Below are positions 1 through 64,000 of a stretch of DNA of 64,000 bases, piece after piece. The notes under the pieces are model-generated. The model was not told the origin of the DNA, ran no database searches, and saw only the letters and a list, made by a program, of their open reading frames with translations. This DNA comes from a virus: positions 1-64,000 of the IMG/VR virus record IMGVR_UViG_3300008116_000041; one strand, written 5' to 3'. Each line of letters opens with the position of its first letter. The stretch's first letter is position 1. The translations under genes and the position numbers were made by a program.

Positions 1-208
1 CACTTGTACCATCAGTACCGTTAGAACCAGAAGTACCTGATGTACCACTTGATCCGTCTGTTCCGCTAGTTCCTGAAGAACCATCCGTACCATTAGATCC
101 TGAAGTTCCACTTGATCCGTCTGTTCCGCTAGTTCCTGAAGAACCGTCTGTACCGTTTGATCCTGAAGTACCAGAAGAACCTGATGTACCACTTGTACCA
201 GTTGTAAC
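1..208 (-). repeat. Collagen-like coding repeat, distal block
   Basis: Degenerate 9-base units encode Gly-Thr-Ser, Gly-Ser-Ser, Gly-Ser-Asn and Gly-Thr-Asp triplets on the minus strand. Longer units recur almost exactly (compare about 50-90 with 110-150), which suggests recent expansion by recombination or slippage. The block continues past the window edge. Confidence 0.85.
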
Positions 209-1486
209 ACCCAAAGGTGTAACAGCATATGAATAGTGTACATCACCCTCTGAGTAGAAAGTCACTGAAGATGTTGCACCTCCGATGTTTTCTACCAATA
301 CTTTAACCAATATTCTATCGGATACATCCAAAGTTGAACCCGAATAGAATGTATCTGTTAATACCATTGTTGGAGATGTACTCTGAATAAGAGCAAAATC
401 GGTTGTGAATAATAGAGATTGAGTACCACCCGAGCTTATCTTATAAACTTGTGCAGCTGTTTGAACTGGTCCTACTGTTCTTGATAAGTGAAAGTAGAAT
501 GACCAAATTCCTGAAGGAATAACAGTAACAGCTGGATTACCAAGAGGTGAAATGTATTCACCGAATATTACTGTTTGACCTGTTAATATTGTATCTGTAT
601 ATGTTGATTGCGGTAAATTATCCGCATTTGTTCCCAATACTTTGAAAGAACCATCTGTTTCAGACTGATTGAAATAATAAATCAATCCTGATGCTCTACC
701 GTCCTGTCCTGAAGTTCCTGATGAACCACTGGTCCCTGAGCTTCCATCGGTACCACTTGTACCTGATGATCCATCTATACCACTTGTACCTGAGCTTCCA
801 TCAGTACCGCTTGTGCCAGACGATCCACTTGTTCCACCCGAAATTACGATTTCTGCTGCACCTGTACCCCCACTGATAACAGTACCACCTGAAATAGTAA
901 TACCTGTAACCGAAGTTACAGTTGTAACACCATCAGAAACAGATAAATTTCCACCAGATGAAGCTGTGTTAAAAATTCTCCATCTAGCATTACTTCTTGT
1001 AACACCACTAACACCTTCAATAGTAGACCCTGTCCATGCGTCGATAAAGTTCTGACCTGCAACAGTTGCATTGGTACAGATGAAGTTGTCACCTGAAGGT
1101 ACCAAAGCACCTGAAATTTCTGCTGCATCCCAAAGTGCAGGATAGTTGTCAATTTGAAGTTGATAGGTTGTGTCGGCTGATATCACATAAACCAACATAC
1201 CAATTCTACGTCTTCCTGTTGATATCTCATCACTATTGATGTATACCTGATCAGGAACCGCAAATGGTGTATTATAAGCAAACTCAATAGGAATAGTATT
1301 TGCCGAATTTGTGACTGATCCACCTGGTCCTATTGGATCATAAATTAAGTCTTGGTGCGAATAAACCTCCATGTATCCTCCAATGGATAATACAGAGAAG
1401 TTTGTACCTTGGGGGTTATCAAGTGCAACCGAATCGGGTCCGTTTAATAACGTTCCCGAGATTGGATTTTTGTACTGAAAGCTCAT
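1..1486 (-). CDS. Collagen-like tail fibre protein (C-terminus beyond window)
   Basis: The frame is open from an ATG at 1486 to the left edge, giving at least 495 residues, so the gene is truncated by the window. Residues about 1-215 form a globular head with no family I recognise. Two Gly-X-Y blocks made of GTS, GSS, GTD and GSN triplets lie at about residues 216-260 and from about 426 to the edge, separated by a beta-rich domain. Gly-X-Y runs in phage tail proteins usually form collagen-like trimeric shafts, so a fibre or adhesin role is inferred. It follows the PT-repeat gene by 15 bases and ends the baseplate/fibre block, where host-contact proteins are expected. No catalytic motif was seen. 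Confidence 0.75.
   Translation of the reverse strand, partial: MSFQYKNPISGTLLNGPDSVALDNPQGTNFSVLSIGGYMEVYSHQDLIYDPIGPGGSVTNSANTIPIEFAYNTPFAVPDQVYINSDEISTGRRRIGMLVYVISADTTYQLQIDNYPALWDAAEISGALVPSGDNFICTNATVAGQNFIDAWTGSTIEGVSGVTRSNARWRIFNTASSGGNLSVSDGVTTVTSVTGITISGGTVISGGTGAAEIVISGGTSGSSGTSGTDGSSGTSGIDGSSGTSGTDGSSGTSGSSGTSGQDGRASGLIYYFNQSETDGSFKVLGTNADNLPQSTYTDTILTGQTVIFGEYISPLGNPAVTVIPSGIWSFYFHLSRTVGPVQTAAQVYKISSGGTQSLLFTTDFALIQSTSPTMVLTDTFYSGSTLDVSDRILVKVLVENIGGATSSVTFYSEGDVHYSYAVTPLGVTTGTSGTSGSSGTSGSNGTDGSSGTSGTDGSSGTSGSNGTDGSSGTSGTDGSSGTSGTSGSNGTDGTS
705..838 (-). repeat. Collagen-like coding repeat, proximal block
   Basis: This is a shorter run of the same Gly-X-Y coding units as at 1-208, in the same reading frame. 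It encodes about residues 216-260 of the collagen-like fibre protein. Confidence 0.8.
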
Positions 1487-1501
1487 GTCTTTTTTATTTT
1501 T

Positions 1502-3112
1502 TTATATTAGGGTGTTACCTTTAAAGTAAATATCGGAAACTGATGCGTTTATTCTGAAGTCTGTGTTAGTATTTGATGTATACACTCTGTAAGTACCTGC
1601 CGGTATTGTACCACCAGTGTATTCAACAGTAATGTTATAGTATGCTGCGGTCATATTTCTTGCTGTAAGCGCGTTTGGATTACCCGCGATGTTTGTAGAA
1701 ATCTGACTAATCTTTTGTCCATTAGTTGCTCCTGTTGAAACGATCCAAGTATACCATGCATTTCCTGCTGTACCACCTGAAACTTTTGTTGTTTGGAATA
1801 GGTATGCGTTTATCGGATTACCGAAGGCATCGTTACCTCCCGAAGTCGTAGAAATAGGACCTGTCAAGATAGATGGTGCAGTTACACCCCATCCTGAGAA
1901 TGATAAATAAGCATTGAATTGATCATTGAATGTTATTGGGTTTGCTGTTGTCGGAGTATTAATCCAAAAACCTCTAAACGAAGATCCTTGCGATGACATC
2001 CATCCGTTGAATTGTGCAGTTGCCGCTTGTGGTTCAATCAATAAATAACCTTGTAATGGAGCTGGTGTTGGTGTTGGCGTTGGTGTTTCAGTTGGTGTTA
2101 TTGTTGCCGTTGGCGTTGGAGACTCAGTTGGGGTCATTGTTGGACTCGCTGTGGTTGTAACCGAAGGTGTTGGTGTTGTAGTTTCAGTTGGTGTTAGAGT
2201 TGGCGTTGCAGTTTCTGTTGGAGACGGAGTTTGCGTAACTGTTTCAGTTGGAGTTATAGTTGGTGTTGGAGTTGGGGTCATCGTCTCAGTCGCGGATGCG
2301 GTGATTGAAGGAGTTGGTGTTGGTGTTTCAGTAGATGTTGCCGTTATCGAAGGAGTAGGAGTATTTGTTGGTGTCTCAGTCGGAGTTGTTGTAGGTGTTT
2401 CTGTGTTAGTTGGTGTTACACTTGGTGTGTTTGTAGGCGTCTCAGATGGGGTTGTAGTCGGAGTTTCAGTAGGCGTCTCAGTTGGTGTTTGAGTTGCAGT
2501 TGCTGCTGGTGTTCCTGTTGGTGTTTGAGTTGGTGTTTCAGTAGGTGTTGGCGTTTGAGTTGGTGTCTCACTTGCAGTCTGGGTTGGTGTTTGAGTTGCA
2601 GTTGCTGCTGGTGTTCCTGTTGGCGTTTGAGTTGGTGTCTCACTTGGCGTTGCTGATAATGTAGTTGTTGGTGTCGGTGTAGTTGTTGGTGTTTGAGAGG
2701 TGGTAGGAGTTGGTGTTTGTGTAGGGGTTTCACTCGGAGTAGTCGTCGGAGTTGGCGTAGGTGTCGGAGTTTCTGTTGTACTTGCAGTAGGAGTCGGGCT
2801 AGTTCCAACAGTTGCTGTTGGTGATGGAGTAAGTGTTGGTGTTGGGCTGGCAGTTGGAGTTGGAGTGACACACTCGAAGGTGATTACCACACCATTGAAC
2901 ATGTCAGTTCTTGTTTGAGCAGAATAAGCTAAAGTCGCTCCTGTAAGACCTATTGGGAAAGTTGAATAATAAACATCAAATGGACCTAAAGCATTCGAAT
3001 TCGAAGCTAATCGCACTATGTAACTTGTACAGCCTGTTACTGTAAGTTGTTGTTCTATTGAGTTGTCACATCCTGGGGCATTATTAACAACGAATATCGA
3101 ATAAAGACTCAT
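1502..3112 (-). CDS. Proline-threonine repeat surface protein
   Basis: The 536-residue protein has three parts. An N-terminal domain (about 1-81) has cysteines at about 15, 28 and 81. A low-complexity region (about 82-352) is almost entirely Pro, Thr, Ser and Glu in TPTPT, ETPT and TPSPT units. A C-terminal globular domain (about 353-536) is rich in Gly, Asn and aromatic residues. PT-rich stalks are extended spacers in bacterial and viral surface proteins and are classic sites of O-glycosylation. Its place between the SprB-type and collagen-like genes suggests a tail-fibre or head-decoration adhesin. There is no signal peptide. A TATTTAT motif lies 14 bases before the ATG. The exact function is unknown. 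Confidence 0.65.
2053..2870 (-). repeat. Pro/Thr-coding low-complexity tandem repeat
   Basis: Degenerate 6- to 12-base units encode the TP, TPT and ETPT repeats. Some longer blocks recur nearly exactly (around 2490-2540 and 2590-2640), pointing to repeat expansion. The G/T bias on the plus strand creates spurious Val-Gly-rich open frames opposite it. Confidence 0.85.
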
Positions 3113-3126
3113 TCAAGATTTTTTTT

Positions 3127-3133
3127 ATAAATA
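3127..3133 (-). promoter_or_regulatory. TATTTAT motif, PT-repeat gene
   Basis: TATTTAT reads on the coding strand 14 bases before the ATG at 3112. No TTTG-type upstream element is present. This is one of 17 such sites at transcription-unit starts and is a candidate phage promoter. Confidence 0.5.
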
Positions 3134-3178
3134 CCCTTTTCTACTAATTTATCATTGATATTATTACAATTATTTTTC

Positions 3179-3571
3179 TCAAGCTAGAATTACCTCGCAG
3201 TTAGGATCCGTTAAACTCAATGATGTAACACAAGAAGCTTCAACGGTTGATAACCCACCAACCTCACAGGATGAGGAACTAATTGTAATATCTGTGACAC
3301 AAGACACTGTATGAATAGTAATCAAGAATGAACATCCGAATCTACATTCTAAAAGTTCCATCCTTTCACAACCATTTGCATCAACCATTGTTAAAAGAAT
3401 GGCAGGTGCAGTAGCAAACACAGATGAAAGGGTCGCACCTGTTTGCGGAGGTATAGGATTACCTGAGGTAATTGTATAAATCAGGGTCTGATAGTTACCA
3501 TAAATGTCTGAAACATAAACATTTATTGGGTATGTACCCCCCGTTACTGATAAAATTTCTACTCTTGTCAT
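3179..3571 (-). CDS. Small cysteine-containing tail-associated protein
   Basis: The protein has 130 residues if the ATG at 3571 is used. That ATG overlaps the preceding stop as ATGA, with AAGG a few bases upstream. An in-frame GTG at 3580 would add three residues but is less likely. The sequence is beta-rich with several cysteines and a VDANGCERM segment that recalls the end of an SprB-type repeat (V-D-x-x-G-C). It may therefore be a degenerate adhesin module belonging to the preceding gene. No known domain can be named with confidence. It is probably translated by coupling to the SprB-repeat gene. Confidence 0.6.
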   Translation of the reverse strand: MTRVEILSVTGGTYPINVYVSDIYGNYQTLIYTITSGNPIPPQTGATLSSVFATAPAILLTMVDANGCERMELLECRFGCSFLITIHTVSCVTDITISSSSCEVGGLSTVEASCVTSLSLTDPNCEVILA

Positions 3572-5616
3572 GACAAACACCTTATGTCGTATAATATAAT
3601 TAGTTCAACAATCACTTCTTGTGAATCAGGTGCCGCGTCAACTAAACTATTGGATACATAAAACTCTTGGTCAAGTTCAACACCCAAAGGTTGCACTTCT
3701 ACTCTTGCAACGAAAGTAGCGGTTACAAGATCACAATTTGTTCTTCCTGATGTGAGCTCGTCAAATCCACCATTCATTATCTGGGCAAGTCCTCTTTTTG
3801 TACCCGCCGCGAATGAGAATGTTTCTTCACCTACCAAGTAAGTTTGATACGAAACATAATTTTTATCACAATCGATCACTGTTGATCTCGTTTGACTACA
3901 TCCAGAAGAATCTATAATCGTAATTGAGTAGGTTCCTGCCGTGAGACCTGTAGCAACGATATCTTGAGGGTTACCCGGTACGTTATCTGACCATTGGTAC
4001 GTGAATGGTGGAATACCGTCAGATATAAAAGCGGTTATTGAACCATCAGATCCTTGTCCACATGATGTTGTGTATAGGTTATAAATCAACGGAACACTTG
4101 TATTGACAAATACTTGTTGAGTTTGTGTACAACCTGAAGCATCTGTTACAGTAATTTGGTGTTGTCCTGAAGAAACGTTCGTAAAAGTTATCGCACTTGC
4201 TGTTGTATCTAAAATATTTTGAATTCCATCTAAGGAGTAATCGAATGGAGAAATACCTCCGACTGATTTTTCAACCAACACAATTCCATTATTTCCAGCA
4301 CAGGTTGTACCTGTTGTTGTTCCTGTAATTGTAAATGAGTTACTCGAAAGTATTGCGGATTCTTGTAAGAAATAGCATCCATTACTATCTTCGAGGATCA
4401 CAGTGTAGGTACCTCCTGATAGTTCAGTGAATGTATATGAAGCTGCATTAGATGTAATTGAGAAAGTGGATGCGTCGGGATAAATTAATGTAAACGTGTA
4501 TGGTGAAGTACCCCCTAAAGCAGTTACTAAAATAGATCCGTCAGCATTACTACATGAACTTGGATTAACCGATAAAATAATATCAGATATTCCATTTTCA
4601 GTGGCTAAATCGATACCCGCACTAAATTTACACAAAGCAGCATCAGTCACTAAGAAATTATATGATCCCGCAGGAACTCCACTCAAACTGAAACTCTGTG
4701 AATATGACACATCAATTTGTCCTGTGGATGCCGAATAATAATATGGGCCTGTACCGCCAGTTATTGTCATGGTTATTACACCATCGGAGTTTAAACAAGT
4801 AGGAATATTATCTACGACAAATCCTCCAAGACCAACAGGATCTACTTGACCTATTGATTGTTCCCTAATTTTTGAACATCCGGTTGCATCAGTAACTTTT
4901 ACTGCGTAAGTACCAGCTGTTAGTCCCGTAAGAGTACTACCAGTTGAACCATCATTCCAAATGTAAGTCCATGGTTGTACACCTGTTTGTCCCGTAATAA
5001 TTAATTTACCTGATGGTTGTCCACACTGTGTATCAGGGACAATATAGAAACCGAAATCAACTTCCACAGATGGATTCACAATGAATGTTTGTGTTGTTCC
5101 TGTACATCCACCAAAGTCTACTGCCTCAATGTAATATGTTCCCGCAGAAAGTTGTTGGAAAGTAACGGTTTCAAGTGAAGTTGTTGCTGATTGTAAAAGT
5201 TCCCCATTGAAAGTGTAAAGAAAGTAAGCACTCTCTGAAAAGTTAGATGAGTCTTGAACAGTCACACTTCCATTTGATTGGCTACATGTTGTTGCTGACA
5301 CGTCTATGATTGTTGCACAGTTTCCTGATGAAACAGGAACGTTGACATCAAACTCCAAGTTTACAGGCATCGTAGAGTCATTAACTCTGAATGCGTAAGT
5401 TCCCGCTGAAAGACCGTTTGCAAATGCATATGTCAAATTAATTGACAATGGATCCAAATAATCGTAATTATATGCCAGATAATTCGAATATCCCAATGGT
5501 GGTTGCCATTGAACTGTATACGGAGGAGTACCTCCTGAAAATCCGACTTGGATACTTCCACTTCCGTTGTTTTGGCAATCGCCCGTGACAAAAACAATGT
5601 AATTAAACGACGCCAT
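3568..5616 (-). CDS. SprB-type repeat tail adhesin
   Basis: The protein has 682 residues from the ATG at 5616; a GTG two codons earlier is possible. About seven tandem units fill residues 10-580. Each has the SprB-repeat signature: a Cys and Gly-Ser near the start, GGTPPYT or a similar Pro-Tyr turn, then LSAGTY or LTAGTY and V-x-D-x-x-G-C. A C-terminal domain of about 100 residues follows. SprB repeats are typical of large cell-surface adhesins of gliding Bacteroidetes. In a phage tail locus the inference is a host-binding fibre with Ig-like beta-sandwich modules. The start overlaps the previous gene by 14 bases and the end overlaps the next by 4. Confidence 0.75.
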   Translation of the reverse strand: MASFNYIVFVTGDCQNNGSGSIQVGFSGGTPPYTVQWQPPLGYSNYLAYNYDYLDPLSINLTYAFANGLSAGTYAFRVNDSTMPVNLEFDVNVPVSSGNCATIIDVSATTCSQSNGSVTVQDSSNFSESAYFLYTFNGELLQSATTSLETVTFQQLSAGTYYIEAVDFGGCTGTTQTFIVNPSVEVDFGFYIVPDTQCGQPSGKLIITGQTGVQPWTYIWNDGSTGSTLTGLTAGTYAVKVTDATGCSKIREQSIGQVDPVGLGGFVVDNIPTCLNSDGVITMTITGGTGPYYYSASTGQIDVSYSQSFSLSGVPAGSYNFLVTDAALCKFSAGIDLATENGISDIILSVNPSSCSNADGSILVTALGGTSPYTFTLIYPDASTFSITSNAASYTFTELSGGTYTVILEDSNGCYFLQESAILSSNSFTITGTTTGTTCAGNNGIVLVEKSVGGISPFDYSLDGIQNILDTTASAITFTNVSSGQHQITVTDASGCTQTQQVFVNTSVPLIYNLYTTSCGQGSDGSITAFISDGIPPFTYQWSDNVPGNPQDIVATGLTAGTYSITIIDSSGCSQTRSTVIDCDKNYVSYQTYLVGEETFSFAAGTKRGLAQIMNGGFDELTSGRTNCDLVTATFVARVEVQPLGVELDQEFYVSNSLVDAAPDSQEVIVELIILYDIRCLS
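3860..5590 (-). repeat. Seven SprB-type protein repeats
   Basis: Seven diverged units of roughly 70-90 codons share the pattern of a GG-x-x-PY turn, G-L-[ST]-A-G-T-Y and V-x-D-x-x-G-C. Their divergence indicates an old array rather than recent DNA-level expansion. Confidence 0.7.
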
Positions 5617-8608
5617 TTGCACAATTTATTGAAATGTTTATCCCAACATTGAGTGTTAGAAGTGTTTGAAGATTTTTTGGTATACAATCCATATTTGTAA
5701 CGTTCAAAGTGTTTCCATTTAGGAAATAGTTCAACCCATAACGATATAAATTATCTAAATTATCTGCCAAACTGTTTTTCCAAAGACTATTAGTAGGTAC
5801 ATCATTCAATCCATCCCCTTGATAGAATGGGTATAGGATTATTTGTTCGTCCCCTAGTTTTAAATCTACATACCAAGTTGTGGAAAGTGTATTTGTTATA
5901 CAATCATTCAACGTTAATTCTTCTTCAGCTAAATATGTTTGTAGTGATTGTGCAAGAACCCCTTGGAAATTTGTGACAGTGCCGTTTCCGTTCAACCATG
6001 GGAATACTTTGAATTCAACAAATTCAGTTGAACAATCGTAATTGAAACAACTTCCCACAATATAACATGCGTCAGCCGGTACGGGAACAAACTGACATCC
6101 TCTTTGTCTTCTGTAAACATACTTCTGTTTTTGGAAGATGGAATTCTCGAATCTTGTACCTGAATTCCAAATTGTTGTTGCCGGAATCATCTGCTCAACC
6201 AACTTCATCCAATAGGGACCTAAGCCCTCAACATAATCAATCAGTTTTTGATATGTGTAATTGTTATTTGGTATTCCAATGGTATTTTCCTGTTCCAAAT
6301 ACTTCCAAAATATCGATGAAAGTGTTGGATATCCCCCAGTGTGTCCATCGGTTATGTACAATCTATTTCTTACATTAATCGTATTCTGCCAAAATGTCTG
6401 TGCAAACTCAAAGAAAGTCTTTTTCTTAGGTTGTGGATTGATGAAAGTCCAATCTACCCCTCCGATTGTTGGAAAAGGTGTAGTCATTCCTGTTTCAGGA
6501 ATTGGATAATCATAAAGTCTCGATTGATTCCATACATCATACACCAAACCTTGACCTGGATTGAGGTATAAATCAACATTCTTCACATTTAGAACAAGTT
6601 TTTCCTTATCAATATAATAATAGGCATCATAACCAGCATCTGTGGAAATTCTAAGATCCTCATCATCAGAGACCCATGACTTTTTGTTATCAATCGTTTT
6701 CTGTAATTTGAATCCCTCAGTCATGTAAGGGAAATCTCTAAATCTTTCTAAATAGATCTGACCATAAGTGAAGGGTTCTAAGACAGTTTGGAAAGTAGGG
6801 TTGGTTCCTGTGAAAACATTCTCAACTAACGGGATTTCAGGACTCCTATGTTGTGGTGTTGATTCGTACCAACCCGCTCCAACTTGGAAGAAGTACTCTT
6901 CGTTTGGTGTTGGCGCCTTTGGATATCCCTCAATGTCCATAGGAAAGTCAGATAATCCAACATTGACCTCCTCTAATATTGTCGTTGATGTGAAAGCACT
7001 GTAAACCTGACCTTGAAGCTTATATGTTACTGTTGAAGATAAACTTGGAACATTATCTACGTATGTTCCACCTGATATCTTTGCATATTGAACGGCAAAT
7101 TGATCTAAATTAATTCTTTGATCGGCAACATATATGTTTTCATTGAATTCAATCAACGCTTCAGGTGCTCCAACCAGTCTCAGAAGAAACTCTACTGATC
7201 TTCTCGTACCCTTAGATCTGAATAGATAACCCGAGTTTAGAATAAGATTCCTATAGTATTGGTAATTCAATTCAGTTGGAGTTAAAGCTCTAGCATAACC
7301 CGGGTAAGCCGGTGCATTTGTCTGACCGAACACAGAATCCAAAAAGTTTTCATTTGTAATCGGTGATATATTTGGTTCCCAACCTAAAGTCGCGGCTAAA
7401 TTTTTCAATAACAAAGAAGGAATGTCATTCTGAATGGTGTAATTAACTGAAGTCATATTAGCCATACCATCAATGAATAATTTAACTTGATCGAAACTCC
7501 TACCGTAGATTTGAAGAATCTTTTCAACCTTTCTATCCTTTGTATCAAACTCCTTGAATGAGTCTTGAATCAAGAAACGCGAGATTAAATTAGTCTTGTA
7601 CGAATCAAGTTCTTCTGAAACAAATGCAAGTTGTGTTAAGTACTCATCAAAAGCATTGGTCCTGATGTCCAAGTTCCATGTACCCTCCAAAGGCCAAGTT
7701 AAAGTTGTAAAGTTGTTGTAGAACTGACCGTTTTCATCCTCACTAGGCACCTGGAATACCGCAGTGTAAGGCGGTTCTATCAATCTATTGAGAAGGAATT
7801 TTTCAATCTCATCGAATGACTCGGCAAATACTTGGTCCACTACTAAATCATTTGGTCTGATGTGGTAGTTGGAAGAATAGGTTGTTGCTGTTGTTCCGAA
7901 CGGTGATCCCGAAACATAAAATGTTAATGTACCTGTCGCCAAACTATCTGAGGGTTCAAAAGAAAGGACTTTGAAGATATCGTAAGGGTTACTTGTGTTA
8001 CCTGTATTCGTGATCGCAACGCAGTAATCAAGATAAGTACTGTTGAGGTTCCTCAACGGTGATGTTACAATCTCACGGGCTAGTATATTTGTTGCCGCAG
8101 AAATCGAATAATCAATCATAAAAGGATTTGTCAATCGATCAACATCAACAGAAAATATTGTTTCATCGTTTATCCCATCGTAAACAATATTATATGCAGT
8201 AAAACCAGTCAAAGATTGTTGGTTCATGAACCTCACATCTAAAGAAGCCGGAAACTTATTGATAATTCTTGTAACAGATACTTGTAATCTTTTAGCCAAA
8301 GAACCATACATAGAGAAGTTGGTAACTTCAGTCAAATCCAAATTCGGATAAACTCTAAATTCTTTTGCAAAAATCAATCTGCTCTCCGCAAGTTGATCCA
8401 CTTGTAAATCTTCTAAACTGATAGGTTTTGAAAAGGCACCAATATTAAATTCACGGTTAACTTTTTCTGTAATACCTGTTGTAAATTCGAAATTACCTTG
8501 CGTAAGACCTCCACCCTCAACAGTTTGTAAACCTACAATATTGTCGGAGAATGTACCAGCCCCACTACCAGGTCTAGGTGGATAAAAATATTTTACTTGT
8601 TGAGCCAT
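5603..8608 (-). CDS. Large baseplate/tail protein
   Basis: A 1001-residue protein of the baseplate block with no membrane segment or signal peptide. At about residues 463-480 it carries KGTRRSVEFLLRLVGAP, a segment that resembles tail proteins of the P2 gpI class in contractile phages; this resemblance is from memory and unverified. The middle is helical and the C-terminal part (about 840-1000) is beta-rich with a few cysteines. Its size is near T4 gp7, but the sequence does not let me assign that name. The start shares one base with the previous stop (TAATG), so translation is probably coupled. It directly precedes the SprB-type adhesin gene and could anchor the fibres to the baseplate. Confidence 0.6.
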   Translation of the reverse strand: MAQQVKYFYPPRPGSGAGTFSDNIVGLQTVEGGGLTQGNFEFTTGITEKVNREFNIGAFSKPISLEDLQVDQLAESRLIFAKEFRVYPNLDLTEVTNFSMYGSLAKRLQVSVTRIINKFPASLDVRFMNQQSLTGFTAYNIVYDGINDETIFSVDVDRLTNPFMIDYSISAATNILAREIVTSPLRNLNSTYLDYCVAITNTGNTSNPYDIFKVLSFEPSDSLATGTLTFYVSGSPFGTTATTYSSNYHIRPNDLVVDQVFAESFDEIEKFLLNRLIEPPYTAVFQVPSEDENGQFYNNFTTLTWPLEGTWNLDIRTNAFDEYLTQLAFVSEELDSYKTNLISRFLIQDSFKEFDTKDRKVEKILQIYGRSFDQVKLFIDGMANMTSVNYTIQNDIPSLLLKNLAATLGWEPNISPITNENFLDSVFGQTNAPAYPGYARALTPTELNYQYYRNLILNSGYLFRSKGTRRSVEFLLRLVGAPEALIEFNENIYVADQRINLDQFAVQYAKISGGTYVDNVPSLSSTVTYKLQGQVYSAFTSTTILEEVNVGLSDFPMDIEGYPKAPTPNEEYFFQVGAGWYESTPQHRSPEIPLVENVFTGTNPTFQTVLEPFTYGQIYLERFRDFPYMTEGFKLQKTIDNKKSWVSDDEDLRISTDAGYDAYYYIDKEKLVLNVKNVDLYLNPGQGLVYDVWNQSRLYDYPIPETGMTTPFPTIGGVDWTFINPQPKKKTFFEFAQTFWQNTINVRNRLYITDGHTGGYPTLSSIFWKYLEQENTIGIPNNNYTYQKLIDYVEGLGPYWMKLVEQMIPATTIWNSGTRFENSIFQKQKYVYRRQRGCQFVPVPADACYIVGSCFNYDCSTEFVEFKVFPWLNGNGTVTNFQGVLAQSLQTYLAEEELTLNDCITNTLSTTWYVDLKLGDEQIILYPFYQGDGLNDVPTNSLWKNSLADNLDNLYRYGLNYFLNGNTLNVTNMDCIPKNLQTLLTLNVGINISINCANGVV

Positions 8609-9513
8609 TAACTAATAATCGTGTTGAAGTTTTTACTGAAATCGATATTATCACCTCTATTTTGTCTAACCTCATATAGAAGATCATTGAATTGGTCCCT
8701 AATTTCAAACAAGTTGTATTGTCTGAATATATTGTTGTTAGAGTCATAGATGGTGTAGATTCCATCATCAATAGACTTGGTCTGATTTCCGTAAAGTGCG
8801 ATTGCTAGTGTTGAAACATCATACTCAACCATCTCAATATCGATTGTTACAGGATTGAAAAATGTATTCGTCAAAATAATATCTTGATCAGGTTGTCCAA
8901 TGTATGGTGTAGCGTTTGGTTTGTTCGTAGGTGATGATGATGGTGATAGGGTCAAGAACATAAGATTCGCAGTACTATCCGTATATCTGTATCTTATCGA
9001 TTTTTGTTGTGTGTTTACTTGATTCGTAACAACAGGCTCACAGAAGAAATTCGATGTTACAATTCTGAAGAAGTTAGGAATCTTAGTTCCATCTGCGTTC
9101 AAGTATTCGATTCTGAATCCAACAAGTCCCTGAGGTACAAATTTGTTTCTATACTCTTGTGGTATGAGATTAAGATCTAATACTAATCCTTTCACATTTG
9201 GTAAAGCACTTAACACACCACAATCAATGATTGTAGTTCTCACTTGAGCAGGTCTAATAAGAAGGGTATAAATTCCCAAAGCATTGAACTCTGTTGCCGG
9301 TAAAGTTAAATTGTATAATCCACCTAAAATCTCGACAGATGATCCACCGATTTGTTGGTTACTAAAATAAGGGCGTAGTAAAGTTTTGGCATCGAGTTTT
9401 TTCAAAACGAAGTTGTTTGTTACGTCTCTTGACGGAGTATAATTCAAAATTATCTCCATATCGTCTGGTGAACAGTCAGCTGGTCTTATTGTTCCGTATG
9501 AAGCTATCGCCAT
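8608..9513 (-). CDS. Unassigned baseplate-region structural protein
   Basis: A 301-residue protein of mixed beta character with no recognised family. The C-terminal third contains repeated tyrosine and asparagine segments. It lies in the series of late structural genes between gp6 and the adhesins and is probably a baseplate or fibre-attachment component. A TATTTAT motif 18 bases before its ATG suggests a separate transcript starting here. Its stop forms TAATG with the following 1001-residue gene. Confidence 0.55.
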   Translation of the reverse strand: MAIASYGTIRPADCSPDDMEIILNYTPSRDVTNNFVLKKLDAKTLLRPYFSNQQIGGSSVEILGGLYNLTLPATEFNALGIYTLLIRPAQVRTTIIDCGVLSALPNVKGLVLDLNLIPQEYRNKFVPQGLVGFRIEYLNADGTKIPNFFRIVTSNFFCEPVVTNQVNTQQKSIRYRYTDSTANLMFLTLSPSSSPTNKPNATPYIGQPDQDIILTNTFFNPVTIDIEMVEYDVSTLAIALYGNQTKSIDDGIYTIYDSNNNIFRQYNLFEIRDQFNDLLYEVRQNRGDNIDFSKNFNTIIS

Positions 9514-9531
9514 TTTCTTTTGTTATTTTCT

Positions 9532-9538
9532 ATAAATA
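9532..9538 (-). promoter_or_regulatory. TATTTAT motif, 301-residue protein gene
   Basis: TATTTAT on the coding strand, 18 bases before the ATG at 9513, in a gap of only 35 bases. No TTTG element is seen upstream. Confidence 0.5.
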
Positions 9539-9548
9539 GTTTATCTGT

Positions 9549-10625
9549 TTATTTGGTTTCAACATTGAAGAATCTATATCCATAGTTTATTAAATCCCCC
9601 AAGTTATCAACCTCACCTAATCTTTGTATTTGTTCATATGCCGAGTTCTTACCCCTTTCAACATATAAGTTTGTCACAATCTCAGCATCTCCAACCGCTT
9701 TTTGTAAAGCAGGATCTTTGTAAAAGAATTGAGCCGTCAGTTCATTTTCGGTGAATCCTGAACTCTTAACAAAGAATCTTGTTTCACCGTTAGCAAAATC
9801 ATAATAATCAACATTCTGAATTGTGTATCCCGTCACAACAAGTGATATATCATTTATCACTCCAAAAATCCCTCCGTCTTTAATTACAGGAGCACCAACA
9901 ATAAATTTCTGTGGACCATATTGAGCCAACTCTTGGATTCTAGAATTAGTCAAACCTGAGACTGTATATGGAACTGTTGTGAATGTTGATGACACCTGGT
10001 CTTGAACGTTATTCTCAGCGTCTCCTGAAAAAATAAAATTGTAACTTATAGGTGTTGCAGACCAACTTCCTGTATTTGAAATAAAGAAAGCAGTCCCGTT
10101 AGGATTTATTATTGTGGCATCTCTGAAAGGTGTTACGATTTCTTTTTTTACAATGTTCGTACCCCATGGATTTTTCTGTGTCAATGTTATTGTATAAGCA
10201 CTAACCACCGTAGGATACTGATGTGAAATATATGCAGGTGTGAGTTGATCAAAATTATTATTTGGTGACCCATCTCCCCAATCTATTGTATATGTGGATA
10301 GTTCAAGAAACTTCTTAAATTCATCTGAGGTATTATAAACATGATAAAGATAAGGTGCTGAAGTTGTTGCCGAGAATATGAAATTGGTAACAACATCTTT
10401 TTGATAAACAGCTCCGTCAAAAGGAGAATAAAATCCACAATCCAATGCCGTCTCAGTGATCAAAATGGGTATCGTCAATCCTGTTAATAATGAAGATCCA
10501 CCAGGTCCCGATGATAGAACTTGTGTCATCGCAGAGTAAACTCCAACAGGTGTACCTGAATAATTTACAGTGAACAGATCTCCTTGAATAACCTCAGGTG
10601 ATATAATGTAATTGTAATCTGGCAT
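9549..10625 (-). CDS. PKD-like domain structural protein
   Basis: A 358-residue protein. Around residues 110-160 it has YTIDWGDGSPNN followed by ISHQYPTV and YTITLTQKNPWG. This is the W-G-D-G-S and H-x-Y pattern of PKD/Ig-like beta-sandwich domains. Such domains mediate surface binding and spacing in bacterial adhesins and phage tails. The remainder is beta-rich and unassigned. The start forms TAATG with the previous gene, so the two are probably translationally coupled. A baseplate-peripheral or fibre-connector role is inferred from position. Confidence 0.6.
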   Translation of the reverse strand: MPDYNYIISPEVIQGDLFTVNYSGTPVGVYSAMTQVLSSGPGGSSLLTGLTIPILITETALDCGFYSPFDGAVYQKDVVTNFIFSATTSAPYLYHVYNTSDEFKKFLELSTYTIDWGDGSPNNNFDQLTPAYISHQYPTVVSAYTITLTQKNPWGTNIVKKEIVTPFRDATIINPNGTAFFISNTGSWSATPISYNFIFSGDAENNVQDQVSSTFTTVPYTVSGLTNSRIQELAQYGPQKFIVGAPVIKDGGIFGVINDISLVVTGYTIQNVDYYDFANGETRFFVKSSGFTENELTAQFFYKDPALQKAVGDAEIVTNLYVERGKNSAYEQIQRLGEVDNLGDLINYGYRFFNVETK

Positions 10626-11413
10626 TATGGATTAATATATTCATACCATTTTATGGGTGTCAATCCCCCTACTCTTTGTGGTTGTATGTTGAATGTATCA
10701 AAAACTTGATATGTTCTTTTTTCGTAGTCTAAATCCAACCTATAATAAAAATATTCACTCTGTGAGAAATTATATTTGTTCCCTAATATAGATGACTGAG
10801 GTCTATTCATCATTCTCACAAATTGTCCTATCTTAGCATCAAAGAATTTTGCTGACATATAAAATCTTGATACGTCCAAAAATGTTCTCTTCTTCAACCA
10901 GTAAACGAAGAATCCCTCTTTATCACCAACATAATTCAAGATGAATTTAGGTTTTCTTATGAGGACATTCGTTGTCTGCATGAGTGTGTCCATTCTCTCC
11001 CCTTGTTGAGTTGGGATAATAATTGTGACATAATTTGTTTGTTCAGTTTCCAACGGACTGTCATAAAGATCCAATTTAAAGAAAGAGTTTCTGAAAGAGT
11101 TGGCATAATAGTAAATCTCTTGTGTTGTGAATCCTTCAGCCCTATAGTCTATTTTCCAATTATTAACATTAGTCAGACCCGCCCCCTCATAAAAATAAAA
11201 CTCATAATTAATTTCAGTTGAGTTTTGGAAATCTGCATGCGCAAATCTATTAACCTCGAAATCTTTGTCAGACGCTAATAGTTCTTTTATTGCTTTGTCT
11301 TGAAACGCAACAATATCCGCCTCTGTATCCAAATACTCCCAATCCAAATTGATTGGAATATTAATACTGTTGTTCACAGTACCTGAAAGTAATATTTGTT
11401 TACTCACATTCAT
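10625..11413 (-). CDS. Unassigned baseplate-region protein
   Basis: A 262-residue protein rich in Tyr, Phe and Asn with no recognised motif. Its start overlaps the preceding gene by 14 bases and its stop overlaps the next start by one base, so it belongs to a tightly coupled run of structural genes. It is probably a virion component judging from the neighbourhood alone. Confidence 0.5.
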   Translation of the reverse strand: MNVSKQILLSGTVNNSINIPINLDWEYLDTEADIVAFQDKAIKELLASDKDFEVNRFAHADFQNSTEINYEFYFYEGAGLTNVNNWKIDYRAEGFTTQEIYYYANSFRNSFFKLDLYDSPLETEQTNYVTIIIPTQQGERMDTLMQTTNVLIRKPKFILNYVGDKEGFFVYWLKKRTFLDVSRFYMSAKFFDAKIGQFVRMMNRPQSSILGNKYNFSQSEYFYYRLDLDYEKRTYQVFDTFNIQPQRVGGLTPIKWYEYINP

Positions 11414-13142
11414 CTACAATAGGTTTAGTTACAACAGTTGTTGTGTTTATGCTGAAACCACTTATTGGACCAAACTTAGGTCCGGCTGTTAAGACTCCTC
11501 CGATATCGTATCCACCATCAGGGATTAATCTGAATTGTGATGCGTTGAACGGATAATGTGAAAAATTCAAAAATGGAAAGTCTACACCGTTGTCTTGTTC
11601 ATCAATGAATCCGTATTCATATACGTCCCTCCACATGAACTGTTCATAAGCATTTGAATAATATGCCCAAAAAGGAACCTGATCAGCATTTCTCAATTCA
11701 CCTGTCTCCACATAATTAGAAAACGCACGAATCACCATTCCTATGTGAGGTTGGTAATAATATCCACTTGGATTAGTTGTGGCAACTTGTTCACTTTTGA
11801 AGATGTCTTGGTTGTATTTGATTTTTTGATAGTATGGTGAAATAATTCTTTCTTGTTGTGTTATATTATTCCATTCACACCAATCACCACATAGAGTATC
11901 ACCAGATTTAAAATCCAAATTATAGTAAAAGTCCTCAGTAGACCCGTTTGTCAATGTGTATGATGAGTATCCAATGTTAGAATTAGATTTCAAATTATTA
12001 CTATCCCAATATAAATTATTCCTTTCAGTGATATTAAATTGCCAACCTTCTTTTACTCCCGTTCCTTGTGTTGGTTTGTTGAAGTATCCTGAATATCCTT
12101 TGTTGATAATTGTCAAAAAGATTTCATTAAGTGGTCTTTTTTGATTGTCCAACAAATTTTCAATATTCAAATCATAGTTTGTCGTGAACGTATAGACTGA
12201 TGATGCATTCTTCTGTGAAATCCTAGAAATATTATTAGGGGTTAGTGAAGAAAATTCGAATTTTTTATTTGCAGTAAATGGAACTTCTTCAAAACCTGTT
12301 TTAGTTACAACAAGATCATTAGCATTTGTAATTATCTTATGCATCTTTACGTAATAAGTTGACTTGGATTCTCCCGAGTTAGTTATATCAACTATTTTCT
12401 TAAAGGTACCCTTAGAGTTATTTACAAATGTAGTTCCAGTATATCCAACATCAGTCATATTGAAGATGTAAAGGTATGATCCAAATGTACCGTCACCTAA
12501 GGTATTAACTTGAAAGACTCTGTTACCATCATAATTTATTGATAATTCAACGTAGTCTCCAATCTGTAAGTTATGTTCCGCAATACAAACAAAAGAAATA
12601 TAATTTGTTCCACCGAACTGTAATTTCTTTACCACAAAAGGTATTCCATCACCTGACAACCAATTTGAACTATTGATACCGTCTGTCCAAAACATTTCCC
12701 TTGTAAAGTTATTACTATCAGGTAGACTTAAATAATAGGACCAATTATAAGTGTATGCACTTTTGGCAACGTATGTTAAGTGTTGATCTTGTATGTTAGG
12801 TCTGAAGAACTCAAATTCATAATACTGAGGAAATCCTCTCCAAATACCACTCAACAAAGATCTTTGAGTATCAACGTAGTAAAGATTGTATAAGAATGGA
12901 ATATATTCTGTCGTCCCCGTGTAAGCATTTTCATAAATTGGACTTACTTTAAAGGTAGGTCTGAAAGTTGTTGATGCTTGTCTTTCCTCGTTAAATAAAA
13001 CCGCTAAGTTTACTGAGGCAACACGATCATACTCTGTTAATTCGTTTTCTTTCGCATCAAAAGATACTTGAAGACTTTGGTCTACAGTTGGTGCTGATTT
13101 AAATCTCAGTCTACTTGGTACTATCGTTGTTGGTCCCATCAT
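11400..13142 (-). CDS. Unassigned large structural protein
   Basis: A 580-residue protein rich in aromatic residues and asparagine, without a domain I recognise. Tandem ATG codons occur at 13142 and 13139. The first gives the usual 4-base ATGA overlap with the stop of the giant upstream gene and is preferred. By position after gp6 and the giant protein it could be a wedge-periphery component, but nothing in the sequence proves this. It has no signal peptide and no catalytic motif. Confidence 0.5.
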   Translation of the reverse strand: MMGPTTIVPSRLRFKSAPTVDQSLQVSFDAKENELTEYDRVASVNLAVLFNEERQASTTFRPTFKVSPIYENAYTGTTEYIPFLYNLYYVDTQRSLLSGIWRGFPQYYEFEFFRPNIQDQHLTYVAKSAYTYNWSYYLSLPDSNNFTREMFWTDGINSSNWLSGDGIPFVVKKLQFGGTNYISFVCIAEHNLQIGDYVELSINYDGNRVFQVNTLGDGTFGSYLYIFNMTDVGYTGTTFVNNSKGTFKKIVDITNSGESKSTYYVKMHKIITNANDLVVTKTGFEEVPFTANKKFEFSSLTPNNISRISQKNASSVYTFTTNYDLNIENLLDNQKRPLNEIFLTIINKGYSGYFNKPTQGTGVKEGWQFNITERNNLYWDSNNLKSNSNIGYSSYTLTNGSTEDFYYNLDFKSGDTLCGDWCEWNNITQQERIISPYYQKIKYNQDIFKSEQVATTNPSGYYYQPHIGMVIRAFSNYVETGELRNADQVPFWAYYSNAYEQFMWRDVYEYGFIDEQDNGVDFPFLNFSHYPFNASQFRLIPDGGYDIGGVLTAGPKFGPISGFSINTTTVVTKPIVDECE

Positions 13143-16100
13143 TCAGTTGCAACATATTTTTTAATAAATCTGTTCATGGAAGACTTGCCTACAGATAAAC
13201 CAAAGTAAAAATGATAAGGTAGTCCTACAGTGAAATATGTGTTTAAGTTTACAGGATCGTAACTCGGTGAATCACTTGTATTTTTATCACCTTCAAATTG
13301 ATATGCCTCTGCCAATGTACCAGGTTGGAACAGTACGTTACTTCTATTGTAGATGTACCCTCTCATGAAATCAGCCTTTGGATTCTCACCCATGAAATAA
13401 TTCGAATTAATATCAGTTCTATTGAATCTTTGATAATAGCTTTTCTGTATTGTATTTGTTTTCCACTCGTTTTTTTCTGTACCGAAAATTGAATTACTAT
13501 CTTTTGTTGTCCAAGAGTAGTAAGGTATCAGTTGTGAGTTACTTCCCAAGTAATCATAAATTGCATTATTGTAGTCAACGTTATCATTCCTAATCAATCT
13601 TCTCGGAGATACTAAATCACGTGTTTGTGTTTCAGATGAGAAAAATATTCCCATAACAGGATTTTTACTTCTGTCCTGACCTACATAGAATGGATTGTTA
13701 ACATTCGTACCTGATTGAGCAGTGTAGGCTTCAAAATTAAATTCTTGAACACCTAACTCAGAATTTATAGAAATCATCTGAGCATAGTCTCCATCAATTT
13801 TTGATTTAACTCTACTGAAGAAAGAATTTACTGATCCATCCCCAAGACCAATGATATTCGCTAACCAAGTGGAACTAACTTGTCTCGAAACGATAAATAG
13901 ACTCAATATGTCTTGTGGGTCATTGAATGATGTTGTAGGTATTTTATTTATATTATACCCATAGAAGTCTGCATTCAATGTAACCTCCTGTGTGAAAGCA
14001 TCTCTTGGCCCCATATCCATAATTGTTGTAGGGAATAAGATTTCCTTTTCGTTTCTTGTTCTTCCTCCTGTTCTTTGTTTACCAACGAAGTTAGAACCTG
14101 TGAATGGAGATGATCGGTAATAGAAATTATTAGTTTGATTATGTAATAACACAACGTCATTACAATATTCATTGTAAGGACCGTTAGGGTCAACAGGATC
14201 AGTTGGTGGTTTGTAGAATCTTAAATTTCTAAATGGAAAATGATACAATACTCCATTAACCCAATTATTGATAAAGGTATGTCCAAAGACACCCCTACAA
14301 GCAGCAAAATTTATTCTTGTCCTGGCCTTGAATTCCCCAAGTTGTTTGAAATCATTCGGAAGAGACAAGATAACCTTACTAACAAAAACATAACAACCGC
14401 CTTTAATTACTGTTTTCTTGTAACAATTATCTGTTTTTGGATAAACACCAAAACTTTCAGAATCACCAGAATAACATTTTAACGGTACCAGTCCTTGACA
14501 ACTGAAAGTACTTGCAAATTGTTCTTCGTATTCACTCAATTCCTCAGCCGCGTCGTTTATCAAAAATGATGATCCTTCAGTATCGTAAGACTCTACCACA
14601 CCTTCGTCAGATATGAAATAAAATGCAAAATTTGTATTTTGATGTAATAGGTACGTATTATTCAGATATCCTGATCTTGATGTGGATGTTGGAAGTCTGT
14701 CCGTTCTCATCACAATTTTTTGAGTATTTGCCTGAACGTTCATCGTTGTGGCAGTTGAATATGCTGGTGAGAAATAAACGTATCTATCATATCTCAGGGA
14801 TGCTAAACCTTCTTCCAAGCTTCCTCCGACAGAAGCAAAGAAATATGATCCTCCCTCTACGTATTCATCATTCCAATAACCATTCATCTTTTTACCTTGT
14901 GACCATGGCTGCCTACTATAGTAAGATCCAAAAACTACCCAATATGGATTCCAATCTGGTACACCCAACGTTCTATAATTCGGTTGCAAACTTACTATTG
15001 GATAGACAGACATTCCGAAAATATTGACCGATGTGTTAGCCTTCACATACGCCCCATTACTTCCTGTGTTAATATCAATTTTTGAAGGACTCAGAATAGA
15101 ATATGTGTTAGTTGGAGATACCTGAAAACCATTGTTACCAACTTTAGTCGAATCCAAAGAAGAATAGTTTGTATGCATGTTCGTGCTGTAACCCGAATAA
15201 TTTGATCCTGTATCAAAAATGTATGAATCAAAGAAAATAGGGTTACTTTCATTCGAGGAATATTGGTCGTGTCTTGGTAAAACAAGCCCAGTCTGTATAG
15301 GAATATTCAATTTATATTTCGATGTTACTTGTACGGTTCCATAGGGTTGTCCACATATTCTTGATATATCTACGGTAGTTGTTTGTCTTGTACTATTAGG
15401 ATCAACCCCTCTTTGTAAAATGACAACCATAACCTCTTTGTTGTCAGGTATATCAAAATATGGCCTTGTTACATTATTTGGTAACCACGTTTTGGCCCCT
15501 TGCCCTAAACCAAAAAATCCTGTTCTAACATGATGTTCCTCCCATGTATACATTGCACCTCCAATATATCTTTCATTGAGACTTCTCTGACCCGAATAAA
15601 GTGAGGGGTTTAAAGACGCAAAATTTTGATATGTCATTGCTGTTATGACCTGAAAATACTCACAGTCGGATTTGGCCTTGACATACATCAAGTATTTCGG
15701 TTGTGAACACGTTGCTGTTGTTATAGTAACACCTTCATACGGAAATAAATCATTGACACAAATCGATCCTGGTGTCGGTGTTGTTCCCGAATGATAAACA
15801 CCGTCACAATCGGTATAATACCAAAATTCACCATCGGATATAGTAGATACGCTACCCACCCAACAATTTTGAATTGTGTCAGCACTTTGGTTAACAATGT
15901 ATTGTTGATTTAATAATTGATCAGGAAAATCAGGGTTCGCGTAATTAACTGTTATTGATCTTAGATTTTTAGCGTATCCCGTTGATGAGCTAAATCCTGA
16001 GAAATTCGTTGCGGCTTGACTCGTGTTAGGATCTAATGAATTGAATGGGTTTTGAAAGGTCATCATCCTACCTGTTACAAACTCTTCGGCAGAAGCGGGA

Positions 16101-18433
16101 TCACACAGTATCGTGATTGTATTGTCATAATGGTACAAGCCTGAGTTTGCGCTTATGTCAGAAGCAACATAAGTCCTCACTTGATTCCAACCACCTGTAT
16201 AGTTGAAATAATTGGCTTTCATATTGAATAGATTCAATCTTTCTGAGAGTGTCAAATCCATAGAGGCGACAGGTCGATTACTTTGATCTCCAACAGGCAT
16301 CCATATAGTCGCTGGAGTTCTCTGTCCTACAATACCTTGGTTGTTTCCCGCAATTATTCTTTGTAGGTTTTGTTGTTGTGCCGCCATAGGGTTTTCAACT
16401 GTCTGTATTCTACAAGCATTTCCCTGATCTTCAGCACTGAAAAATGTTGTTGAATAATATTTGAACCATGGATCATCTTGACAATATTGTTCATCAAACA
16501 TATTTCCATATGAAACAGGATTTGGTGAATCAACCAAGAGAGTAAGAGAGGTTGTTTTTAATGATTCTTGAATAAATGCCGTAGTACTCGCATTTTCCTC
16601 AGGACTTTCTTCAGTACAACTACATAACTCACAGTCAGGATATATTATCGTAGGTAATGAAATGTTCTTGAATGGATTACCCAACGAGTTGAATATATCT
16701 CTGAAAGATGGCGGTTTTGGACAGTTTATATTAACAAATGGTATTGCATCAACTATTTTACAGAGAATATAAACAAACGTCGCTATAGTACCGTATACAA
16801 AAGTGATTAATATCTTTAGGATCGGCCATAGGAATGCCAAAATATGAACCACCACCATTAATGGTACTAATAAGAGGGTTATAAAAGAAAAGAAAAAATT
16901 AAAAATGATAAAAATCAAATCGAAGTTTTTCACTCCATCGTTAGTTGGAAATCTATTATTGGTCGAATCACAAGTTGAATCTAATATTTCTTTGATACCA
17001 AGAAACCTTCCTCGGTTGGCGCCATTATGATAACCATCTATGAATTGTGATACAGTATAAACTTTATTATACCCGAATTGATAAAATGTGTCCTCGCAAT
17101 TTATTGCGGTTTGTGGACTAGCATAGTCATTCCAATCTAATGAGAATGAGTATGATTTCTGAAACTGTTGCCATTGTGTTACCGCACTATAATTTGGTGT
17201 ATAAATCGGGCTCTTTGGATCTGAAAAATCCGCAGGATCGATAGCCGAACTTGTCCATCCATATTCTCTGATATTAGGTACTAAATAATAAGCCCTCTTC
17301 ACCTGTTTACCTAGATCATCTTCTTGTTCCCACTTGATTTTGAATCTATATTTTCCTTTCGTTGGTATACCTACATTGGGATCTAATGATATTGTTTTTT
17401 CTCCGAACTCATTCGTTACAATATAATCCAAATTCATAGGTACATCTACAAGGAATGTTCCGTCCCCATCAATTACCTTAGCCCCGCCATCAAACTCATA
17501 AACTTCCAAACCTGGTCGTCCGTTAGAATCCTGGCCAACAGTCTGACGAATACATAATATTTCACCAGGACCAGATACCAAATCACATAGATTACCTGCC
17601 TCAGTCGAAGGTCTACAATTTTTTCTCAGAACTCTTCTGTCACTCGCAGAAATTACTGAACCCATGAAAACAGCTGTTGGTTGGATATCGATATTTGCTT
17701 GTTCTCTTAAATCAAAGTCTACTCTATTGATGGCTATCTGACAAACTTCAGGTTGTCCCCAAAGTGGTGAAACGTCTATGTTGGCTTGTAGTGATATAAT
17801 CTGTGGAAGGGACGCTAAGTTTGGTGAAGAAGCAAATTGATTCCCGTTGAGTTGGGTTTCATTTGCAATTCCCATTCTTATAAGGTCCTGTGGTGTGAGA
17901 CTGAATTCTCCTATGTCCGATAAATCACAGTCCATGAAAACTGTTTGATTCCCTAATGGTACACCCATAATCATATAATCCCCACTCTCGTTTGTTCTGA
18001 CAGTATACTTGTAATACTTGTCATAAATTTGCATTACTGTTGGATTGGTAAGGACATCGGTTCTCGAAGGAAAAGTTCCCGTAGGAATGTGTGTTGAATA
18101 TGATTTTTCATATGGAAGAAGATTGTATCTATAACCATCCTCGTTCTTCTCGTTTGTTGATTTGTATGGATATATCGATGATACGATGTCGTTATTTCTA
18201 TCTTCTTCTTGGATTGGGACGAATACAGATACTTTCACGTTCGGAACACCATATCCTCCGTTTGCAACCACACGTCCAACCACAACACCATAATCAGCAC
18301 AATTTCTTGTATAGATGTCCTCACTTTGTATCTTCATCGAGAGGATCTCTAAAAAATCGAACTCTTGATCAATCTGAACATTTAACGTTTGATCTTCTCC
18401 GATTTGAGTTTTAATTCTATAAGAATTGGCCAT
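13139..18433 (-). CDS. Giant baseplate-region protein with internal hydrophobic segment
   Basis: A 1764-residue protein. Residues about 45-165 resemble a carboxypeptidase-regulatory (Ig-like) domain: VVGRVVANGGYGVPNVKVSV followed by T-x-E-S-G-D-Y and a V-P-L-G turn. Residues about 504-563 are strongly hydrophobic (FDLIFIIFNFFFSFITLLLV and onward), long enough for two or three membrane spans. A cysteine-rich stretch follows (CPKPPSF near 570, CELCSC near 600). The rest is beta-rich with many aromatic residues. It lies directly after gp6, the position of gp7 in T4, but is much longer and I see no clear gp7 similarity. A membrane-insertion role during infection is conceivable. TATTTAT lies 15 bases before the ATG. 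Confidence 0.55.
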   Translation of the reverse strand: MANSYRIKTQIGEDQTLNVQIDQEFDFLEILSMKIQSEDIYTRNCADYGVVVGRVVANGGYGVPNVKVSVFVPIQEEDRNNDIVSSIYPYKSTNEKNEDGYRYNLLPYEKSYSTHIPTGTFPSRTDVLTNPTVMQIYDKYYKYTVRTNESGDYMIMGVPLGNQTVFMDCDLSDIGEFSLTPQDLIRMGIANETQLNGNQFASSPNLASLPQIISLQANIDVSPLWGQPEVCQIAINRVDFDLREQANIDIQPTAVFMGSVISASDRRVLRKNCRPSTEAGNLCDLVSGPGEILCIRQTVGQDSNGRPGLEVYEFDGGAKVIDGDGTFLVDVPMNLDYIVTNEFGEKTISLDPNVGIPTKGKYRFKIKWEQEDDLGKQVKRAYYLVPNIREYGWTSSAIDPADFSDPKSPIYTPNYSAVTQWQQFQKSYSFSLDWNDYASPQTAINCEDTFYQFGYNKVYTVSQFIDGYHNGANRGRFLGIKEILDSTCDSTNNRFPTNDGVKNFDLIFIIFNFFFSFITLLLVPLMVVVHILAFLWPILKILITFVYGTIATFVYILCKIVDAIPFVNINCPKPPSFRDIFNSLGNPFKNISLPTIIYPDCELCSCTEESPEENASTTAFIQESLKTTSLTLLVDSPNPVSYGNMFDEQYCQDDPWFKYYSTTFFSAEDQGNACRIQTVENPMAAQQQNLQRIIAGNNQGIVGQRTPATIWMPVGDQSNRPVASMDLTLSERLNLFNMKANYFNYTGGWNQVRTYVASDISANSGLYHYDNTITILCDPASAEEFVTGRMMTFQNPFNSLDPNTSQAATNFSGFSSSTGYAKNLRSITVNYANPDFPDQLLNQQYIVNQSADTIQNCWVGSVSTISDGEFWYYTDCDGVYHSGTTPTPGSICVNDLFPYEGVTITTATCSQPKYLMYVKAKSDCEYFQVITAMTYQNFASLNPSLYSGQRSLNERYIGGAMYTWEEHHVRTGFFGLGQGAKTWLPNNVTRPYFDIPDNKEVMVVILQRGVDPNSTRQTTTVDISRICGQPYGTVQVTSKYKLNIPIQTGLVLPRHDQYSSNESNPIFFDSYIFDTGSNYSGYSTNMHTNYSSLDSTKVGNNGFQVSPTNTYSILSPSKIDINTGSNGAYVKANTSVNIFGMSVYPIVSLQPNYRTLGVPDWNPYWVVFGSYYSRQPWSQGKKMNGYWNDEYVEGGSYFFASVGGSLEEGLASLRYDRYVYFSPAYSTATTMNVQANTQKIVMRTDRLPTSTSRSGYLNNTYLLHQNTNFAFYFISDEGVVESYDTEGSSFLINDAAEELSEYEEQFASTFSCQGLVPLKCYSGDSESFGVYPKTDNCYKKTVIKGGCYVFVSKVILSLPNDFKQLGEFKARTRINFAACRGVFGHTFINNWVNGVLYHFPFRNLRFYKPPTDPVDPNGPYNEYCNDVVLLHNQTNNFYYRSSPFTGSNFVGKQRTGGRTRNEKEILFPTTIMDMGPRDAFTQEVTLNADFYGYNINKIPTTSFNDPQDILSLFIVSRQVSSTWLANIIGLGDGSVNSFFSRVKSKIDGDYAQMISINSELGVQEFNFEAYTAQSGTNVNNPFYVGQDRSKNPVMGIFFSSETQTRDLVSPRRLIRNDNVDYNNAIYDYLGSNSQLIPYYSWTTKDSNSIFGTEKNEWKTNTIQKSYYQRFNRTDINSNYFMGENPKADFMRGYIYNRSNVLFQPGTLAEAYQFEGDKNTSDSPSYDPVNLNTYFTVGLPYHFYFGLSVGKSSMNRFIKKYVATE

Positions 18434-18448
18434 TCAGTGACTTTTTTG

Positions 18449-18455
18449 ATAAATA
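18449..18455 (-). promoter_or_regulatory. TATTTAT motif, giant baseplate protein gene
   Basis: TATTTAT on the coding strand, 15 bases before the ATG at 18433. No TTTG element is present in the preceding 50 bases. Confidence 0.5.
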
Positions 18456-18523
18456 GTTTAACCCCCATTTTCTAAGGAAATGGCGTACATTGTAATGATA
18501 ATCTACTTGAACCGATAATAAAC

Positions 18524-20362
18524 TTAAGAGAACTGAACGTTTTGGAAGTTCTTCACTTTCACTCTGATATCTTTGTTTGGATATCTTATTTGATACACCT
18601 GATTTGGTTGTGCAAATATGGTATCATCTACAGGTCTTATCTGTCTTGTAACATCGTTTGAATATGCCATTGAAGTTTGGAACCCTGAATATTGTCCTCC
18701 TACCTCATTGAATACATCGATGGCTGTTACGGTTATAACACCATTCTCATCTTGAATCAAACTGTTCAATTGTGAGATGTATATGTTTTGACCTAAGTTT
18801 CTGATCTGCGGATCTAAGAAAGTAGAAACCTTATTAATGATATTAGTAATAACTTGTCCTTGGTTTTGTGTGGCATCTAAGACAACCGAAATATCTAAAC
18901 TTAAATCGATAACTTCCGCAGTTTCAATAGAAATGTAGTCGTTCATCATTCTATAGTTTGATAGATAGTTTGCCAAGTTTTGTTTCAAGGTGTTCGAAAC
19001 AATAGAAGTCAATTTACCTGTAGTGTCGTATGATAATATCTGAACGTTGATTTTGTTGTTGTTCTCCGTGATTGCAACTTTTGCAGGTGCTCCGAATTGA
19101 GAAGGCATCTTTCTTATCAAAGCTTCATAATCATTAACAGTTACCGCTCTGTTCTGTGAGGAAAAGTTGAATGCTACGTAGTTTCTTGTTTCTTCTACTG
19201 AAGGTTGTCCCGCTCCACCGATTGCTGCTGTAACGTTATTACATCTAAGTGAACTTGTTACTTGTTGGTTAATATTATCTGAAGGTCCGTTCACAAAGAA
19301 ACTTACGGTTCCAACCTGATTGATAACGTTTGTACCTAAGTTTGTAGATAAACCACCACCTGTTCTATATTGAACAAACAATGTTGTGTTCGCTCTCAAA
19401 GCAGAACCTAAAGACATATTGTTTTGATACAGTTGTAGATTCAATGGAACTCCTAAAGTTGTGAATTGATTCAAAGCGTCTTGTGATGTATTTGTACCAC
19501 CACCAAAAGTCATCTTGAGGAATCCTTCAGGTGTATATTCTGTAATGAATCTGTCATTTGTTTGGATGTACTTACCAACTTTGATTCCAGGCTGATCAGA
19601 CACTTTGGTAGGATCTTCAACAAAAATTCTGTCTTCAGCCAAAGCATCCACTTCGTACCACCTATTGTCTACCCCTAAAAACTCATTAACTGTTGGTACT
19701 GTTGTATAACTTGTACCATCTTTCAGAAGTACACTTGTAACTCCAAGAACATTTTTTTCAGGTAGGAATAACTCCAAGAATGGTCTTACATCGGCTGGTC
19801 CAATAACTCTTTTGAATACTTTGGTGATACCGTTAACAACGACCTCTCTTTTAGTAATTGTATAGTTAACAATTCTATTACTTGAGTCGAAATTTGGAAT
19901 CTTAAGTCTGTTTGGAAATCCTTGTGAATTATATGGTGAAGCAAAATCAATATCTTCAACATTCTCAAAAACTTGTCCTGCACCTACAACTTGAGATCCT
20001 CTTCTAAGTTGTCCCAAATATCTTTCATCTTCTTTGTCTCCAAATGCTGGAACTGTGATAGAAAAATCTACAAGAGCAACAGATGGTCTTTGTCCCGGTA
20101 TTTTCAGACCATAAGTTCTGGCGATATTATAAATTGAAGACCTCTGTTGTGCATATTGTAATACGGTCTCTTGTATACTTCTATCAATGTGATAGTGTAA
20201 GTTGTCGGCTACGGCTGCGTTCAAATCTAAGAATACTGAAAATACAGAAGCGTCATTGAAGTTCTGTATAAGTTCAGGGTAATAAGTTCGAACATATTGT
20301 ATGAGTTCTTCCCTTATACCTTCAAAGTCTCTGGTTGTATATGAAATTTTACGATTAGCCAT
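18524..20362 (-). CDS. gp6: Baseplate wedge protein gp6-like
   Basis: A 612-residue protein close in length to T4 gp6 (about 660). The N-terminus (YTTRDFEGIREELI, then DASVFSVFLDLNAAVADNLH) is typical of the gp6/baseplate J family, whose members form the inner ring of wedges around the baseplate hub. A Gly-rich TFGGGTNTS segment and the C-terminal SLDISVVLDATQ region also fit. It follows gp25 by 5 bases, the usual pairing in contractile tails. The two proteins are expected to join in the wedge core that triggers sheath contraction. Confidence 0.9.
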   Translation of the reverse strand: MANRKISYTTRDFEGIREELIQYVRTYYPELIQNFNDASVFSVFLDLNAAVADNLHYHIDRSIQETVLQYAQQRSSIYNIARTYGLKIPGQRPSVALVDFSITVPAFGDKEDERYLGQLRRGSQVVGAGQVFENVEDIDFASPYNSQGFPNRLKIPNFDSSNRIVNYTITKREVVVNGITKVFKRVIGPADVRPFLELFLPEKNVLGVTSVLLKDGTSYTTVPTVNEFLGVDNRWYEVDALAEDRIFVEDPTKVSDQPGIKVGKYIQTNDRFITEYTPEGFLKMTFGGGTNTSQDALNQFTTLGVPLNLQLYQNNMSLGSALRANTTLFVQYRTGGGLSTNLGTNVINQVGTVSFFVNGPSDNINQQVTSSLRCNNVTAAIGGAGQPSVEETRNYVAFNFSSQNRAVTVNDYEALIRKMPSQFGAPAKVAITENNNKINVQILSYDTTGKLTSIVSNTLKQNLANYLSNYRMMNDYISIETAEVIDLSLDISVVLDATQNQGQVITNIINKVSTFLDPQIRNLGQNIYISQLNSLIQDENGVITVTAIDVFNEVGGQYSGFQTSMAYSNDVTRQIRPVDDTIFAQPNQVYQIRYPNKDIRVKVKNFQNVQFS

Positions 20363-20367
20363 TTATG

Positions 20368-20829
20368 TTAAATATTGATGATTACAAAATCACTGGTCGC
20401 AAATGTCGAATCTTGGATTGAGTACTCTATTTTTATTTTCGCAGTATATTCTGCAGTTCCTTTACCAGGGTATCTGTAAATTTGAGATGTCTGAGAGTTT
20501 ACCTCCAATTGATCGGGTGACTCCTCTTTTGGATCTAATGGTTCGATTGTAATTCTATTAAGCAACAAGTTTGGAATATACTTTTCAACATTCGCCCTTA
20601 TGTCTGATTCAATCGCATCAAAAGTCAAACCATCCATAGGTTCGAAAATGTATTCATACAACCTCGTTCCAAAGTCAGGTAGAAAATATCTTGCCCCTTT
20701 TCTCGTCAATAGAAGATTAATAAGATCCGCTCTTATTTCTTGATTTGCAGTATTAGTCAAATCTAAGTAGTCACCTCTAACTGAATCACGAAAAGGAAAA
20801 TTTATACCATATGTAGTACCGTCTCCCAT
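20368..20829 (-). CDS. gp25: Baseplate wedge protein gp25-like
   Basis: A 153-residue protein of the gp25/GpW lysozyme-like fold family, a universal contractile-tail wedge component that links sheath to baseplate. Diagnostic segments are INLLLTRKGARYFLPDFGTR and LYEYIFEP near residues 37-68, which include the conserved R/K-G-x-R-x-x-x-P-x-F-G motif. The length is normal for the family. TATTTAT lies only 6 bases before the ATG, which would make a transcript from it nearly leaderless. gp6 follows directly. Confidence 0.9.
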   Translation of the reverse strand: MGDGTTYGINFPFRDSVRGDYLDLTNTANQEIRADLINLLLTRKGARYFLPDFGTRLYEYIFEPMDGLTFDAIESDIRANVEKYIPNLLLNRITIEPLDPKEESPDQLEVNSQTSQIYRYPGKGTAEYTAKIKIEYSIQDSTFATSDFVIINI

Positions 20830-20835
20830 ATAGTG

Positions 20836-20842
20836 ATAAATA
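20836..20842 (-). promoter_or_regulatory. TATTTAT motif, gp25 gene
   Basis: TATTTAT on the coding strand just 6 bases before the ATG at 20829. If it acts as a -10 element the mRNA would start at or next to the start codon. Confidence 0.5.
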
Positions 20843-20850
20843 TACTTGGA

Positions 20851-21048
20851 TTATTTTTCAATTAAAGTAATAGTACCCCTTACGTGTTTAGGTTCATAGG
20901 GACAATGTCTACATCCTGATCCACAACAAAATCCTCTCCTTGCATGCCACTCTTCCGTAAAAACTTTCTTATCACCTTCCATATAAAAGTCAGAAGGGAG
21001 AAGTTGTTTCTTCTCCCCCTGACTGGTGTTCTTTATTTCTTTGGACAT
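20851..21048 (-). CDS. DUF5522-type small cysteine-rich protein
   Basis: A 65-residue protein. The core around residues 20-52 (DFYMEGDKKVFTEEWHARRG, then CCGSGCRHCPY) matches my recollection of DUF5522, a short family found mainly in Bacteroidetes with an unknown role. The four cysteines and one histidine in CCxxxCxHC could bind a metal or act in redox chemistry. Its ATG overlaps the stop of the ribonucleotide reductase gene as TAATG, so the two are translationally coupled and probably work together or are needed together. It was probably acquired from a host. Redox or metal function is inference. Confidence 0.7.
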   Translation of the reverse strand: MSKEIKNTSQGEKKQLLPSDFYMEGDKKVFTEEWHARRGFCCGSGCRHCPYEPKHVRGTITLIEK

Positions 21049-22910
21049 TATGCCATTACTATTTCACAAGCACCTCCCGCACAAGCAACTTCGCCTGATA
21101 GGTCTGTGTTATCGTCAGCCTCAACAATCTTTGAGAGGTCAACGTCTTTGAGAGTTTCCATCAACTCTTCATATTTTTCTTTAGTACAATCTTCGAATGG
21201 AGCTTGAATGTATGTTCCACCATCGTAAGGTAAAACAGAAAGACCATTATAGTGTTCTCTGTTTTCCCACATCCACTCACCTACCGCTGGCCACTCGTGT
21301 TCTCTGATTGAGATTGTTGCTGATACGTTGTGAGTATTGCTTCCTGTTCTGTGTCCACCTTTAACCCATTCAAGATGTACCTTCTTAACTCTTTCCAATA
21401 ATTGAATTGGTGATTCGTTTCTTAGGATTGATCCTTCAGGTGCTTTTTGAGGGATTCCGATTACCGCAGTGTCGTGTGGTCTGAAATATTCATCCTCAAT
21501 TAATTCAGGATGGTTATTCTTTAGGTGAGTATAAATTGCTTCATTCTTACCTACTCTCACTCTTCTGATGTAGTAGTCGTTGTGCCATGCGTGGATTCCT
21601 GATGATGTACCCAATGTAAGTGAAGTTGTACCTGCTGGTTTTACAGTTGTACATCTTGCCGCTTTATTGATACCAAGAATAGTTGCAACTCTTTCGTTCT
21701 CTTCTTTAACAACTTTAGCCGCCGCTTTCATATTCAAACCAAGAACCGCACCTGATCCGATACCTGTCATTGAGATACCAACAAGAGCATCTTTCTCTGT
21801 TGTTCTTTGCCAAATTGGTCTTAGATAATGGAAGTCTGTGTAACCTGCCTGAAGTGTTCCAATGAACGCTGCAGCTTTTACTCTTGCTTCGTAATCTTCT
21901 TGAGATACCACATTAGATACGTTTACTTCTGTAAGGTTACAGAATTGGAAAGGACGAAGTGCGATCTCACAACAAGGATTGGTTCCCCAATCTTTATCAT
22001 TACTCAAATAGATACCAGGTTCACCAGCACCACTTGCTTCGATTCTTTTCCACAGATCCATAAAGTAATCTTTATCGATCTTGTGTCTCATCAGAGTTAC
22101 AGAGTTGTTAGCTCTTCCTCTTTGTGGATTTGTTTCCCACCAAGCGCCACTCTTACAACCAATCATCTCATCATCAGATGCTGAGAATAAAGAGATAAGA
22201 GCTGCTCTTCTAATACCACCTGCAAGAACTGCGTCTGCAATATGACAAACCATATCATGAACTTCGATTGGTCTGAGTTTTTCACCATCTTGTTTTGATT
22301 CCAAGATTCCCTCAAGTTTGATAAGACATTCTTTCAAAGGTTGAGGACCGGGAGCTTTACCACCTGATGTTACAAGACGTGCTCCTTTTGGTCTGATATC
22401 TGAAAAATCAAATTCAATTTTTGAACCACCGAAGAAGTAAGATTTGATAAGAACCTTAACGGCATCTGCCCATCCTTCAATAGAGTCAGCAACCAACCAT
22501 CTTCTTCCTCTTTCTTGATTAGGTTTTCTAATCTCAGGTAGTTGTTCTACGTGATGTTTTTGTACTGAGTAGCCAACACCTGTTCCACCTAATAAAAGGA
22601 ACATGATTTCTGAGAATACTCTCCAGTCATCCACAGGTGCAAATGCACAGTTGTAGATTCTGTTTGGAGATATTTCAATCGGTTTTCCTGCGAATTGCAT
22701 TGATCTCATTGATGGGAGAACTTGTTTCTTGTAAACATACATGTAGTTCTCACGGATTTCTTTTTCTAATTGGGGATACTTTTTAATATGCATCTCCATG
22801 TTTCTTGTTACGAGCTCTTGCCAAGTCTCTCTTCTCTTCAACTCAGGGATATACTTAGCGTATTTCATATACACTGTAATTTCCGAGAGTATTCGGTTTG
22901 AAATGTCCAT
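21048..22910 (-). CDS. nrdJ: Adenosylcobalamin-dependent ribonucleotide reductase, class II monomeric
   Basis: A 620-residue enzyme that reduces ribonucleotides to deoxyribonucleotides for phage DNA synthesis. It resembles the monomeric class II (RTPR) type. Expected catalytic residues are present: C88 in RIYNCAF, C313 in the NPCCE motif (thiyl radical site) with E315, C324 eleven residues later (the same spacing as C408/C419 of the Lactobacillus enzyme), and a C-terminal C610-x4-C615 pair for re-reduction. It is shorter than the Lactobacillus enzyme (739). It needs B12 cofactor and a host reductant. A terminator-like structure and two TATTTAT motifs lie upstream, and the DUF5522 gene is coupled downstream. 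Confidence 0.88.
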   Translation of the reverse strand: MDISNRILSEITVYMKYAKYIPELKRRETWQELVTRNMEMHIKKYPQLEKEIRENYMYVYKKQVLPSMRSMQFAGKPIEISPNRIYNCAFAPVDDWRVFSEIMFLLLGGTGVGYSVQKHHVEQLPEIRKPNQERGRRWLVADSIEGWADAVKVLIKSYFFGGSKIEFDFSDIRPKGARLVTSGGKAPGPQPLKECLIKLEGILESKQDGEKLRPIEVHDMVCHIADAVLAGGIRRAALISLFSASDDEMIGCKSGAWWETNPQRGRANNSVTLMRHKIDKDYFMDLWKRIEASGAGEPGIYLSNDKDWGTNPCCEIALRPFQFCNLTEVNVSNVVSQEDYEARVKAAAFIGTLQAGYTDFHYLRPIWQRTTEKDALVGISMTGIGSGAVLGLNMKAAAKVVKEENERVATILGINKAARCTTVKPAGTTSLTLGTSSGIHAWHNDYYIRRVRVGKNEAIYTHLKNNHPELIEDEYFRPHDTAVIGIPQKAPEGSILRNESPIQLLERVKKVHLEWVKGGHRTGSNTHNVSATISIREHEWPAVGEWMWENREHYNGLSVLPYDGGTYIQAPFEDCTKEKYEELMETLKDVDLSKIVEADDNTDLSGEVACAGGACEIVMA

Positions 22911-22926
22911 GTTTTTGTGAATTTTA

Positions 22927-22933
22927 ATAAATA
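22927..22933 (-). promoter_or_regulatory. TATTTAT motif, proximal, RNR gene
   Basis: TATTTAT on the coding strand 16 bases before the RNR ATG at 22910, just after the T-run of the upstream terminator-like hairpin. Confidence 0.5.
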
Positions 22934-22943
22934 CTAATTTATG

Positions 22944-23001
22944 AAAAAATCGGGGATTTTAAATGATAAATATAGGTTCATCATCTAACAGTCCCGATTT
23001 T
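22944..23001 (-). terminator. Terminator-like hairpin after helicase gene
   Basis: On the minus strand AAAATCGGG (23001-22993) pairs with CCCGATTTT (22954-22946), followed by a T-rich run. The large loop holds a small ATGAT/ATCAT stem and a TATTTAT motif. The position, between the helicase stop and the RNR start, fits a terminator. The long loop could also make it a regulatory RNA element. Confidence 0.5.
22966..22972 (-). promoter_or_regulatory. TATTTAT motif, distal, RNR gene
   Basis: A second TATTTAT 55 bases before the RNR start, inside the loop of the hairpin at 22944-23001. If both function, transcription from this one would cross only the 3' half of the hairpin. Confidence 0.35.
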
Positions 23002-23052
23002 GAATAAAAAAATCGTTGTTTTTTTAAAGTTTTTTTTACGACAAGGAGATAT

Positions 23053-24435
23053 TTAATTTCCTTGTTTTTGTTGTTCTCTTTGTTTCCTCTTTTCAAGAAG
23101 TTCCTTGACACGATCAGATTTCTTCTGTTCTTGTTGTTCTTCGAATCCTAAGAACGTAACAGATGCCTCTGTATCGATTTCAAGAAGTTCGTTGTTGAAT
23201 TTACAGTTCTCAAAGACAACCCCGTCTTTACCAATACGTGACTTGGTAATCGCAATTGTAGCCAGATTTAGTTCTTTTTGTTGGAGAGTTTTTGCTACAG
23301 AAATGATTACGTGTCCTACTTGTGCTTTCTTGATAGATCCACCCATTTGGTCAGTAGTTACAACCTCGGAAGAGATTGAACTTCTATTACCTTGAGTTGC
23401 GGTCCATCCAACCAAACCAAGTTCGTGACACATGGCTTCGAAGTGTCTCATGACTGATCCCTCACTTTTCCATTCATCACCTAAAGCCTTTTCTGGCATT
23501 ACGCAATCGATGTAGTCCAACACCACCAAATCAATCTTTGTACCATCAGCAATCATTTTTCTGAGTTGGTTTTTGATTTGAAGCATTGTGAGTGAATCAG
23601 AAGGTAGTTTTTTCAGAACCAATTTGTTAGGCATTGAGTTCTGAATCTCATGAATCTTTTCGAATACTTTTTCTTTATGAAAGACTAAGTTATCGGGTTC
23701 GATACCAGTCCATATGGTAAAATGTTTTCTTTGAATAATTTTGGGATTGTCCTCGAAAAATATCTGAAGAACATTGAATCCCATGTTGAAGGCAGTGTTT
23801 GCTATCTTCGTGAGGATTGTGGTTTTACCCACACCAGTCGGTGCTAAGATTACTCCAATTTCACCTTTAGCCAATCCACCCTTAAGTAGATTATCGATAC
23901 CTTTAATACCCATTGGTATTGGAGATCTGAAGTCTTCATCTAAAACTACGTCTAAGTTTTCGAATACGTCTCCTGTACCTAAATCTCTTTCTCCAACTTG
24001 AATTGCATCTCTTACTAACTCTTCTACTTTGTCATAAGATTCGAAGTCACCCTCATCGATAATCTTCTGCGCTTGTTTCATCGCTTTCTGTAACTCTTGT
24101 TGTTTACAGAACTTCAAAGCTTTCTCTTGAACAAACACACTACCGTCGAATGGAGCTTCCTTGACCTGTTTGATTGTGTCAAGAATTACTTTCAAAACTA
24201 ACTCAGTAGAAATCTCTGACTTAGCAATCTGTTCCAAAGTTTCGAAGGTTGGGGTAGATTGATACTTAGTGAAATACTCTTTGATCATCGCAACAATCAT
24301 CTTGAAATACTTGTTATCAAAGTACGTAGTCTCTAACACATCCATAATTGTGTGTGAAAAGTCTTTGTCTACGACGATCTGATTGATTAACTGAATCTGG
24401 AAGGTATTACCTAAATAATCGAAATTTTTTTGCAT
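23053..24435 (-). CDS. gp41: Replicative DNA helicase, DnaB/gp41-like
   Basis: A 460-residue protein with the RecA-like helicase core of the DnaB/T4 gp41 family, which unwinds DNA at the fork and works with the phage polymerase. Walker A is APTGVGKTT (198-206) and Walker B is LVVLDYID (303-310). The arginine/glutamine switch region ATQGNRSS lies near 347-354, and SIKKAQVGHVIISVAK follows. The N-terminal helical domain (1-150) fits the family. The C-terminus is charged and glutamine-rich. No separate primase gene was seen in the window. TATTTAT lies 28 bases upstream. Confidence 0.85.
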   Translation of the reverse strand: MQKNFDYLGNTFQIQLINQIVVDKDFSHTIMDVLETTYFDNKYFKMIVAMIKEYFTKYQSTPTFETLEQIAKSEISTELVLKVILDTIKQVKEAPFDGSVFVQEKALKFCKQQELQKAMKQAQKIIDEGDFESYDKVEELVRDAIQVGERDLGTGDVFENLDVVLDEDFRSPIPMGIKGIDNLLKGGLAKGEIGVILAPTGVGKTTILTKIANTAFNMGFNVLQIFFEDNPKIIQRKHFTIWTGIEPDNLVFHKEKVFEKIHEIQNSMPNKLVLKKLPSDSLTMLQIKNQLRKMIADGTKIDLVVLDYIDCVMPEKALGDEWKSEGSVMRHFEAMCHELGLVGWTATQGNRSSISSEVVTTDQMGGSIKKAQVGHVIISVAKTLQQKELNLATIAITKSRIGKDGVVFENCKFNNELLEIDTEASVTFLGFEEQQEQKKSDRVKELLEKRKQREQQKQGN

Positions 24436-24463
24436 ATATCTTGTTCTCTCACCCCTTAGATTT

Positions 24464-24470
24464 ATAAATA
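24464..24470 (-). promoter_or_regulatory. TATTTAT motif, helicase gene
   Basis: TATTTAT on the coding strand, 28 bases before the ATG at 24435, in the 39-base gap after the duplicated unknown gene. Confidence 0.45.
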
Positions 24471-24474
24471 CTCC

Positions 24475-24924
24475 TTATGCCAACTCAATTCCGCAGTATT
24501 CGTGATTTAATTCTGTTTTTGAAAAAATGTCAGTCAATGACGAAAGGATCTCTTTCAAATATGGTCTTACGTCCACTGTATAACGAACTTTTGGCGGATA
24601 TAATTTTGCGTCAAAAATTCTATGACAAATTGTCTCATCTCCAACTTTCACATAAAGGTGGAAATTCTCTGGTCCATCAGTGAATGATGTCTCCATAATT
24701 TTTGGATCGTGAATGATGGCCTCTTTGTTGTCCAACATGTAAACAACAGTTTTCATTTTCAAATAATCATGGAGAGTTTGTTTAACCTCATACATATATT
24801 CGTATAGGTCTGTTGCAACTCTTGCCTTTGGGTTGTACCCTCTGACATTGAAAAATCTCTGTACCACAATGTTGTCGTTGAGTGTTAGGAGGAACTCCAT
24901 CTTTACTTGATCTTGGTCTCTCAT
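24475..24924 (-). CDS. Internally duplicated protein of the replication block
   Basis: I do not recognise this 149-residue protein. It contains two related halves at about residues 10-57 and 89-136. Both show R-x-F, Y-x-P-K-x-R, a D four residues on, then Y-x-x-E, L-x-D in register, with the second copy offset by 79 residues. This implies an ancestral duplication of a small alpha/beta unit, perhaps forming a pseudo-dimer. It sits between the FEN exonuclease and the helicase with 5- and 39-base gaps, so a replication or recombination accessory role is inferred from context only. Confidence 0.6.
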   Translation of the reverse strand: MRDQDQVKMEFLLTLNDNIVVQRFFNVRGYNPKARVATDLYEYMYEVKQTLHDYLKMKTVVYMLDNKEAIIHDPKIMETSFTDGPENFHLYVKVGDETICHRIFDAKLYPPKVRYTVDVRPYLKEILSSLTDIFSKTELNHEYCGIELA

Positions 24925-24929
24925 GTTTT

Positions 24930-25928
24930 TTAGTTTTTAAATTTTCGTTTTTCTTTTCTTATTAACTTCATGAACGGTTTCAGGAAATTTACCCACGCTT
25001 CGTCGTTTTTTGGTAGGTATTTGAATAGTCCATCCTCCATCATGTATTTCATCAAATTTTTATATCCTCTATCAGTGGGATCTAATTCTTCGGTATGAAT
25101 GGATTCAACAAGTTGTTTTCCCTCATCCGTGATCAGTGGATTTTTTAAGTCCACTATCAGTTTGTTTATTTGGTAGTATTGTTCTCCAAGTATACCACTT
25201 TTTGTCTTACCTGTCAAAATATTAGAGATTACTTTTATAGGTTTTTCTTGCGGGATATTTCGTGCATTATCAAGGATTTCTTCGATAGTGCAGGATTTTT
25301 CCGACAAATTTGGGAAATATTTCAACAAACTTTTTTCACCTAATGATTGTATACCTTCAATATTATCGGACTTGTCTCCCATCAGGATTTTACAAGTCAA
25401 AACATTTTCATGTGGTACTTCAATATCTTTGAATTTGATTTTAGTTCCAAACGTGTGAACTTGTTTTGTTATTGGAGAATAAATTGAAACTTGTGGACTT
25501 ATGAGTTGTGTTAAGTCTTTGTCGGCTGAGAATATGGTAATAGTTTCTTGGGTCGCCACTTTACAGTAGTAGGCAATGAGATCATCTGCCTCATTATCTT
25601 TCATCTCGACTTGTCGAACGAACACCTCCTCCAAATACTGTTTAACTCTACTTTTTTGTGTTAAGTAAGATTCGTATTTGTATTCATTCATGTTTACCCT
25701 TCTGTTCGCCTTGTATTCAGGGTAAATTCTTTTTCTAGCTGAGGAGTTTGAGTCACCATCCCAAAAGACTACGACCTTATCGTACTCCTGCTCCTCCAAG
25801 AATCGTCTGAGGGTATTAATGAAGTGATACACCCCACCAATGTGATTACCGTCGTAAAAGAGTTCTTTGACCCCGTGGAATCCAATCTTGAATAGGTTGT
25901 CCCCATCCACCAACAATGTCTTTGTCAC
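24930..25928 (-). CDS. 5'-3' exonuclease, FEN/RNase H-like
   Basis: A 332-residue protein of the PIN/FEN superfamily related to T4 RNase H and the 5' nuclease of Pol I. It is expected to remove RNA primers and flaps at the lagging strand. Acidic metal-binding motifs are visible: LLVDGDNLF near 5-13, VVFWDGDSN near 53-61 with the following RKRIYPEYKANR arch, KDNEADDLI near 113, SADKDL near 137, and the helix-hairpin-helix region with GDKSDNIEG near 193. The start is GTG; no in-frame ATG is placed sensibly, and the TLLVDGDN strand must be included. It belongs to the replication operon. Confidence 0.85.
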   Translation of the reverse strand: MTKTLLVDGDNLFKIGFHGVKELFYDGNHIGGVYHFINTLRRFLEEQEYDKVVVFWDGDSNSSARKRIYPEYKANRRVNMNEYKYESYLTQKSRVKQYLEEVFVRQVEMKDNEADDLIAYYCKVATQETITIFSADKDLTQLISPQVSIYSPITKQVHTFGTKIKFKDIEVPHENVLTCKILMGDKSDNIEGIQSLGEKSLLKYFPNLSEKSCTIEEILDNARNIPQEKPIKVISNILTGKTKSGILGEQYYQINKLIVDLKNPLITDEGKQLVESIHTEELDPTDRGYKNLMKYMMEDGLFKYLPKNDEAWVNFLKPFMKLIRKEKRKFKN

Positions 25929-25951
25929 ATATTCAATTTAAGGGTGAACAA

Positions 25952-26953
25952 TCAATCTTCTTTTTCTTCTGTAAGTGTGAAATCACCTTCAGCTCCGATG
26001 ATATCTTTCCAATAGTCAGCATATTCTTTCTTGTAGGTTTCAATAGATGCTTTTTCTTCCGTTGAATCTTTACCTGCTAAGAAACCGTGTGGTGTTACAA
26101 TAATTTTACCATCGTCAAATCCAAGTCCGTTGATGTGATTTTTCATAACGGATACTTTACTTCTAACCGCAAACTTAACTGAACGTTTGTCTTTAGTTGC
26201 TGTAATTTTTGTTGTACCCGCACCTTTTTGGTTTCCGAATAGAAATACCAATGATGAGTTCAACCAAACTGATTCGCCACCTTTAGCTTTAATCTTCGGT
26301 TGTCCGAAAGGATTATCAGGTAGTTCAACCCAAGGTTGGTTGATAATGATGAGAGTATTTTCGTATTCTGTGTCTGCCTTTCTCGATCCTGAAATTCTTT
26401 GGTTGATACCCATACCAATCTTATCTGAAAGTACAGATGCATTGTGTTGTTTACCACCTTTACCTTCGTAAGTCATCTTACATGGTACTGATCCAACAGA
26501 ATCCCATATGAAACACAAACTGTAGTTCAATTCACCTTTTTCTTGTGCATCCAAGAGCTCATTGATATAATCTGTGATTTGTTCGATATAACTGAAGTTG
26601 TTGTTGAACAAGAAAAACCCATCCCAATCCAATTCTCCCGTTTCCTTATCGACAACTTCCTCACATTGAAATCCCATCAGTTTTGCATGATCGAAACTCC
26701 ACTTTTGTTCGGTGATGATGAATACAGGTAGGATCTCTTTTTTCTGTGCATCAACCGCTGCTTTAATCGCTGCAGTAGTTTTACCTGTATCTGAATGACC
26801 TAAGAACATATTGATATGTCCAACTGCGGGACCGGGAAGTCCAACTGCATCCAAAAAGTCTGCACCCAAATCCAAGAACCTTTGTGGTTTGTATTTTGCA
26901 GAAGTAGAATACTTCTTTTTTAAATTACTAAAATCGTTTTTCTTGATCGCCAT
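25952..26953 (-). CDS. uvsX: Recombinase UvsX/RecA-like
   Basis: A 333-residue strand-exchange ATPase of the RecA superfamily. Walker A is GHSDTGKTT (52-60). A Walker B-like FIWDSVGS lies near 149-156, after a long acidic insert. The QPWVELPDNPFGQ and KGGESVWLNSS segments are typical of T4 UvsX relatives. The C-terminus is acidic (TEEKED), a usual regulatory tail for protein partners. It lies next to the gp32-like SSB gene, its functional partner in recombination-dependent replication, with an intrinsic hairpin between them that may reduce read-through. Confidence 0.9.
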   Translation of the reverse strand: MAIKKNDFSNLKKKYSTSAKYKPQRFLDLGADFLDAVGLPGPAVGHINMFLGHSDTGKTTAAIKAAVDAQKKEILPVFIITEQKWSFDHAKLMGFQCEEVVDKETGELDWDGFFLFNNNFSYIEQITDYINELLDAQEKGELNYSLCFIWDSVGSVPCKMTYEGKGGKQHNASVLSDKIGMGINQRISGSRKADTEYENTLIIINQPWVELPDNPFGQPKIKAKGGESVWLNSSLVFLFGNQKGAGTTKITATKDKRSVKFAVRSKVSVMKNHINGLGFDDGKIIVTPHGFLAGKDSTEEKASIETYKKEYADYWKDIIGAEGDFTLTEEKED

Positions 26954-26970
26954 ATTATTGTATTAAAATA

Positions 26971-26996
26971 TGTTCCCGACATTTCTGTCGGGAACA
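26971..26996 (-). terminator. Hairpin between SSB and UvsX genes
   Basis: A perfect 11-bp stem (TGTTCCCGACA / TGTCGGGAACA) is capped on the minus strand by a GAAA tetraloop and followed by TATTTTAATA. The T-run is broken, so it may be a leaky terminator or an mRNA-stabilising 3' end for the abundant SSB transcript. Confidence 0.7.
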
Positions 26997-27005
26997 TGAT
27001 ATAAA

Positions 27006-27854
27006 TTAGAATGGTAAGTCACCATCAACATCAGCATCTGCTTGTGGATCTACATATGAGGTAGATTTGGTACCACCCAATGAAGTTGTTGCTTCTTCAT
27101 CGTTTCCGTAAACGTATCCACCTTTTTCAGAATCCCAACGTGGAACTTCACCACGTGCAATTGCTTCAAGGTATTCAACAGGTTTTTTGGAATATACATC
27201 TTGCCAAGTCAAATCATCAGAAACCCACTGATTCATTACGTCTTTGTCTGTGTGTACAGGACATGGGTCATCGTACATGATAGTTGATACTGTGGTATAT
27301 TCTTTACCCTTAGGTGTTTTGGATTTTGTCAACTCGATGATCAAATCACGACCTTTCTCAGGATCTGTGATATCACCTTTGTTTCTCCAAATAGGAATAA
27401 TTTTATCCAAGATACCTTCGTTCTTATAGTTGTGTTTGAAACGCCAGAACTTTGGTCCTTCTTCTTCTTTATCGCGATCGATAACTTTTACAATATAGAA
27501 TTTACGTGACTTATATTGTTTTGCCAATTCTTTGTCTGACTCCTTACCTGTAGAGATAAGTTCTTCGTAAACTTCATTCAATGGAGAACGTTCGTTGTCG
27601 TTCTTTCCTGGATCGTAAAACTTTTGCCATTTACCACCTACTTGGATCTCGTGATACCAAGCCTCTTTGAATGGTGATGATCCATCAGGAGTAGGAAGAA
27701 TTCTAATTCTTCTCTGTCCTGAACTTTCTTTTTCTTCAAGAATAAGAGCGAAGTATTTCTTCATTCTCTCTTCTTGTGACATCTTAGATTGGGCCCCGCC
27801 CGATGACTGTTTGTTTTTTTCGTACTGCGCCAATACGGCATCTAATGCACTCAT
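27006..27854 (-). CDS. gp32: Single-stranded DNA-binding protein gp32-like
   Basis: A 282-residue protein with the order expected of T4 gp32. There is a basic N-terminal cooperativity segment, then a core (about 30-230) with RIRILPTPDGSSPFKEAWYH and KFWRFKHNYKNEG, and an acidic C-terminal tail. The core lacks an obvious Cys/His zinc site of the T4 type. The last residues are DGDLPF, resembling the bacterial SSB tip (DDDIPF) rather than the T4 tail, which suggests possible docking of host SSB-binding proteins. A strong Bacteroidetes-type promoter precedes it and a hairpin follows, consistent with early, high expression. Confidence 0.82.
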   Translation of the reverse strand: MSALDAVLAQYEKNKQSSGGAQSKMSQEERMKKYFALILEEKESSGQRRIRILPTPDGSSPFKEAWYHEIQVGGKWQKFYDPGKNDNERSPLNEVYEELISTGKESDKELAKQYKSRKFYIVKVIDRDKEEEGPKFWRFKHNYKNEGILDKIIPIWRNKGDITDPEKGRDLIIELTKSKTPKGKEYTTVSTIMYDDPCPVHTDKDVMNQWVSDDLTWQDVYSKKPVEYLEAIARGEVPRWDSEKGGYVYGNDEEATTSLGGTKSTSYVDPQADADVDGDLPF

Positions 27855-27889
27855 GATTACTCTGTTTTAAAGTGTTAATTAATATATGT

Positions 27890-27921
27890 CAAATATAGTT
27901 GAACATAGTCCATCTGTCAAA
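27890..27921 (-). promoter_or_regulatory. Bacteroidetes-type promoter for SSB gene
   Basis: On the minus strand TTTG (27921-27918) is followed after exactly 20 bases by TATATTTG (27897-27890). This matches the Bacteroidetes primary sigma consensus TTTG-N19-21-TAnnTTTG. The -7 element ends 35 bases before the SSB ATG. Host RNA polymerase should read it without phage factors. Confidence 0.75.
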
Positions 27922-27922
27922 T

Positions 27923-27948
27923 AAAAAAGGGATTAGTTTCCTAATCCC
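27923..27948 (-). terminator. Intrinsic terminator before SSB gene
   Basis: A perfect 8-bp stem GGGATTAG/CTAATCCC with a 4-base loop is followed on the minus strand by six T residues. It ends the transcript of the 209-residue gene (stop at 27969) and isolates the host-type SSB promoter immediately downstream. Confidence 0.85.
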
Positions 27949-27968
27949 CCTTTTATATGTGTATTCTC

Positions 27969-28598
27969 TTAGTAACCGAAATCTTTTACGTTATCTGGTT
28001 TTGGTTGGAATGTATCCTTTATTTCTGAAGGATTGATGTCTGTTACATCATCGGGTGTCAAAACATAGTCTCTTTTACCCGTCTTTTCCATCTCTTCTTC
28101 TTTTTCGTCGAAGAATTGTGATAATTTCTGATTGAAAGGATAAGAATCATAACTTCTGAGTTCAAGTCTTTCTTCAGGAGTTTTAGTTCTATATTTTTCA
28201 ATCTTATTTTCAATTGAGTTCAATCTCGCCATGATACTATCCATCTCAGAAAGTTTCTGCTCTAATGACCCCAATTGTTTGAAGAGGTTATCGAAATAAT
28301 CGTCTTGCTTAGTCTCGATTTTTTTCTGTGAGTCAACCAACTCAGTGATATCTAATTCTTCAGTTCCTGCGTCGCCCTCTTGGCTTTTACCCTCCATATC
28401 TACTTTCTCTACATCAGGATCTGATTCAACATCGATCTTTTCAGGAGTTGGTGCTGGTGCAGGTGCTGCTTCGGGTGCTGGTGCCGCCGCTGGATCTGCC
28501 GGTACAGGTGGAGCCACAGCCGCATCCTGTTCCATTATGTACTTATTTACTTTATTGTACTTTTCAATCTCAGCTAAAATTTTCTTATCTAAGCTCAT
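27969..28598 (-). CDS. Acidic coiled-coil protein with Ala-Pro linker
   Basis: A 209-residue protein of unknown function. Residues about 25-55 are an Ala/Pro-rich linker (repeats of APAP), followed by a very acidic stretch. A heptad-like coiled coil runs from about 100 to 135 (LFKQLGSLEQKLSEMDSIMA and on). The C-terminus is charged and Pro-rich. Such proteins occur as scaffold, core or accessory virion proteins in T4-like phages, but I cannot choose between these. It follows the 74-residue gene by 3 bases and is followed by a strong terminator, closing the operon that starts at 28826. Confidence 0.6.
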   Translation of the reverse strand: MSLDKKILAEIEKYNKVNKYIMEQDAAVAPPVPADPAAAPAPEAAPAPAPTPEKIDVESDPDVEKVDMEGKSQEGDAGTEELDITELVDSQKKIETKQDDYFDNLFKQLGSLEQKLSEMDSIMARLNSIENKIEKYRTKTPEERLELRSYDSYPFNQKLSQFFDEKEEEMEKTGKRDYVLTPDDVTDINPSEIKDTFQPKPDNVKDFGY

Positions 28599-28601
28599 TT
28601 T

Positions 28602-28826
28602 TTACCCATTTAATAGTTGTTTGACACCGTGTGGTGTTTCAACTCTAACTTTTTTATTTATCGTCATGGTATTATCAACCCTTTCGATAAGTCCGTCTTT
28701 CATACGGATTGTGTAACAATCACCAGTATCCAAGTCACAAACTTGCTTGGTACCATCACCATTATCCATTTCAGAATATCTGGCTGATTTACCTAAGTAA
28801 TTGTCTAAGGCTAATTTAATATTCAT
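28602..28826 (-). CDS. Small unknown protein
   Basis: A 74-residue protein without recognised motifs. It has a CDLDTGDC pair of cysteines near residues 30-37 and a basic C-terminal half. TATTTAT lies 11 bases before its ATG, and the next gene starts 3 bases after its stop, so it is the first gene of a two-gene unit closed by the terminator at 27923-27948. It is supported by this gene arrangement rather than by homology. Confidence 0.5.
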   Translation of the reverse strand: MNIKLALDNYLGKSARYSEMDNGDGTKQVCDLDTGDCYTIRMKDGLIERVDNTMTINKKVRVETPHGVKQLLNG

Positions 28827-28837
28827 ACTTTTTCTTT

Positions 28838-28844
28838 ATAAATA
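28838..28844 (-). promoter_or_regulatory. TATTTAT motif, small two-gene operon
   Basis: TATTTAT on the coding strand, 11 bases before the ATG at 28826, in the 32-base gap after the giant hub-like gene. Confidence 0.5.
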
Positions 28845-28858
28845 TACTGCAAATACGA

Positions 28859-31800
28859 TTATGTACATTTTTTACCGTAGAGAATTATTTCTTGACCATT
28901 CGTTCCATTAGGATAACACTCTCCGCATGGGTCCTCTAATATAGATTTGTACACCGATTCTTCAACCAAATCATATATTCTATAACTTTCACCTGGACAC
29001 TCATAAGGTAACACTACCTTAACCGTCCCAAATTCGTATTCAGGATATTCTTTTATCTTGAATGTAAATCCAACTTCCCTTGAGTTATTACTTGTTGTAG
29101 ATCCTGCAGCAGTATCTAATTCTCTTGTGAATGATTTTGGTGTTATAAACTCAAAAGAATTTATATTATTGTCACCTTTTTTTAATATACTAGATCCTAT
29201 CTTTATTTGGGTACCCATCCCGTTCAATACAATTAGATATATGTCCACCTCATAATCTTTACTCAATAAATCCGGACCAATTCCACCTCTCACTTTCAAT
29301 TTACCATCTGCAAGAACCGATGGTCTCAGAACATATATTGTACCTGAACCTGGTATTCTAGCATTTGAGAATATTGTTCTGTCAGGGGCGTTAGGTGTAA
29401 GATTTGGATTGACTTGTTGCCCTAAAGGGGTTGGTGTCGGATTTGGTGTTGCCGGATTTGGTGTTGTCTGATTTGTTGTTGATACAAATGGGATTCCTGC
29501 CGTTGGGAATAATACTCCGATTTTATCCAACGCCTCAGATATCTTCGCTTTGACTTCTTTACCTTGGTTGGTCTCAAAATCTTTTTGTTGTTGTTCATTT
29601 CTAATTCTTGGCCAAACTCTTTTATAATAGTTATACATTGAATCAACCGTAGGTATGAAAGAATTCGCAGACACTGTTACAAACTGATTGTTTACACAAG
29701 ATTGATCCAAACTATCACACATAAATTTTATGAACTTTTCCAAACTATCAAATCTTGCAAAAGGTTTAGATTGATTACCTTTATCTGTTCCTATATTCAC
29801 ACAACAGAATTGTTTCTCAAAATATACATCAGACTTAGGACCCCAATCTATTTGTAAGTTTACGTTAGTATAGTTGTTTCCAAATGATTTCATTTGTTCT
29901 GATGCCGCTGAAGAAACATAACTGAACACGAAAACCGCCATCGCAAGTTGTGATCTAAGTTTTTGGTCTGAAGACGAACTTTGTAAATTTGTACTAAGGG
30001 CACTAACAAAAGATTGTAAGGTAACCGTAGTCTCATTTGCTGCAATTGCAGTGTAACCCTTTTGGTATCTTGTAACTCCTGATGTTACAGATTCTTGGCA
30101 ACTGTTTTGAGCATCGTTGGCTTTCTTACTTGTTTGATTGATATCACCCACGTTAGGTTTAACTGTGGCTGTTTTCAAGTCTGTGGTTACCAACTTTTGT
30201 AACAAGTTCTTATTCAAACTTATTAGATAGTTATTCGGTCTGATACTTGCAAATACACGTTGTCTAACTCCAGTGAAGGATGTTTGGAAAACACCTGGTG
30301 TAATCGTATGTTCAACTGATGTAATCAAATATGCCCCATTGAACATGGGAACGTGATTCAAACAGAAATACATTGTTGGTTGTATCAATGCGTTACCTAA
30401 ACTAACAACATTACAAGCATAACTTCTCTCATTGTATATGTTGAGTAATGACACATTCGAAGATGCAACGTCCCTACCTGAGGCTTGGTTTGCCAAGTTG
30501 TTTACGGCAATCAAACTTTCAGAAGTTGCCTTACCAATATCTTGTGATACAGAAAAAGATGTGAAAACGTTTTGATTTCTGATACCCATATCAACATTGA
30601 ATCCAACACATCTGTTTGATAAAGCGTAGTTAGTTTTATCTCCATCATTTGTGATAAGTGGGTTACTGGTTACACTGTTACAATTGAATCCGTCGTTTTT
30701 GTATCTGAAGTCTTGGTTTCTACCTAAATCGGGATAGTTGGAAGGTTTCTCAGAATAGAAACATACCAACTTAGGTTGAGAGTTTCTATAATCAACACTT
30801 AAGAATGTCCCCCAAAGATTGTTCGCAAAATCTGCGGAGTTCTCAGTCTTAGGGACAGGATTTTTTCCATCAGGTGTCTGAATATTATAGAAGTTTACAT
30901 ATGCCGGTAGTGGCATTACAGAGAAATTGTTTTCAACCAATATTCCTGATATCATGGTGTAAACACTCGCATCCACATTTAAGTTTCTCAATCTATTCTT
31001 AACTGAAAAAATATCTACCAATATACTGTCTCCAACGTTCCTAGATGCTCTGTCAACAAATAAGAAATCTTGAAGAAGTGTCTCTTCATTGTAGGCGTTT
31101 CCTGCAATCCATTTGTCATTGATTGCTTTGAAGTTCTCATATAATTGAGCCTTGATCAAATCCCCTGTGATTGCACTAGTTATCTTACCCTCAACAGGAT
31201 ATGAAACACTTGGTAAACCTTTCTGAAGATTTTGGAATAAATTATTGAATACGTTTTCATGATACTCCAACATTTGTTCAGAATAGTTTTGAACTAAGTT
31301 TTTGAAACTTTCTCCATTGAGTGATGGATTCTTAAGTTTTTGAGTTGCATATATCCTAATTAGGGGAGCACAAATTTGTACGTTATTCTTATTGAATCTA
31401 ATATTATTATCAACAAAGAAATCCGTTATGTAAGAACCGTTACTTGTGGGTATCATTCTTGGGATTGTAGATGGTCCCATCTGTGTCAACAGTTCTTTCC
31501 ATGCTTCAGTGTTTGTTTGGTATGATGCGGCGAGTGTGGTTGTCCCTCCACTGGTTGGTAGAGTTCCAGGAATGTATGTTTCAAACTTGAACGGGTCCAC
31601 CAATTTAAATCCGACGGTTGTATTTGTTTGTGAGGTTGTGTTGTCAACAAACTCATATCCTGTTTCGTAGTCAGGGTTAAAACTATCGAACAATTTCCTA
31701 TTGTAGTTAGATGGATTACCCATCTTAACCACAACATCATATTCCATGAAATTATTCAGGATTGTTATGATGTTACCAAATTGTTGACTGATGGCACTCT

Positions 31801-34800
31801 TGAGGTAATCCTGTGTACTTTGTCCAGCCTGTGGTGCATTGATTTCGAAAAATTCTCTCACCATCAACTGAAAGTTTTTCAAATATCTATTCGGATCATT
31901 TGTATCAACATTGATTGTTATCTGTGGTTGTCCAGGCCCAACTTTAGGGTTGATGTCATATACGGATCTACTGAAGTCCAAGAACTTCTGCTCCATCACG
32001 TCCAGTTGTTCCTTATTGAAAACCGCAAAAATGTCTTCAATACTAGAATATCCAAATCCTAAACTCATAGGATAAACCTCACCTTCAGGTTCTACTAATG
32101 TAATATATTCTGATGGGTTAGGTTTCGGATTTCTAGTTACATCAAAATATCCGTAATTAGAAGCCCCCCAAAAACATCTTACTGATCCGTTGTATATTGC
32201 AGGATTACTCAAAATATTTCTGTTTGCAACATAAGATCCTTGAGTTGTCACGGAGTCAAATATTGAATACGGTACTTGATTATAAATTGTTCCGAATGAG
32301 GGTGACGTGTAATATGAACCAGTTGAGGTGTTCTTGATAGTTGTTGTCCAAGGGTTCATTCTGAATATGTTCAAAGGTGTACCACCCGAAACGAAAACTT
32401 GATCCACGTTGGATTCCGCTATGTTACCAACTCTCATTGTTGAATCAACATATAATTGTATCTCCTCATCTGAGTAAGTTGAAAAACATGGTTTGCCGTT
32501 CAAGAAAACGTTCATGTCATTGATCAGTTTCGGATAAAATCCCGATTGAATAGTTTGGCTTGTAAAACTTAAAGATATTGCTGGTGGTGGAAGGGGTGGA
32601 TTATAATAGTATCCTTGTAAGTAGACTTGTGAGGTAGTACCAGAAGCAAAAGAAAGGCTATAAACTTTATCCTCTCTGAATGTTATCGGGTCAAAGTTTT
32701 GTACATAATCAAAATCTTTCCAACATGTATCTAAAATATCAACATTGTCATTAACAAATTTTTTATATCTGTGATAAACAGAACCCAATTTGAGGATCCA
32801 CGCATATGGTAATTTGTGTATACCTCCGAATCTTTTTATCGAAGAAGCTATGTAGTCTAAACTTTCAACTTCTCCCTTATTTTTGTATGTACCTCTTAAT
32901 GTGGATAAGGGTAAAGAATTCACTAAAAGGTATGCTCCTTGTACATATGGGTATTTGTTACCTGACTGCCATTCTTGAACTCCATTCTGTAATGCGTTTA
33001 CAAAATATGGTGTATTCAATATTGATGTCGTCTGTGTTGCAAATCCTGATCCACTTAATCCAACACAATACCCTTCTGTTGACAAAAACTGTGAAGGTTT
33101 GTCTCTGAATTGATAAAATATATTCAAGTTGTTCTGTGGAACTACTGGCTGAGTGAAGTTTTTATAGGCAAAACTTGTGACAGGTCTGATCGTTTCTTTC
33201 GTTGTACTTTCAATGTAGTTGGAAATAACTTTTTTATCACCATTAACAAAAAGAGTTGTCTTAGTATTATAGAATAGACCTTGAGCCGCCTTCGCGCTTG
33301 TTTCTAAATTTGTTTGATTCCAAATCGCGCTTGTAAATGGATACGTGTCACAAAAATCTGGTTGGACGTTTGTTTTAATTAAAGAGTTAAAATTAGTTAG
33401 ATCTGTTTGTGTCAATCCTCTTGTGACTGTTGAACTTGCACCATCTATAGTACTTGAATCATATATTTCGAATGGTCTATCAACTTCATTTTGGATATAT
33501 GGTGTTGCAAAAATATCACGAATCAATTTTTGTATGGATGGTCCGGTACCCTGATTAGAAATGTGAGATAAAACTCCTAAGAAGTTTTGGAAATTGAATC
33601 CGTAATTTTTGAGTTTCTGAATCAAAAATGGCGACGATACCCCCAAAGCGGTGATAATATTGTCAGCTTCGTTTCTTCCTATTGTTTCATAAATCTCCTT
33701 TACGTTACCTCCTCTTTGGAATCTATTATAATGTGAGTTAACGTATGTCCTTTCCCATATTTCGAAGAAGAACTTAACTTCCTCTTTTGTAAAGTAAGGA
33801 ATATTAGTTTGTGGGAATTCAATACCATTCAGAGTTAGTCTGTTGATCTCCTGATCTTCATTATCTTTCTGTGTGTTGTCTTGAACTTGTGGTCCTTTTT
33901 CTGTTGAAGCCTTAACAAACTCCTCTACGAATTGTACTTCAGGCCATTTTGAATAATCGAAAGCCTTTGTAGAATCAACTACACTTCGATCACCTGGGTA
34001 TTGAATAACAAACCTGTCAGGATTTTTATCATCCTGAACGAAGTATTGTGGCCAAGGATATATTGGTTGTTGTGAGTTAGCATAAATGGAATTATTCATC
34101 AGTGCCATCGGATCGACAGGAACATTGTCTTTCATGTCTGAAGATGGGAACTTCATCACGGCTTTTTTTCTGTCAGGATCATCTCTTTTGTCCCACGCTT
34201 TTTTGTGGACATCATCCATAATTCTGATAAAAGCTTCGGTAGATGCCATCAGAACTGTTATAATATTTCTTATTGATGGTCTGAAGCCTATACCTTGTGC
34301 CTTGTCTTCTAGTTTTGCTGCCAAAACAGCAGTAATTCTTTCTTCTTCTGCTTGAGCCTTAGAGTTTAGGGTTTCTAACATTTTATTTATTAACCCCGTG
34401 AATCTATTTTTACCTTCGAAAACATAGAGTTTTATCTTGTCATTTTTTTCTTGTGATTGATCAGACAATTCTATATTAGAAATCAGCTCAGTGGCAATCT
34501 GAGACCTTATGTTTGCATCTTCAGATGGGGTTGGAGTTCTATCTGTTTTGTTTCTTATTTTGAAAGTTGCAACAAAGTCTATTGAATTTGGTTCAATTTC
34601 AACAAACATGTTTTCATATGTGATAGTACTTTTAACTTCGAGGTTTTTATCCTTAGCTCCTTCCGATCCAAAAACAGAATTACTAGCAAGTATGTCATTA
34701 TTACTCTGTACCTTTGCCTTCAAACTCGCATCCGCTTTCTGTTTTGTACTTTCACCAGCACTATTCGCACCATCTTTGACTGTCTTTTTCAGTGGATATA

Positions 34801-35932
34801 AAGCCTCTCCCCCTCCCTTAACCACCAACGCCTTTTCTTTATCACAATTGACTTCGAACCATGAATCTTTGTTAGTGAGAATTTCACCTTGAAAGGCATT
34901 CAAACTGTTTTTGAAATTCACACTTTCTGTTAAAGAAGACACATCTTCCTTGGTCCATGAATTCATTAAATTAGTTTCAAACATCTCTAATCTGTTCAAT
35001 AACTCATCAACAGCCAACTCAGGGAAATCCATTGGTATCAATCCCTTCTGTTTATAATCCCTATAGACTTCGTGTATTTTTGCGGTACCACCTTCCTCAA
35101 TCTGTGTCAGTGATGCTGATTTTGTACTGTCAGATAATGGTTTACTTATTGTATATTGTGTAGAATACATGTGAGGTACTGCCAGTATCGACTGTATTGA
35201 TATCTCATTCAAAATGTTGAATTTGTACCCATAGAACTGTAAAGTAACTTGGTAGTTACCTGAATAGGTATTAAACCTAGCATTGAAAGATATTAGATTT
35301 AGTTGATATCTAATGGCCTGCCCATAGAATCCTTTAAGTGTAAGGTAAAATGGCGGATACGGTAACTGAAAGAATGCTGCGTATGGGGATAAATCACCTT
35401 TTTCAAATAAAGCCCTTCCTTGTACATCCTCTAACTCAATAGTTACTTGTGGAACGAATGATGTATCTATCTTACAATTTATAGATGTTATACCAAGTAG
35501 TCCAGTATCGTTTTGATTTTGTGTTGGTAAACCAGCTTGTACATTAGCAAAAGGTTTTTGTCCTGTCGATGGTGTGAATGATGCTGAAGATTTATTGGTT
35601 GTACCCTTGTTCAAAATACCCTGACCCGTAATCTCATTTGTATAATCGTTTGTGAGGTACTTCTGACCACCAGGCTTCATGAAATTTATTTCCGCTATTG
35701 AAACAGTGGTAATCTGATCCTGTATAGTTTGTCCTACCGCAAGTTTTGTTCTCGGGAGAAGTTTCGTTTCCAAATTGGCATACATAACAAGATTTTCTTG
35801 GGCAACCGATCTCTCTTGGATTTTTCCCTTCTTATCAACGATCTTATTAGGATCAACCACAATAAAGTTTTGAACGTCAAAATCAACATAGATGTTTCCG
35901 TCTTGTCCTGTGAATATACTGTTACCTGCCAT
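28859..35932 (-). CDS. Giant baseplate hub-like protein, 2357 residues
   Basis: The longest gene in the window. About residues 1844-1880 read GNALIQPTMYFCLNH, then GAYLITSVEHTITPG and FQTSFTGVRQ, a pattern usual in hub proteins of the gp27/gpD type. About 1957-2094 (AMAVFVFSYVSSAASEQM, NNYTNVNL, RFDSLEKFIKFMCDSL) weakly recalls glucosaminidase/FlgJ-like domains, which would suit a tail-tip muralytic activity; the catalytic residue is not certain. A Pro/Thr/Asn linker lies near 2130-2165 and a Cys-bearing domain ends the protein (CGECYPNG). The start overlaps the gp53-like gene by 11 bases. The hub role is inferred from these segments and its neighbours. Confidence 0.55.
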   Translation of the reverse strand: MAGNSIFTGQDGNIYVDFDVQNFIVVDPNKIVDKKGKIQERSVAQENLVMYANLETKLLPRTKLAVGQTIQDQITTVSIAEINFMKPGGQKYLTNDYTNEITGQGILNKGTTNKSSASFTPSTGQKPFANVQAGLPTQNQNDTGLLGITSINCKIDTSFVPQVTIELEDVQGRALFEKGDLSPYAAFFQLPYPPFYLTLKGFYGQAIRYQLNLISFNARFNTYSGNYQVTLQFYGYKFNILNEISIQSILAVPHMYSTQYTISKPLSDSTKSASLTQIEEGGTAKIHEVYRDYKQKGLIPMDFPELAVDELLNRLEMFETNLMNSWTKEDVSSLTESVNFKNSLNAFQGEILTNKDSWFEVNCDKEKALVVKGGGEALYPLKKTVKDGANSAGESTKQKADASLKAKVQSNNDILASNSVFGSEGAKDKNLEVKSTITYENMFVEIEPNSIDFVATFKIRNKTDRTPTPSEDANIRSQIATELISNIELSDQSQEKNDKIKLYVFEGKNRFTGLINKMLETLNSKAQAEEERITAVLAAKLEDKAQGIGFRPSIRNIITVLMASTEAFIRIMDDVHKKAWDKRDDPDRKKAVMKFPSSDMKDNVPVDPMALMNNSIYANSQQPIYPWPQYFVQDDKNPDRFVIQYPGDRSVVDSTKAFDYSKWPEVQFVEEFVKASTEKGPQVQDNTQKDNEDQEINRLTLNGIEFPQTNIPYFTKEEVKFFFEIWERTYVNSHYNRFQRGGNVKEIYETIGRNEADNIITALGVSSPFLIQKLKNYGFNFQNFLGVLSHISNQGTGPSIQKLIRDIFATPYIQNEVDRPFEIYDSSTIDGASSTVTRGLTQTDLTNFNSLIKTNVQPDFCDTYPFTSAIWNQTNLETSAKAAQGLFYNTKTTLFVNGDKKVISNYIESTTKETIRPVTSFAYKNFTQPVVPQNNLNIFYQFRDKPSQFLSTEGYCVGLSGSGFATQTTSILNTPYFVNALQNGVQEWQSGNKYPYVQGAYLLVNSLPLSTLRGTYKNKGEVESLDYIASSIKRFGGIHKLPYAWILKLGSVYHRYKKFVNDNVDILDTCWKDFDYVQNFDPITFREDKVYSLSFASGTTSQVYLQGYYYNPPLPPPAISLSFTSQTIQSGFYPKLINDMNVFLNGKPCFSTYSDEEIQLYVDSTMRVGNIAESNVDQVFVSGGTPLNIFRMNPWTTTIKNTSTGSYYTSPSFGTIYNQVPYSIFDSVTTQGSYVANRNILSNPAIYNGSVRCFWGASNYGYFDVTRNPKPNPSEYITLVEPEGEVYPMSLGFGYSSIEDIFAVFNKEQLDVMEQKFLDFSRSVYDINPKVGPGQPQITINVDTNDPNRYLKNFQLMVREFFEINAPQAGQSTQDYLKSAISQQFGNIITILNNFMEYDVVVKMGNPSNYNRKLFDSFNPDYETGYEFVDNTTSQTNTTVGFKLVDPFKFETYIPGTLPTSGGTTTLAASYQTNTEAWKELLTQMGPSTIPRMIPTSNGSYITDFFVDNNIRFNKNNVQICAPLIRIYATQKLKNPSLNGESFKNLVQNYSEQMLEYHENVFNNLFQNLQKGLPSVSYPVEGKITSAITGDLIKAQLYENFKAINDKWIAGNAYNEETLLQDFLFVDRASRNVGDSILVDIFSVKNRLRNLNVDASVYTMISGILVENNFSVMPLPAYVNFYNIQTPDGKNPVPKTENSADFANNLWGTFLSVDYRNSQPKLVCFYSEKPSNYPDLGRNQDFRYKNDGFNCNSVTSNPLITNDGDKTNYALSNRCVGFNVDMGIRNQNVFTSFSVSQDIGKATSESLIAVNNLANQASGRDVASSNVSLLNIYNERSYACNVVSLGNALIQPTMYFCLNHVPMFNGAYLITSVEHTITPGVFQTSFTGVRQRVFASIRPNNYLISLNKNLLQKLVTTDLKTATVKPNVGDINQTSKKANDAQNSCQESVTSGVTRYQKGYTAIAANETTVTLQSFVSALSTNLQSSSSDQKLRSQLAMAVFVFSYVSSAASEQMKSFGNNYTNVNLQIDWGPKSDVYFEKQFCCVNIGTDKGNQSKPFARFDSLEKFIKFMCDSLDQSCVNNQFVTVSANSFIPTVDSMYNYYKRVWPRIRNEQQQKDFETNQGKEVKAKISEALDKIGVLFPTAGIPFVSTTNQTTPNPATPNPTPTPLGQQVNPNLTPNAPDRTIFSNARIPGSGTIYVLRPSVLADGKLKVRGGIGPDLLSKDYEVDIYLIVLNGMGTQIKIGSSILKKGDNNINSFEFITPKSFTRELDTAAGSTTSNNSREVGFTFKIKEYPEYEFGTVKVVLPYECPGESYRIYDLVEESVYKSILEDPCGECYPNGTNGQEIILYGKKCT

Positions 35933-36245
35933 AATATAAGAAATGGTTATCCAAAGCCGCTTTATAATCCTGTAGTGAAGTAATCAATGGGTATGGAACA
36001 ACCAAGAAAGCACCATCAAAAATGTTCTGTTCTAACCCACCAAACTGTGGATTGGCTTGTAGAATTAACCATCCGAAATATGGTGACCCATAATATTCCT
36101 CAGATACTTTATCAAGTCTACTTCTATTAACCTTATAGATATGAACCTTATCTGATGGTTTATTTGGTATTGTAACAAAAGGCACAACTGTTTGCTCACC
36201 ATTGATGAGAAACTCCTGATACCTATTATAATACTGCCCTCCCAT
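35922..36245 (-). CDS. gp53/LysM-like baseplate protein
   Basis: A 107-residue protein. The central region VNRSRLDKVSEEYYGSPYFG followed by WLILQANPQ is the D-x-x-A-x-x-Y-G-x-x-x-x-W-x-x-I-x-x-x-N pattern of LysM-like tail proteins, seen in T4 gp53 and P2 gpX. These sit at the junction of wedge and hub or tube. The start forms TAATG with the stop of the 1629-residue gene, and its end overlaps the giant hub-like gene, so the three are translated together. Assignment to gp53 in particular is by size and context. Confidence 0.65.
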   Translation of the reverse strand: MGGQYYNRYQEFLINGEQTVVPFVTIPNKPSDKVHIYKVNRSRLDKVSEEYYGSPYFGWLILQANPQFGGLEQNIFDGAFLVVPYPLITSLQDYKAALDNHFLYYGR

Positions 36246-39200
36246 TAGTTAAATTTAACTTTGTCGTTCCAAGTTTTATTACTTGTATTTGTATTGACAG
36301 TCTTCCCTAAGTTCTTAATAGAATTTTTTTGGTTTTCTGTAGGAGATGTCAATTGTGTGAACACGAACTTCCTTGGTTTATTCTTAGTATAAGGCGTAAA
36401 CTTCATAAAGTCAGCTACTTTTTCTTTTTCGAATTTTTCAATCAACGTCTGTGTTGCCTTTGTTTCTGCTTGATATAAAGGTTTTATTTTATCCTTCCAA
36501 TAGTCGTCAAAAACTCTAGCAATTTCTTGATTACCGTCCCCTTTAAGCTCTGCTTTGTTTACAATGTCGTTCAAGATTTTTGATCTGAAGTTTTGGTATT
36601 CCTTATCATCAAGAATCACATTATTCATAATCATGTAACCTATTTTGTTTGTAACACCATTCTCATTCCAAAAGAATCCTGATCCTACAGGATTTTGTGG
36701 GTTTGTAAGTGCTTCGAATACATTGGTTTCTAATCCTCCTTGATTATTTAATCCGTTTTTAATTACACTACCTTTGATTGATCCTGCTGTTATGTTGTAA
36801 GAATAATCCGTTGCAATTTTTTCATTGAAACTTTTTAGAGCAACTGCGACTTTTGTTATGTCGTTTTGCATTTCTATGTAGGTATTTGTGTTTGGTGGGT
36901 TCTGACTTGATGGGTCAACTTCTGTAGTAGAGGCACATTGATACATTTTTATTGTTCCGTTTTGGAGAGCATAACCATCATATAGGAACGTACCACTGTC
37001 CTGATATAAAACATTCAGTCTGTTCAGAATAGCAGTGAGATTCAATTGTTGTTGTGTTGTCTCTTGTATTATCTTAGTGATAGAGTTGTAATAATTTGAT
37101 CTTCTTTCGTTGATATAAGAAGCAAAATTTTTCTTAACAACCCTTATCAATTTATTAGAGAAGTTAAAGTTCGTACTTTCTAAGTAATTTATAAAACCAT
37201 TGGACCCATTATTAATACTTGTTTCATAATCAGTGAAAAACTTATTCATCCTCTTCTCAATATTCTGAGATTTACCAATTAAGTTATTAGCAGTAACTCC
37301 ATCCGAATTGATAAGTCCCTCCATATAATACCTCTGATATCCCCATTGTTGTAACATAACTCCACCATATTGACTTACAATAGTCTTAGACTGATTGATT
37401 GTGTTTGTAAAGAATGTTTGAGATGAATCCAAAAGCACATTCATAATATCTTTGTAATTGATATCTCCTGTATCTAATTGTGAATCGTTTATTGCTCTCC
37501 TTGTTATTACACCAATAGTTTCACTATTACCTTTTCCGTTATAAGCATCATTACTGTTAACCGCATTAAGGTTATTCAACGTCTCATTAGCCTGTACTGA
37601 TTTAATAAACTCAGCATCAAGGGCTTGAGCACTTTCTATATCGGTAGCATCTGCTCTTTCGTCGTAAATCTCTGTATTTGCGTAGTAATTGAATGAAAGG
37701 GCGTTTTGTAGTTTGTCAACAGGTTCTTTTAATCCAGCACCACCTAAGAAGTTGAATCCTAAGGTAATGTTAGCAATCATAGGTTGAACTCCAATACCTT
37801 CAGGATTTATATCTAATAAAGGCTCGTACGTGATTCCTAGACTTGTTGGTGCAATTTTAATATTGTAAAAATCACCAACTCTCAATATGAGGATTGGGGG
37901 TGCCCCAAAAGCTGTATTCATCGCTTGGTCGTACTGTATCGTTGTTTGACCATTAACTTCTTTGATCGTAGGAATTGATTCCCCTGGTCTCATACATTGT
38001 TGTAAAAACGTCAATCTTGAGTTAAGTCCTTCAGGTGTCATCGAGTGGAACGCAGGATCAAAGAATTGTAATTTGTCTTTCAGGTTATCATAAACCATGG
38101 GTGTCTCTTCTTTGATAACCTCAAAGTAATCACACTCTGTTAAGAATTTCCTTAACACTCTCTTCGTTATATTATCTCGTTGAACCTCGGTAACTGTCTC
38201 TACAGGTCCCTGTACATTTGTTTGTGACGATCCTTGGATTGCCTGTGGAGCTTGTCCCGCTGGCACCGCCGCAGATATAGTTTGGGTTGTTGTGATGTTT
38301 TGTTGTGGATCTGAAGGTTTAGGAACTACTCTTATGTTTGTTATCTTGGCCCTTCTACAAGCCATTGCGTTCCTTGTATAGATATCTTTATCACCAACGT
38401 CACCCTTACCACTTGTACAATTGATTTGATTTGTACCCAAAGTTTGAACGTTAGTCACACCCGCTTGTGGTGCACCTCCAGCATCTGTTGTTCCTTGCTC
38501 ACCTACTGATCTGATGTTAAATGTTAATGTTTTTTTATCTGTAATGTATTTCTTAAGATCCGTCTCTTTGTAATACTCAACCAAGGATTGACCTCGTCTT
38601 TGTCCTAATTCGTTGTTATAATTGGCTGTTGCAGGTGCAGACGCTCCTCCTTCAATATCTATTACAACACTATAACCATCATCTAATATCTTCTTGAGTT
38701 CATTGTAGAATGTTGAGGTATTATTCAATTTTTTGAAGCTTTCAATAACCCCGCTACTAAACATGTTTTGTACTTGTTGGGTAGCACTTGTATCTTTTTT
38801 TCCGTTCGGACCGGTAGCGTTTTTTGTGTATGTTGCTTGGTTTGTTGGAGAAACATAAGTTGTATAATAACCACCATAACTTCCAACAGCCCCTTTTTTA
38901 GGGATATCATTTTCAAAATACACTGCGGAGTTTTTGTATTGATCTAAACTTGGTGTGGTGTCTTTTTGTTCAGGTGAAGGATTGGTTTTATTTGTGGGTG
39001 CCGGTATACCTACGTTCAATTGAGCATTTGCCTCTAATATTTCTTCTTTGGTAACAGTAGGATTTGTCAACATCCTTTGTATCTCATACAAATCCGATCT
39101 ATTGATTGTTGCATATTTTTTAGCGAGTTCATAAAGGTCGTACTTTGTACATCCCGCCATGAATGAATTGATTAACCCATCAATGATGTTCTTCTTCGTC

Positions 39201-41134
39201 TGATCTTTTAATACTTTGTTAACGATAACGTTAAGAACTGATGGGTGGTCAACAATAATCTTCCACGAGAGTGTACCTGTTCTTTGTGTCGATTTATAGG
39301 TGTAAATTGGTTCAGGTCTTCCTAAGAACTCAGATGTGTTCCAACCTGTACTTACATTTTCATTAACAGTTAAACCATAAGGAGGGAACCACATTACTCT
39401 ACCTCCATTAGGCCCTTTCTCACAATCCGCAAGATCTTCGAACATTTTCGATGTTCTCCACGCCAAGTTCTCAATCGAGAACATATATTTCTTTGCATAA
39501 GCCCCATTAGCACCACCAATAAGATTACTTGAGTCTTGTCCCCCGTTTCTTCTGTTTGGAGCAATGTTCAGGTTGTATGTTTTATCGAACACCGAATAAG
39601 AGAATCTACGTCCCTCAGTTGTCATACCATCAGTCTTCTGTAAATCGTTATACTGTAGGAATGGAGTATCTTTGGTAAAGACCCTACAATATTCTGCACC
39701 TACCTCATTTCCAATTTCACCTACATACGAAATTACTCTCGAACCTTTCGTCATTTCTTTGTATCCATCACTGAATACTTTACTTACTTGATCTATGGCA
39801 TTTCCTACATGTTCAAATCTTTTTGCACCCGCTGGCTGACTTTCTACAATTCTCTGTGTTTCGTCCAAGATAGATCCTGTTCTGAATCTGAATCTTGTCG
39901 AGTTTGAGTCGTCATAAGTAGAGGGGTCAAAATCAGGATCTTCTCCCATTTCCTTACCACCAGGACCTACGTATTTTCCAGCATTCCTTTTGTATTTTGG
40001 TGACACCCAAGTCATTCCACCTTCTATACCACCACCATCTACATATGGCACTCCCGCAGGACCTAAACCTGGTGACTGTTCAACTCCTTCATATAGTTGA
40101 GCTAACTCAGATGGGCCATAAACAGGGGATTGTATAGGTCTTCCAAAGTGGTCTGTTGGTAAATCACCAATTGGTGAAAACACCATAGATGGATCCGAGG
40201 TTCTAGATCCAACGTAATAGTTTGAACTATTTGCTTGACCTCCAACAATTGCACCTCCCAATCTATCGAAGAAGTTTCTGTCATAATCAGGTTTGAACCT
40301 GTTCATGTCAATGTTCTTGAACAGAACACTTTTTTGACCAGGACCTGTGTTACTTAAGAACTTTTGAGAACCTGAATCCGCAGATCCAAGTAATCTGGCA
40401 AAGAATTTTCCTATACCTGATTGAGTGACAAAAGAAAAAGCTTTCTCAATTTGTTGTATTGTTGTTGGTTGTCCAAGTCTTATTTCTGTGTCCCAATAAG
40501 AACCTGGAATTGGTGAAAAAGGAATATAACTTCCTGCTAATCTCACGGCTAAATCTACTGCCGACAATAAAGGATTTGCCGGTTGGGTAATTTGATAATT
40601 CGGCTCGATAAGAGGAATTCTGTTTGTTAGAACTCCGAAAAGATTACTACCACTTGCCGCCCCCGCAATGTTTGCTCTACCGACAGTTCGTTGGTATATT
40701 TCTACCGCAATTCTTTCTTCAAAAAGTTTTTTAAGTTGTGTTGCACCAATCTTGGCAATGAATGAATCTGAACTCAAAAGACCATTGGAACCTAATGGAT
40801 CTCTATCGAATAATATGTCAACAGGTTCATAAAATGATGAATTGAAGTTTGGATATGGTTCAAACTCTGATTCCTTAATTACAGTTCCTGTGGAATATTC
40901 GAATGGTGTATCTGGAGAATAAACATTGAATCTAGCCATTCTGTCATTGAAGACAACCAATCCATAACCCGATGGGTCTGGTTGACTGTCTACAACCGCT
41001 TGGTCAGTCAGTACTGTTGGGTAAGCAACCTGATTTGGGTCGACGTATGGGGCCAACTTGTATGATCTCAGATTTCTTGTTAGAAGTCGTTTTCTGAAGG
41101 CTTCTGTACTACCGTAATCTAATGGGCTAGGCAT
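36245..41134 (-). CDS. Giant baseplate protein with OmpA-like segment
   Basis: A 1629-residue protein. About residues 545-630 contain GRVMWFPPYGL, W-x-T-S-E-F-L-G-R-P-E-P-I-Y and R-T-G-T-L-S-W-K-I-I-V-D-H-P, resembling the tube-initiator proteins of contractile injection systems (gp48/gp54 or CIS-tube type). About 810-870 resemble an OmpA C-terminal domain: VVIDIEGGASAP, then NNELGQRRGQSLVEYY, comparable to N-x-x-L-S-x-x-R-A-x-x-V. OmpA domains bind peptidoglycan. A Gln/Asn-rich C-terminal region follows. TATTTAT lies 15 bases before the ATG, heading a three-gene unit with the gp53-like and hub-like genes. Confidence 0.55.
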   Translation of the reverse strand: MPSPLDYGSTEAFRKRLLTRNLRSYKLAPYVDPNQVAYPTVLTDQAVVDSQPDPSGYGLVVFNDRMARFNVYSPDTPFEYSTGTVIKESEFEPYPNFNSSFYEPVDILFDRDPLGSNGLLSSDSFIAKIGATQLKKLFEERIAVEIYQRTVGRANIAGAASGSNLFGVLTNRIPLIEPNYQITQPANPLLSAVDLAVRLAGSYIPFSPIPGSYWDTEIRLGQPTTIQQIEKAFSFVTQSGIGKFFARLLGSADSGSQKFLSNTGPGQKSVLFKNIDMNRFKPDYDRNFFDRLGGAIVGGQANSSNYYVGSRTSDPSMVFSPIGDLPTDHFGRPIQSPVYGPSELAQLYEGVEQSPGLGPAGVPYVDGGGIEGGMTWVSPKYKRNAGKYVGPGGKEMGEDPDFDPSTYDDSNSTRFRFRTGSILDETQRIVESQPAGAKRFEHVGNAIDQVSKVFSDGYKEMTKGSRVISYVGEIGNEVGAEYCRVFTKDTPFLQYNDLQKTDGMTTEGRRFSYSVFDKTYNLNIAPNRRNGGQDSSNLIGGANGAYAKKYMFSIENLAWRTSKMFEDLADCEKGPNGGRVMWFPPYGLTVNENVSTGWNTSEFLGRPEPIYTYKSTQRTGTLSWKIIVDHPSVLNVIVNKVLKDQTKKNIIDGLINSFMAGCTKYDLYELAKKYATINRSDLYEIQRMLTNPTVTKEEILEANAQLNVGIPAPTNKTNPSPEQKDTTPSLDQYKNSAVYFENDIPKKGAVGSYGGYYTTYVSPTNQATYTKNATGPNGKKDTSATQQVQNMFSSGVIESFKKLNNTSTFYNELKKILDDGYSVVIDIEGGASAPATANYNNELGQRRGQSLVEYYKETDLKKYITDKKTLTFNIRSVGEQGTTDAGGAPQAGVTNVQTLGTNQINCTSGKGDVGDKDIYTRNAMACRRAKITNIRVVPKPSDPQQNITTTQTISAAVPAGQAPQAIQGSSQTNVQGPVETVTEVQRDNITKRVLRKFLTECDYFEVIKEETPMVYDNLKDKLQFFDPAFHSMTPEGLNSRLTFLQQCMRPGESIPTIKEVNGQTTIQYDQAMNTAFGAPPILILRVGDFYNIKIAPTSLGITYEPLLDINPEGIGVQPMIANITLGFNFLGGAGLKEPVDKLQNALSFNYYANTEIYDERADATDIESAQALDAEFIKSVQANETLNNLNAVNSNDAYNGKGNSETIGVITRRAINDSQLDTGDINYKDIMNVLLDSSQTFFTNTINQSKTIVSQYGGVMLQQWGYQRYYMEGLINSDGVTANNLIGKSQNIEKRMNKFFTDYETSINNGSNGFINYLESTNFNFSNKLIRVVKKNFASYINERRSNYYNSITKIIQETTQQQLNLTAILNRLNVLYQDSGTFLYDGYALQNGTIKMYQCASTTEVDPSSQNPPNTNTYIEMQNDITKVAVALKSFNEKIATDYSYNITAGSIKGSVIKNGLNNQGGLETNVFEALTNPQNPVGSGFFWNENGVTNKIGYMIMNNVILDDKEYQNFRSKILNDIVNKAELKGDGNQEIARVFDDYWKDKIKPLYQAETKATQTLIEKFEKEKVADFMKFTPYTKNKPRKFVFTQLTSPTENQKNSIKNLGKTVNTNTSNKTWNDKVKFN

Positions 41135-41149
41135 TCAGTTTGTTTTATA

Positions 41150-41156
41150 ATAAATA
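41150..41156 (-). promoter_or_regulatory. TATTTAT motif, 1629-residue baseplate gene
   Basis: TATTTAT on the coding strand, 15 bases before the ATG at 41134. No TTTG lies upstream. Confidence 0.5.
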
Positions 41157-41172
41157 GGGAAAAGCTAATTTT

Positions 41173-42966
41173 TTATTTCTTTGCCTTTTCAAGTATGGAT
41201 TGTCCCGTAGCGTCTTTCATTGTGGACAATAATGTATAAAGTTTCTTAGAACCTTCTTGTGATTCAACCCACTTCTCAATTGTTCTGACAACTTGTGGGT
41301 CCATACTACCGTCAGATTTGAATTCGAAAGTAATTTTACCGTCGTGTGTCACGGTCTTGGACTCTGTAACTTGGGCAGACTTTGTCATTTTACCAAGATC
41401 CATCGTAGACTTCATTCCTTTTTGGAATTCTCCTCTTGCAGAAGACCCAGGTTTCAAGTAACCACTAATCATTTTTCCTAACTCACTTCTATCATCTTTG
41501 AATTTTTCGTAAACAGAATCCATCAATTTTTCGGGGAGGGTTCCCATCTTATCTGCAAATTGAGAAATATCAACTCCTGATCCTTTGAGTTTGTCCATCA
41601 ATTCTTTTCCTACATCTTGGAATGATTTGTTACCTTGTATTACATCGGCCATCGATTTACCCAACTCAGTGATTGCCTTTCCTGTCACATTCTGTATATC
41701 CTTTGTTTCAGGAGCAATCTTTTGAAGAGCATCTGTTACACTTTCCCCTAACTTCCTTGTTATTTCGGGTATTTGTCTTACACCATCTGCTCCGGCAACA
41801 CCATAAACAATTCTGTTTCTTATTGAGGCAATATCTCCAGCCATTACCTTTCCTGTATCCATCTGAGCCTTAGCAATTTCTTCCATTGTTTTCGGCTCTT
41901 TCTTATTTTGTTCAACAGCTTGTTTGAGTTGTTCTTCAGATAAGTCACGTATATTTTTGAATACCTCTTCACCCTTTTCATCTCTTACTTTGATTTGGTA
42001 TTCACCACCTTTCATTTCAGCAATACTTGAGATGTACATCTTATCTTCTTCGGATAAATTACCAGCAAATCTTATTTGTGAAAATAATCTTTCGGAGTTA
42101 GCTGCCGCTAATCCCATCTTAGTGAAATTATCGTAAGACATTCCAGCAGCCTTCGCCAGCTCTTTCATCTGTCTGATTCCACCTGGATCTATCTTGAACG
42201 ATTTCGTTTTTTCGTCAAATATTGTGAATTTCTTTGCAGCTTCCGCCAAAGACATTTGTAGACCCGCAGGATCATTTATTGAAGCATTCATCAATGCAAA
42301 AGGATCTGACAACGCACCAACAGAAATTCCCAATCTTTGGAATGCGGCTGCGGTTTCTATCGCTCCTTCTGGTTCAAAAACTTTTTCCGCGAAGTTTTCG
42401 GCATCTCTCATATTCGCCCTCAACATTGCGGATTGTGCTGCCATTTTGGTCAATCCAAGTACTCCTCCGTCAAAGTTGAACCTGTTCAGTAACTCGGCAT
42501 TGTTAACAACGTCTCCCATTATCTGTTGGGTATTCATACCAATAGATTGTACGTAATTAACAGCTCCGACCATATTTTCCTGAACATTTCCAAATTGGAT
42601 ACCCACATCAGCCATTGTAGAGACTATACTCTCAACATCCTTCCCTAAAACCTTTGAAGTTGTAAACAACTCGGTGATTGCCTCACTTGAAGCAATAACA
42701 TTCTTTTTTAAAGCACTTGACGTGTCAATAATAGTCTGAGTGGCATCCTTCGCGGTTCCACCTACTTTGTTCAATTCAGGAGTGGCTAAAGATATTTCAC
42801 GGACAGCATCACTTATACGCTGTCTCATTTGACCAAAGGTCCTATTCACATCACTCGCATAAAGATTCAGATTCTGAATAGCATCAGCAATTTCACCAGG
42901 AATTTTGGCAAACTTTTTCAGTTCCTCATCATATGTTCCTAACGAATCTAAATCTTCTCCAGCCAT
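41173..42966 (-). CDS. Tape measure-like tail protein
   Basis: A 597-residue, mostly helical protein with Ala/Lys/Glu-rich segments and no long hydrophobic domain. It occupies the tape-measure position: tube gene, chaperone gene, overlapping extension frame, then this gene. Tape measure proteins set tail length and pass into the cell with DNA. The segments AVNYVQSIGMNTQQIM and FAEKVFEPEGAIETAAAFQR fit this class. Its length would correspond to a fairly short tail if all of it spans the tube. TATTTAT lies 14 bases before the ATG. Confidence 0.65.
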   Translation of the reverse strand: MAGEDLDSLGTYDEELKKFAKIPGEIADAIQNLNLYASDVNRTFGQMRQRISDAVREISLATPELNKVGGTAKDATQTIIDTSSALKKNVIASSEAITELFTTSKVLGKDVESIVSTMADVGIQFGNVQENMVGAVNYVQSIGMNTQQIMGDVVNNAELLNRFNFDGGVLGLTKMAAQSAMLRANMRDAENFAEKVFEPEGAIETAAAFQRLGISVGALSDPFALMNASINDPAGLQMSLAEAAKKFTIFDEKTKSFKIDPGGIRQMKELAKAAGMSYDNFTKMGLAAANSERLFSQIRFAGNLSEEDKMYISSIAEMKGGEYQIKVRDEKGEEVFKNIRDLSEEQLKQAVEQNKKEPKTMEEIAKAQMDTGKVMAGDIASIRNRIVYGVAGADGVRQIPEITRKLGESVTDALQKIAPETKDIQNVTGKAITELGKSMADVIQGNKSFQDVGKELMDKLKGSGVDISQFADKMGTLPEKLMDSVYEKFKDDRSELGKMISGYLKPGSSARGEFQKGMKSTMDLGKMTKSAQVTESKTVTHDGKITFEFKSDGSMDPQVVRTIEKWVESQEGSKKLYTLLSTMKDATGQSILEKAKK

Positions 42967-42980
42967 GACTGTATTTTCTT

Positions 42981-42987
42981 ATAAATA
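42981..42987 (-). promoter_or_regulatory. TATTTAT motif, tape measure gene
   Basis: TATTTAT on the coding strand, 14 bases before the ATG at 42966. It directly follows the weak hairpin at 42993-43011. Confidence 0.5.
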
Positions 42988-42992
42988 GAAGA

Positions 42993-43011
42993 GGGACCAA
43001 TTTTAGGTCCC
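42993..43011 (-). terminator. Weak hairpin overlapping chaperone-extension stop
   Basis: A 6-bp stem GGGACC/GGTCCC with a 7-base loop contains the stop codon at 43003-43005. On the minus strand it is followed by TCTTCTATTTAT, a poor T-run, so any termination would be partial. Confidence 0.35.
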
Positions 43012-43185
43012 ATCTTTTTTATTATCTTCAATCCACTTTTCAAGTAGATACTTCCTCACAAAAACTGGCATAATCAAAAAATCCTGCCAACTGATCTTCA
43101 TTAATGTACTCAAATAATAGAATTCATCAATTTGAGATTTTCTATAATCAGAAGAAAGGACGAAAAAAGTCCACCCCAAAGCCAA
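43003..43185 (-). CDS. Tail chaperone extension frame (probable frameshift product)
   Basis: An open frame of 60 codons overlaps the end of the chaperone gene in the +1/-2 frame. It lacks an ATG before the compact segment DYRKSQIDEFYYL and on to KISWQDFLIMPVFVRKYLLE; only a TTG lies at its 5' end. That points to expression as a C-terminal extension of the chaperone. Overlapping G/GT-type frames between tube and tape measure genes are conserved in tailed phages, where the fused form binds the tape measure during tail assembly. The expected shift site is the six-T run at 43163-43168. Independent translation from a later ATG is less attractive. Confidence 0.65.
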   Translation of the reverse strand: MALGWTFFVLSSDYRKSQIDEFYYLSTLMKISWQDFLIMPVFVRKYLLEKWIEDNKKDGT

Positions 43186-43891
43186 CGAATACGGTTAGCT
43201 TATCTCCTGATGGGGTTGTTACAACACGTTGCATATCAAGTCTTGGCTCGTTGTCATCCAAGAATTTTCTTATGTGTTTGGAATCCGCAATCATCATCCT
43301 ACTCACGAACTGAGCAATCTGTGCTCTATCTCTTGACCCATCAACCTCAACAATTTGTCTCTCGAGTCTCCATGTGATTCTTGGTGCTGGTCTACCTTTT
43401 GGATATTGGTCAACCATTGCAGAAATTTCATTTATTTGTCCGAGTGTGAGTGGTCTAATTTTCACAACACTGTTGGATACGGGTAATGTAGTTTCGAATA
43501 AACCTTCCGCATCAGGTTCGACCCCCTTTTTAATATTCAACTCTGCCAATGAAACAACCGCTTCGAAACTTTTATTAGTTTTAGGATCGTTCACTGTCAT
43601 TTGAATTTCAGGTCCGAAAGATGTGTTTCTCAAGAAAATAAGGATTGCCTCGATATCTGTTTCAACCAAGTCTTCAGGTTTCATATCAGGTTCATATAAC
43701 TTAGCCCTGATGAGGTCCATTGTTAGATTGGTTCCTCCACCCAAGATGATATTTTCATCGTTTGCAGTGAGATATCCAACCTTAACTGCAGATTTTTTGT
43801 TCTTATAAAAAACACCACCCGATGGTAAAGGCACCACGTCATGAGGTAGGTTTAAATTTTGTGTCGCGTATTGTTGTGTTTGACTATCCAT
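43148..43891 (-). CDS. Tail assembly chaperone / gp26-like protein
   Basis: A 247-residue protein. The start region LPSGGVFYKNKKSAVKVGYL followed by TANDEN resembles T4-like gp26-family baseplate/chaperone proteins (PF12322 type, from memory). The C-terminus reads TVFVGFGVDFF then RPFF and stop. Position between tube and tape measure and the overlapping downstream frame identify the chaperone role. A frameshifted product would replace RPFF with the roughly 50 residues encoded to 43003. A terminator ends the tube transcript just upstream of its ATG, so expression may depend on read-through; a near-match TATTTAA lies at 43922-43928. Confidence 0.65.
   Translation of the reverse strand: MDSQTQQYATQNLNLPHDVVPLPSGGVFYKNKKSAVKVGYLTANDENIILGGGTNLTMDLIRAKLYEPDMKPEDLVETDIEAILIFLRNTSFGPEIQMTVNDPKTNKSFEAVVSLAELNIKKGVEPDAEGLFETTLPVSNSVVKIRPLTLGQINEISAMVDQYPKGRPAPRITWRLERQIVEVDGSRDRAQIAQFVSRMMIADSKHIRKFLDDNEPRLDMQRVVTTPSGDKLTVFVGFGVDFFRPFF
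43163..43168 (-). promoter_or_regulatory. Probable programmed frameshift site (six-T slippery run)
   Basis: On the minus strand, frame 0 reads GAC TTT TTT CGT CCT. A -2 slip on the six T residues, or a +1 slip, enters the extension frame ending at 43003. Both shift types give the same frame. A -2 shift is known in the phage Mu tail chaperone. Confidence 0.55.
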
Positions 43892-43897
43892 AAAAAA

Positions 43898-43923
43898 AAC
43901 CGTGGAGTTTTGTCTCCACGGTT
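43898..43923 (-). terminator. Intrinsic terminator after tail tube gene
   Basis: A 10-bp stem AACCGTGGAG/CTCCACGGTT with a 6-base loop is followed on the minus strand by eight T residues. It lies directly against the ATG of the chaperone gene, so tube mRNA can be made in excess over chaperone. Confidence 0.9.
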
Positions 43924-43955
43924 AAATATAAACTGACTTTACTTTTTTTAAAGAA

Positions 43956-44444
43956 TTAATATACAAGAACACATCTATCCATTCTCAAAGTTGTAGAAAT
44001 GTTTGCCAACGCATCTTGTGAATAAGATAAAGCGTTGAAGTTAACATCTGTTAAGAAAGTTCCATAAAGGATCCATTTCTCAACAACAACTCCTGTTGGG
44101 TCCAACATTTCAAGGTCAATATCTTTCTTGTAACCTGCTGCGTATCCCATACGTCCTGTTACAGACTCAGCGTGTAAACGAACCCACTCCATAAGAGCTT
44201 GAGCCGCTGAAGGTCCAATTGGGTCACGGAAGGTTACAGGGATTGTTTGCCATGTAAATCTACCAGCAACATAAGTTGATGTATTAAGGAATTGAATTTC
44301 CGTCGCATTGATTGTAATGTGAGGTCTGGCCGCGGATTCCACGAACCACTCATTTATACCCAAAGTCGAAGGGAATCTCAGAATAAATCTATTCTGACGT
44401 TTCGGTTCGTAGGGTATCGGCATTTTCATCAGTAAGTCAGCCAT
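43956..44444 (-). CDS. gp19: Tail tube protein gp19-like
   Basis: A 162-residue protein, the size of T4 gp19 (163). It has the N-terminal KMPIPYEPKRQNRFILRFPS segment common to gp19 proteins of contractile phages, then the WQTIPVTFRDPIG and LYGTFLTDVNF segments. It forms the inner tail tube. The gene has its own TATTTAT motif and a strong terminator, consistent with high late expression as a single-gene unit. Confidence 0.9.
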   Translation of the reverse strand: MADLLMKMPIPYEPKRQNRFILRFPSTLGINEWFVESAARPHITINATEIQFLNTSTYVAGRFTWQTIPVTFRDPIGPSAAQALMEWVRLHAESVTGRMGYAAGYKKDIDLEMLDPTGVVVEKWILYGTFLTDVNFNALSYSQDALANISTTLRMDRCVLVY

Positions 44445-44477
44445 AATATATTAATTTTTGTTTTTGTGTTTATAAGT

Positions 44478-44484
44478 ATAAATA
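44478..44484 (-). promoter_or_regulatory. TATTTAT motif, tail tube gene
   Basis: TATTTAT on the coding strand, 33 bases before the ATG at 44444, in the 91-base gap after the HAD phosphatase gene. Confidence 0.5.
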
Positions 44485-44535
44485 TATCCCCGAAAATTTT
44501 TTTCTATTTACTTATTCGGTGAAAAAAGATATTCA

Positions 44536-45357
44536 TTATTCCATTCTAGATTTCTTTCCAGTTCCAGTATAATAAGTTTTAACAATATTATCTGGATCTT
44601 TATCAAACCTTTTCTTCATTACTTCTACATTTCTAATGTCATCATCAGAAAATCCAATACTAGGTGTGAATTTATTTGCAATGTCTTTTTTAAGGAATGC
44701 TCTTTTGTTTAATAAAGCCGCCATGGCTTTGATGTAGTTTACAAACCCCTCCATTGCCTCGACCTTCGCCTCTTCAGGATTCTTCGCAGCTCCTTCATCT
44801 CCAAAAGACACGGGGTGGTATTTGTTGAGTTCTAAATATGTCTTGATTAATTCGTCGTCCGTCATTTCTTCTTCACCCACAAATGAACGGTACTTCTTAA
44901 GGTTCTTTAATAACTCCTCCTTACTTATACCATTAAAATTATTTATGATATAATTGTAAACGGCTTGTTTAATTGTATTTGGATTGTGACCTCTTGCAGT
45001 GATGATAGAAAAAATTGAACCATTGTTGATAGCTTCTCTGAAATCATCGAATGCTGGTCCTTGTTTTGCTTTCATTGCATCTATCAGGAACTGTTTATCT
45101 CCTGCTGTTCTGAAGTTTCTAAACGGATCTTCAGCAAGACCAACAATTACATCACCTTTATAATCAAAATTCTCTTTACCTATTTTACCTCTATACTCGG
45201 CAAAATCTGCGGTAGACATACCAATCTCATCACCATCTTCAGTTTTGAGTACAATTTCAGTTGGCATATGAACAATATTGTCGTCCCAATCAAATGCGTA
45301 ATATTTCATATCGGGACTTCCTTTTTCCGTAAAACCTTCCCTAAATTCTTTTTTCAT
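44536..45357 (-). CDS. HAD-superfamily phosphatase-like protein
   Basis: A 273-residue protein. HAD motif I is FDWDDN (22-27, nucleophile D23 and acid D25), motif II-like is IITARGH near 117, and an acidic motif IV-like SFGDEGAAKNPEEAK lies near 182-196. HAD enzymes transfer phosphate from many small molecules or proteins; the substrate here is unknown. An inner ATG at 45309 starts the conserved MKYYAFDWDD segment and is preceded by AAGGAAG, so the true start may be 16 codons later. Its place between sheath and tube genes is unusual and could point to a tail-assembly or virion-associated role. Confidence 0.7.
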   Translation of the reverse strand: MKKEFREGFTEKGSPDMKYYAFDWDDNIVHMPTEIVLKTEDGDEIGMSTADFAEYRGKIGKENFDYKGDVIVGLAEDPFRNFRTAGDKQFLIDAMKAKQGPAFDDFREAINNGSIFSIITARGHNPNTIKQAVYNYIINNFNGISKEELLKNLKKYRSFVGEEEMTDDELIKTYLELNKYHPVSFGDEGAAKNPEEAKVEAMEGFVNYIKAMAALLNKRAFLKKDIANKFTPSIGFSDDDIRNVEVMKKRFDKDPDNIVKTYYTGTGKKSRME

Positions 45358-45370
45358 GTTTGGCTAAAAA

Positions 45371-45389
45371 GGGGGGAACTAGTCCCCCC
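45371..45389 (-). terminator. Intrinsic terminator after tail sheath gene
   Basis: A 7-bp GC stem GGGGGGA/TCCCCCC with a 5-base loop is followed on the minus strand by five T residues. It separates the highly expressed sheath gene from the HAD gene, whose ATG is 13 bases further on. Confidence 0.85.
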
Positions 45390-45397
45390 ATATTTTA

Positions 45398-48300
45398 TTA
45401 GATATTTTCGAAAGTCGCACCTGCTGGTGTAATCAAGAATTCGATATCGATGAATTCAAGAGACTTCGTAGGTTTAAGATAAATTTTACCTGTTAGTGTA
45501 TTTCTGTCAAGATCTTCAGGAGATGAAGAAACTGTTACACGGAAATCGTAAACACCTCTGTCTCTTCTGATTGAATCCATGATAGGGTTCACACTATCCA
45601 AGAATTGTTGTCTTACGATCTCGTCGTTTTGTTCGAACAACAATCTTACTGCTACTGCCGAAATCAACTTACGAGCTTGTAATAGAAGTCTTCTAACATT
45701 AAGTCTATCAAGAGCAGATTCTGCAACTTGTAGAGTTTTGTTACCCCAAATTACTGTACCTACATCAGAGAAGGTTGCGATTGGGTTAATTCTTCCTTGA
45801 TACAAGGTATCTCTGTTTTCTTGAGTTAGTTTGATTCTCGCTTTGATTGAATTAACAAGACCTCTTGTGTAACCCGCTGATGCGTACCATGGGAAAGCAA
45901 TGTTGTCTGTCAATGCTAAGTTTCTACAAACTTCACCTGTTGCAGGAATATAAAGTTGTGTGTTATTAACAGTATCTCTAGTTAAGATCCAAGGATAGTA
46001 TGTCGCTGTATAGTTAGAGTCGATACCTGTTTCTTCCAAATTGTTTACCGCTTCGGTTGGGTAAATTAAACCTACGTTATCGTAAGTTGTTGGTAGGAAC
46101 ATATCATAGTCAGGAGTAGTACAGATATAGATAGAATCTGCTCTGTCATCCTCAACCATGTCAACTGAGTATTCAACAAGACCACTATTGTTTACATAAT
46201 CAATACCAGGAGTAACAAACACGTTAATGTTAGTTGCTTCAGGATTTGCAAATGTTGTAATACCCAATTGGTATGCGTAGTAGTCACTACTTCCCCAATT
46301 TGATACGTTATCACCGTATGCATAATCTCTGAAAGCTCCCCATCCTGTTGCTGAAGGATATCTTGAAGTAGGACAAGCACCTTTTAAGTAACCTGAAGCA
46401 CCTAAGATATATTCATCAGTATTTGTTCTTGATTCTCTGTAGATATCCCAACCATCGAATCCACCTGCAAAACATAGTGTGAACTTTCTTGCGAAGATTC
46501 TGTAGTAAGGATTCTCAGGAGAAGTTGGTTCAGAGTTGAAACTAGCATCTCCAACCTCAAATGCTGTTTGACCACTGGTCATGAATGTATTTGCAATTGT
46601 AACAACAGTCGCACCTGAATCCATGTGGAAACCTTTGGTTCTATAATTGAAAGGAATTTCAGCGTTTGTACCACAATGGTTAGCTATGTTTTGGAATCCT
46701 TTAAATTGTAAGAACGATTCATCAATACCAATTGTATTAGAGAAACCTAAGAAAGTTCTTCTTACGTTATCACCTGAACTTGTAACCACATTAGATCCAC
46801 CATTAGTTGTTCCAAAAGGAGGGTTGTAAATTACTTGACCAGGGAAATTATATGCTGTCTTATAAATTGGGATTGGTGATTGAGTATTACCTTGATAATC
46901 TCTCATAGTATAACCCTCGAATCCACAAGGAAGTGCATCGATTGGATATTCTTCTGATAACTCAATCATGATGTATGCTGAATTCAGAGGATACTCCCCA
47001 TCTGAAGAACCAATTTTCTTAGCCACGAATGAGTTAGAATTTGGATCCATTGTACAGTTAGTGTATTTCTCAAGAACTACAGGATTAGCATCTGTATCGA
47101 AGAACGATCTAACCATGATATCAAATGTCGAGTTATTGAACGACATGTTCATGATTGAGATTTTAACTTGCGTATTCGCTGCGTCTCCATCAGAGATAGA
47201 AACGAATTTGAAAAGATTATAAACTTTATTACCTCTAAGTTCAGAAACAACCCAAGGTGTTCTTGGACTTTGGTATTGGAATAGGTTGTTAGCGATTGAT
47301 GTCAAATCTCCGTTTCTAGCTTCTGGTAAAGCTACGAACTCAGAATTGATACCACGAATGTAACCGTTATTGTAAGACCAGTTTAACATTGTTTGATAAA
47401 CTTCCTCCACGAATACAGGAACATCCAATCTTGATTTTGAGAAATTAGAAATACTCAATACTTTTGTAATATATTCGGAGTCTGAAGATTGGAACGAAGT
47501 CTCAAATGAGAAATTGTCACCTTCATAAGTTGTACCCGTAATTGCAAAAGTTGAGTATGGATTTGAAGTCAATCCTGAATATGAACCTGAAATATCCAAT
47601 CCAAGATCTGTTAAACCAGATACTTGATATCTTGGACCCGCAGTTGTTGCATTATAAAGCGAAATACCTCTTGATCTCAAAGTAGCAACAACAACGTTGT
47701 CGTACTCAGAGTAAGAAGTACCTGAATAATAATAAACCGAACCTGACATAGCACCTGAGAAAGTAGCATATGTTGCTGAACCTTGACCATTAATTGTTGA
47801 TACGTAGTTCAAGAATGAATAACCACTATATCCTGTCTGAGAAGTATTTGGTTTGTCGAAGGTTGCGTAATACCACTCATCGTTTGATTCTGCGGAGAAC
47901 ACAATATTAGAGTTATCCAAATCACTTACACTGAAAACGTTAGTAACATCTGTGTATGTACCACCCGTCAAATCTATTAGATCTTGTGTATCAATAGCAC
48001 CATACACATACAAACTCGATCCTGAAGTTGATCCCGAAGCGTTTGCAATACCCATAATTTGAGCCTCGATATCATCTCTTAAAGATGAAGTCGAACCGTT
48101 ATTTTGAGTATACGGTGTATCAAGGTTATTCCAAATAATACTTGGCATTGTACCTTGAGTTAGATTTATTGTCCCTCCACTGTTTCCTGAGAAACTATAG
48201 ACGAAATCTACAGAAGAACCTGAAGTTCCAATTGTATTAGGATTCACATTTGCTATTGTTGTGAATGACCATGAAGGACCCGCATCATATCCTGATAAAC

Positions 48301-48592
48301 CAAGAATTCTTGTAACGAACAATTGGTTTGATTGTTGAAGATATGACTTAGCAATGTAAGCCGCTTCATATTTAGGGATTTGAGTGTTCACAAATTTCTC
48401 AGGAGACGTAGGTCCAAAGAGAGCTTGGAACTGATCAAAACTTGTTATGAAAATTGGTTCGAAGGCTGGGCCGGTCAAGGTCTCCCCAACGATACCTAAA
48501 GTGGTTACCCCCACACTCTGAGCCACGAATGATAAATCAGTCTCTGTAGTGTAAACACCAGGTGATACGAATACTTTTTGTGCTGTTGCCAT
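45398..48592 (-). CDS. gp18: Tail sheath protein gp18-like, enlarged
   Basis: A 1064-residue protein against 659 in T4 gp18. The N-terminus (VFVSPGVYTTETDLSFVAQS, then GIVGETLTGPAF) and the C-terminal domain (about 900-1064, with LNVRRLLLQARKLISAVAVR and DFRVTVSSSPEDLDRN) are characteristic of contractile sheaths. The central part (about 110-700) is expanded with Ser/Thr/Gly-rich beta domains expected to project from the sheath surface. Contraction of the sheath drives the tube into the host. A terminator follows, and TATTTAT lies 33 bases upstream. Confidence 0.9.
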   Translation of the reverse strand: MATAQKVFVSPGVYTTETDLSFVAQSVGVTTLGIVGETLTGPAFEPIFITSFDQFQALFGPTSPEKFVNTQIPKYEAAYIAKSYLQQSNQLFVTRILGLSGYDAGPSWSFTTIANVNPNTIGTSGSSVDFVYSFSGNSGGTINLTQGTMPSIIWNNLDTPYTQNNGSTSSLRDDIEAQIMGIANASGSTSGSSLYVYGAIDTQDLIDLTGGTYTDVTNVFSVSDLDNSNIVFSAESNDEWYYATFDKPNTSQTGYSGYSFLNYVSTINGQGSATYATFSGAMSGSVYYYSGTSYSEYDNVVVATLRSRGISLYNATTAGPRYQVSGLTDLGLDISGSYSGLTSNPYSTFAITGTTYEGDNFSFETSFQSSDSEYITKVLSISNFSKSRLDVPVFVEEVYQTMLNWSYNNGYIRGINSEFVALPEARNGDLTSIANNLFQYQSPRTPWVVSELRGNKVYNLFKFVSISDGDAANTQVKISIMNMSFNNSTFDIMVRSFFDTDANPVVLEKYTNCTMDPNSNSFVAKKIGSSDGEYPLNSAYIMIELSEEYPIDALPCGFEGYTMRDYQGNTQSPIPIYKTAYNFPGQVIYNPPFGTTNGGSNVVTSSGDNVRRTFLGFSNTIGIDESFLQFKGFQNIANHCGTNAEIPFNYRTKGFHMDSGATVVTIANTFMTSGQTAFEVGDASFNSEPTSPENPYYRIFARKFTLCFAGGFDGWDIYRESRTNTDEYILGASGYLKGACPTSRYPSATGWGAFRDYAYGDNVSNWGSSDYYAYQLGITTFANPEATNINVFVTPGIDYVNNSGLVEYSVDMVEDDRADSIYICTTPDYDMFLPTTYDNVGLIYPTEAVNNLEETGIDSNYTATYYPWILTRDTVNNTQLYIPATGEVCRNLALTDNIAFPWYASAGYTRGLVNSIKARIKLTQENRDTLYQGRINPIATFSDVGTVIWGNKTLQVAESALDRLNVRRLLLQARKLISAVAVRLLFEQNDEIVRQQFLDSVNPIMDSIRRDRGVYDFRVTVSSSPEDLDRNTLTGKIYLKPTKSLEFIDIEFLITPAGATFENI

Positions 48593-48625
48593 TATTAAAA
48601 AGTTCTAGTTGAATTTATTTTATTC

Positions 48626-48632
48626 ATAAATA
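48626..48632 (-). promoter_or_regulatory. TATTTAT motif, tail sheath gene
   Basis: TATTTAT on the coding strand, 33 bases before the ATG at 48592. It lies in the 118-base gap that also precedes the divergent RHH gene. Confidence 0.5.
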
Positions 48633-48710
48633 TTAAATTAAAGACAAAAATCTTTGTTCCCGCATATGTATTTGTAAATCAGGATATTTAATTCTGCCTT
48701 TTTTCTGCCC

Positions 48711-48884
48711 ATGAAAACAACGTCAAAAACAAAGAAAGAGATAAAGAACATCAAGATCTCTATTGAGTCCCACGAAAGGTTGAGAAAATACTGTGACAAG
48801 AGGGGTTTGAAAATCTATAAGTTCCTTGAAAATTTAATCATGGAAAAATGTAGAGAGAAAACCGATTTGTACGGGGAAGATTAG
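48711..48884 (+). CDS. Small ribbon-helix-helix DNA-binding protein
   Basis: A 57-residue plus-strand gene inside a minus-strand tail block. The sequence has a basic start, then IKNIKISIESHERLRKYC and on to IYKFLENLIMEK. This fits the RHH (Arc/CopG-like) layout: a short beta strand (KISI), helix A (SHERLRKYCDKRG) and helix B (IYKFLENLIMEKC). RHH dimers bind operators as repressors. Its stop overlaps the convergent stop of the gp15-like gene by 4 bases. A near-match TATTTAA lies at 48685-48691. It could regulate the nearby divergent sheath unit. The target is unknown. Confidence 0.65.
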   Translation: MKTTSKTKKEIKNIKISIESHERLRKYCDKRGLKIYKFLENLIMEKCREKTDLYGED

Positions 48885-49921
48885 ACGAGACTTGCAATAT
48901 AGAGTAAAGACGAAGGTGCCGAAGGATCCACAGGAGTGATTTCAAAACGAACAACATCTCCTGAAGTTACCTGTATAGTGTAAACGTTTTGTCCATAGTA
49001 ATAATCGTTCAGATAAACGTCCCAACTATCAACATTTATATTACTACTATAATTGAAATTGGCGGTATAATTGTAAGTCTCGGTATAAGCACTTTCACCA
49101 ACAGCGAAGTTGAATGTTAAAGGAAACTCGGTTGCGTTTTCAGGATAAACTCTTTTAGGTCTCCTTCTTTTCGAATTACTTGTTTCTAATAACTGTACGG
49201 TCCTTGAGATTGCGGGTTTCACTTCGAACTCCTCTTCATCAATCAAGAATCCCATCATAAGAAAATCATAACTTTGAATGTAATATTTTCTTTTGTCTAA
49301 TTCTAAAACTGATTCATTAGAAACGTTCTGAAGAATTATTGGAACGTAGTGCCCTTTAACAAATGTGTATGCTTGACGAGAAGCAAATTTTTGCATTACA
49401 ATCTTATTCAATTGATTCAATTCACGCATTCTATTACACATGAACTTAAGGCTGTAAATTATATCGACAGGTACAGGTTGAGGTATTGTGTAGATATCCA
49501 TACCCTTTCTTTGTCCGTCCCATGTTGGAACAGTTGCGAAATAATACTGTCTTCTGTTGGGGATATTGTAAATCAAAGCTGGGTTTGATCCATATTTTAC
49601 ATCAGGATTTCTTACCACAGTCATGAAAGGAACTTTAACGTTCTTATCTAAGTCAGAAAAATTCCAAGTCTCAGTAAACTGAGCCCAGTTCTGTGTTGTA
49701 ATCATGATATCCACGACTGGCACAACTTTACCTGAAGTAACCGTTTCCAAATCGTTCTTCACAAAATCCAACATACCTCTATCTAAATCAGCATGAAGAA
49801 CAGACTTAGGTAAGTAAGTTCCATCTCTTGTAATATAATCCAAGAGTTGTTCCCTACGAGCAAGTAACTCTTTCTGAGGAACTAAATCAATCTGTTTTTT
49901 TACTTGTTTAGGAAAAGGCAT
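48881..49921 (-). CDS. Tail completion/sheath terminator protein, gp15-like
   Basis: A 346-residue protein. The central segment YTIPQPVPVDIIYSLKFMC followed by NRMRELNQLN and FASRQAYTFVKGHYVPI recalls the gp15-type tail terminators of T4-like phages, where a similar PQPVPVD/Y-x-L-x-[FI] strand is found. The C-terminal quarter (about 240-346) is a beta-rich addition. The gene order (neck-type gene, small gene, this gene, sheath, tube) matches the place of gp15. gp15 caps the top of tube and sheath and binds the head connector. Confidence 0.5.
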   Translation of the reverse strand: MPFPKQVKKQIDLVPQKELLARREQLLDYITRDGTYLPKSVLHADLDRGMLDFVKNDLETVTSGKVVPVVDIMITTQNWAQFTETWNFSDLDKNVKVPFMTVVRNPDVKYGSNPALIYNIPNRRQYYFATVPTWDGQRKGMDIYTIPQPVPVDIIYSLKFMCNRMRELNQLNKIVMQKFASRQAYTFVKGHYVPIILQNVSNESVLELDKRKYYIQSYDFLMMGFLIDEEEFEVKPAISRTVQLLETSNSKRRRPKRVYPENATEFPLTFNFAVGESAYTETYNYTANFNYSSNINVDSWDVYLNDYYYGQNVYTIQVTSGDVVRFEITPVDPSAPSSLLYIASLV

Positions 49922-50343
49922 TATGGTTCTAATAAATAAATTTTATTTGATCCATTCACCAAAGCAACTTGTGATGCTTGGTAAATTGGTTCTTGAGTTG
50001 ATTTTATAACGAACGAATCATTTACATAAGGGTTATACGAAATAACATCACCCCCATCTAAATTCGGAATTTCTTCACAAGGATATTCACAATAATCCTC
50101 CAACGTACCGATTACAAACGCGTGAACGTTTTTGGATTTCTCTTTTCTAACTTTTTCTTTCCCACCCTTTCTAACACGAAACTCAACATCTGATAGAACC
50201 ACAAAATCTGCGTGTAGAACTACGAGACCACTTTTCTGAATTGAGAAAGTATGTTTGTGTAGATTATAATACACCATTACCTTCTGACCCAAAAGGTTAT
50301 CACGTAACAAAGATTCTTGTGATTCAGATATTAAATAAATCAT
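49921..50343 (-). CDS. Conserved phage protein of VYYNLHK type
   Basis: A 140-residue protein. KVMVYYNLHKHTFSIQ near residues 21-36, and RKGGKEKVRKEKSKNVHAFV near 58-77, match a small conserved family I recall from many large phages, with no known function. The basic, Arg/Lys-rich middle suggests nucleic-acid or head contact. It starts in a 4-base overlap with the preceding neck-type gene and its stop overlaps the next start, so it belongs to the connector operon. Confidence 0.6.
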   Translation of the reverse strand: MIYLISESQESLLRDNLLGQKVMVYYNLHKHTFSIQKSGLVVLHADFVVLSDVEFRVRKGGKEKVRKEKSKNVHAFVIGTLEDYCEYPCEEIPNLDGGDVISYNPYVNDSFVIKSTQEPIYQASQVALVNGSNKIYLLEP

Positions 50344-50852
50344 ATTCCTCTAAATTCATTATCATTTACGTAAGTGGCAAGTATCGTCCTGTAGAACGGT
50401 TTATAACCACCATAAGTGTGTTTATTATCTGAATTAACCCTCCCATCATCAACCACACTATAATATCTAACACGGCTTTCAGTTTCATAATAACCTATGT
50501 AATCTCCAAAGTCGATTGAAATTTCAAGGTCGTCCAACGTTTGTTGATAAACAGAAACCTGAAGGTTTCCTGGCTCTGATTGGTTAATTCTTGATCCACC
50601 AAGCATTTGATTGGTAGGAGGTAGTATTTTCACATAACCCTTAAACTCTACAGGTGGTAAAAATTGAATTCCGTCCTCGAGAGCCTCTCCATAAACATCA
50701 TCAGTCTTAGTCTTTTTCTTATCTACCTTGTATAAAACTAATGTGAAATTCAAATCACCCTCAAGCCATTCTTCACCCATGCCAATATCAAGGGCAAAAT
50801 CTTCCCCACCGAAAAACTTACCTAACCTTGTTATTGGGACCTGTCTATCCAT
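50340..50852 (-). CDS. Neck/head-completion protein, possibly gp14-like
   Basis: A 170-residue protein with DVYGEALEDGIQFLPPVEFK near residues 52-71 and FGDYIGYYETESRVRYYSVV near 115-134. This is compatible with head-tail connector proteins of T4-like phages, but the match to gp14 is from memory and context. It heads the connector operon ending with the gp15-like gene. TATTTAT lies 6 bases before the ATG, within a divergent promoter region shared with the SET-domain gene. Confidence 0.45.
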   Translation of the reverse strand: MDRQVPITRLGKFFGGEDFALDIGMGEEWLEGDLNFTLVLYKVDKKKTKTDDVYGEALEDGIQFLPPVEFKGYVKILPPTNQMLGGSRINQSEPGNLQVSVYQQTLDDLEISIDFGDYIGYYETESRVRYYSVVDDGRVNSDNKHTYGGYKPFYRTILATYVNDNEFRGI

Positions 50853-50854
50853 AT

Positions 50855-50886
50855 GTTGATAAATACATCGGAAAGAATTATATTTG
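50855..50886 (+). promoter_or_regulatory. Host-type promoter for SET-SNF2 operon
   Basis: GTTG (50855-50858, one mismatch to TTTG) is followed after exactly 20 bases by TATATTTG (50879-50886), matching the Bacteroidetes TAnnTTTG element. It lies 14 bases before the SET ATG at 50901 and encloses the divergent TATTTAT motif. Confidence 0.5.
50859..50865 (-). promoter_or_regulatory. TATTTAT motif, neck-type gene
   Basis: TATTTAT on the coding strand 6 bases before the ATG at 50852. It sits between the two elements of the divergent host-type promoter, so polymerases on the two strands should exclude each other. Confidence 0.5.
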
Positions 50887-50900
50887 TCTTAAAAATTGTT

Positions 50901-51299
50901 ATGAGAATAAACCCACCCACCAAAATATATTTGGATAAAAGTCCAATACACGGGATAGGTGTGTTCGCCAGCAATAAAATCAAAATATGGGAAGTGATCG
51001 AAATCTGTCCCATTGTTGACATCAACTTGAAAGACTCTGATCCATCACGTATTCTAATAGATTATAGATTTAACTGGCCTCAAGGTGGAAACCCTGAGAA
51101 ACAAGTAGTTTCTGGTGGTTATGGTATGTTTTATAATCATAGCGAAAAAGCAAGTGCCGCTTGGAGATCTAACAAAGAAAATAACACCTTTGAGTTCTAC
51201 GCATTGAGAGAGATCGAAAAAGGGGAAGAGATTTTGGTTTACTACGGGTCCGAAGAATATTGGGACATGATAAAAAGAGTTAAGGAAGAGAACCGATGA
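50901..51299 (+). CDS. SET-domain protein (putative lysine methyltransferase)
   Basis: A 132-residue SET-domain protein. It shows HGIGVFA (17-23, cofactor loop), YNHSEKASAAW (78-88, the N-H-S core motif) and GEEILVYYG (108-116, with the catalytic-site tyrosine region). SET enzymes transfer methyl groups from S-adenosylmethionine to protein lysines. The minimal size, without pre- or post-SET zinc modules, is usual for bacterial and viral forms. The start at 50901 is preferred over an in-frame ATG at 50853 that lies in the promoter. The stop overlaps the SNF2 start as ATGA, so the two are co-translated. The target may be a host or phage DNA-binding protein. Confidence 0.8.
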   Translation: MRINPPTKIYLDKSPIHGIGVFASNKIKIWEVIEICPIVDINLKDSDPSRILIDYRFNWPQGGNPEKQVVSGGYGMFYNHSEKASAAWRSNKENNTFEFYALREIEKGEEILVYYGSEEYWDMIKRVKEENR

Positions 51300-53050
51300 G
51301 TGACATATCAATAGAATCTAAAGCACTTTCAATTTTGGAAACCTACGAAGGTTCCAACAATTATATTCAGGAACTCAAACGTAAATTCCAACTCAACAAA
51401 AAGTTCTATCCAACAAGAAGTCAATCAGAATACATTATCAATAACCACGATAAACAACCTAAAGTTGCAAAGAAGTGGGCAATGTTAGACACCTATTTCG
51501 CACAGAAACTAGCTAACGATAAACTTTATACTCAAATACCTGAAAAAGTTTGGGTTGAAAAACTATTGGCCGAAAAAGATAAAGCGTACCATATTTGGGG
51601 TAAAGTTTTTGAATCGGAATCTCTCCATGAATTTTGGTTACCAAAAGCGGCTGTGATCAAAGACCACACCGTAAAAGACGTTAATATCAACTATGAAAAA
51701 TATTCTAACAGACCACCACTCAACCATCAGAAAGAAGCTATCCAAAAGTTGGTTGAAAATAAACGTTATGTTTTGGCGGATGATATGGGTCTTGGCAAGA
51801 CTACGTCTACCATTATAGCGGCTCTCGAATCAGGTGCAAAGAAAATTCTGATTATTTGTCCAGCCTCTTTGAAGATTAACTGGCAAAGAGAAATAGAAAA
51901 TTACACACAAAGATCGGTATACATTTCCGAAGGTAAGAACTTCAGTACGGAACACGACTTTGTTATCATAAACTATGACATTATAAAAAATTTCCATGAC
52001 CCTAAAAAGAAAGATGATTCGCAGATTCTTAGAGCCGGTTTTGATTTGGTGGTTATTGACGAAGCACACTATATTAAAAATCCTCAAGCCCAAAGGACCA
52101 AACTCATCAACGACTTTGTAAAAAGAGTTGATAGACTTTGGTTATTGACTGGTACTCCCATGACTTCAAGACCCATAGATTATTATAATCTCTTGAACCT
52201 CGTGGATTCTCCTGTTGCCAAAAATTGGATGGCGTATGTTATCCGATATTGTGAGGGGTATCAGTTCAAAGTTGGTGCTAGAAAAGTTTGGAACGTTATG
52301 GGTGCGTCCAATCTTGAGGAACTCAGAGACAGGACATCCAACATGGTCCTAAGAAGGTTGAAAGAAAATGTGTTGGATCTACCTGACAAAATTATTACCC
52401 CAGTTTACCTTAGACTGAAATCCAAAAAATATGAGGAAGTTATGGGTGACTATTACAATTGGTACGAAAAAAATCCTGATGAAAGTAAATCACTAACAGT
52501 ACAGTTCACCAAACTAACTGAGGTAAGACAAGTGATTGCAAATGAGAAAGTCTTGAATACTATTGAATTAGCGGAAAACATCATAGAACAAGGTAAAAAG
52601 GTTATTATATTTTGTAACTTCACAAACTCATTAGAACAGATTGTACAACACTTCGGGAAAGCGGCTGTTAGATTAGATGGATCAATGTCAAAACCCGACA
52701 GACAAAATAGTGTAGATAAATTCCAAAATGATGATAAAGTAAAAGTGTTCGTTGGTAATATAAAAGCCGCTGGGGTGGGAATTACCCTGACTGCCGCTGA
52801 AGCTGTTATCATGAACGATTTATCATTTTTACCGTCCGACCACTCTCAGGCGGAAGACAGAGCATATAGATACGGACAAAAAAACAATGTACTAGTTTAC
52901 TATCCAATATTTGAAAATACCATAGAAGGTATCATTTACGACATACTCAATAAGAAAAAACAAGTTATTGCTACGGTGATGGGTGATGTAAAGAATGATG
53001 TAGATATAGTAGAAGAAATTATGAAACAAATTAACCAACGTAGACAATAA
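51296..53050 (+). CDS. SNF2-family DNA translocase/helicase
   Basis: A 584-residue SWI2/SNF2 ATPase. Motifs are DDMGLGKTT (162-170, Walker A), DEAHYIKN (255-262), LTGTPM (284-289), a C-terminal RecA-like lobe with VIIFCNF, VGNIKAAGVGITLTAA, and QAEDRAYRYGQ (motif VI). The compact form resembles SMARCAL1/HARP-like annealing helicases. The N-terminal 140 residues are unassigned. A role in fork remodelling or displacement of bound proteins is likely, comparable in function to T4 UvsW. It is translationally coupled to the SET gene. Confidence 0.88.
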   Translation: MSDISIESKALSILETYEGSNNYIQELKRKFQLNKKFYPTRSQSEYIINNHDKQPKVAKKWAMLDTYFAQKLANDKLYTQIPEKVWVEKLLAEKDKAYHIWGKVFESESLHEFWLPKAAVIKDHTVKDVNINYEKYSNRPPLNHQKEAIQKLVENKRYVLADDMGLGKTTSTIIAALESGAKKILIICPASLKINWQREIENYTQRSVYISEGKNFSTEHDFVIINYDIIKNFHDPKKKDDSQILRAGFDLVVIDEAHYIKNPQAQRTKLINDFVKRVDRLWLLTGTPMTSRPIDYYNLLNLVDSPVAKNWMAYVIRYCEGYQFKVGARKVWNVMGASNLEELRDRTSNMVLRRLKENVLDLPDKIITPVYLRLKSKKYEEVMGDYYNWYEKNPDESKSLTVQFTKLTEVRQVIANEKVLNTIELAENIIEQGKKVIIFCNFTNSLEQIVQHFGKAAVRLDGSMSKPDRQNSVDKFQNDDKVKVFVGNIKAAGVGITLTAAEAVIMNDLSFLPSDHSQAEDRAYRYGQKNNVLVYYPIFENTIEGIIYDILNKKKQVIATVMGDVKNDVDIVEEIMKQINQRRQ

Positions 53051-53059
53051 CGAACTTAC

Positions 53060-53080
53060 GGATTATTTATAGAATAATCC
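53060..53080 (+). promoter_or_regulatory. Inverted repeat with TATTTAT motif, SOD-fusion gene
   Basis: GGATTAT (53060-53066) and ATAATCC (53074-53080) form a 7-bp inverted repeat that encloses most of TATTTAT (53064-53070). The motif ends 16 bases before the ATG at 53087. The arrangement could be an operator or the weak 3' end of the SNF2 transcript. Confidence 0.45.
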
Positions 53081-53086
53081 ATTTAT

Positions 53087-54619
53087 ATGAATAAACTAGA
53101 ACAGAAGATTGAACAACTTGAAAAACAAATTACAGAAACACACATTCAAGAAGAAACCAAGTTGTTAATCACAGAAATGAAAAAAATAGGAATAGAAAAA
53201 TTACCCTATTCTTACTCAGCCCTCAAAGGATTCATCGACGCAGAAACGATGAACTTCCACTACAACAAACATTACAAAGGCTATGTTGATAAACTAAACG
53301 ACGCACTTTCTAAGAAAAAATACGGCGATCTCGATTTGGAGAAGATAATAAAATCGATATCAAAGTATGACAAAACAATAAGAAACAACGCAGGTGGTGC
53401 ATTCAATCACGCATTGTTTTGGAATATGTTATCCCCAAAACCAATGAAACTAAAAGGGGAACTCGAAGAGAAAATCAAAAAACAATATAAAAATTTCAAC
53501 AACTTCAAAAAAGAGTTTGAAACAATAGCCAAAGAAAGATTCGGATCAGGTTGGGTTTGGTTGGTATTAACGAGTCAAAACAAGTTGAAGATAATGTCAA
53601 CTCCTAATCAGGACAACCCGCTGATGAATGTAATTGAAGGTGGGGGTTTTCCTTTATTGGGTCTTGATCTGTGGGAACACGCTTATTATTTGAAATACAG
53701 AAACAAAAGAGACGAGTACATTGCAAATTTTTGGAAAGTGGTAAATTGGGACTTTGTTTCAAAAATGTATGAGATGAAGACGGAAACAAAATTAGCTGAG
53801 TCTATAAAATTCAAACAGATTTTATCTGAAGGAAAATCAGAGAAGTGTTCTAGTGAGTTTGTTGAAGCTGTGAGAGTAATGTTTAATGTAAACAAAAAGA
53901 TAAAATACGAATACAGTGCTAATATCAACAACGTATTAAGAGAGGTATTCAGAGAAAATTGGGCCGAAAGGGACAATCAAGGAAACATGGCCGGTGTTTA
54001 TAATTTGGAATCACCAGGTAGATCTGTTGTAAATAAACTAAACACCAACTACAACGCTTTTTGTATATTGGTTAACGATATAAATAAGGTGATCAAATCT
54101 ATTGATCCGAAAAAGCCGTTGATAGATTTTGTTGGTAAGACGCCAGGCGAACAACTTGCAGAAATAACAAGATTCAACAAGGCAATAGACCATTTTAAAT
54201 TCAGAATATTTGACAAGGAAAGTTCTACATTCCAAAACTTAATGAGAACATTGATTGATACTGACTCAGCAGGAGAAAAAAGGGAAGAAATTACAGTTGC
54301 AATCATCAATAGATTTTTGGGAGCGGGATCCGCAGTTAAAACTGGTGGGTTGGGAGACGAAGAAGATATGACAAAGGGTATCGACGCAAAAATCACCGTA
54401 GACGGAAAAGAATACACCGCACAAATCAAGGGGTTCAAAGATAGAATAGAAAAAGGTGATAAGATAATTCTTACAGGTACAGGTAATGTCAAACAATATT
54501 CAACAGATTGGATGATTTTCCAAAAAGGAAAGAATGTTCTCATATTCAATAAAAAACCAAATATCATCGGTGGAAACTTCGTGTTTCCTAAAGACGCTTT
54601 GTTGTACGATATAAAATAA
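53087..54619 (+). CDS. Mn-type superoxide dismutase fused to nuclease-like domain
   Basis: A 510-residue fusion. Residues about 37-230 are a full Fe/Mn superoxide dismutase, which converts superoxide to peroxide and oxygen. Metal ligands are H58, H108 (in NNAGGAFNHALFWN), D194 and H198 (in DLWEHAYY). NNAGG and Q175 in STPNQD favour the Mn type. Residues 1-36 form an added helix. Residues about 240-510 are unrelated to SOD. Near the end, GIDAKITVDGKEYTAQIKGF (431-450) gives a D433...Q446-x-K448 pattern like PD-(D/E)XK nuclease folds. No stop or frame change separates the parts. TATTTAT precedes it. The nuclease label is inference. Confidence 0.8.
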   Translation: MNKLEQKIEQLEKQITETHIQEETKLLITEMKKIGIEKLPYSYSALKGFIDAETMNFHYNKHYKGYVDKLNDALSKKKYGDLDLEKIIKSISKYDKTIRNNAGGAFNHALFWNMLSPKPMKLKGELEEKIKKQYKNFNNFKKEFETIAKERFGSGWVWLVLTSQNKLKIMSTPNQDNPLMNVIEGGGFPLLGLDLWEHAYYLKYRNKRDEYIANFWKVVNWDFVSKMYEMKTETKLAESIKFKQILSEGKSEKCSSEFVEAVRVMFNVNKKIKYEYSANINNVLREVFRENWAERDNQGNMAGVYNLESPGRSVVNKLNTNYNAFCILVNDINKVIKSIDPKKPLIDFVGKTPGEQLAEITRFNKAIDHFKFRIFDKESSTFQNLMRTLIDTDSAGEKREEITVAIINRFLGAGSAVKTGGLGDEEDMTKGIDAKITVDGKEYTAQIKGFKDRIEKGDKIILTGTGNVKQYSTDWMIFQKGKNVLIFNKKPNIIGGNFVFPKDALLYDIK

Positions 54620-54630
54620 CTTTTAGAAAG

Positions 54631-54637
54631 TATTTAT
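54631..54637 (+). promoter_or_regulatory. TATTTAT motif, gp13-like gene
   Basis: TATTTAT on the plus (coding) strand, 6 bases before the ATG at 54644. Its orientation with the gene, opposite to the minus-strand sites, supports a strand-specific role. Confidence 0.5.
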
Positions 54638-54643
54638 ATTATT

Positions 54644-55756
54644 ATGGCAGTAATCGGAGAACCAGAAAGAGGTCGAATTTATACACGTATCAAACATCAG
54701 TTAGGTGCCCCTCTACGTTCGGTAGAATTGGAGGATGAAATGATGGATTCTTTGATGGAACTATCAATTCAAGATTATACACAATACACTTTAGATTGGT
54801 TGATCGAGTCACAATGGGTTAACTTAGTTAACTTAAATATGGATGAGAAATCTGTTGCCAAAGCATTGGTAACAAGAACAATGGATTTTGAAAACCAATT
54901 CACGTACGCATATTCAAAGATTGTTGGTCTTCAAACATCGGGTCCATGGGTTCTCAAAAAAGATTACATTACCCTTTCCGCAAATACACAACTTTATGAA
55001 ATACCTGCAGGTCGTGAGGTAAACGAGGTTTTATGGTTTACACCATCAGAGATGACATCAGGATTATTTAATCCGTGGGGTGGTGGATTTGCAGGAGCAC
55101 CTGGTTTAGGTGGTGGAGCTGGCTATGCACAAATGGGATATCAAGGTTCATACCTTATGACATCTGGATTCGACATGTTATTACGATTACAAGAAGTTAA
55201 CATATTGAACCGTATCTATGGTGGAGATCTAACATATAGAATAACAGGTTTACCTGATGGAAAAAAATTACTTCAACTTTATAATGTACCAGGAGGTAGG
55301 TTTGATTGGGGTACAATCGGGTATAATCAATACCGTGTATGGTATTGGTACTATGAAGTTGGTCCTGAAGATAGGGACGCTTGTTTGAAAGCAAACCCCG
55401 ATATAATAAAACTTCCCTCAGATGTTCCTTTGGAAACATTAGAATGGGAAGACCTTAACGTACCTGCACAACAATGGGTTAGAAGATGGTTTACCGCATA
55501 CTGTAAAGAAACTTTAGCGAGAGTTAGAGGAAAATACAGCGGTAATCTAAAAACGCCGGACTCTGAAATTACTATGGACTATCAAAGTCTATTAACAGAG
55601 GCGAAAGATGAAAAATCTAAACTTGAAGAAGAATTAAAACTTAGATTAGAACGCTTACGTCCTGAAAAGGTAATGGAAAAAGAAGCCTTGTTGGCAGAAA
55701 ATCTGAACAAACAAATGAAGTTCAGAGCGTTTCCAAGACAAATATACGTAGTCTAA
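54644..55756 (+). CDS. Neck protein gp13-like
   Basis: A 370-residue protein. It has a helical N-terminus, a glycine-rich insert at about 145-165 (FNPWGGGFAGAPGLGGGAGY) and a C-terminal QQWVRRWFTAYCKETLARVR followed by KYSGNLKTPDSEI and a charged coiled-coil end. This C-terminal pattern fits T4-like gp13 neck proteins, which complete the head so that a tail can attach. It is on the strand opposite to its usual partners (gp14- and gp15-like genes at 48881-50852), separated from them by the SET-SNF2-SOD cassette. The stop forms TAATG with the next gene. Confidence 0.6.
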   Translation: MAVIGEPERGRIYTRIKHQLGAPLRSVELEDEMMDSLMELSIQDYTQYTLDWLIESQWVNLVNLNMDEKSVAKALVTRTMDFENQFTYAYSKIVGLQTSGPWVLKKDYITLSANTQLYEIPAGREVNEVLWFTPSEMTSGLFNPWGGGFAGAPGLGGGAGYAQMGYQGSYLMTSGFDMLLRLQEVNILNRIYGGDLTYRITGLPDGKKLLQLYNVPGGRFDWGTIGYNQYRVWYWYYEVGPEDRDACLKANPDIIKLPSDVPLETLEWEDLNVPAQQWVRRWFTAYCKETLARVRGKYSGNLKTPDSEITMDYQSLLTEAKDEKSKLEEELKLRLERLRPEKVMEKEALLAENLNKQMKFRAFPRQIYVV

Positions 55757-56094
55757 TGTCAATTATTAAATCACTCCCGTCTCAGAGATTATTCGAGGGA
55801 AAAATTATTGAGACCTCAGAAATTTCATTAGTTAATAATGAGGATTATTACATCACTAATGGTGAAGATTGTATTATCGTAAGAGGTGACAAATCTACAA
55901 CAGTAAAATTACAAAGTACTACTACTGATCATGTGGTTGTTAAAGCCTTGACACACTTAATCATCCTTCCTGATGTAGGAAAGATTGATGAAGAGTTTGA
56001 CGAAATCACATGTGATAGAGGTGCCTGTATCGAGTTCAGATATTGTAACGGTAATTGGTATATCTTATCATCAGACGGTCTGAAGCAATCCTAA
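55756..56094 (+). CDS. Small beta-rich protein after neck gene
   Basis: A 112-residue protein without a recognised family. It is beta-rich with three cysteines near the end (CDRGAC and YCNGNW). The sequence style of repeated strands ending in WYILSS recalls small head or fibre proteins of tailed phages. It is coupled to the gp13-like gene through TAATG and converges on the DNA polymerase gene, overlapping its 3' end by 24 bases. Confidence 0.55.
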   Translation: MSIIKSLPSQRLFEGKIIETSEISLVNNEDYYITNGEDCIIVRGDKSTTVKLQSTTTDHVVVKALTHLIILPDVGKIDEEFDEITCDRGACIEFRYCNGNWYILSSDGLKQS

Positions 56095-58860
56095 TTTTTC
56101 TTGCCAACCTTCCTCAGCCAATTCGTACATATAATCGGGTTGTAAACCTCTACGGTGCCAATAGTTCAATTCCTGTTCTGTAATATCCAACACATCTTCT
56201 TTCAATTTGTCTTGGTCACCTTCTTCGAATGGTAATCCATTTATTAGTTCACATTGACCTGTTGTGAATATACCTCTATCTGCAGGATCATTAACAATCA
56301 AACCATCTCTGACCTCTTGTTTGAAACAAACTAACAAAGGCTCAATTCTTTTGTTGAATGTTGTTACCGCTCTCGGTACATTGTATTCACCTGTTAAATT
56401 AGGATTTGTTTCTAAAATATTAGCATCCAACATATAACAGTTAACAACAACGCCATCCGTAATAGGTTTGTATTTCGGATTGATATTAAGATTGTACTCG
56501 TTTGTATCTTTGATTTGTTTTGCGGTCATCTTTTGAACATCCCCCTGAGAAGCCTTTTTACCATTATTCACGTACATGATAACATCACCCAAGTTCACAC
56601 TGAGGTTGTTCTGTAAAGCTAACTCCATATGGGCCATCCTACTCATACTGTTTCCTGCCTTGGTCTTTTGAGTTAATCTTTTCTTATAATCATCAAGAGT
56701 AAGTTTTACTTTAGCCCTTTGAGCAATTTTCGATAGAGGTATTTTCTGATCAAATATGATTTGAAGGTACTCGTAATAATACTCGATAAACTCCTTACCC
56801 TCACCTTTCAATAACATTTTGATTCCCTTGTCCAAGAATTCCTCAATATACAAAGGTAGCTTTTTCGATTTGATAGAATTGCCAGTCAACTTTATCTTAC
56901 CCTTGGCATCCATTACTGCGTAATTTTTTCTGGCAAGATTTATACACGAAGGCCACACTCCGTCAGTATCAAGAGCCATCTCCCCTCTCATGAATATGTC
57001 GTTATATTCAGCAACGTCAGCATCAGGACCTGTATATTCTTTTCCTTTTTTCACCTTCCAATTAAGTCCTCTACCAATGTACTTGTGTGTATCCACATCT
57101 TCAGGGCTCGAAAAGTTTACACCATCCGTATCCATCACAAGTGGAGTGTAACCTTTACTCATGAAATATTTGATCATCTGACGGAGATATTGTCTACCCG
57201 TACAAGTAATCTGTTCACCCATATACATGTCACCCCACGCAAAAACCTGTGGAGCCGATAAGGCACCGAACATTGAGTTAATGAATATTTTGATCGGTAA
57301 TTGTTTGTTTGAGTAAGACGCAGATAGTTGGGGATCCGTGGTGTAATATTCTTCAGCGAGTTGTTTGTATTTGATACGTGTGTCACGGAAATACTTCAAC
57401 ATTCCTTTCATTGCACCTGTTACATCACAATCAGGAAAAACATCATGTACAAGTTGAATAGAGGGGTATAGAGACGAGAAGTCGAGCTTGAGTACATTCT
57501 TACTATATCCTACTTTAAGTAGTCGGGAAAGACCTCCTACGAAGTCTGTCTTGTCTTGTTTCGCCGGTATTGAAAGACCGTGTTTGTAAGACCACGCCAA
57601 CATCAACATTTTCCAAAGTGTTGCGGTACCCATTGTAGATACTCTTTCATAAGTTGTTGGAATCATGGATGCGAGTAAAAATGAAGCCTGATTGAACTCT
57701 TTATCCACAGCTAAAGTTTCCTCTAAGTCATCATCAAGATATCTCTCAACAAGATTGTCTCCTGTTGTTTTTATGTATGTTCCAGGGAACTTTATATCAA
57801 GATCCGCATACTCTGAAGCCTTTTTGTACTTCCCGTTTTTTACGTTCAACCAGTACTCTTCTTTGGCAGCATACATTTTTCCTATGTTACCGTGATCTAT
57901 GTAAACACGATCAGGTGCCTCCTTACCTATAAAGGTTGTGATATATTTCAAACCTGCCGCCTTAATACTTGAATTGATTGCCTGAGCTCTACGTACCGCA
58001 TGTATAATATCGATCACATTATAACCCCAAATTGAAGTTTGTAGATAATCCTCAACTTCGTTTGCGAGTTTCAAAATGGACTCCTTTCTTGTGTATGAAT
58101 GATTTGGGTGTAAGGATTTTACCGCTTTTCTCATATCGATACCAAGTCTTTGTGCTCTTTCGAATATCCAGTGCCAGTCGAAGTTTGCTGAATTATAACC
58201 ACCAATAATACTTGGTTTGAGTTGGTCAATAATATCCAAGAACTCTATGATTGCGCCTTTTTCTTGTGATTCGTCCAAACACTCAATTACTTTGTGATAA
58301 CCCTTATTTGTTTTGATTCCGATCATGAATATACGACCATCCTTAGGATCCAATGCATCTGTCTCCAAGTCAAATACAAGTCTTGTTACATCATCATAAT
58401 CTGTGAATCCTTTGAATAATCTTTTCTCTTTGGAAATTAAATATTGTTCTACGGGAGGCAATATAAGAACTTTATCTTTAGTTTTTTCACCCCATGGATC
58501 ACATCCTCCATCACGGAAAAACTGAACTAATTCTCTATATCCTTTCAGTGATTTGACTAAGAAGGTAAGACCTTTCTCGAGTCTTTCATTATCCATCGTA
58601 CCTAGTTTTTCGATGACAATACCGTATTTGGTCATTGCTTCTTTCTGAGCACCTTTGGATCCTTGATAGAAATTAATATTTCTCAAATCACCAACCCACG
58701 CAAATGGAATGAATGTGTCTTTTCTGATTTCTTTACCCTTACCAGGTATCTCTTTGATTTTGAAAATGGAGTTTGAAACATAATCAAACTCGATGGCAAC
58801 TATAAACTGCTCATCATCGTTCCCTTGAAGGAACGCTTCGATTTCTTCGTTTGTAAACAT
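56071..58860 (-). CDS. gp43: DNA polymerase, family B, gp43-like
   Basis: A 929-residue replicative polymerase close in size to T4 gp43 (898). The exonuclease domain has FDLETDA (163-169, D164/E166) and NSANFDWHW (223-231). The polymerase domain has LDFSSLYPS near 456 (motif A), NSMFGALSAP near 530 (motif B) and MDTDGVNF near 575 (motif C). The enzyme both copies and proofreads the genome. The C-terminus lacks a clear QxxLxxFF-type clamp peptide, though it ends LGLLQTV. The gene stands alone, with TATTTAT 62 bases upstream. It has no interruption by intron or intein. Confidence 0.92.
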   Translation of the reverse strand: MFTNEEIEAFLQGNDDEQFIVAIEFDYVSNSIFKIKEIPGKGKEIRKDTFIPFAWVGDLRNINFYQGSKGAQKEAMTKYGIVIEKLGTMDNERLEKGLTFLVKSLKGYRELVQFFRDGGCDPWGEKTKDKVLILPPVEQYLISKEKRLFKGFTDYDDVTRLVFDLETDALDPKDGRIFMIGIKTNKGYHKVIECLDESQEKGAIIEFLDIIDQLKPSIIGGYNSANFDWHWIFERAQRLGIDMRKAVKSLHPNHSYTRKESILKLANEVEDYLQTSIWGYNVIDIIHAVRRAQAINSSIKAAGLKYITTFIGKEAPDRVYIDHGNIGKMYAAKEEYWLNVKNGKYKKASEYADLDIKFPGTYIKTTGDNLVERYLDDDLEETLAVDKEFNQASFLLASMIPTTYERVSTMGTATLWKMLMLAWSYKHGLSIPAKQDKTDFVGGLSRLLKVGYSKNVLKLDFSSLYPSIQLVHDVFPDCDVTGAMKGMLKYFRDTRIKYKQLAEEYYTTDPQLSASYSNKQLPIKIFINSMFGALSAPQVFAWGDMYMGEQITCTGRQYLRQMIKYFMSKGYTPLVMDTDGVNFSSPEDVDTHKYIGRGLNWKVKKGKEYTGPDADVAEYNDIFMRGEMALDTDGVWPSCINLARKNYAVMDAKGKIKLTGNSIKSKKLPLYIEEFLDKGIKMLLKGEGKEFIEYYYEYLQIIFDQKIPLSKIAQRAKVKLTLDDYKKRLTQKTKAGNSMSRMAHMELALQNNLSVNLGDVIMYVNNGKKASQGDVQKMTAKQIKDTNEYNLNINPKYKPITDGVVVNCYMLDANILETNPNLTGEYNVPRAVTTFNKRIEPLLVCFKQEVRDGLIVNDPADRGIFTTGQCELINGLPFEEGDQDKLKEDVLDITEQELNYWHRRGLQPDYMYELAEEGWQEKLGLLQTV

Positions 58861-58922
58861 ATATTGTAGCGAGTGGTTTATTGGCTTTCACACTATCGTG
58901 AAATTTACCTTACTCATCTACA

Positions 58923-58929
58923 ATAAATA
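58923..58929 (-). promoter_or_regulatory. TATTTAT motif, DNA polymerase gene
   Basis: TATTTAT on the coding strand, 62 bases before the polymerase ATG. The longer form TATATTTA lies 19 bases after a TTTG, so this site also approaches the host TTTG/TAnnTTTG promoter and may serve both phases. Confidence 0.45.
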
Positions 58930-58954
58930 TAAAAAAAGAAACTCTGTCGTCAAA

Positions 58955-59335
58955 CTAACAACAGTTTGTTGAGGAAATAAAACTCGGTTGAACATTGATG
59001 TAAAGTTGTTCTCTTATCGGTAAGATAAGATTCCCTTCGTCACTCTTGAGTAAAAACTGACCTACGTATCTACCAGGTGTGTCGGTTTGCATTGCGTTGA
59101 ATTGGAAATAAACGTAATACTCAGTTGGGGTGCCAGGTTCTGCAAATGTTTTCTCTACAATACTAGCCGGCGCCGAAACAATCTTAGGAATACCTGTTGC
59201 AGTATTAACCATACTGAAAAATATGTTAGATACTTCCAATAAATTCATGAAAGTAACATAATCACTTCTACCGTCCTTCACTATCTGCATTTTGAGCAAA
59301 GGAAGCGTGGCATTCTGCATTATAAAAAATTCCAT
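58955..59335 (-). CDS. Small structural-type protein
   Basis: A 126-residue protein. NTATGIPKIVSAPASIV, EYYVYFQF, PGRYVGQF and LILPIREQLYINV make a pattern I recall from small conserved tail or structural proteins of marine phages, whose function is not established. TATTTAT ends only 4 bases before the ATG at 59335, the shortest distance in the window. Its start M-E-F-F-I is followed by a second Met at residue 6, which is a possible alternative. It lies between the glycosyltransferase cluster and the polymerase. Confidence 0.55.
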   Translation of the reverse strand: MEFFIMQNATLPLLKMQIVKDGRSDYVTFMNLLEVSNIFFSMVNTATGIPKIVSAPASIVEKTFAEPGTPTEYYVYFQFNAMQTDTPGRYVGQFLLKSDEGNLILPIREQLYINVQPSFISSTNCC

Positions 59336-59339
59336 AACA

Positions 59340-59346
59340 ATAAATA
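59340..59346 (-). promoter_or_regulatory. TATTTAT motif, 126-residue protein gene
   Basis: TATTTAT on the coding strand 4 bases before the ATG at 59335. If it is a -10 element, the transcript would start inside the first codons, or the second Met (residue 6) would be used on a leaderless mRNA. Confidence 0.4.
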
Positions 59347-59352
59347 TATTAG

Positions 59353-61035
59353 TTAGGATTCTTTACGTAGGCTTCTTTCGTAATGGTCAAATCTATTGTG
59401 TTCTGTAGGAGTCATAAGTAAAATACCTGCAAATATTCTATCCTTCTTCATTTCTTGATAGATGTATGACATCCATGTTTGTTCGAAAGGTCTAGCCCAT
59501 GTTGTTTCTAAGAACATTTTTTTATTACCTTCTTTTGAAACTATTTGTGGCCAATTACAGTAATATATTTCTCCTACACCATATGGGATACCCTGATATG
59601 ATTGAACTAAATGGAAAGCGGTCTTTGGTGCATTTGGATCTAATCCTAATTCAGGTAGCCTTTTGTTGTTTGGCCAATACTCATCTCTGACGGATTGAGG
59701 TACGTTATACCACGCCCATTGTGTTCCATTATCACCAAAAAATTCCGTATAGTTCAATTTCATGAAATCGAATTCTTCCCTGTGGATGATTTCCAAAGTT
59801 TTCAAATAGAAATTTTCAACATATCTGTTATATCCATTTCTACAAACACCAACCTCAGGGTAGAAGAACATATCATCTTCGAAGAAATGCATGTAATCTA
59901 AATCAGTCTTATCGAAATGTTCAGCAATGAATTGTCTACCACCACATATTCCTAAATTACCCCCTTCAGGGACAATATGTTCGAAATCATATTCTTTACA
60001 AAGTTGATCATATTCTTCAAATGTCGAGTGATCTGTAGAATTATTTAATAAGAATTTTTTAGGCATTTCTAAGAAATTCTTATCGTATGCATTCATTGAA
60101 TCAATTAACGTTTTGAATTGATTGGGACTATTGAAAGTTATAACATATAAGCCCACTTTTTTCGGATCCATAGGAGATTTTGATACACCATTAACTTTAT
60201 GTTCTGTCTTGGCTTCTAACCTGTCGTTTTTCAAATCTTCGAAGAACTTACCAACTAGACCATTTCCTTCAATTTCAAAGTAATTTACTAAATCGGCATT
60301 TTTGTAACACATGATACTGAAAATAGATTCTTCAGTACCCATATACCCATCCCTTAAAGTAGTGTTAAGAAGGTTATAATATATCCCATTGATTTCAGAT
60401 ATCGTGTCTTTAGGACCTCCGAAGAACCCACCTCTTGCAACTTTTTCCACTTTAGCACCAGCAATTTCATTCATCTTATTGAATTCGAAACCGTGGATTT
60501 CGTTATTTGCTTCGTAAGGAAAACATATGAATGAAAACTTAGAGATATATTTGGAAAGTTTATCCAAAACTTTATCGTGTGTAAAATACCCTGGATGTAC
60601 CGTATTGGTAATACCACCGTCAAGCCAAAACATATATTTTGAATCAAACCTATCCATTATTTTAGCATCGTGAAGAAGGAACATCTTCGACATAACTAAT
60701 GGATTGTATAACTCAAGTCTTGATTGAGTCGACTCAGGTAACCACCCTGCAAGGTTTTTCCATTCGGGATTGTTCCTTATTGTCTGTATGTTGTTGTAGA
60801 ATTCGTTGTTTCTGAACCATTCTACATCTCTCAAAATGAATTGTGTTTTATTTGGATCTCGTTTTTTAGAAACAATCTCTTGTAATTTACTGTCTCCGTA
60901 AATTATCATGTTTACATCAAAATCCAAAACTAAGTCGAATCTTTTCATGTAGTCAGAATATGAACGTGACCATCCTTCTGATAATCCGTCACGACCGATA
61001 TCCCATATCCCCGTTACAATTGTAATATCACTCAT
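59353..61035 (-). CDS. Two-domain glycosyltransferase
   Basis: A 560-residue protein with two sugar-transferase-like halves. The N-terminal half (1-290) has YMFWLDGGI near 133-141 and GGFFGGPKDT near 199, resembling the HtrL/YibB-type proteins and the neighbouring 294-residue gene. The C-terminal half (about 300-560) has GLYVITFNSPNQF, NNSTD, GGNLGICGGRQF and HFFEDDMFFY, a GT-A fold with an EDD metal site (GT2-like). Donor and acceptor are unknown. It is the last of four overlapping glycosyltransferase genes and starts 8 bases inside the previous one. Confidence 0.75.
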   Translation of the reverse strand: MSDITIVTGIWDIGRDGLSEGWSRSYSDYMKRFDLVLDFDVNMIIYGDSKLQEIVSKKRDPNKTQFILRDVEWFRNNEFYNNIQTIRNNPEWKNLAGWLPESTQSRLELYNPLVMSKMFLLHDAKIMDRFDSKYMFWLDGGITNTVHPGYFTHDKVLDKLSKYISKFSFICFPYEANNEIHGFEFNKMNEIAGAKVEKVARGGFFGGPKDTISEINGIYYNLLNTTLRDGYMGTEESIFSIMCYKNADLVNYFEIEGNGLVGKFFEDLKNDRLEAKTEHKVNGVSKSPMDPKKVGLYVITFNSPNQFKTLIDSMNAYDKNFLEMPKKFLLNNSTDHSTFEEYDQLCKEYDFEHIVPEGGNLGICGGRQFIAEHFDKTDLDYMHFFEDDMFFYPEVGVCRNGYNRYVENFYLKTLEIIHREEFDFMKLNYTEFFGDNGTQWAWYNVPQSVRDEYWPNNKRLPELGLDPNAPKTAFHLVQSYQGIPYGVGEIYYCNWPQIVSKEGNKKMFLETTWARPFEQTWMSYIYQEMKKDRIFAGILLMTPTEHNRFDHYERSLRKES

Positions 61036-61912
61036 CTATTTTATTTATTTCTGTTAATATTTTATAGAAACTTTTATTTCTGTCGAAAAGCGTTGGGTCC
61101 GTGCCAGGAGGACAATTATCTCTACACCACCATATGTCGAAGTGTTTTCTCTCAAATCTTTCTCTATGATTCACATACATTAGGGTCATAATTTGTTCTT
61201 CCATAGGTAACCCTTCTTGAGGATCCTCCAACACTTTTTGAAGATAATCTTCGAATGTTGTTACCAACCAATTCCAATTTTCTTTTTTACCACCAAATAA
61301 CCCACCAATGATATGGATAGATCTATCATATTCTGTATAATATTTTCTATCGACAGTTCCTGACCAATAATTTCTATCATTCTCTTTTCCTATTAAGAAA
61401 ATTTTATCGCCAGTGAATTCATTCAAACCTGATAAGAAATCATTCTGAAATAAGTTTGATTCATAGTAACGTCTTTGAAGTCCCTCATCAGTAAGGTATT
61501 TCAAAGGTATAAGTCCACAGTGGGAAAGTCCTGCATCAATCCAATAATAATAATCATAGGAACCATCTTCATTCCACCACCAGTGAAACTTAGAATATTG
61601 TACCTCGACACATCTATCAGAACTTTTAACTTGATCCAAGTTCTTTTTACTATTGATTAAATCCTTGAATTTAGTGTCATAAAGACTGAACGTCTTGAAC
61701 TGTAATTGTTTAGGATCTATATTGTGTAGTTCGTAAAAGAATACTTCTAATTCTTGCTTTTCTTCTTCTGTGGTATAACAAACGAAATCTGCATTTGTCA
61801 TTTTTAGAAGTGACAGTAAACTGTATCTGTAGTGGCCGCCTCTCGCAGGTCTACCACCTAAATCTGTTCCGTTCAACCTTCCGTATATTGCGGTTATGAA
61901 TTTAACTGACAT
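61028..61912 (-). CDS. Glycosyltransferase, HtrL/YibB-like
   Basis: A 294-residue protein with FITAIYGRLNG at the start, YYYWIDAGLSHCG near 121-133 and HIIGGLFGGKKENW near 199-212. The W-I-D-A-G metal-site segment and the GG-x-F-G-G loop fit HtrL/YibB-type glycosyltransferases and match the N-terminal half of the next gene, suggesting a shared origin by duplication. It overlaps both neighbours by 8-11 bases, so the cluster is translated as one unit. Confidence 0.65.
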   Translation of the reverse strand: MSVKFITAIYGRLNGTDLGGRPARGGHYRYSLLSLLKMTNADFVCYTTEEEKQELEVFFYELHNIDPKQLQFKTFSLYDTKFKDLINSKKNLDQVKSSDRCVEVQYSKFHWWWNEDGSYDYYYWIDAGLSHCGLIPLKYLTDEGLQRRYYESNLFQNDFLSGLNEFTGDKIFLIGKENDRNYWSGTVDRKYYTEYDRSIHIIGGLFGGKKENWNWLVTTFEDYLQKVLEDPQEGLPMEEQIMTLMYVNHRERFERKHFDIWWCRDNCPPGTDPTLFDRNKSFYKILTEINKIDE

Positions 61913-62645
61913 TGAAATCTATATGTTTTTTTTCTTTTTTTATCTCTTCCATTTTGTCTTGATGAACATAGAAACTTTCTATTTTCACGGGAGAGTATTG
62001 GTTCCAATTGTAAACCTGTGTATAATAATTATTGTACATCCCATGTGACACATCAGAATAAGATCTTCTCTGAGGTGCAATCGGTAATATTGGACAATAA
62101 CTTTGTTTCTTAGGATAAATAAAATTCGCCAAGTATCCGTCAATCGGAAAGTAGTAATCTCCTGATGTGAAAGCTGTTAGTGATATATCGAAAATCTCAT
62201 CATAAACGGATTCATCGTATATCATCATATTTGTCGCAAATGTCTCCGCGTTATCATTGTTGTTTCTTGGTGGAAGATTAGTTATATCCAAAAGAAGATT
62301 ATATTTTTCACTTCTGTTAACAGGTCTATTCAAAGAGGGAGTTACGTTAAAAACTGAAAACTCTATGTCCTCTATTTGATTCTCTAATTGATCTATGAAT
62401 GACTTCGAATAAGGCATGAAAATACAATCATCTTCGATTACCATTACCCTCTTATATCCTCTTTCTTTTGCAATCTTAATCACCTCGAGATGTGATAAAG
62501 TACACCCCATATAACTGTTAGTGTTGATTGCACTAAATCTCTCAAAAGACCAGCCAATATAATTCATTTCCTCAGTGATTAGAGATAAATTCTCCACCCT
62601 GTGATCAAGATTGATAACAAACTTAGGAAGGTCTAAAAATTTCAT
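61902..62645 (-). CDS. Glycosyltransferase family 25
   Basis: The protein has 247 residues from the ATG at 62645, which shares a base with the preceding stop (TAATG); an upstream in-frame start adds 16 residues but lies inside the previous gene. FVINLDHRVENLSLI at the N-terminus, RFSAIN, GCTLSHLEVIKIAKERGYKR and VMVIEDDCIF are the hallmark order of GT25 (LPS galactosyltransferase-like and collagen glucosyl/galactosyltransferase-like) enzymes. GT25 relatives glycosylate lipooligosaccharide and, in eukaryotes and giant viruses, collagen hydroxylysine. The window also encodes a collagen-like fibre, so that link is worth noting but unproven. Confidence 0.85.
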   Translation of the reverse strand: MKFLDLPKFVINLDHRVENLSLITEEMNYIGWSFERFSAINTNSYMGCTLSHLEVIKIAKERGYKRVMVIEDDCIFMPYSKSFIDQLENQIEDIEFSVFNVTPSLNRPVNRSEKYNLLLDITNLPPRNNNDNAETFATNMMIYDESVYDEIFDISLTAFTSGDYYFPIDGYLANFIYPKKQSYCPILPIAPQRRSYSDVSHGMYNNYYTQVYNWNQYSPVKIESFYVHQDKMEEIKKEKKHIDFNVS

Positions 62646-63910
62646 TAACTTACGTGATTGTGTGTTAATTGACCTGTTAATCTTTCGCACCAACCCTTTG
62701 ATTCAGAGTGTGGCCAAACAACCCAATATGCTGGCATAACATCTGTTTGGAACTCTCTCCAAATTTTACAATATTTGTCAGGGTCTCTGAAATACCCTTG
62801 AATTTCGTTTTTATCAGAATCTCTTCTGAAAAGCGTTTCGTCATTAGGACCATGGAATGCAACCACCCAAAAGTCATAATCCTTTTCAGGTACCTTATCA
62901 TATCCAACATCAATACAATGTTTGTATACTTTAGCAAAATCATTTTTCCAATCTTCCTCTGTAGCATAATTGTAAGGGTTTGGAGGATAATTTTTATCTA
63001 ATGTGTATTTTTGAATTGCTCTTTTTTCGAACAATATACCCGCATATTTCTCATATTCTCTCAAAGGTCTAACAGGACCAAAACCGTATGGACCATCATG
63101 ACCTTCTTGTACTTCACCATCCATACCAAATAGTTTTCTATTGGTTAAGTGACTTTTCTGATTTCTTTTTACCCATTCTTTATCGTCATCCCACTGTTTT
63201 GTTCTTCCTTTACGAGTATATTCATGGTAAACAACAGGAATGTGAGGGTGGAATAAATCATAACCCCAAGTATACGCTCTCGCAGCAATTGAGATTTCTT
63301 CCCCGTGGAAATAATATTCAGGATTGTGTTGAACCTCTACAGAGAACTCACCTAACGTAAAACAGAAATGGGCAGAATAGAATCTTGCAGTAACAGGTTT
63401 TTTCATTTCTCTCCAACCTGGGATTGTTTCAGGTAGGAAGAAAACAGCACCTTCAGGAATGAATCTATCGAAAACCATTCTCCAAGCATCAGTGGCTCTT
63501 CCTGCAGGGTCGTTGTCAGGATCAAAGGAGGGTACATAACCCGTAAGTAGAGGTTTCTTATACCCATCCTTTTGTAGACCCTTTATCATTTTGATTAAGA
63601 TATCATCCCAATCTTTCACGAATCTCATATGTGAATCTATCTGTAAAGTATAAGTTTCACCATCATATAATTGTTGTACTAAATGTCTTGCCCAACAAAC
63701 ACCTTGAGCTTCTTGATAAGGTATATCTAAGATTTTAAATCTTTTGTCGGATCTGAACTCATCTAAGTTATCAAAACCATCGGATTCACTGAATTGTCTG
63801 GATATTCCTAATACTAAGTTTTTTGGTCTTTTTGCGTTTGCCAACATGTCTTTAATTGTTGGAACTAATTGAGGGTCTCTGTAAGAGGCGATTTGTACAA
63901 AAATTTTCAT
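62645..63910 (-). CDS. GlcNAc-type glycosyltransferase
   Basis: A 421-residue protein. It starts KIFVQIASYRDPQLVPTIKD and continues with GVCWARHLVQQLYDGE, TLQIDSHMRF (D-x-H metal site), GYVPSF and YFHGEEISIAARAYTWGYD. This is the pattern of the GlcNAc glycosyltransferase family (PF11397 type), related to the eukaryotic Skp1 prolyl-hydroxyl GlcNAc transferase and found in bacteria and large viruses. It is the first gene of the glycosyltransferase cluster. A terminator lies 28 bases upstream and no TATTTAT motif is present, so its promoter is unclear. Confidence 0.8.
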   Translation of the reverse strand: MKIFVQIASYRDPQLVPTIKDMLANAKRPKNLVLGISRQFSESDGFDNLDEFRSDKRFKILDIPYQEAQGVCWARHLVQQLYDGETYTLQIDSHMRFVKDWDDILIKMIKGLQKDGYKKPLLTGYVPSFDPDNDPAGRATDAWRMVFDRFIPEGAVFFLPETIPGWREMKKPVTARFYSAHFCFTLGEFSVEVQHNPEYYFHGEEISIAARAYTWGYDLFHPHIPVVYHEYTRKGRTKQWDDDKEWVKRNQKSHLTNRKLFGMDGEVQEGHDGPYGFGPVRPLREYEKYAGILFEKRAIQKYTLDKNYPPNPYNYATEEDWKNDFAKVYKHCIDVGYDKVPEKDYDFWVVAFHGPNDETLFRRDSDKNEIQGYFRDPDKYCKIWREFQTDVMPAYWVVWPHSESKGWCERLTGQLTHNHVS

Positions 63911-63938
63911 TAAAATATATTTTGTATAAAAAATAAAA

Positions 63939-63962
63939 AACCCTCCAAATAAGTGGAGGGTT
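63939..63962 (-). terminator. Intrinsic terminator upstream of glycosyltransferase cluster
   Basis: An 8-bp stem AACCCTCC/GGAGGGTT with an 8-base loop is followed on the minus strand by TTTTTTATTTTTT. It ends the transcript of a minus-strand gene lying beyond the right edge. The remaining bases to 64000 may hold that gene's last codons, which I cannot assign. Confidence 0.85.
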
Positions 63963-64000
63963 GTTTTGAAATATTACTAATATCTTATACTTGAGTGACA

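Follow-up and report, generated by a model that had tools for sequence, protein, structure and literature searches.

A putative mucin-type protein O-glycosylation locus in a giant freshwater phage

Four overlapping open reading frames on the minus strand at 59353-63910 of the window, by which we mean the whole 64,000-nucleotide stretch of viral DNA analysed, all encode glycosyltransferase-like proteins and probably form a phage-encoded locus for mucin-type protein O-glycosylation (Table 1). Many related phages also pair transferase genes with mucin-like fibre genes, so the particle most likely wears a sugar coat made by the virus, comparable to that of animal mucins. The source of the cluster is a giant freshwater phage. 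Enzyme families, predicted folds, gene linkage and cassette exchange were computed here. ORF calls, family profiles and hhalign confirmed the four overlapping transferase genes of the initial annotation, and the collagen-like and PT-rich fibre proteins that it had placed in the same window were likewise recovered. We set the start of P0003 at the ATG at 62645, which overlaps the P0004 stop codon (TAATG), because its relatives measure 243 to 249 aa; the TTG at 62693 was dropped as a start on the same homologue lengths. P0001 and P0004 co-occur across many IMG/VR contigs (>560 matching stretches each) and are also paired in the isolates XacN1, CM1 and RAS14, so the cluster is more than a chance arrangement.

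Table 1. Features of the transferase locus, its candidate acceptors and its flank
Feature	Coordinates	Strand	Description
P0004	62645..63910	-	421 aa; GT60-type (PF11397) transferase
P0003	61902..62645	-	247 aa from ATG; GT25-family transferase (PF01755)
P0002	61028..61912	-	HtrL/YibB-like transferase
P0001	59353..61035	-	560 aa; tandem GT-A-type domains; last gene of the cassette
P0005	58955..59335	-	small conserved protein 3' of the cassette
PT-rich (mucin-like) protein	1502..3112	-	candidate acceptor
GSSGTSG collagen-like tail protein	2..1486	-	candidate acceptor; truncated by contig end
Second GSSGTSG collagen-like fibre gene	63985-64821		same contig, just past window edge; upstream of P0004
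Intergenic region with intrinsic terminator	63911..63984	-	between upstream fibre gene and P0004

We propose that P0004 is the polypeptide Thr O-glycosyltransferase that would start the glycan. It belongs to GT60 by profile, scoring 225 bits against PF11397 'GlcNAc' in Pfam, where the curated cut-off is 21, and 538 bits against phrog_24687; D92-S93-H94, a putative metal motif of the D-x-H/D type, is invariant in 24 homologues. Searches of PDB sequences with P0001 and P0004, the latter also as a profile, gave no matches. The AlphaFold2 model of P0004 (pLDDT 86.8), for which, as for that of P0001, the input alignment was confined to sequences from the window and from IMG/VR, found its best PDB matches among the polypeptide GalNAc-transferases (Z 18 to 21; VIA Z 21.2, 269 aligned, 3.4 Å), with other GT-A enzymes at 16.4 or below. 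The model thus has the GT-A fold expected of GT60 (Z 21 to GT27 structures). The GT27 enzymes of animals, which start mucin O-glycans, are the nearest solved fold, although identity is about 12% and the alignment covers mostly residues 1-331 and barely the C-terminal part.

Next, we looked into which genes accompany GT60. Of 64 non-redundant relatives, 47 had a PT-rich or collagen-like ORF directly upstream of the cluster, whereas such ORFs make up 3 to 4% genome-wide; the 64 loci belong mostly to one lineage and hence are not 64 independent events. TPTPTP sites numbered 5 to 36 in each of the eight GT60 phages tested (8/8) and 0 or 1 in 11 large phages lacking GT60, including RaK2 and GAP32. 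Furthermore, when contigs were chosen solely by their repeats, GT60 was present on 9/32 of those with (TP)5 and on 0/48 of those with (AP)5 or (EP)4 (Fisher test, P value = 1e-4). Divergent GT60 genes (37 to 42% identity) adjoin PT-rich or GTSG genes in loci L581 and L585. P0005, a homologue of which is found in 150 of 161 loci, is fused to a PT-rich tract in some relatives (405-aa, 410-aa and 314-aa forms in L582, L586 and L587), and in L586 the GT60 gene is followed directly by such a fusion, with P0001 to P0003 absent alongside. Two further divergent loci, L580 and L583, have no PT-rich gene near GT60, which counts against the mucin-type reading. Taken with the reported glycoproteins of the XacN1 virion (PMC5852040), the linkage of GT60 to fibre genes supports the initial proposal that the phage decorates its own fibres.

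The candidate acceptors are Pro/Thr/Ser-rich proteins encoded in the same genome, as a mucin-type system would have. In the PT-rich protein, a tract of 269 residues holds 122 Thr and 64 Pro, with neither K nor R, and uses every one of the four Thr codons. The GSSGTSG tail protein, which has PHROG tail-fibre matches, carries 38 GXY triplets in which X is mostly Thr or Ser and Lys and Pro are absent; across 1,797 GXY triplets of relatives, Thr occupied 55% of X positions, and Lys and Pro accounted for 2/3594 and 28/3594 X/Y positions, respectively. Thr would be the natural acceptor here, and it needs no hydroxylase.

That last point bears on a different reading, in which sugar is attached to hydroxylated prolines or lysines after a phage or host hydroxylase has acted. 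The Skp1 GlcNAc-transferase of Dictyostelium acts on hydroxyproline, the PT tracts are rich in Pro, and the complete freshwater relatives G001 to G003 have two or three PF13640 oxygenases. However, PF13640 was not found in XacN1 or RAS14, both of which have the cluster and PT tracts; the (AP)5 and (EP)4 contigs, likewise Pro-rich, lack GT60; and the GXY repeats have nearly no Lys and rarely Pro, so that the Lys at Y on which collagen-type GT25 enzymes (COLGALT) depend is missing from the window repeats and represented by at most the two Lys counted above in relatives. The initial annotation had argued from hydroxylated residues and called for a hydroxylase search; the search, made with the single family PF13640, was positive in G001 to G003 and negative in XacN1 and RAS14, and the argument itself went unsupported. 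On the GXY composition and these two absences we rejected hydroxylation-dependent glycosylation as the main reading, and we consider it improbable.

Under the mucin-type reading, the other three enzymes are proposed to extend the glycan. P0003 belongs to GT25 (PF01755, 41.1 bits, cut-off 24) and may be an extension enzyme that is exchangeable, since it is swapped out in the cassettes of many relatives. P0002, also a proposed extension enzyme, had no significant match in Pfam; its 'HtrL-like' label holds because its family aligns with the HtrL domain of P0001 (hhalign probability 92.6) and retains the motif W-[IL]-D-[AG]-G, and homologues are present in XacN1 and RAS14. The N-terminal domain of P0001 is a member of HtrL_YibB (PF09612, 50 bits, cut-off 24.1), and the second is GT-A-like with an invariant EDDM; in the model (pLDDT 83.2), domain 1 lies near GT6 enzymes and domain 2 near B4GALNT1 and GnT-I (Z 12 to 15). 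We discounted the Foldseek matches of whole P0001 to LH3 and LARGE1 because they reflect tandem GT-A domains and have a large rmsd. GT60 and P0001, the latter conserved at the 3' end of the cassette, flank exchangeable middle genes, which in relatives include GT10, GT11, GT7C, FkbM and O-methyltransferases, as if the outer glycan varied between relatives. Among the cassette families scanned, extension enzymes were present and no oligosaccharyltransferase or flippase was seen.

The four enzymes might instead act on the infected host, altering its LPS or another surface glycan and thereby preventing superinfection, a reading that we judge unlikely. GT25 and HtrL/YibB take their names from LPS loci, a host-like GT9 gene lies near the XacN1 cluster, and the TATTTAT motif that precedes many structural genes is missing ahead of the transferase genes, which might thus be expressed early. 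This alternative leaves unexplained the co-occurrence of GT60 with PT-rich proteins from genome to genome and the fold match of P0004 to polypeptide transferases, and a family search revealed no Gtr-type membrane partner among the four genes. LPS modification had been named at the outset as the main alternative, and beyond the family names we found no positive evidence for it.

The signals around the locus include a hairpin, AACCCTCCACTTATTTGGAGGGTT TTTT, a strong intrinsic terminator kept in nearly all relatives and lying between P0004 and the fibre gene that ends 75 bases before it. Because of this terminator and the missing TATTTAT, shared late expression of the fibre gene and P0004 was not established, which counts against the mucin-type reading; the T4-type late promoter TATAAATA occurred 10 times in the window against 6 expected by shuffling, which is not decisive. 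That the cluster serves to glycosylate modified bases in the phage's own DNA is highly improbable: there is a weak match between phrog_842, beta-glucosyl-HMC-alpha-glucosyltransferase, and the second domain of P0001 (E value = 0.0015), but in fold P0004 matches polypeptide transferases best, the relatives searched carry at most one PF00303 gene each, and since the PF00303 genes of G001 and XacN1 retain the PFN motif of thymidylate synthase, no dCMP hydroxymethylase was seen in this PF00303 search.

For the mucin-type locus, we infer the acceptor, the sugar, the order of steps and the purpose as follows. P0004 would use a UDP-sugar to place the first residue of the glycan, probably alpha-GlcNAc, on Thr in the PT-rich tracts and the Thr/Ser-rich GSSGTSG repeats of the phage's fibre and other surface proteins, after which P0003, P0002 and both P0001 domains would attach further sugars singly. 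Because relatives exchange the middle enzymes for other transferases, fucosyltransferases, methyltransferases or a carbamoyltransferase, the core linkage would be kept and the outer glycan would vary. Likely effects are that long PT linkers would stay extended and protease-resistant and that the virion surface met by hosts or grazers would be altered.

In Trypanosoma cruzi, GT60 enzymes attach GlcNAc to mucin Thr residues (PMC3769586, PMC9472816). The alpha-GlcNAc-Thr system of T. cruzi and Dictyostelium (CAZy GT60: TcOGNT, DdGnt2) resembles the phage locus in its PF11397-type enzyme, its Thr/Pro-rich acceptors and the stepwise addition of later sugars, proposed for the phage; in contrast, the phage has no Golgi, its enzyme genes are clustered with candidate acceptor genes and its extension genes are exchangeable. 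Xanthomonas phage XacN1 and Stenotrophomonas phages RAS14 and CM1 share syntenic GT60, HtrL-like and two-domain transferases and PT-rich proteins, which in XacN1 are ORF232-237 and ORF325, although XacN1 and RAS14 have a carbamoyltransferase at that place and no P0003-like GT25. The relevant passages on XacN1 record at least two virion glycoproteins, leave them unnamed and draw no link from enzyme to PT-rich acceptor (PMC5852040). Mycobacteriophages also bear glycans on structural proteins of the particle, as proposed here from genes, but at the C-termini of capsid and tail-tube subunits (Freeman et al. 2023, via PMC12619734), and a GT60 and mucin-like pairing does not feature in the portion of that account considered here (PMC12619734). 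The same source describes the Moraphages, aquatic jumbo phages whose genomes reach 307 kb and whose shared genes include four putative glycosyltransferase groups. They resemble this phage in habitat, size class, PolB and several conserved transferases and may belong to its lineage or to one close by; there, DNA, serotype and virion roles are weighed and no acceptor is named (PMC12619734). A literature search on PF11397 in bacteriophage and on mucin-like phage fibres returned nothing relevant.

We lean towards the view that jumbo phages hold a self-contained mucin system, comparable in a virus to the mucin O-glycosylation of eukaryotes. Its parts would be mucin-like virion proteins, a polypeptide O-glycosyltransferase dedicated to them and a glycan-variation cassette whose exchange changes the outer sugars from one close relative to the next. 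Glycosylation of phage virions has rarely been demonstrated, and for the most part neither the acceptor sites nor the enzymes are known; a concrete enzyme-acceptor pair predicts which proteins and residues bear sugar and is testable in the isolates XacN1, RAS14 and CM1. The pairing could explain the PT-rich tracts of these large phages, and the exchange of glycan cassettes next to host-contact proteins would, if true, be a new route of phage surface variation.

The locus is likely to direct mucin-type O-glycosylation of virion proteins. An AlphaFold2 model of its GT60-type enzyme, P0004 (alignment of 24 sequences; pLDDT 86.8, pTM 0.80), had polypeptide GalNAc-transferases as its first 17 PDB matches (Foldseek). 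The VIA alignment with this family covered 269 residues at 3.4 Å (Z 21.2; residues 1 to 326, with residues ~330 to 421 barely covered), and the next-best structural family reached Z 16.4 (VIA). D92-S93-H94 was invariant among the 24 homologues and is of the D-x-H type, as in GT27. In T. cruzi, GT60 enzymes transfer alpha-GlcNAc onto mucin Thr, and the peptide KPPTTTTTTTTKPP is an accepted substrate (PMC3769586, PMC9472816). From fold and family, P0004 is predicted to act on polypeptide Thr; GlcNAc as the first sugar is a tentative assignment, less certain than the reading of the locus.

The source record has 64,827 bases (IMG/VR) and belongs to a T4-like lineage whose largest relatives found measure 317 to 326 kb. 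Downstream of the transferase genes lie the small gene P0005 and then DNA polymerase, and the start listed for P0003 is most likely because its relatives are about 243 to 249 amino acids long. Thr/Pro-rich (PT-rich) or GSSGTSG repeat genes lie at or adjoin both contig ends, and an assembly break at these repeats probably accounts for the ends. The P0001 model (pLDDT 83.2, pTM 0.65) has two GT-A domains. The first (residues 1 to 268), with which the P0002 family aligns, lies near GT6 enzymes in structure (Z about 13), and the second (residues 284 to 555) near B4GALNT1, POMGNT1, and GnT-I (Z 14 to 15). Whole-protein matches of P0001 to LH3 and LARGE1 were set aside as evidence for a collagen role, given tandem GT-A domains and large rmsd.

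Features of the locus, its relatives, and other genes of the window
Feature	Position	Remarks
Transferase cluster	59353-63910	Four overlapping genes, minus strand
P0004		PF11397, GT60-type
P0003	start ATG at 62645	GT25
P0002		HtrL/YibB-like
P0001		HtrL_YibB plus second GT-A-type domain
GSSGTSG fibre gene	63985-64821	Just beyond window edge; same strand, upstream of P0004
Terminator hairpin	63911-63984	Between fibre module and P0004
PT-rich protein	1502-3112	Opposite contig end from cluster
Second GSSGTSG protein	2-1486	Opposite contig end from cluster
P0005	58955-59335	Short in window
P0005 fusions to PT tracts	L582:14073-15290; L586:1587-2816; L587:14925-15869	In other lineages
TATTTAT-preceded genes (examples)	starts 3112, 18433, 42966, 48592, 59335	
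NodU/TobZ-type carbamoyltransferase	L003:24792-27089; L004:28003-30303	Inside XacN1 and RAS14 cassettes
3100-3300-aa proteins, PT-rich tails	L003:8371-18312; L004:37163-46579	Near cluster
Fe/Mn superoxide dismutase domains	53087-54619	Pfam 137 + 81 bits, then ~280 uncharacterized residues; single phage protein
SET-domain phage protein	50853-51299	PF00856, 53 bits

Among 64 non-redundant GT60 loci having an upstream ORF, that ORF was PT-rich or collagen-like in 47, a proportion whose binomial significance is overstated because the loci are related; such ORFs make up 2.5 to 4% of all ORFs in two freshwater relatives (G001, G002) and Xanthomonas phage XacN1. PF11397 matched in all eight GT60 phages compared, which carried exact TPTPTP coding sites (G001, 19; G002, 5; G003, 36; G004, 17; G005, 6; G006, 15; XacN1, 29; Stenotrophomonas phage RAS14, 19). 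It matched in 0 of 11 other phages, with no such site in RaK2, GAP32, Mel-JY01, Atu_ph07, T4, D491s, ACG-2014f, CcrColossus, or SCTP-2 and one each in Pori-4 and P-SSM2. RaK2 serves as a near control, since RaK2-like phages are closest for most XacN1 structural genes according to PMC5852040. GT60 occurred in 9 of 32 IMG/VR contigs (>38 kb; three further contigs of like size left out) chosen solely for (TP)5 and in 0 of 48 chosen for (AP)5 or (EP)4. Two GT60 genes (L581, L585) are just 37 to 42% identical to P0004 yet adjoin PT-rich or GTSG genes; near two others from the (TP)5 set (L580, L583), no PT gene was found. At L586 a P0005-PT fusion directly follows GT60, and P0001 to P0003 are absent at that spot; P0005 is perhaps a virion anchoring domain. 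Lectin-like or virion-protein domains occur in some of the neighboring genes (Laminin_G_3, phrog_8510). The XacN1 genome has genes for about 16 PT-rich proteins, although no tail fibres are reported for this phage in PMC5852040.

The initial annotation pointed to hydroxylated collagen-like or prolyl residues as the acceptors of such enzymes in other systems; for this locus, hydroxylation of the collagen or Skp1 type is neither needed nor favored. In 1,797 GXY triplets of relatives, X was Thr (55%) or Ser (31%) and Y was Ser (79%), with 2 Lys and 28 Pro over all X and Y positions; PF13640 oxygenases were present in G001 to G003 and not found in XacN1 or RAS14. PT tracts (209 proteins) were 41% Thr and 23% Pro, and the window's tract uses all four Thr codons and is thus not a simple DNA repeat. 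Host LPS, the annotation's other candidate target, is suggested by family names only. Modification of phage DNA would fit one weak match, but no hydroxymethylase was found in the genomes checked.

A highly conserved terminator hairpin (e.g., AACCCTCTACTTTCGTGGAGGGTTTTTTATTTTT), found at the same place in relatives, is possibly a regulatory or recombination boundary. On the coding strand, TATTTAT lies 11 to 40 bases before many structural genes and a number of replication genes (21 minus, 7 plus in the window) and may be a promoter element of the lineage. It preceded P0005 in 76 of 77 loci. Among PT/collagen genes, 89 of 140 had it upstream, as did P0004 in 5 of 84 cases and P0001 to P0003 in none.

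P0004 and P0001 each matched >560 IMG/VR stretches, with homologues 40 to 46% identical in isolates XacN1 (ORF334 for P0004), CM1, and RAS14. At least two virion glycoproteins are reported for XacN1 (PMC5852040), which lends independent experimental support to glycosylation of virion proteins. Virion glycosylation in phages is already known in kind; the literature searched, mostly without subscription journals, yielded no precedent in which a GT60 polypeptide transferase is paired with mucin-like proteins of the virion and an exchangeable cassette. Across 78 distinct loci, the interval from GT60 to P0001 took 23 gene arrangements, 51 loci having the window's type (P0003-P0002). Alternatives include fucosyltransferases (GT10, GT11), a GT7C-type transferase, O-methyltransferases of FkbM and rhamnosyl type, and a sugar nucleotidyltransferase. 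The RAS14 genes run from GT60 through the carbamoyltransferase and the HtrL-like enzyme to the two-domain enzyme, and XacN1 has one extra gene before the last; the carbamoyltransferase gene suggests a carbamoylated glycan in both. GT60 would act first and the exchangeable enzymes later, and a constant first enzyme with exchangeable later ones fits a conserved peptide linkage bearing a variable outer glycan.
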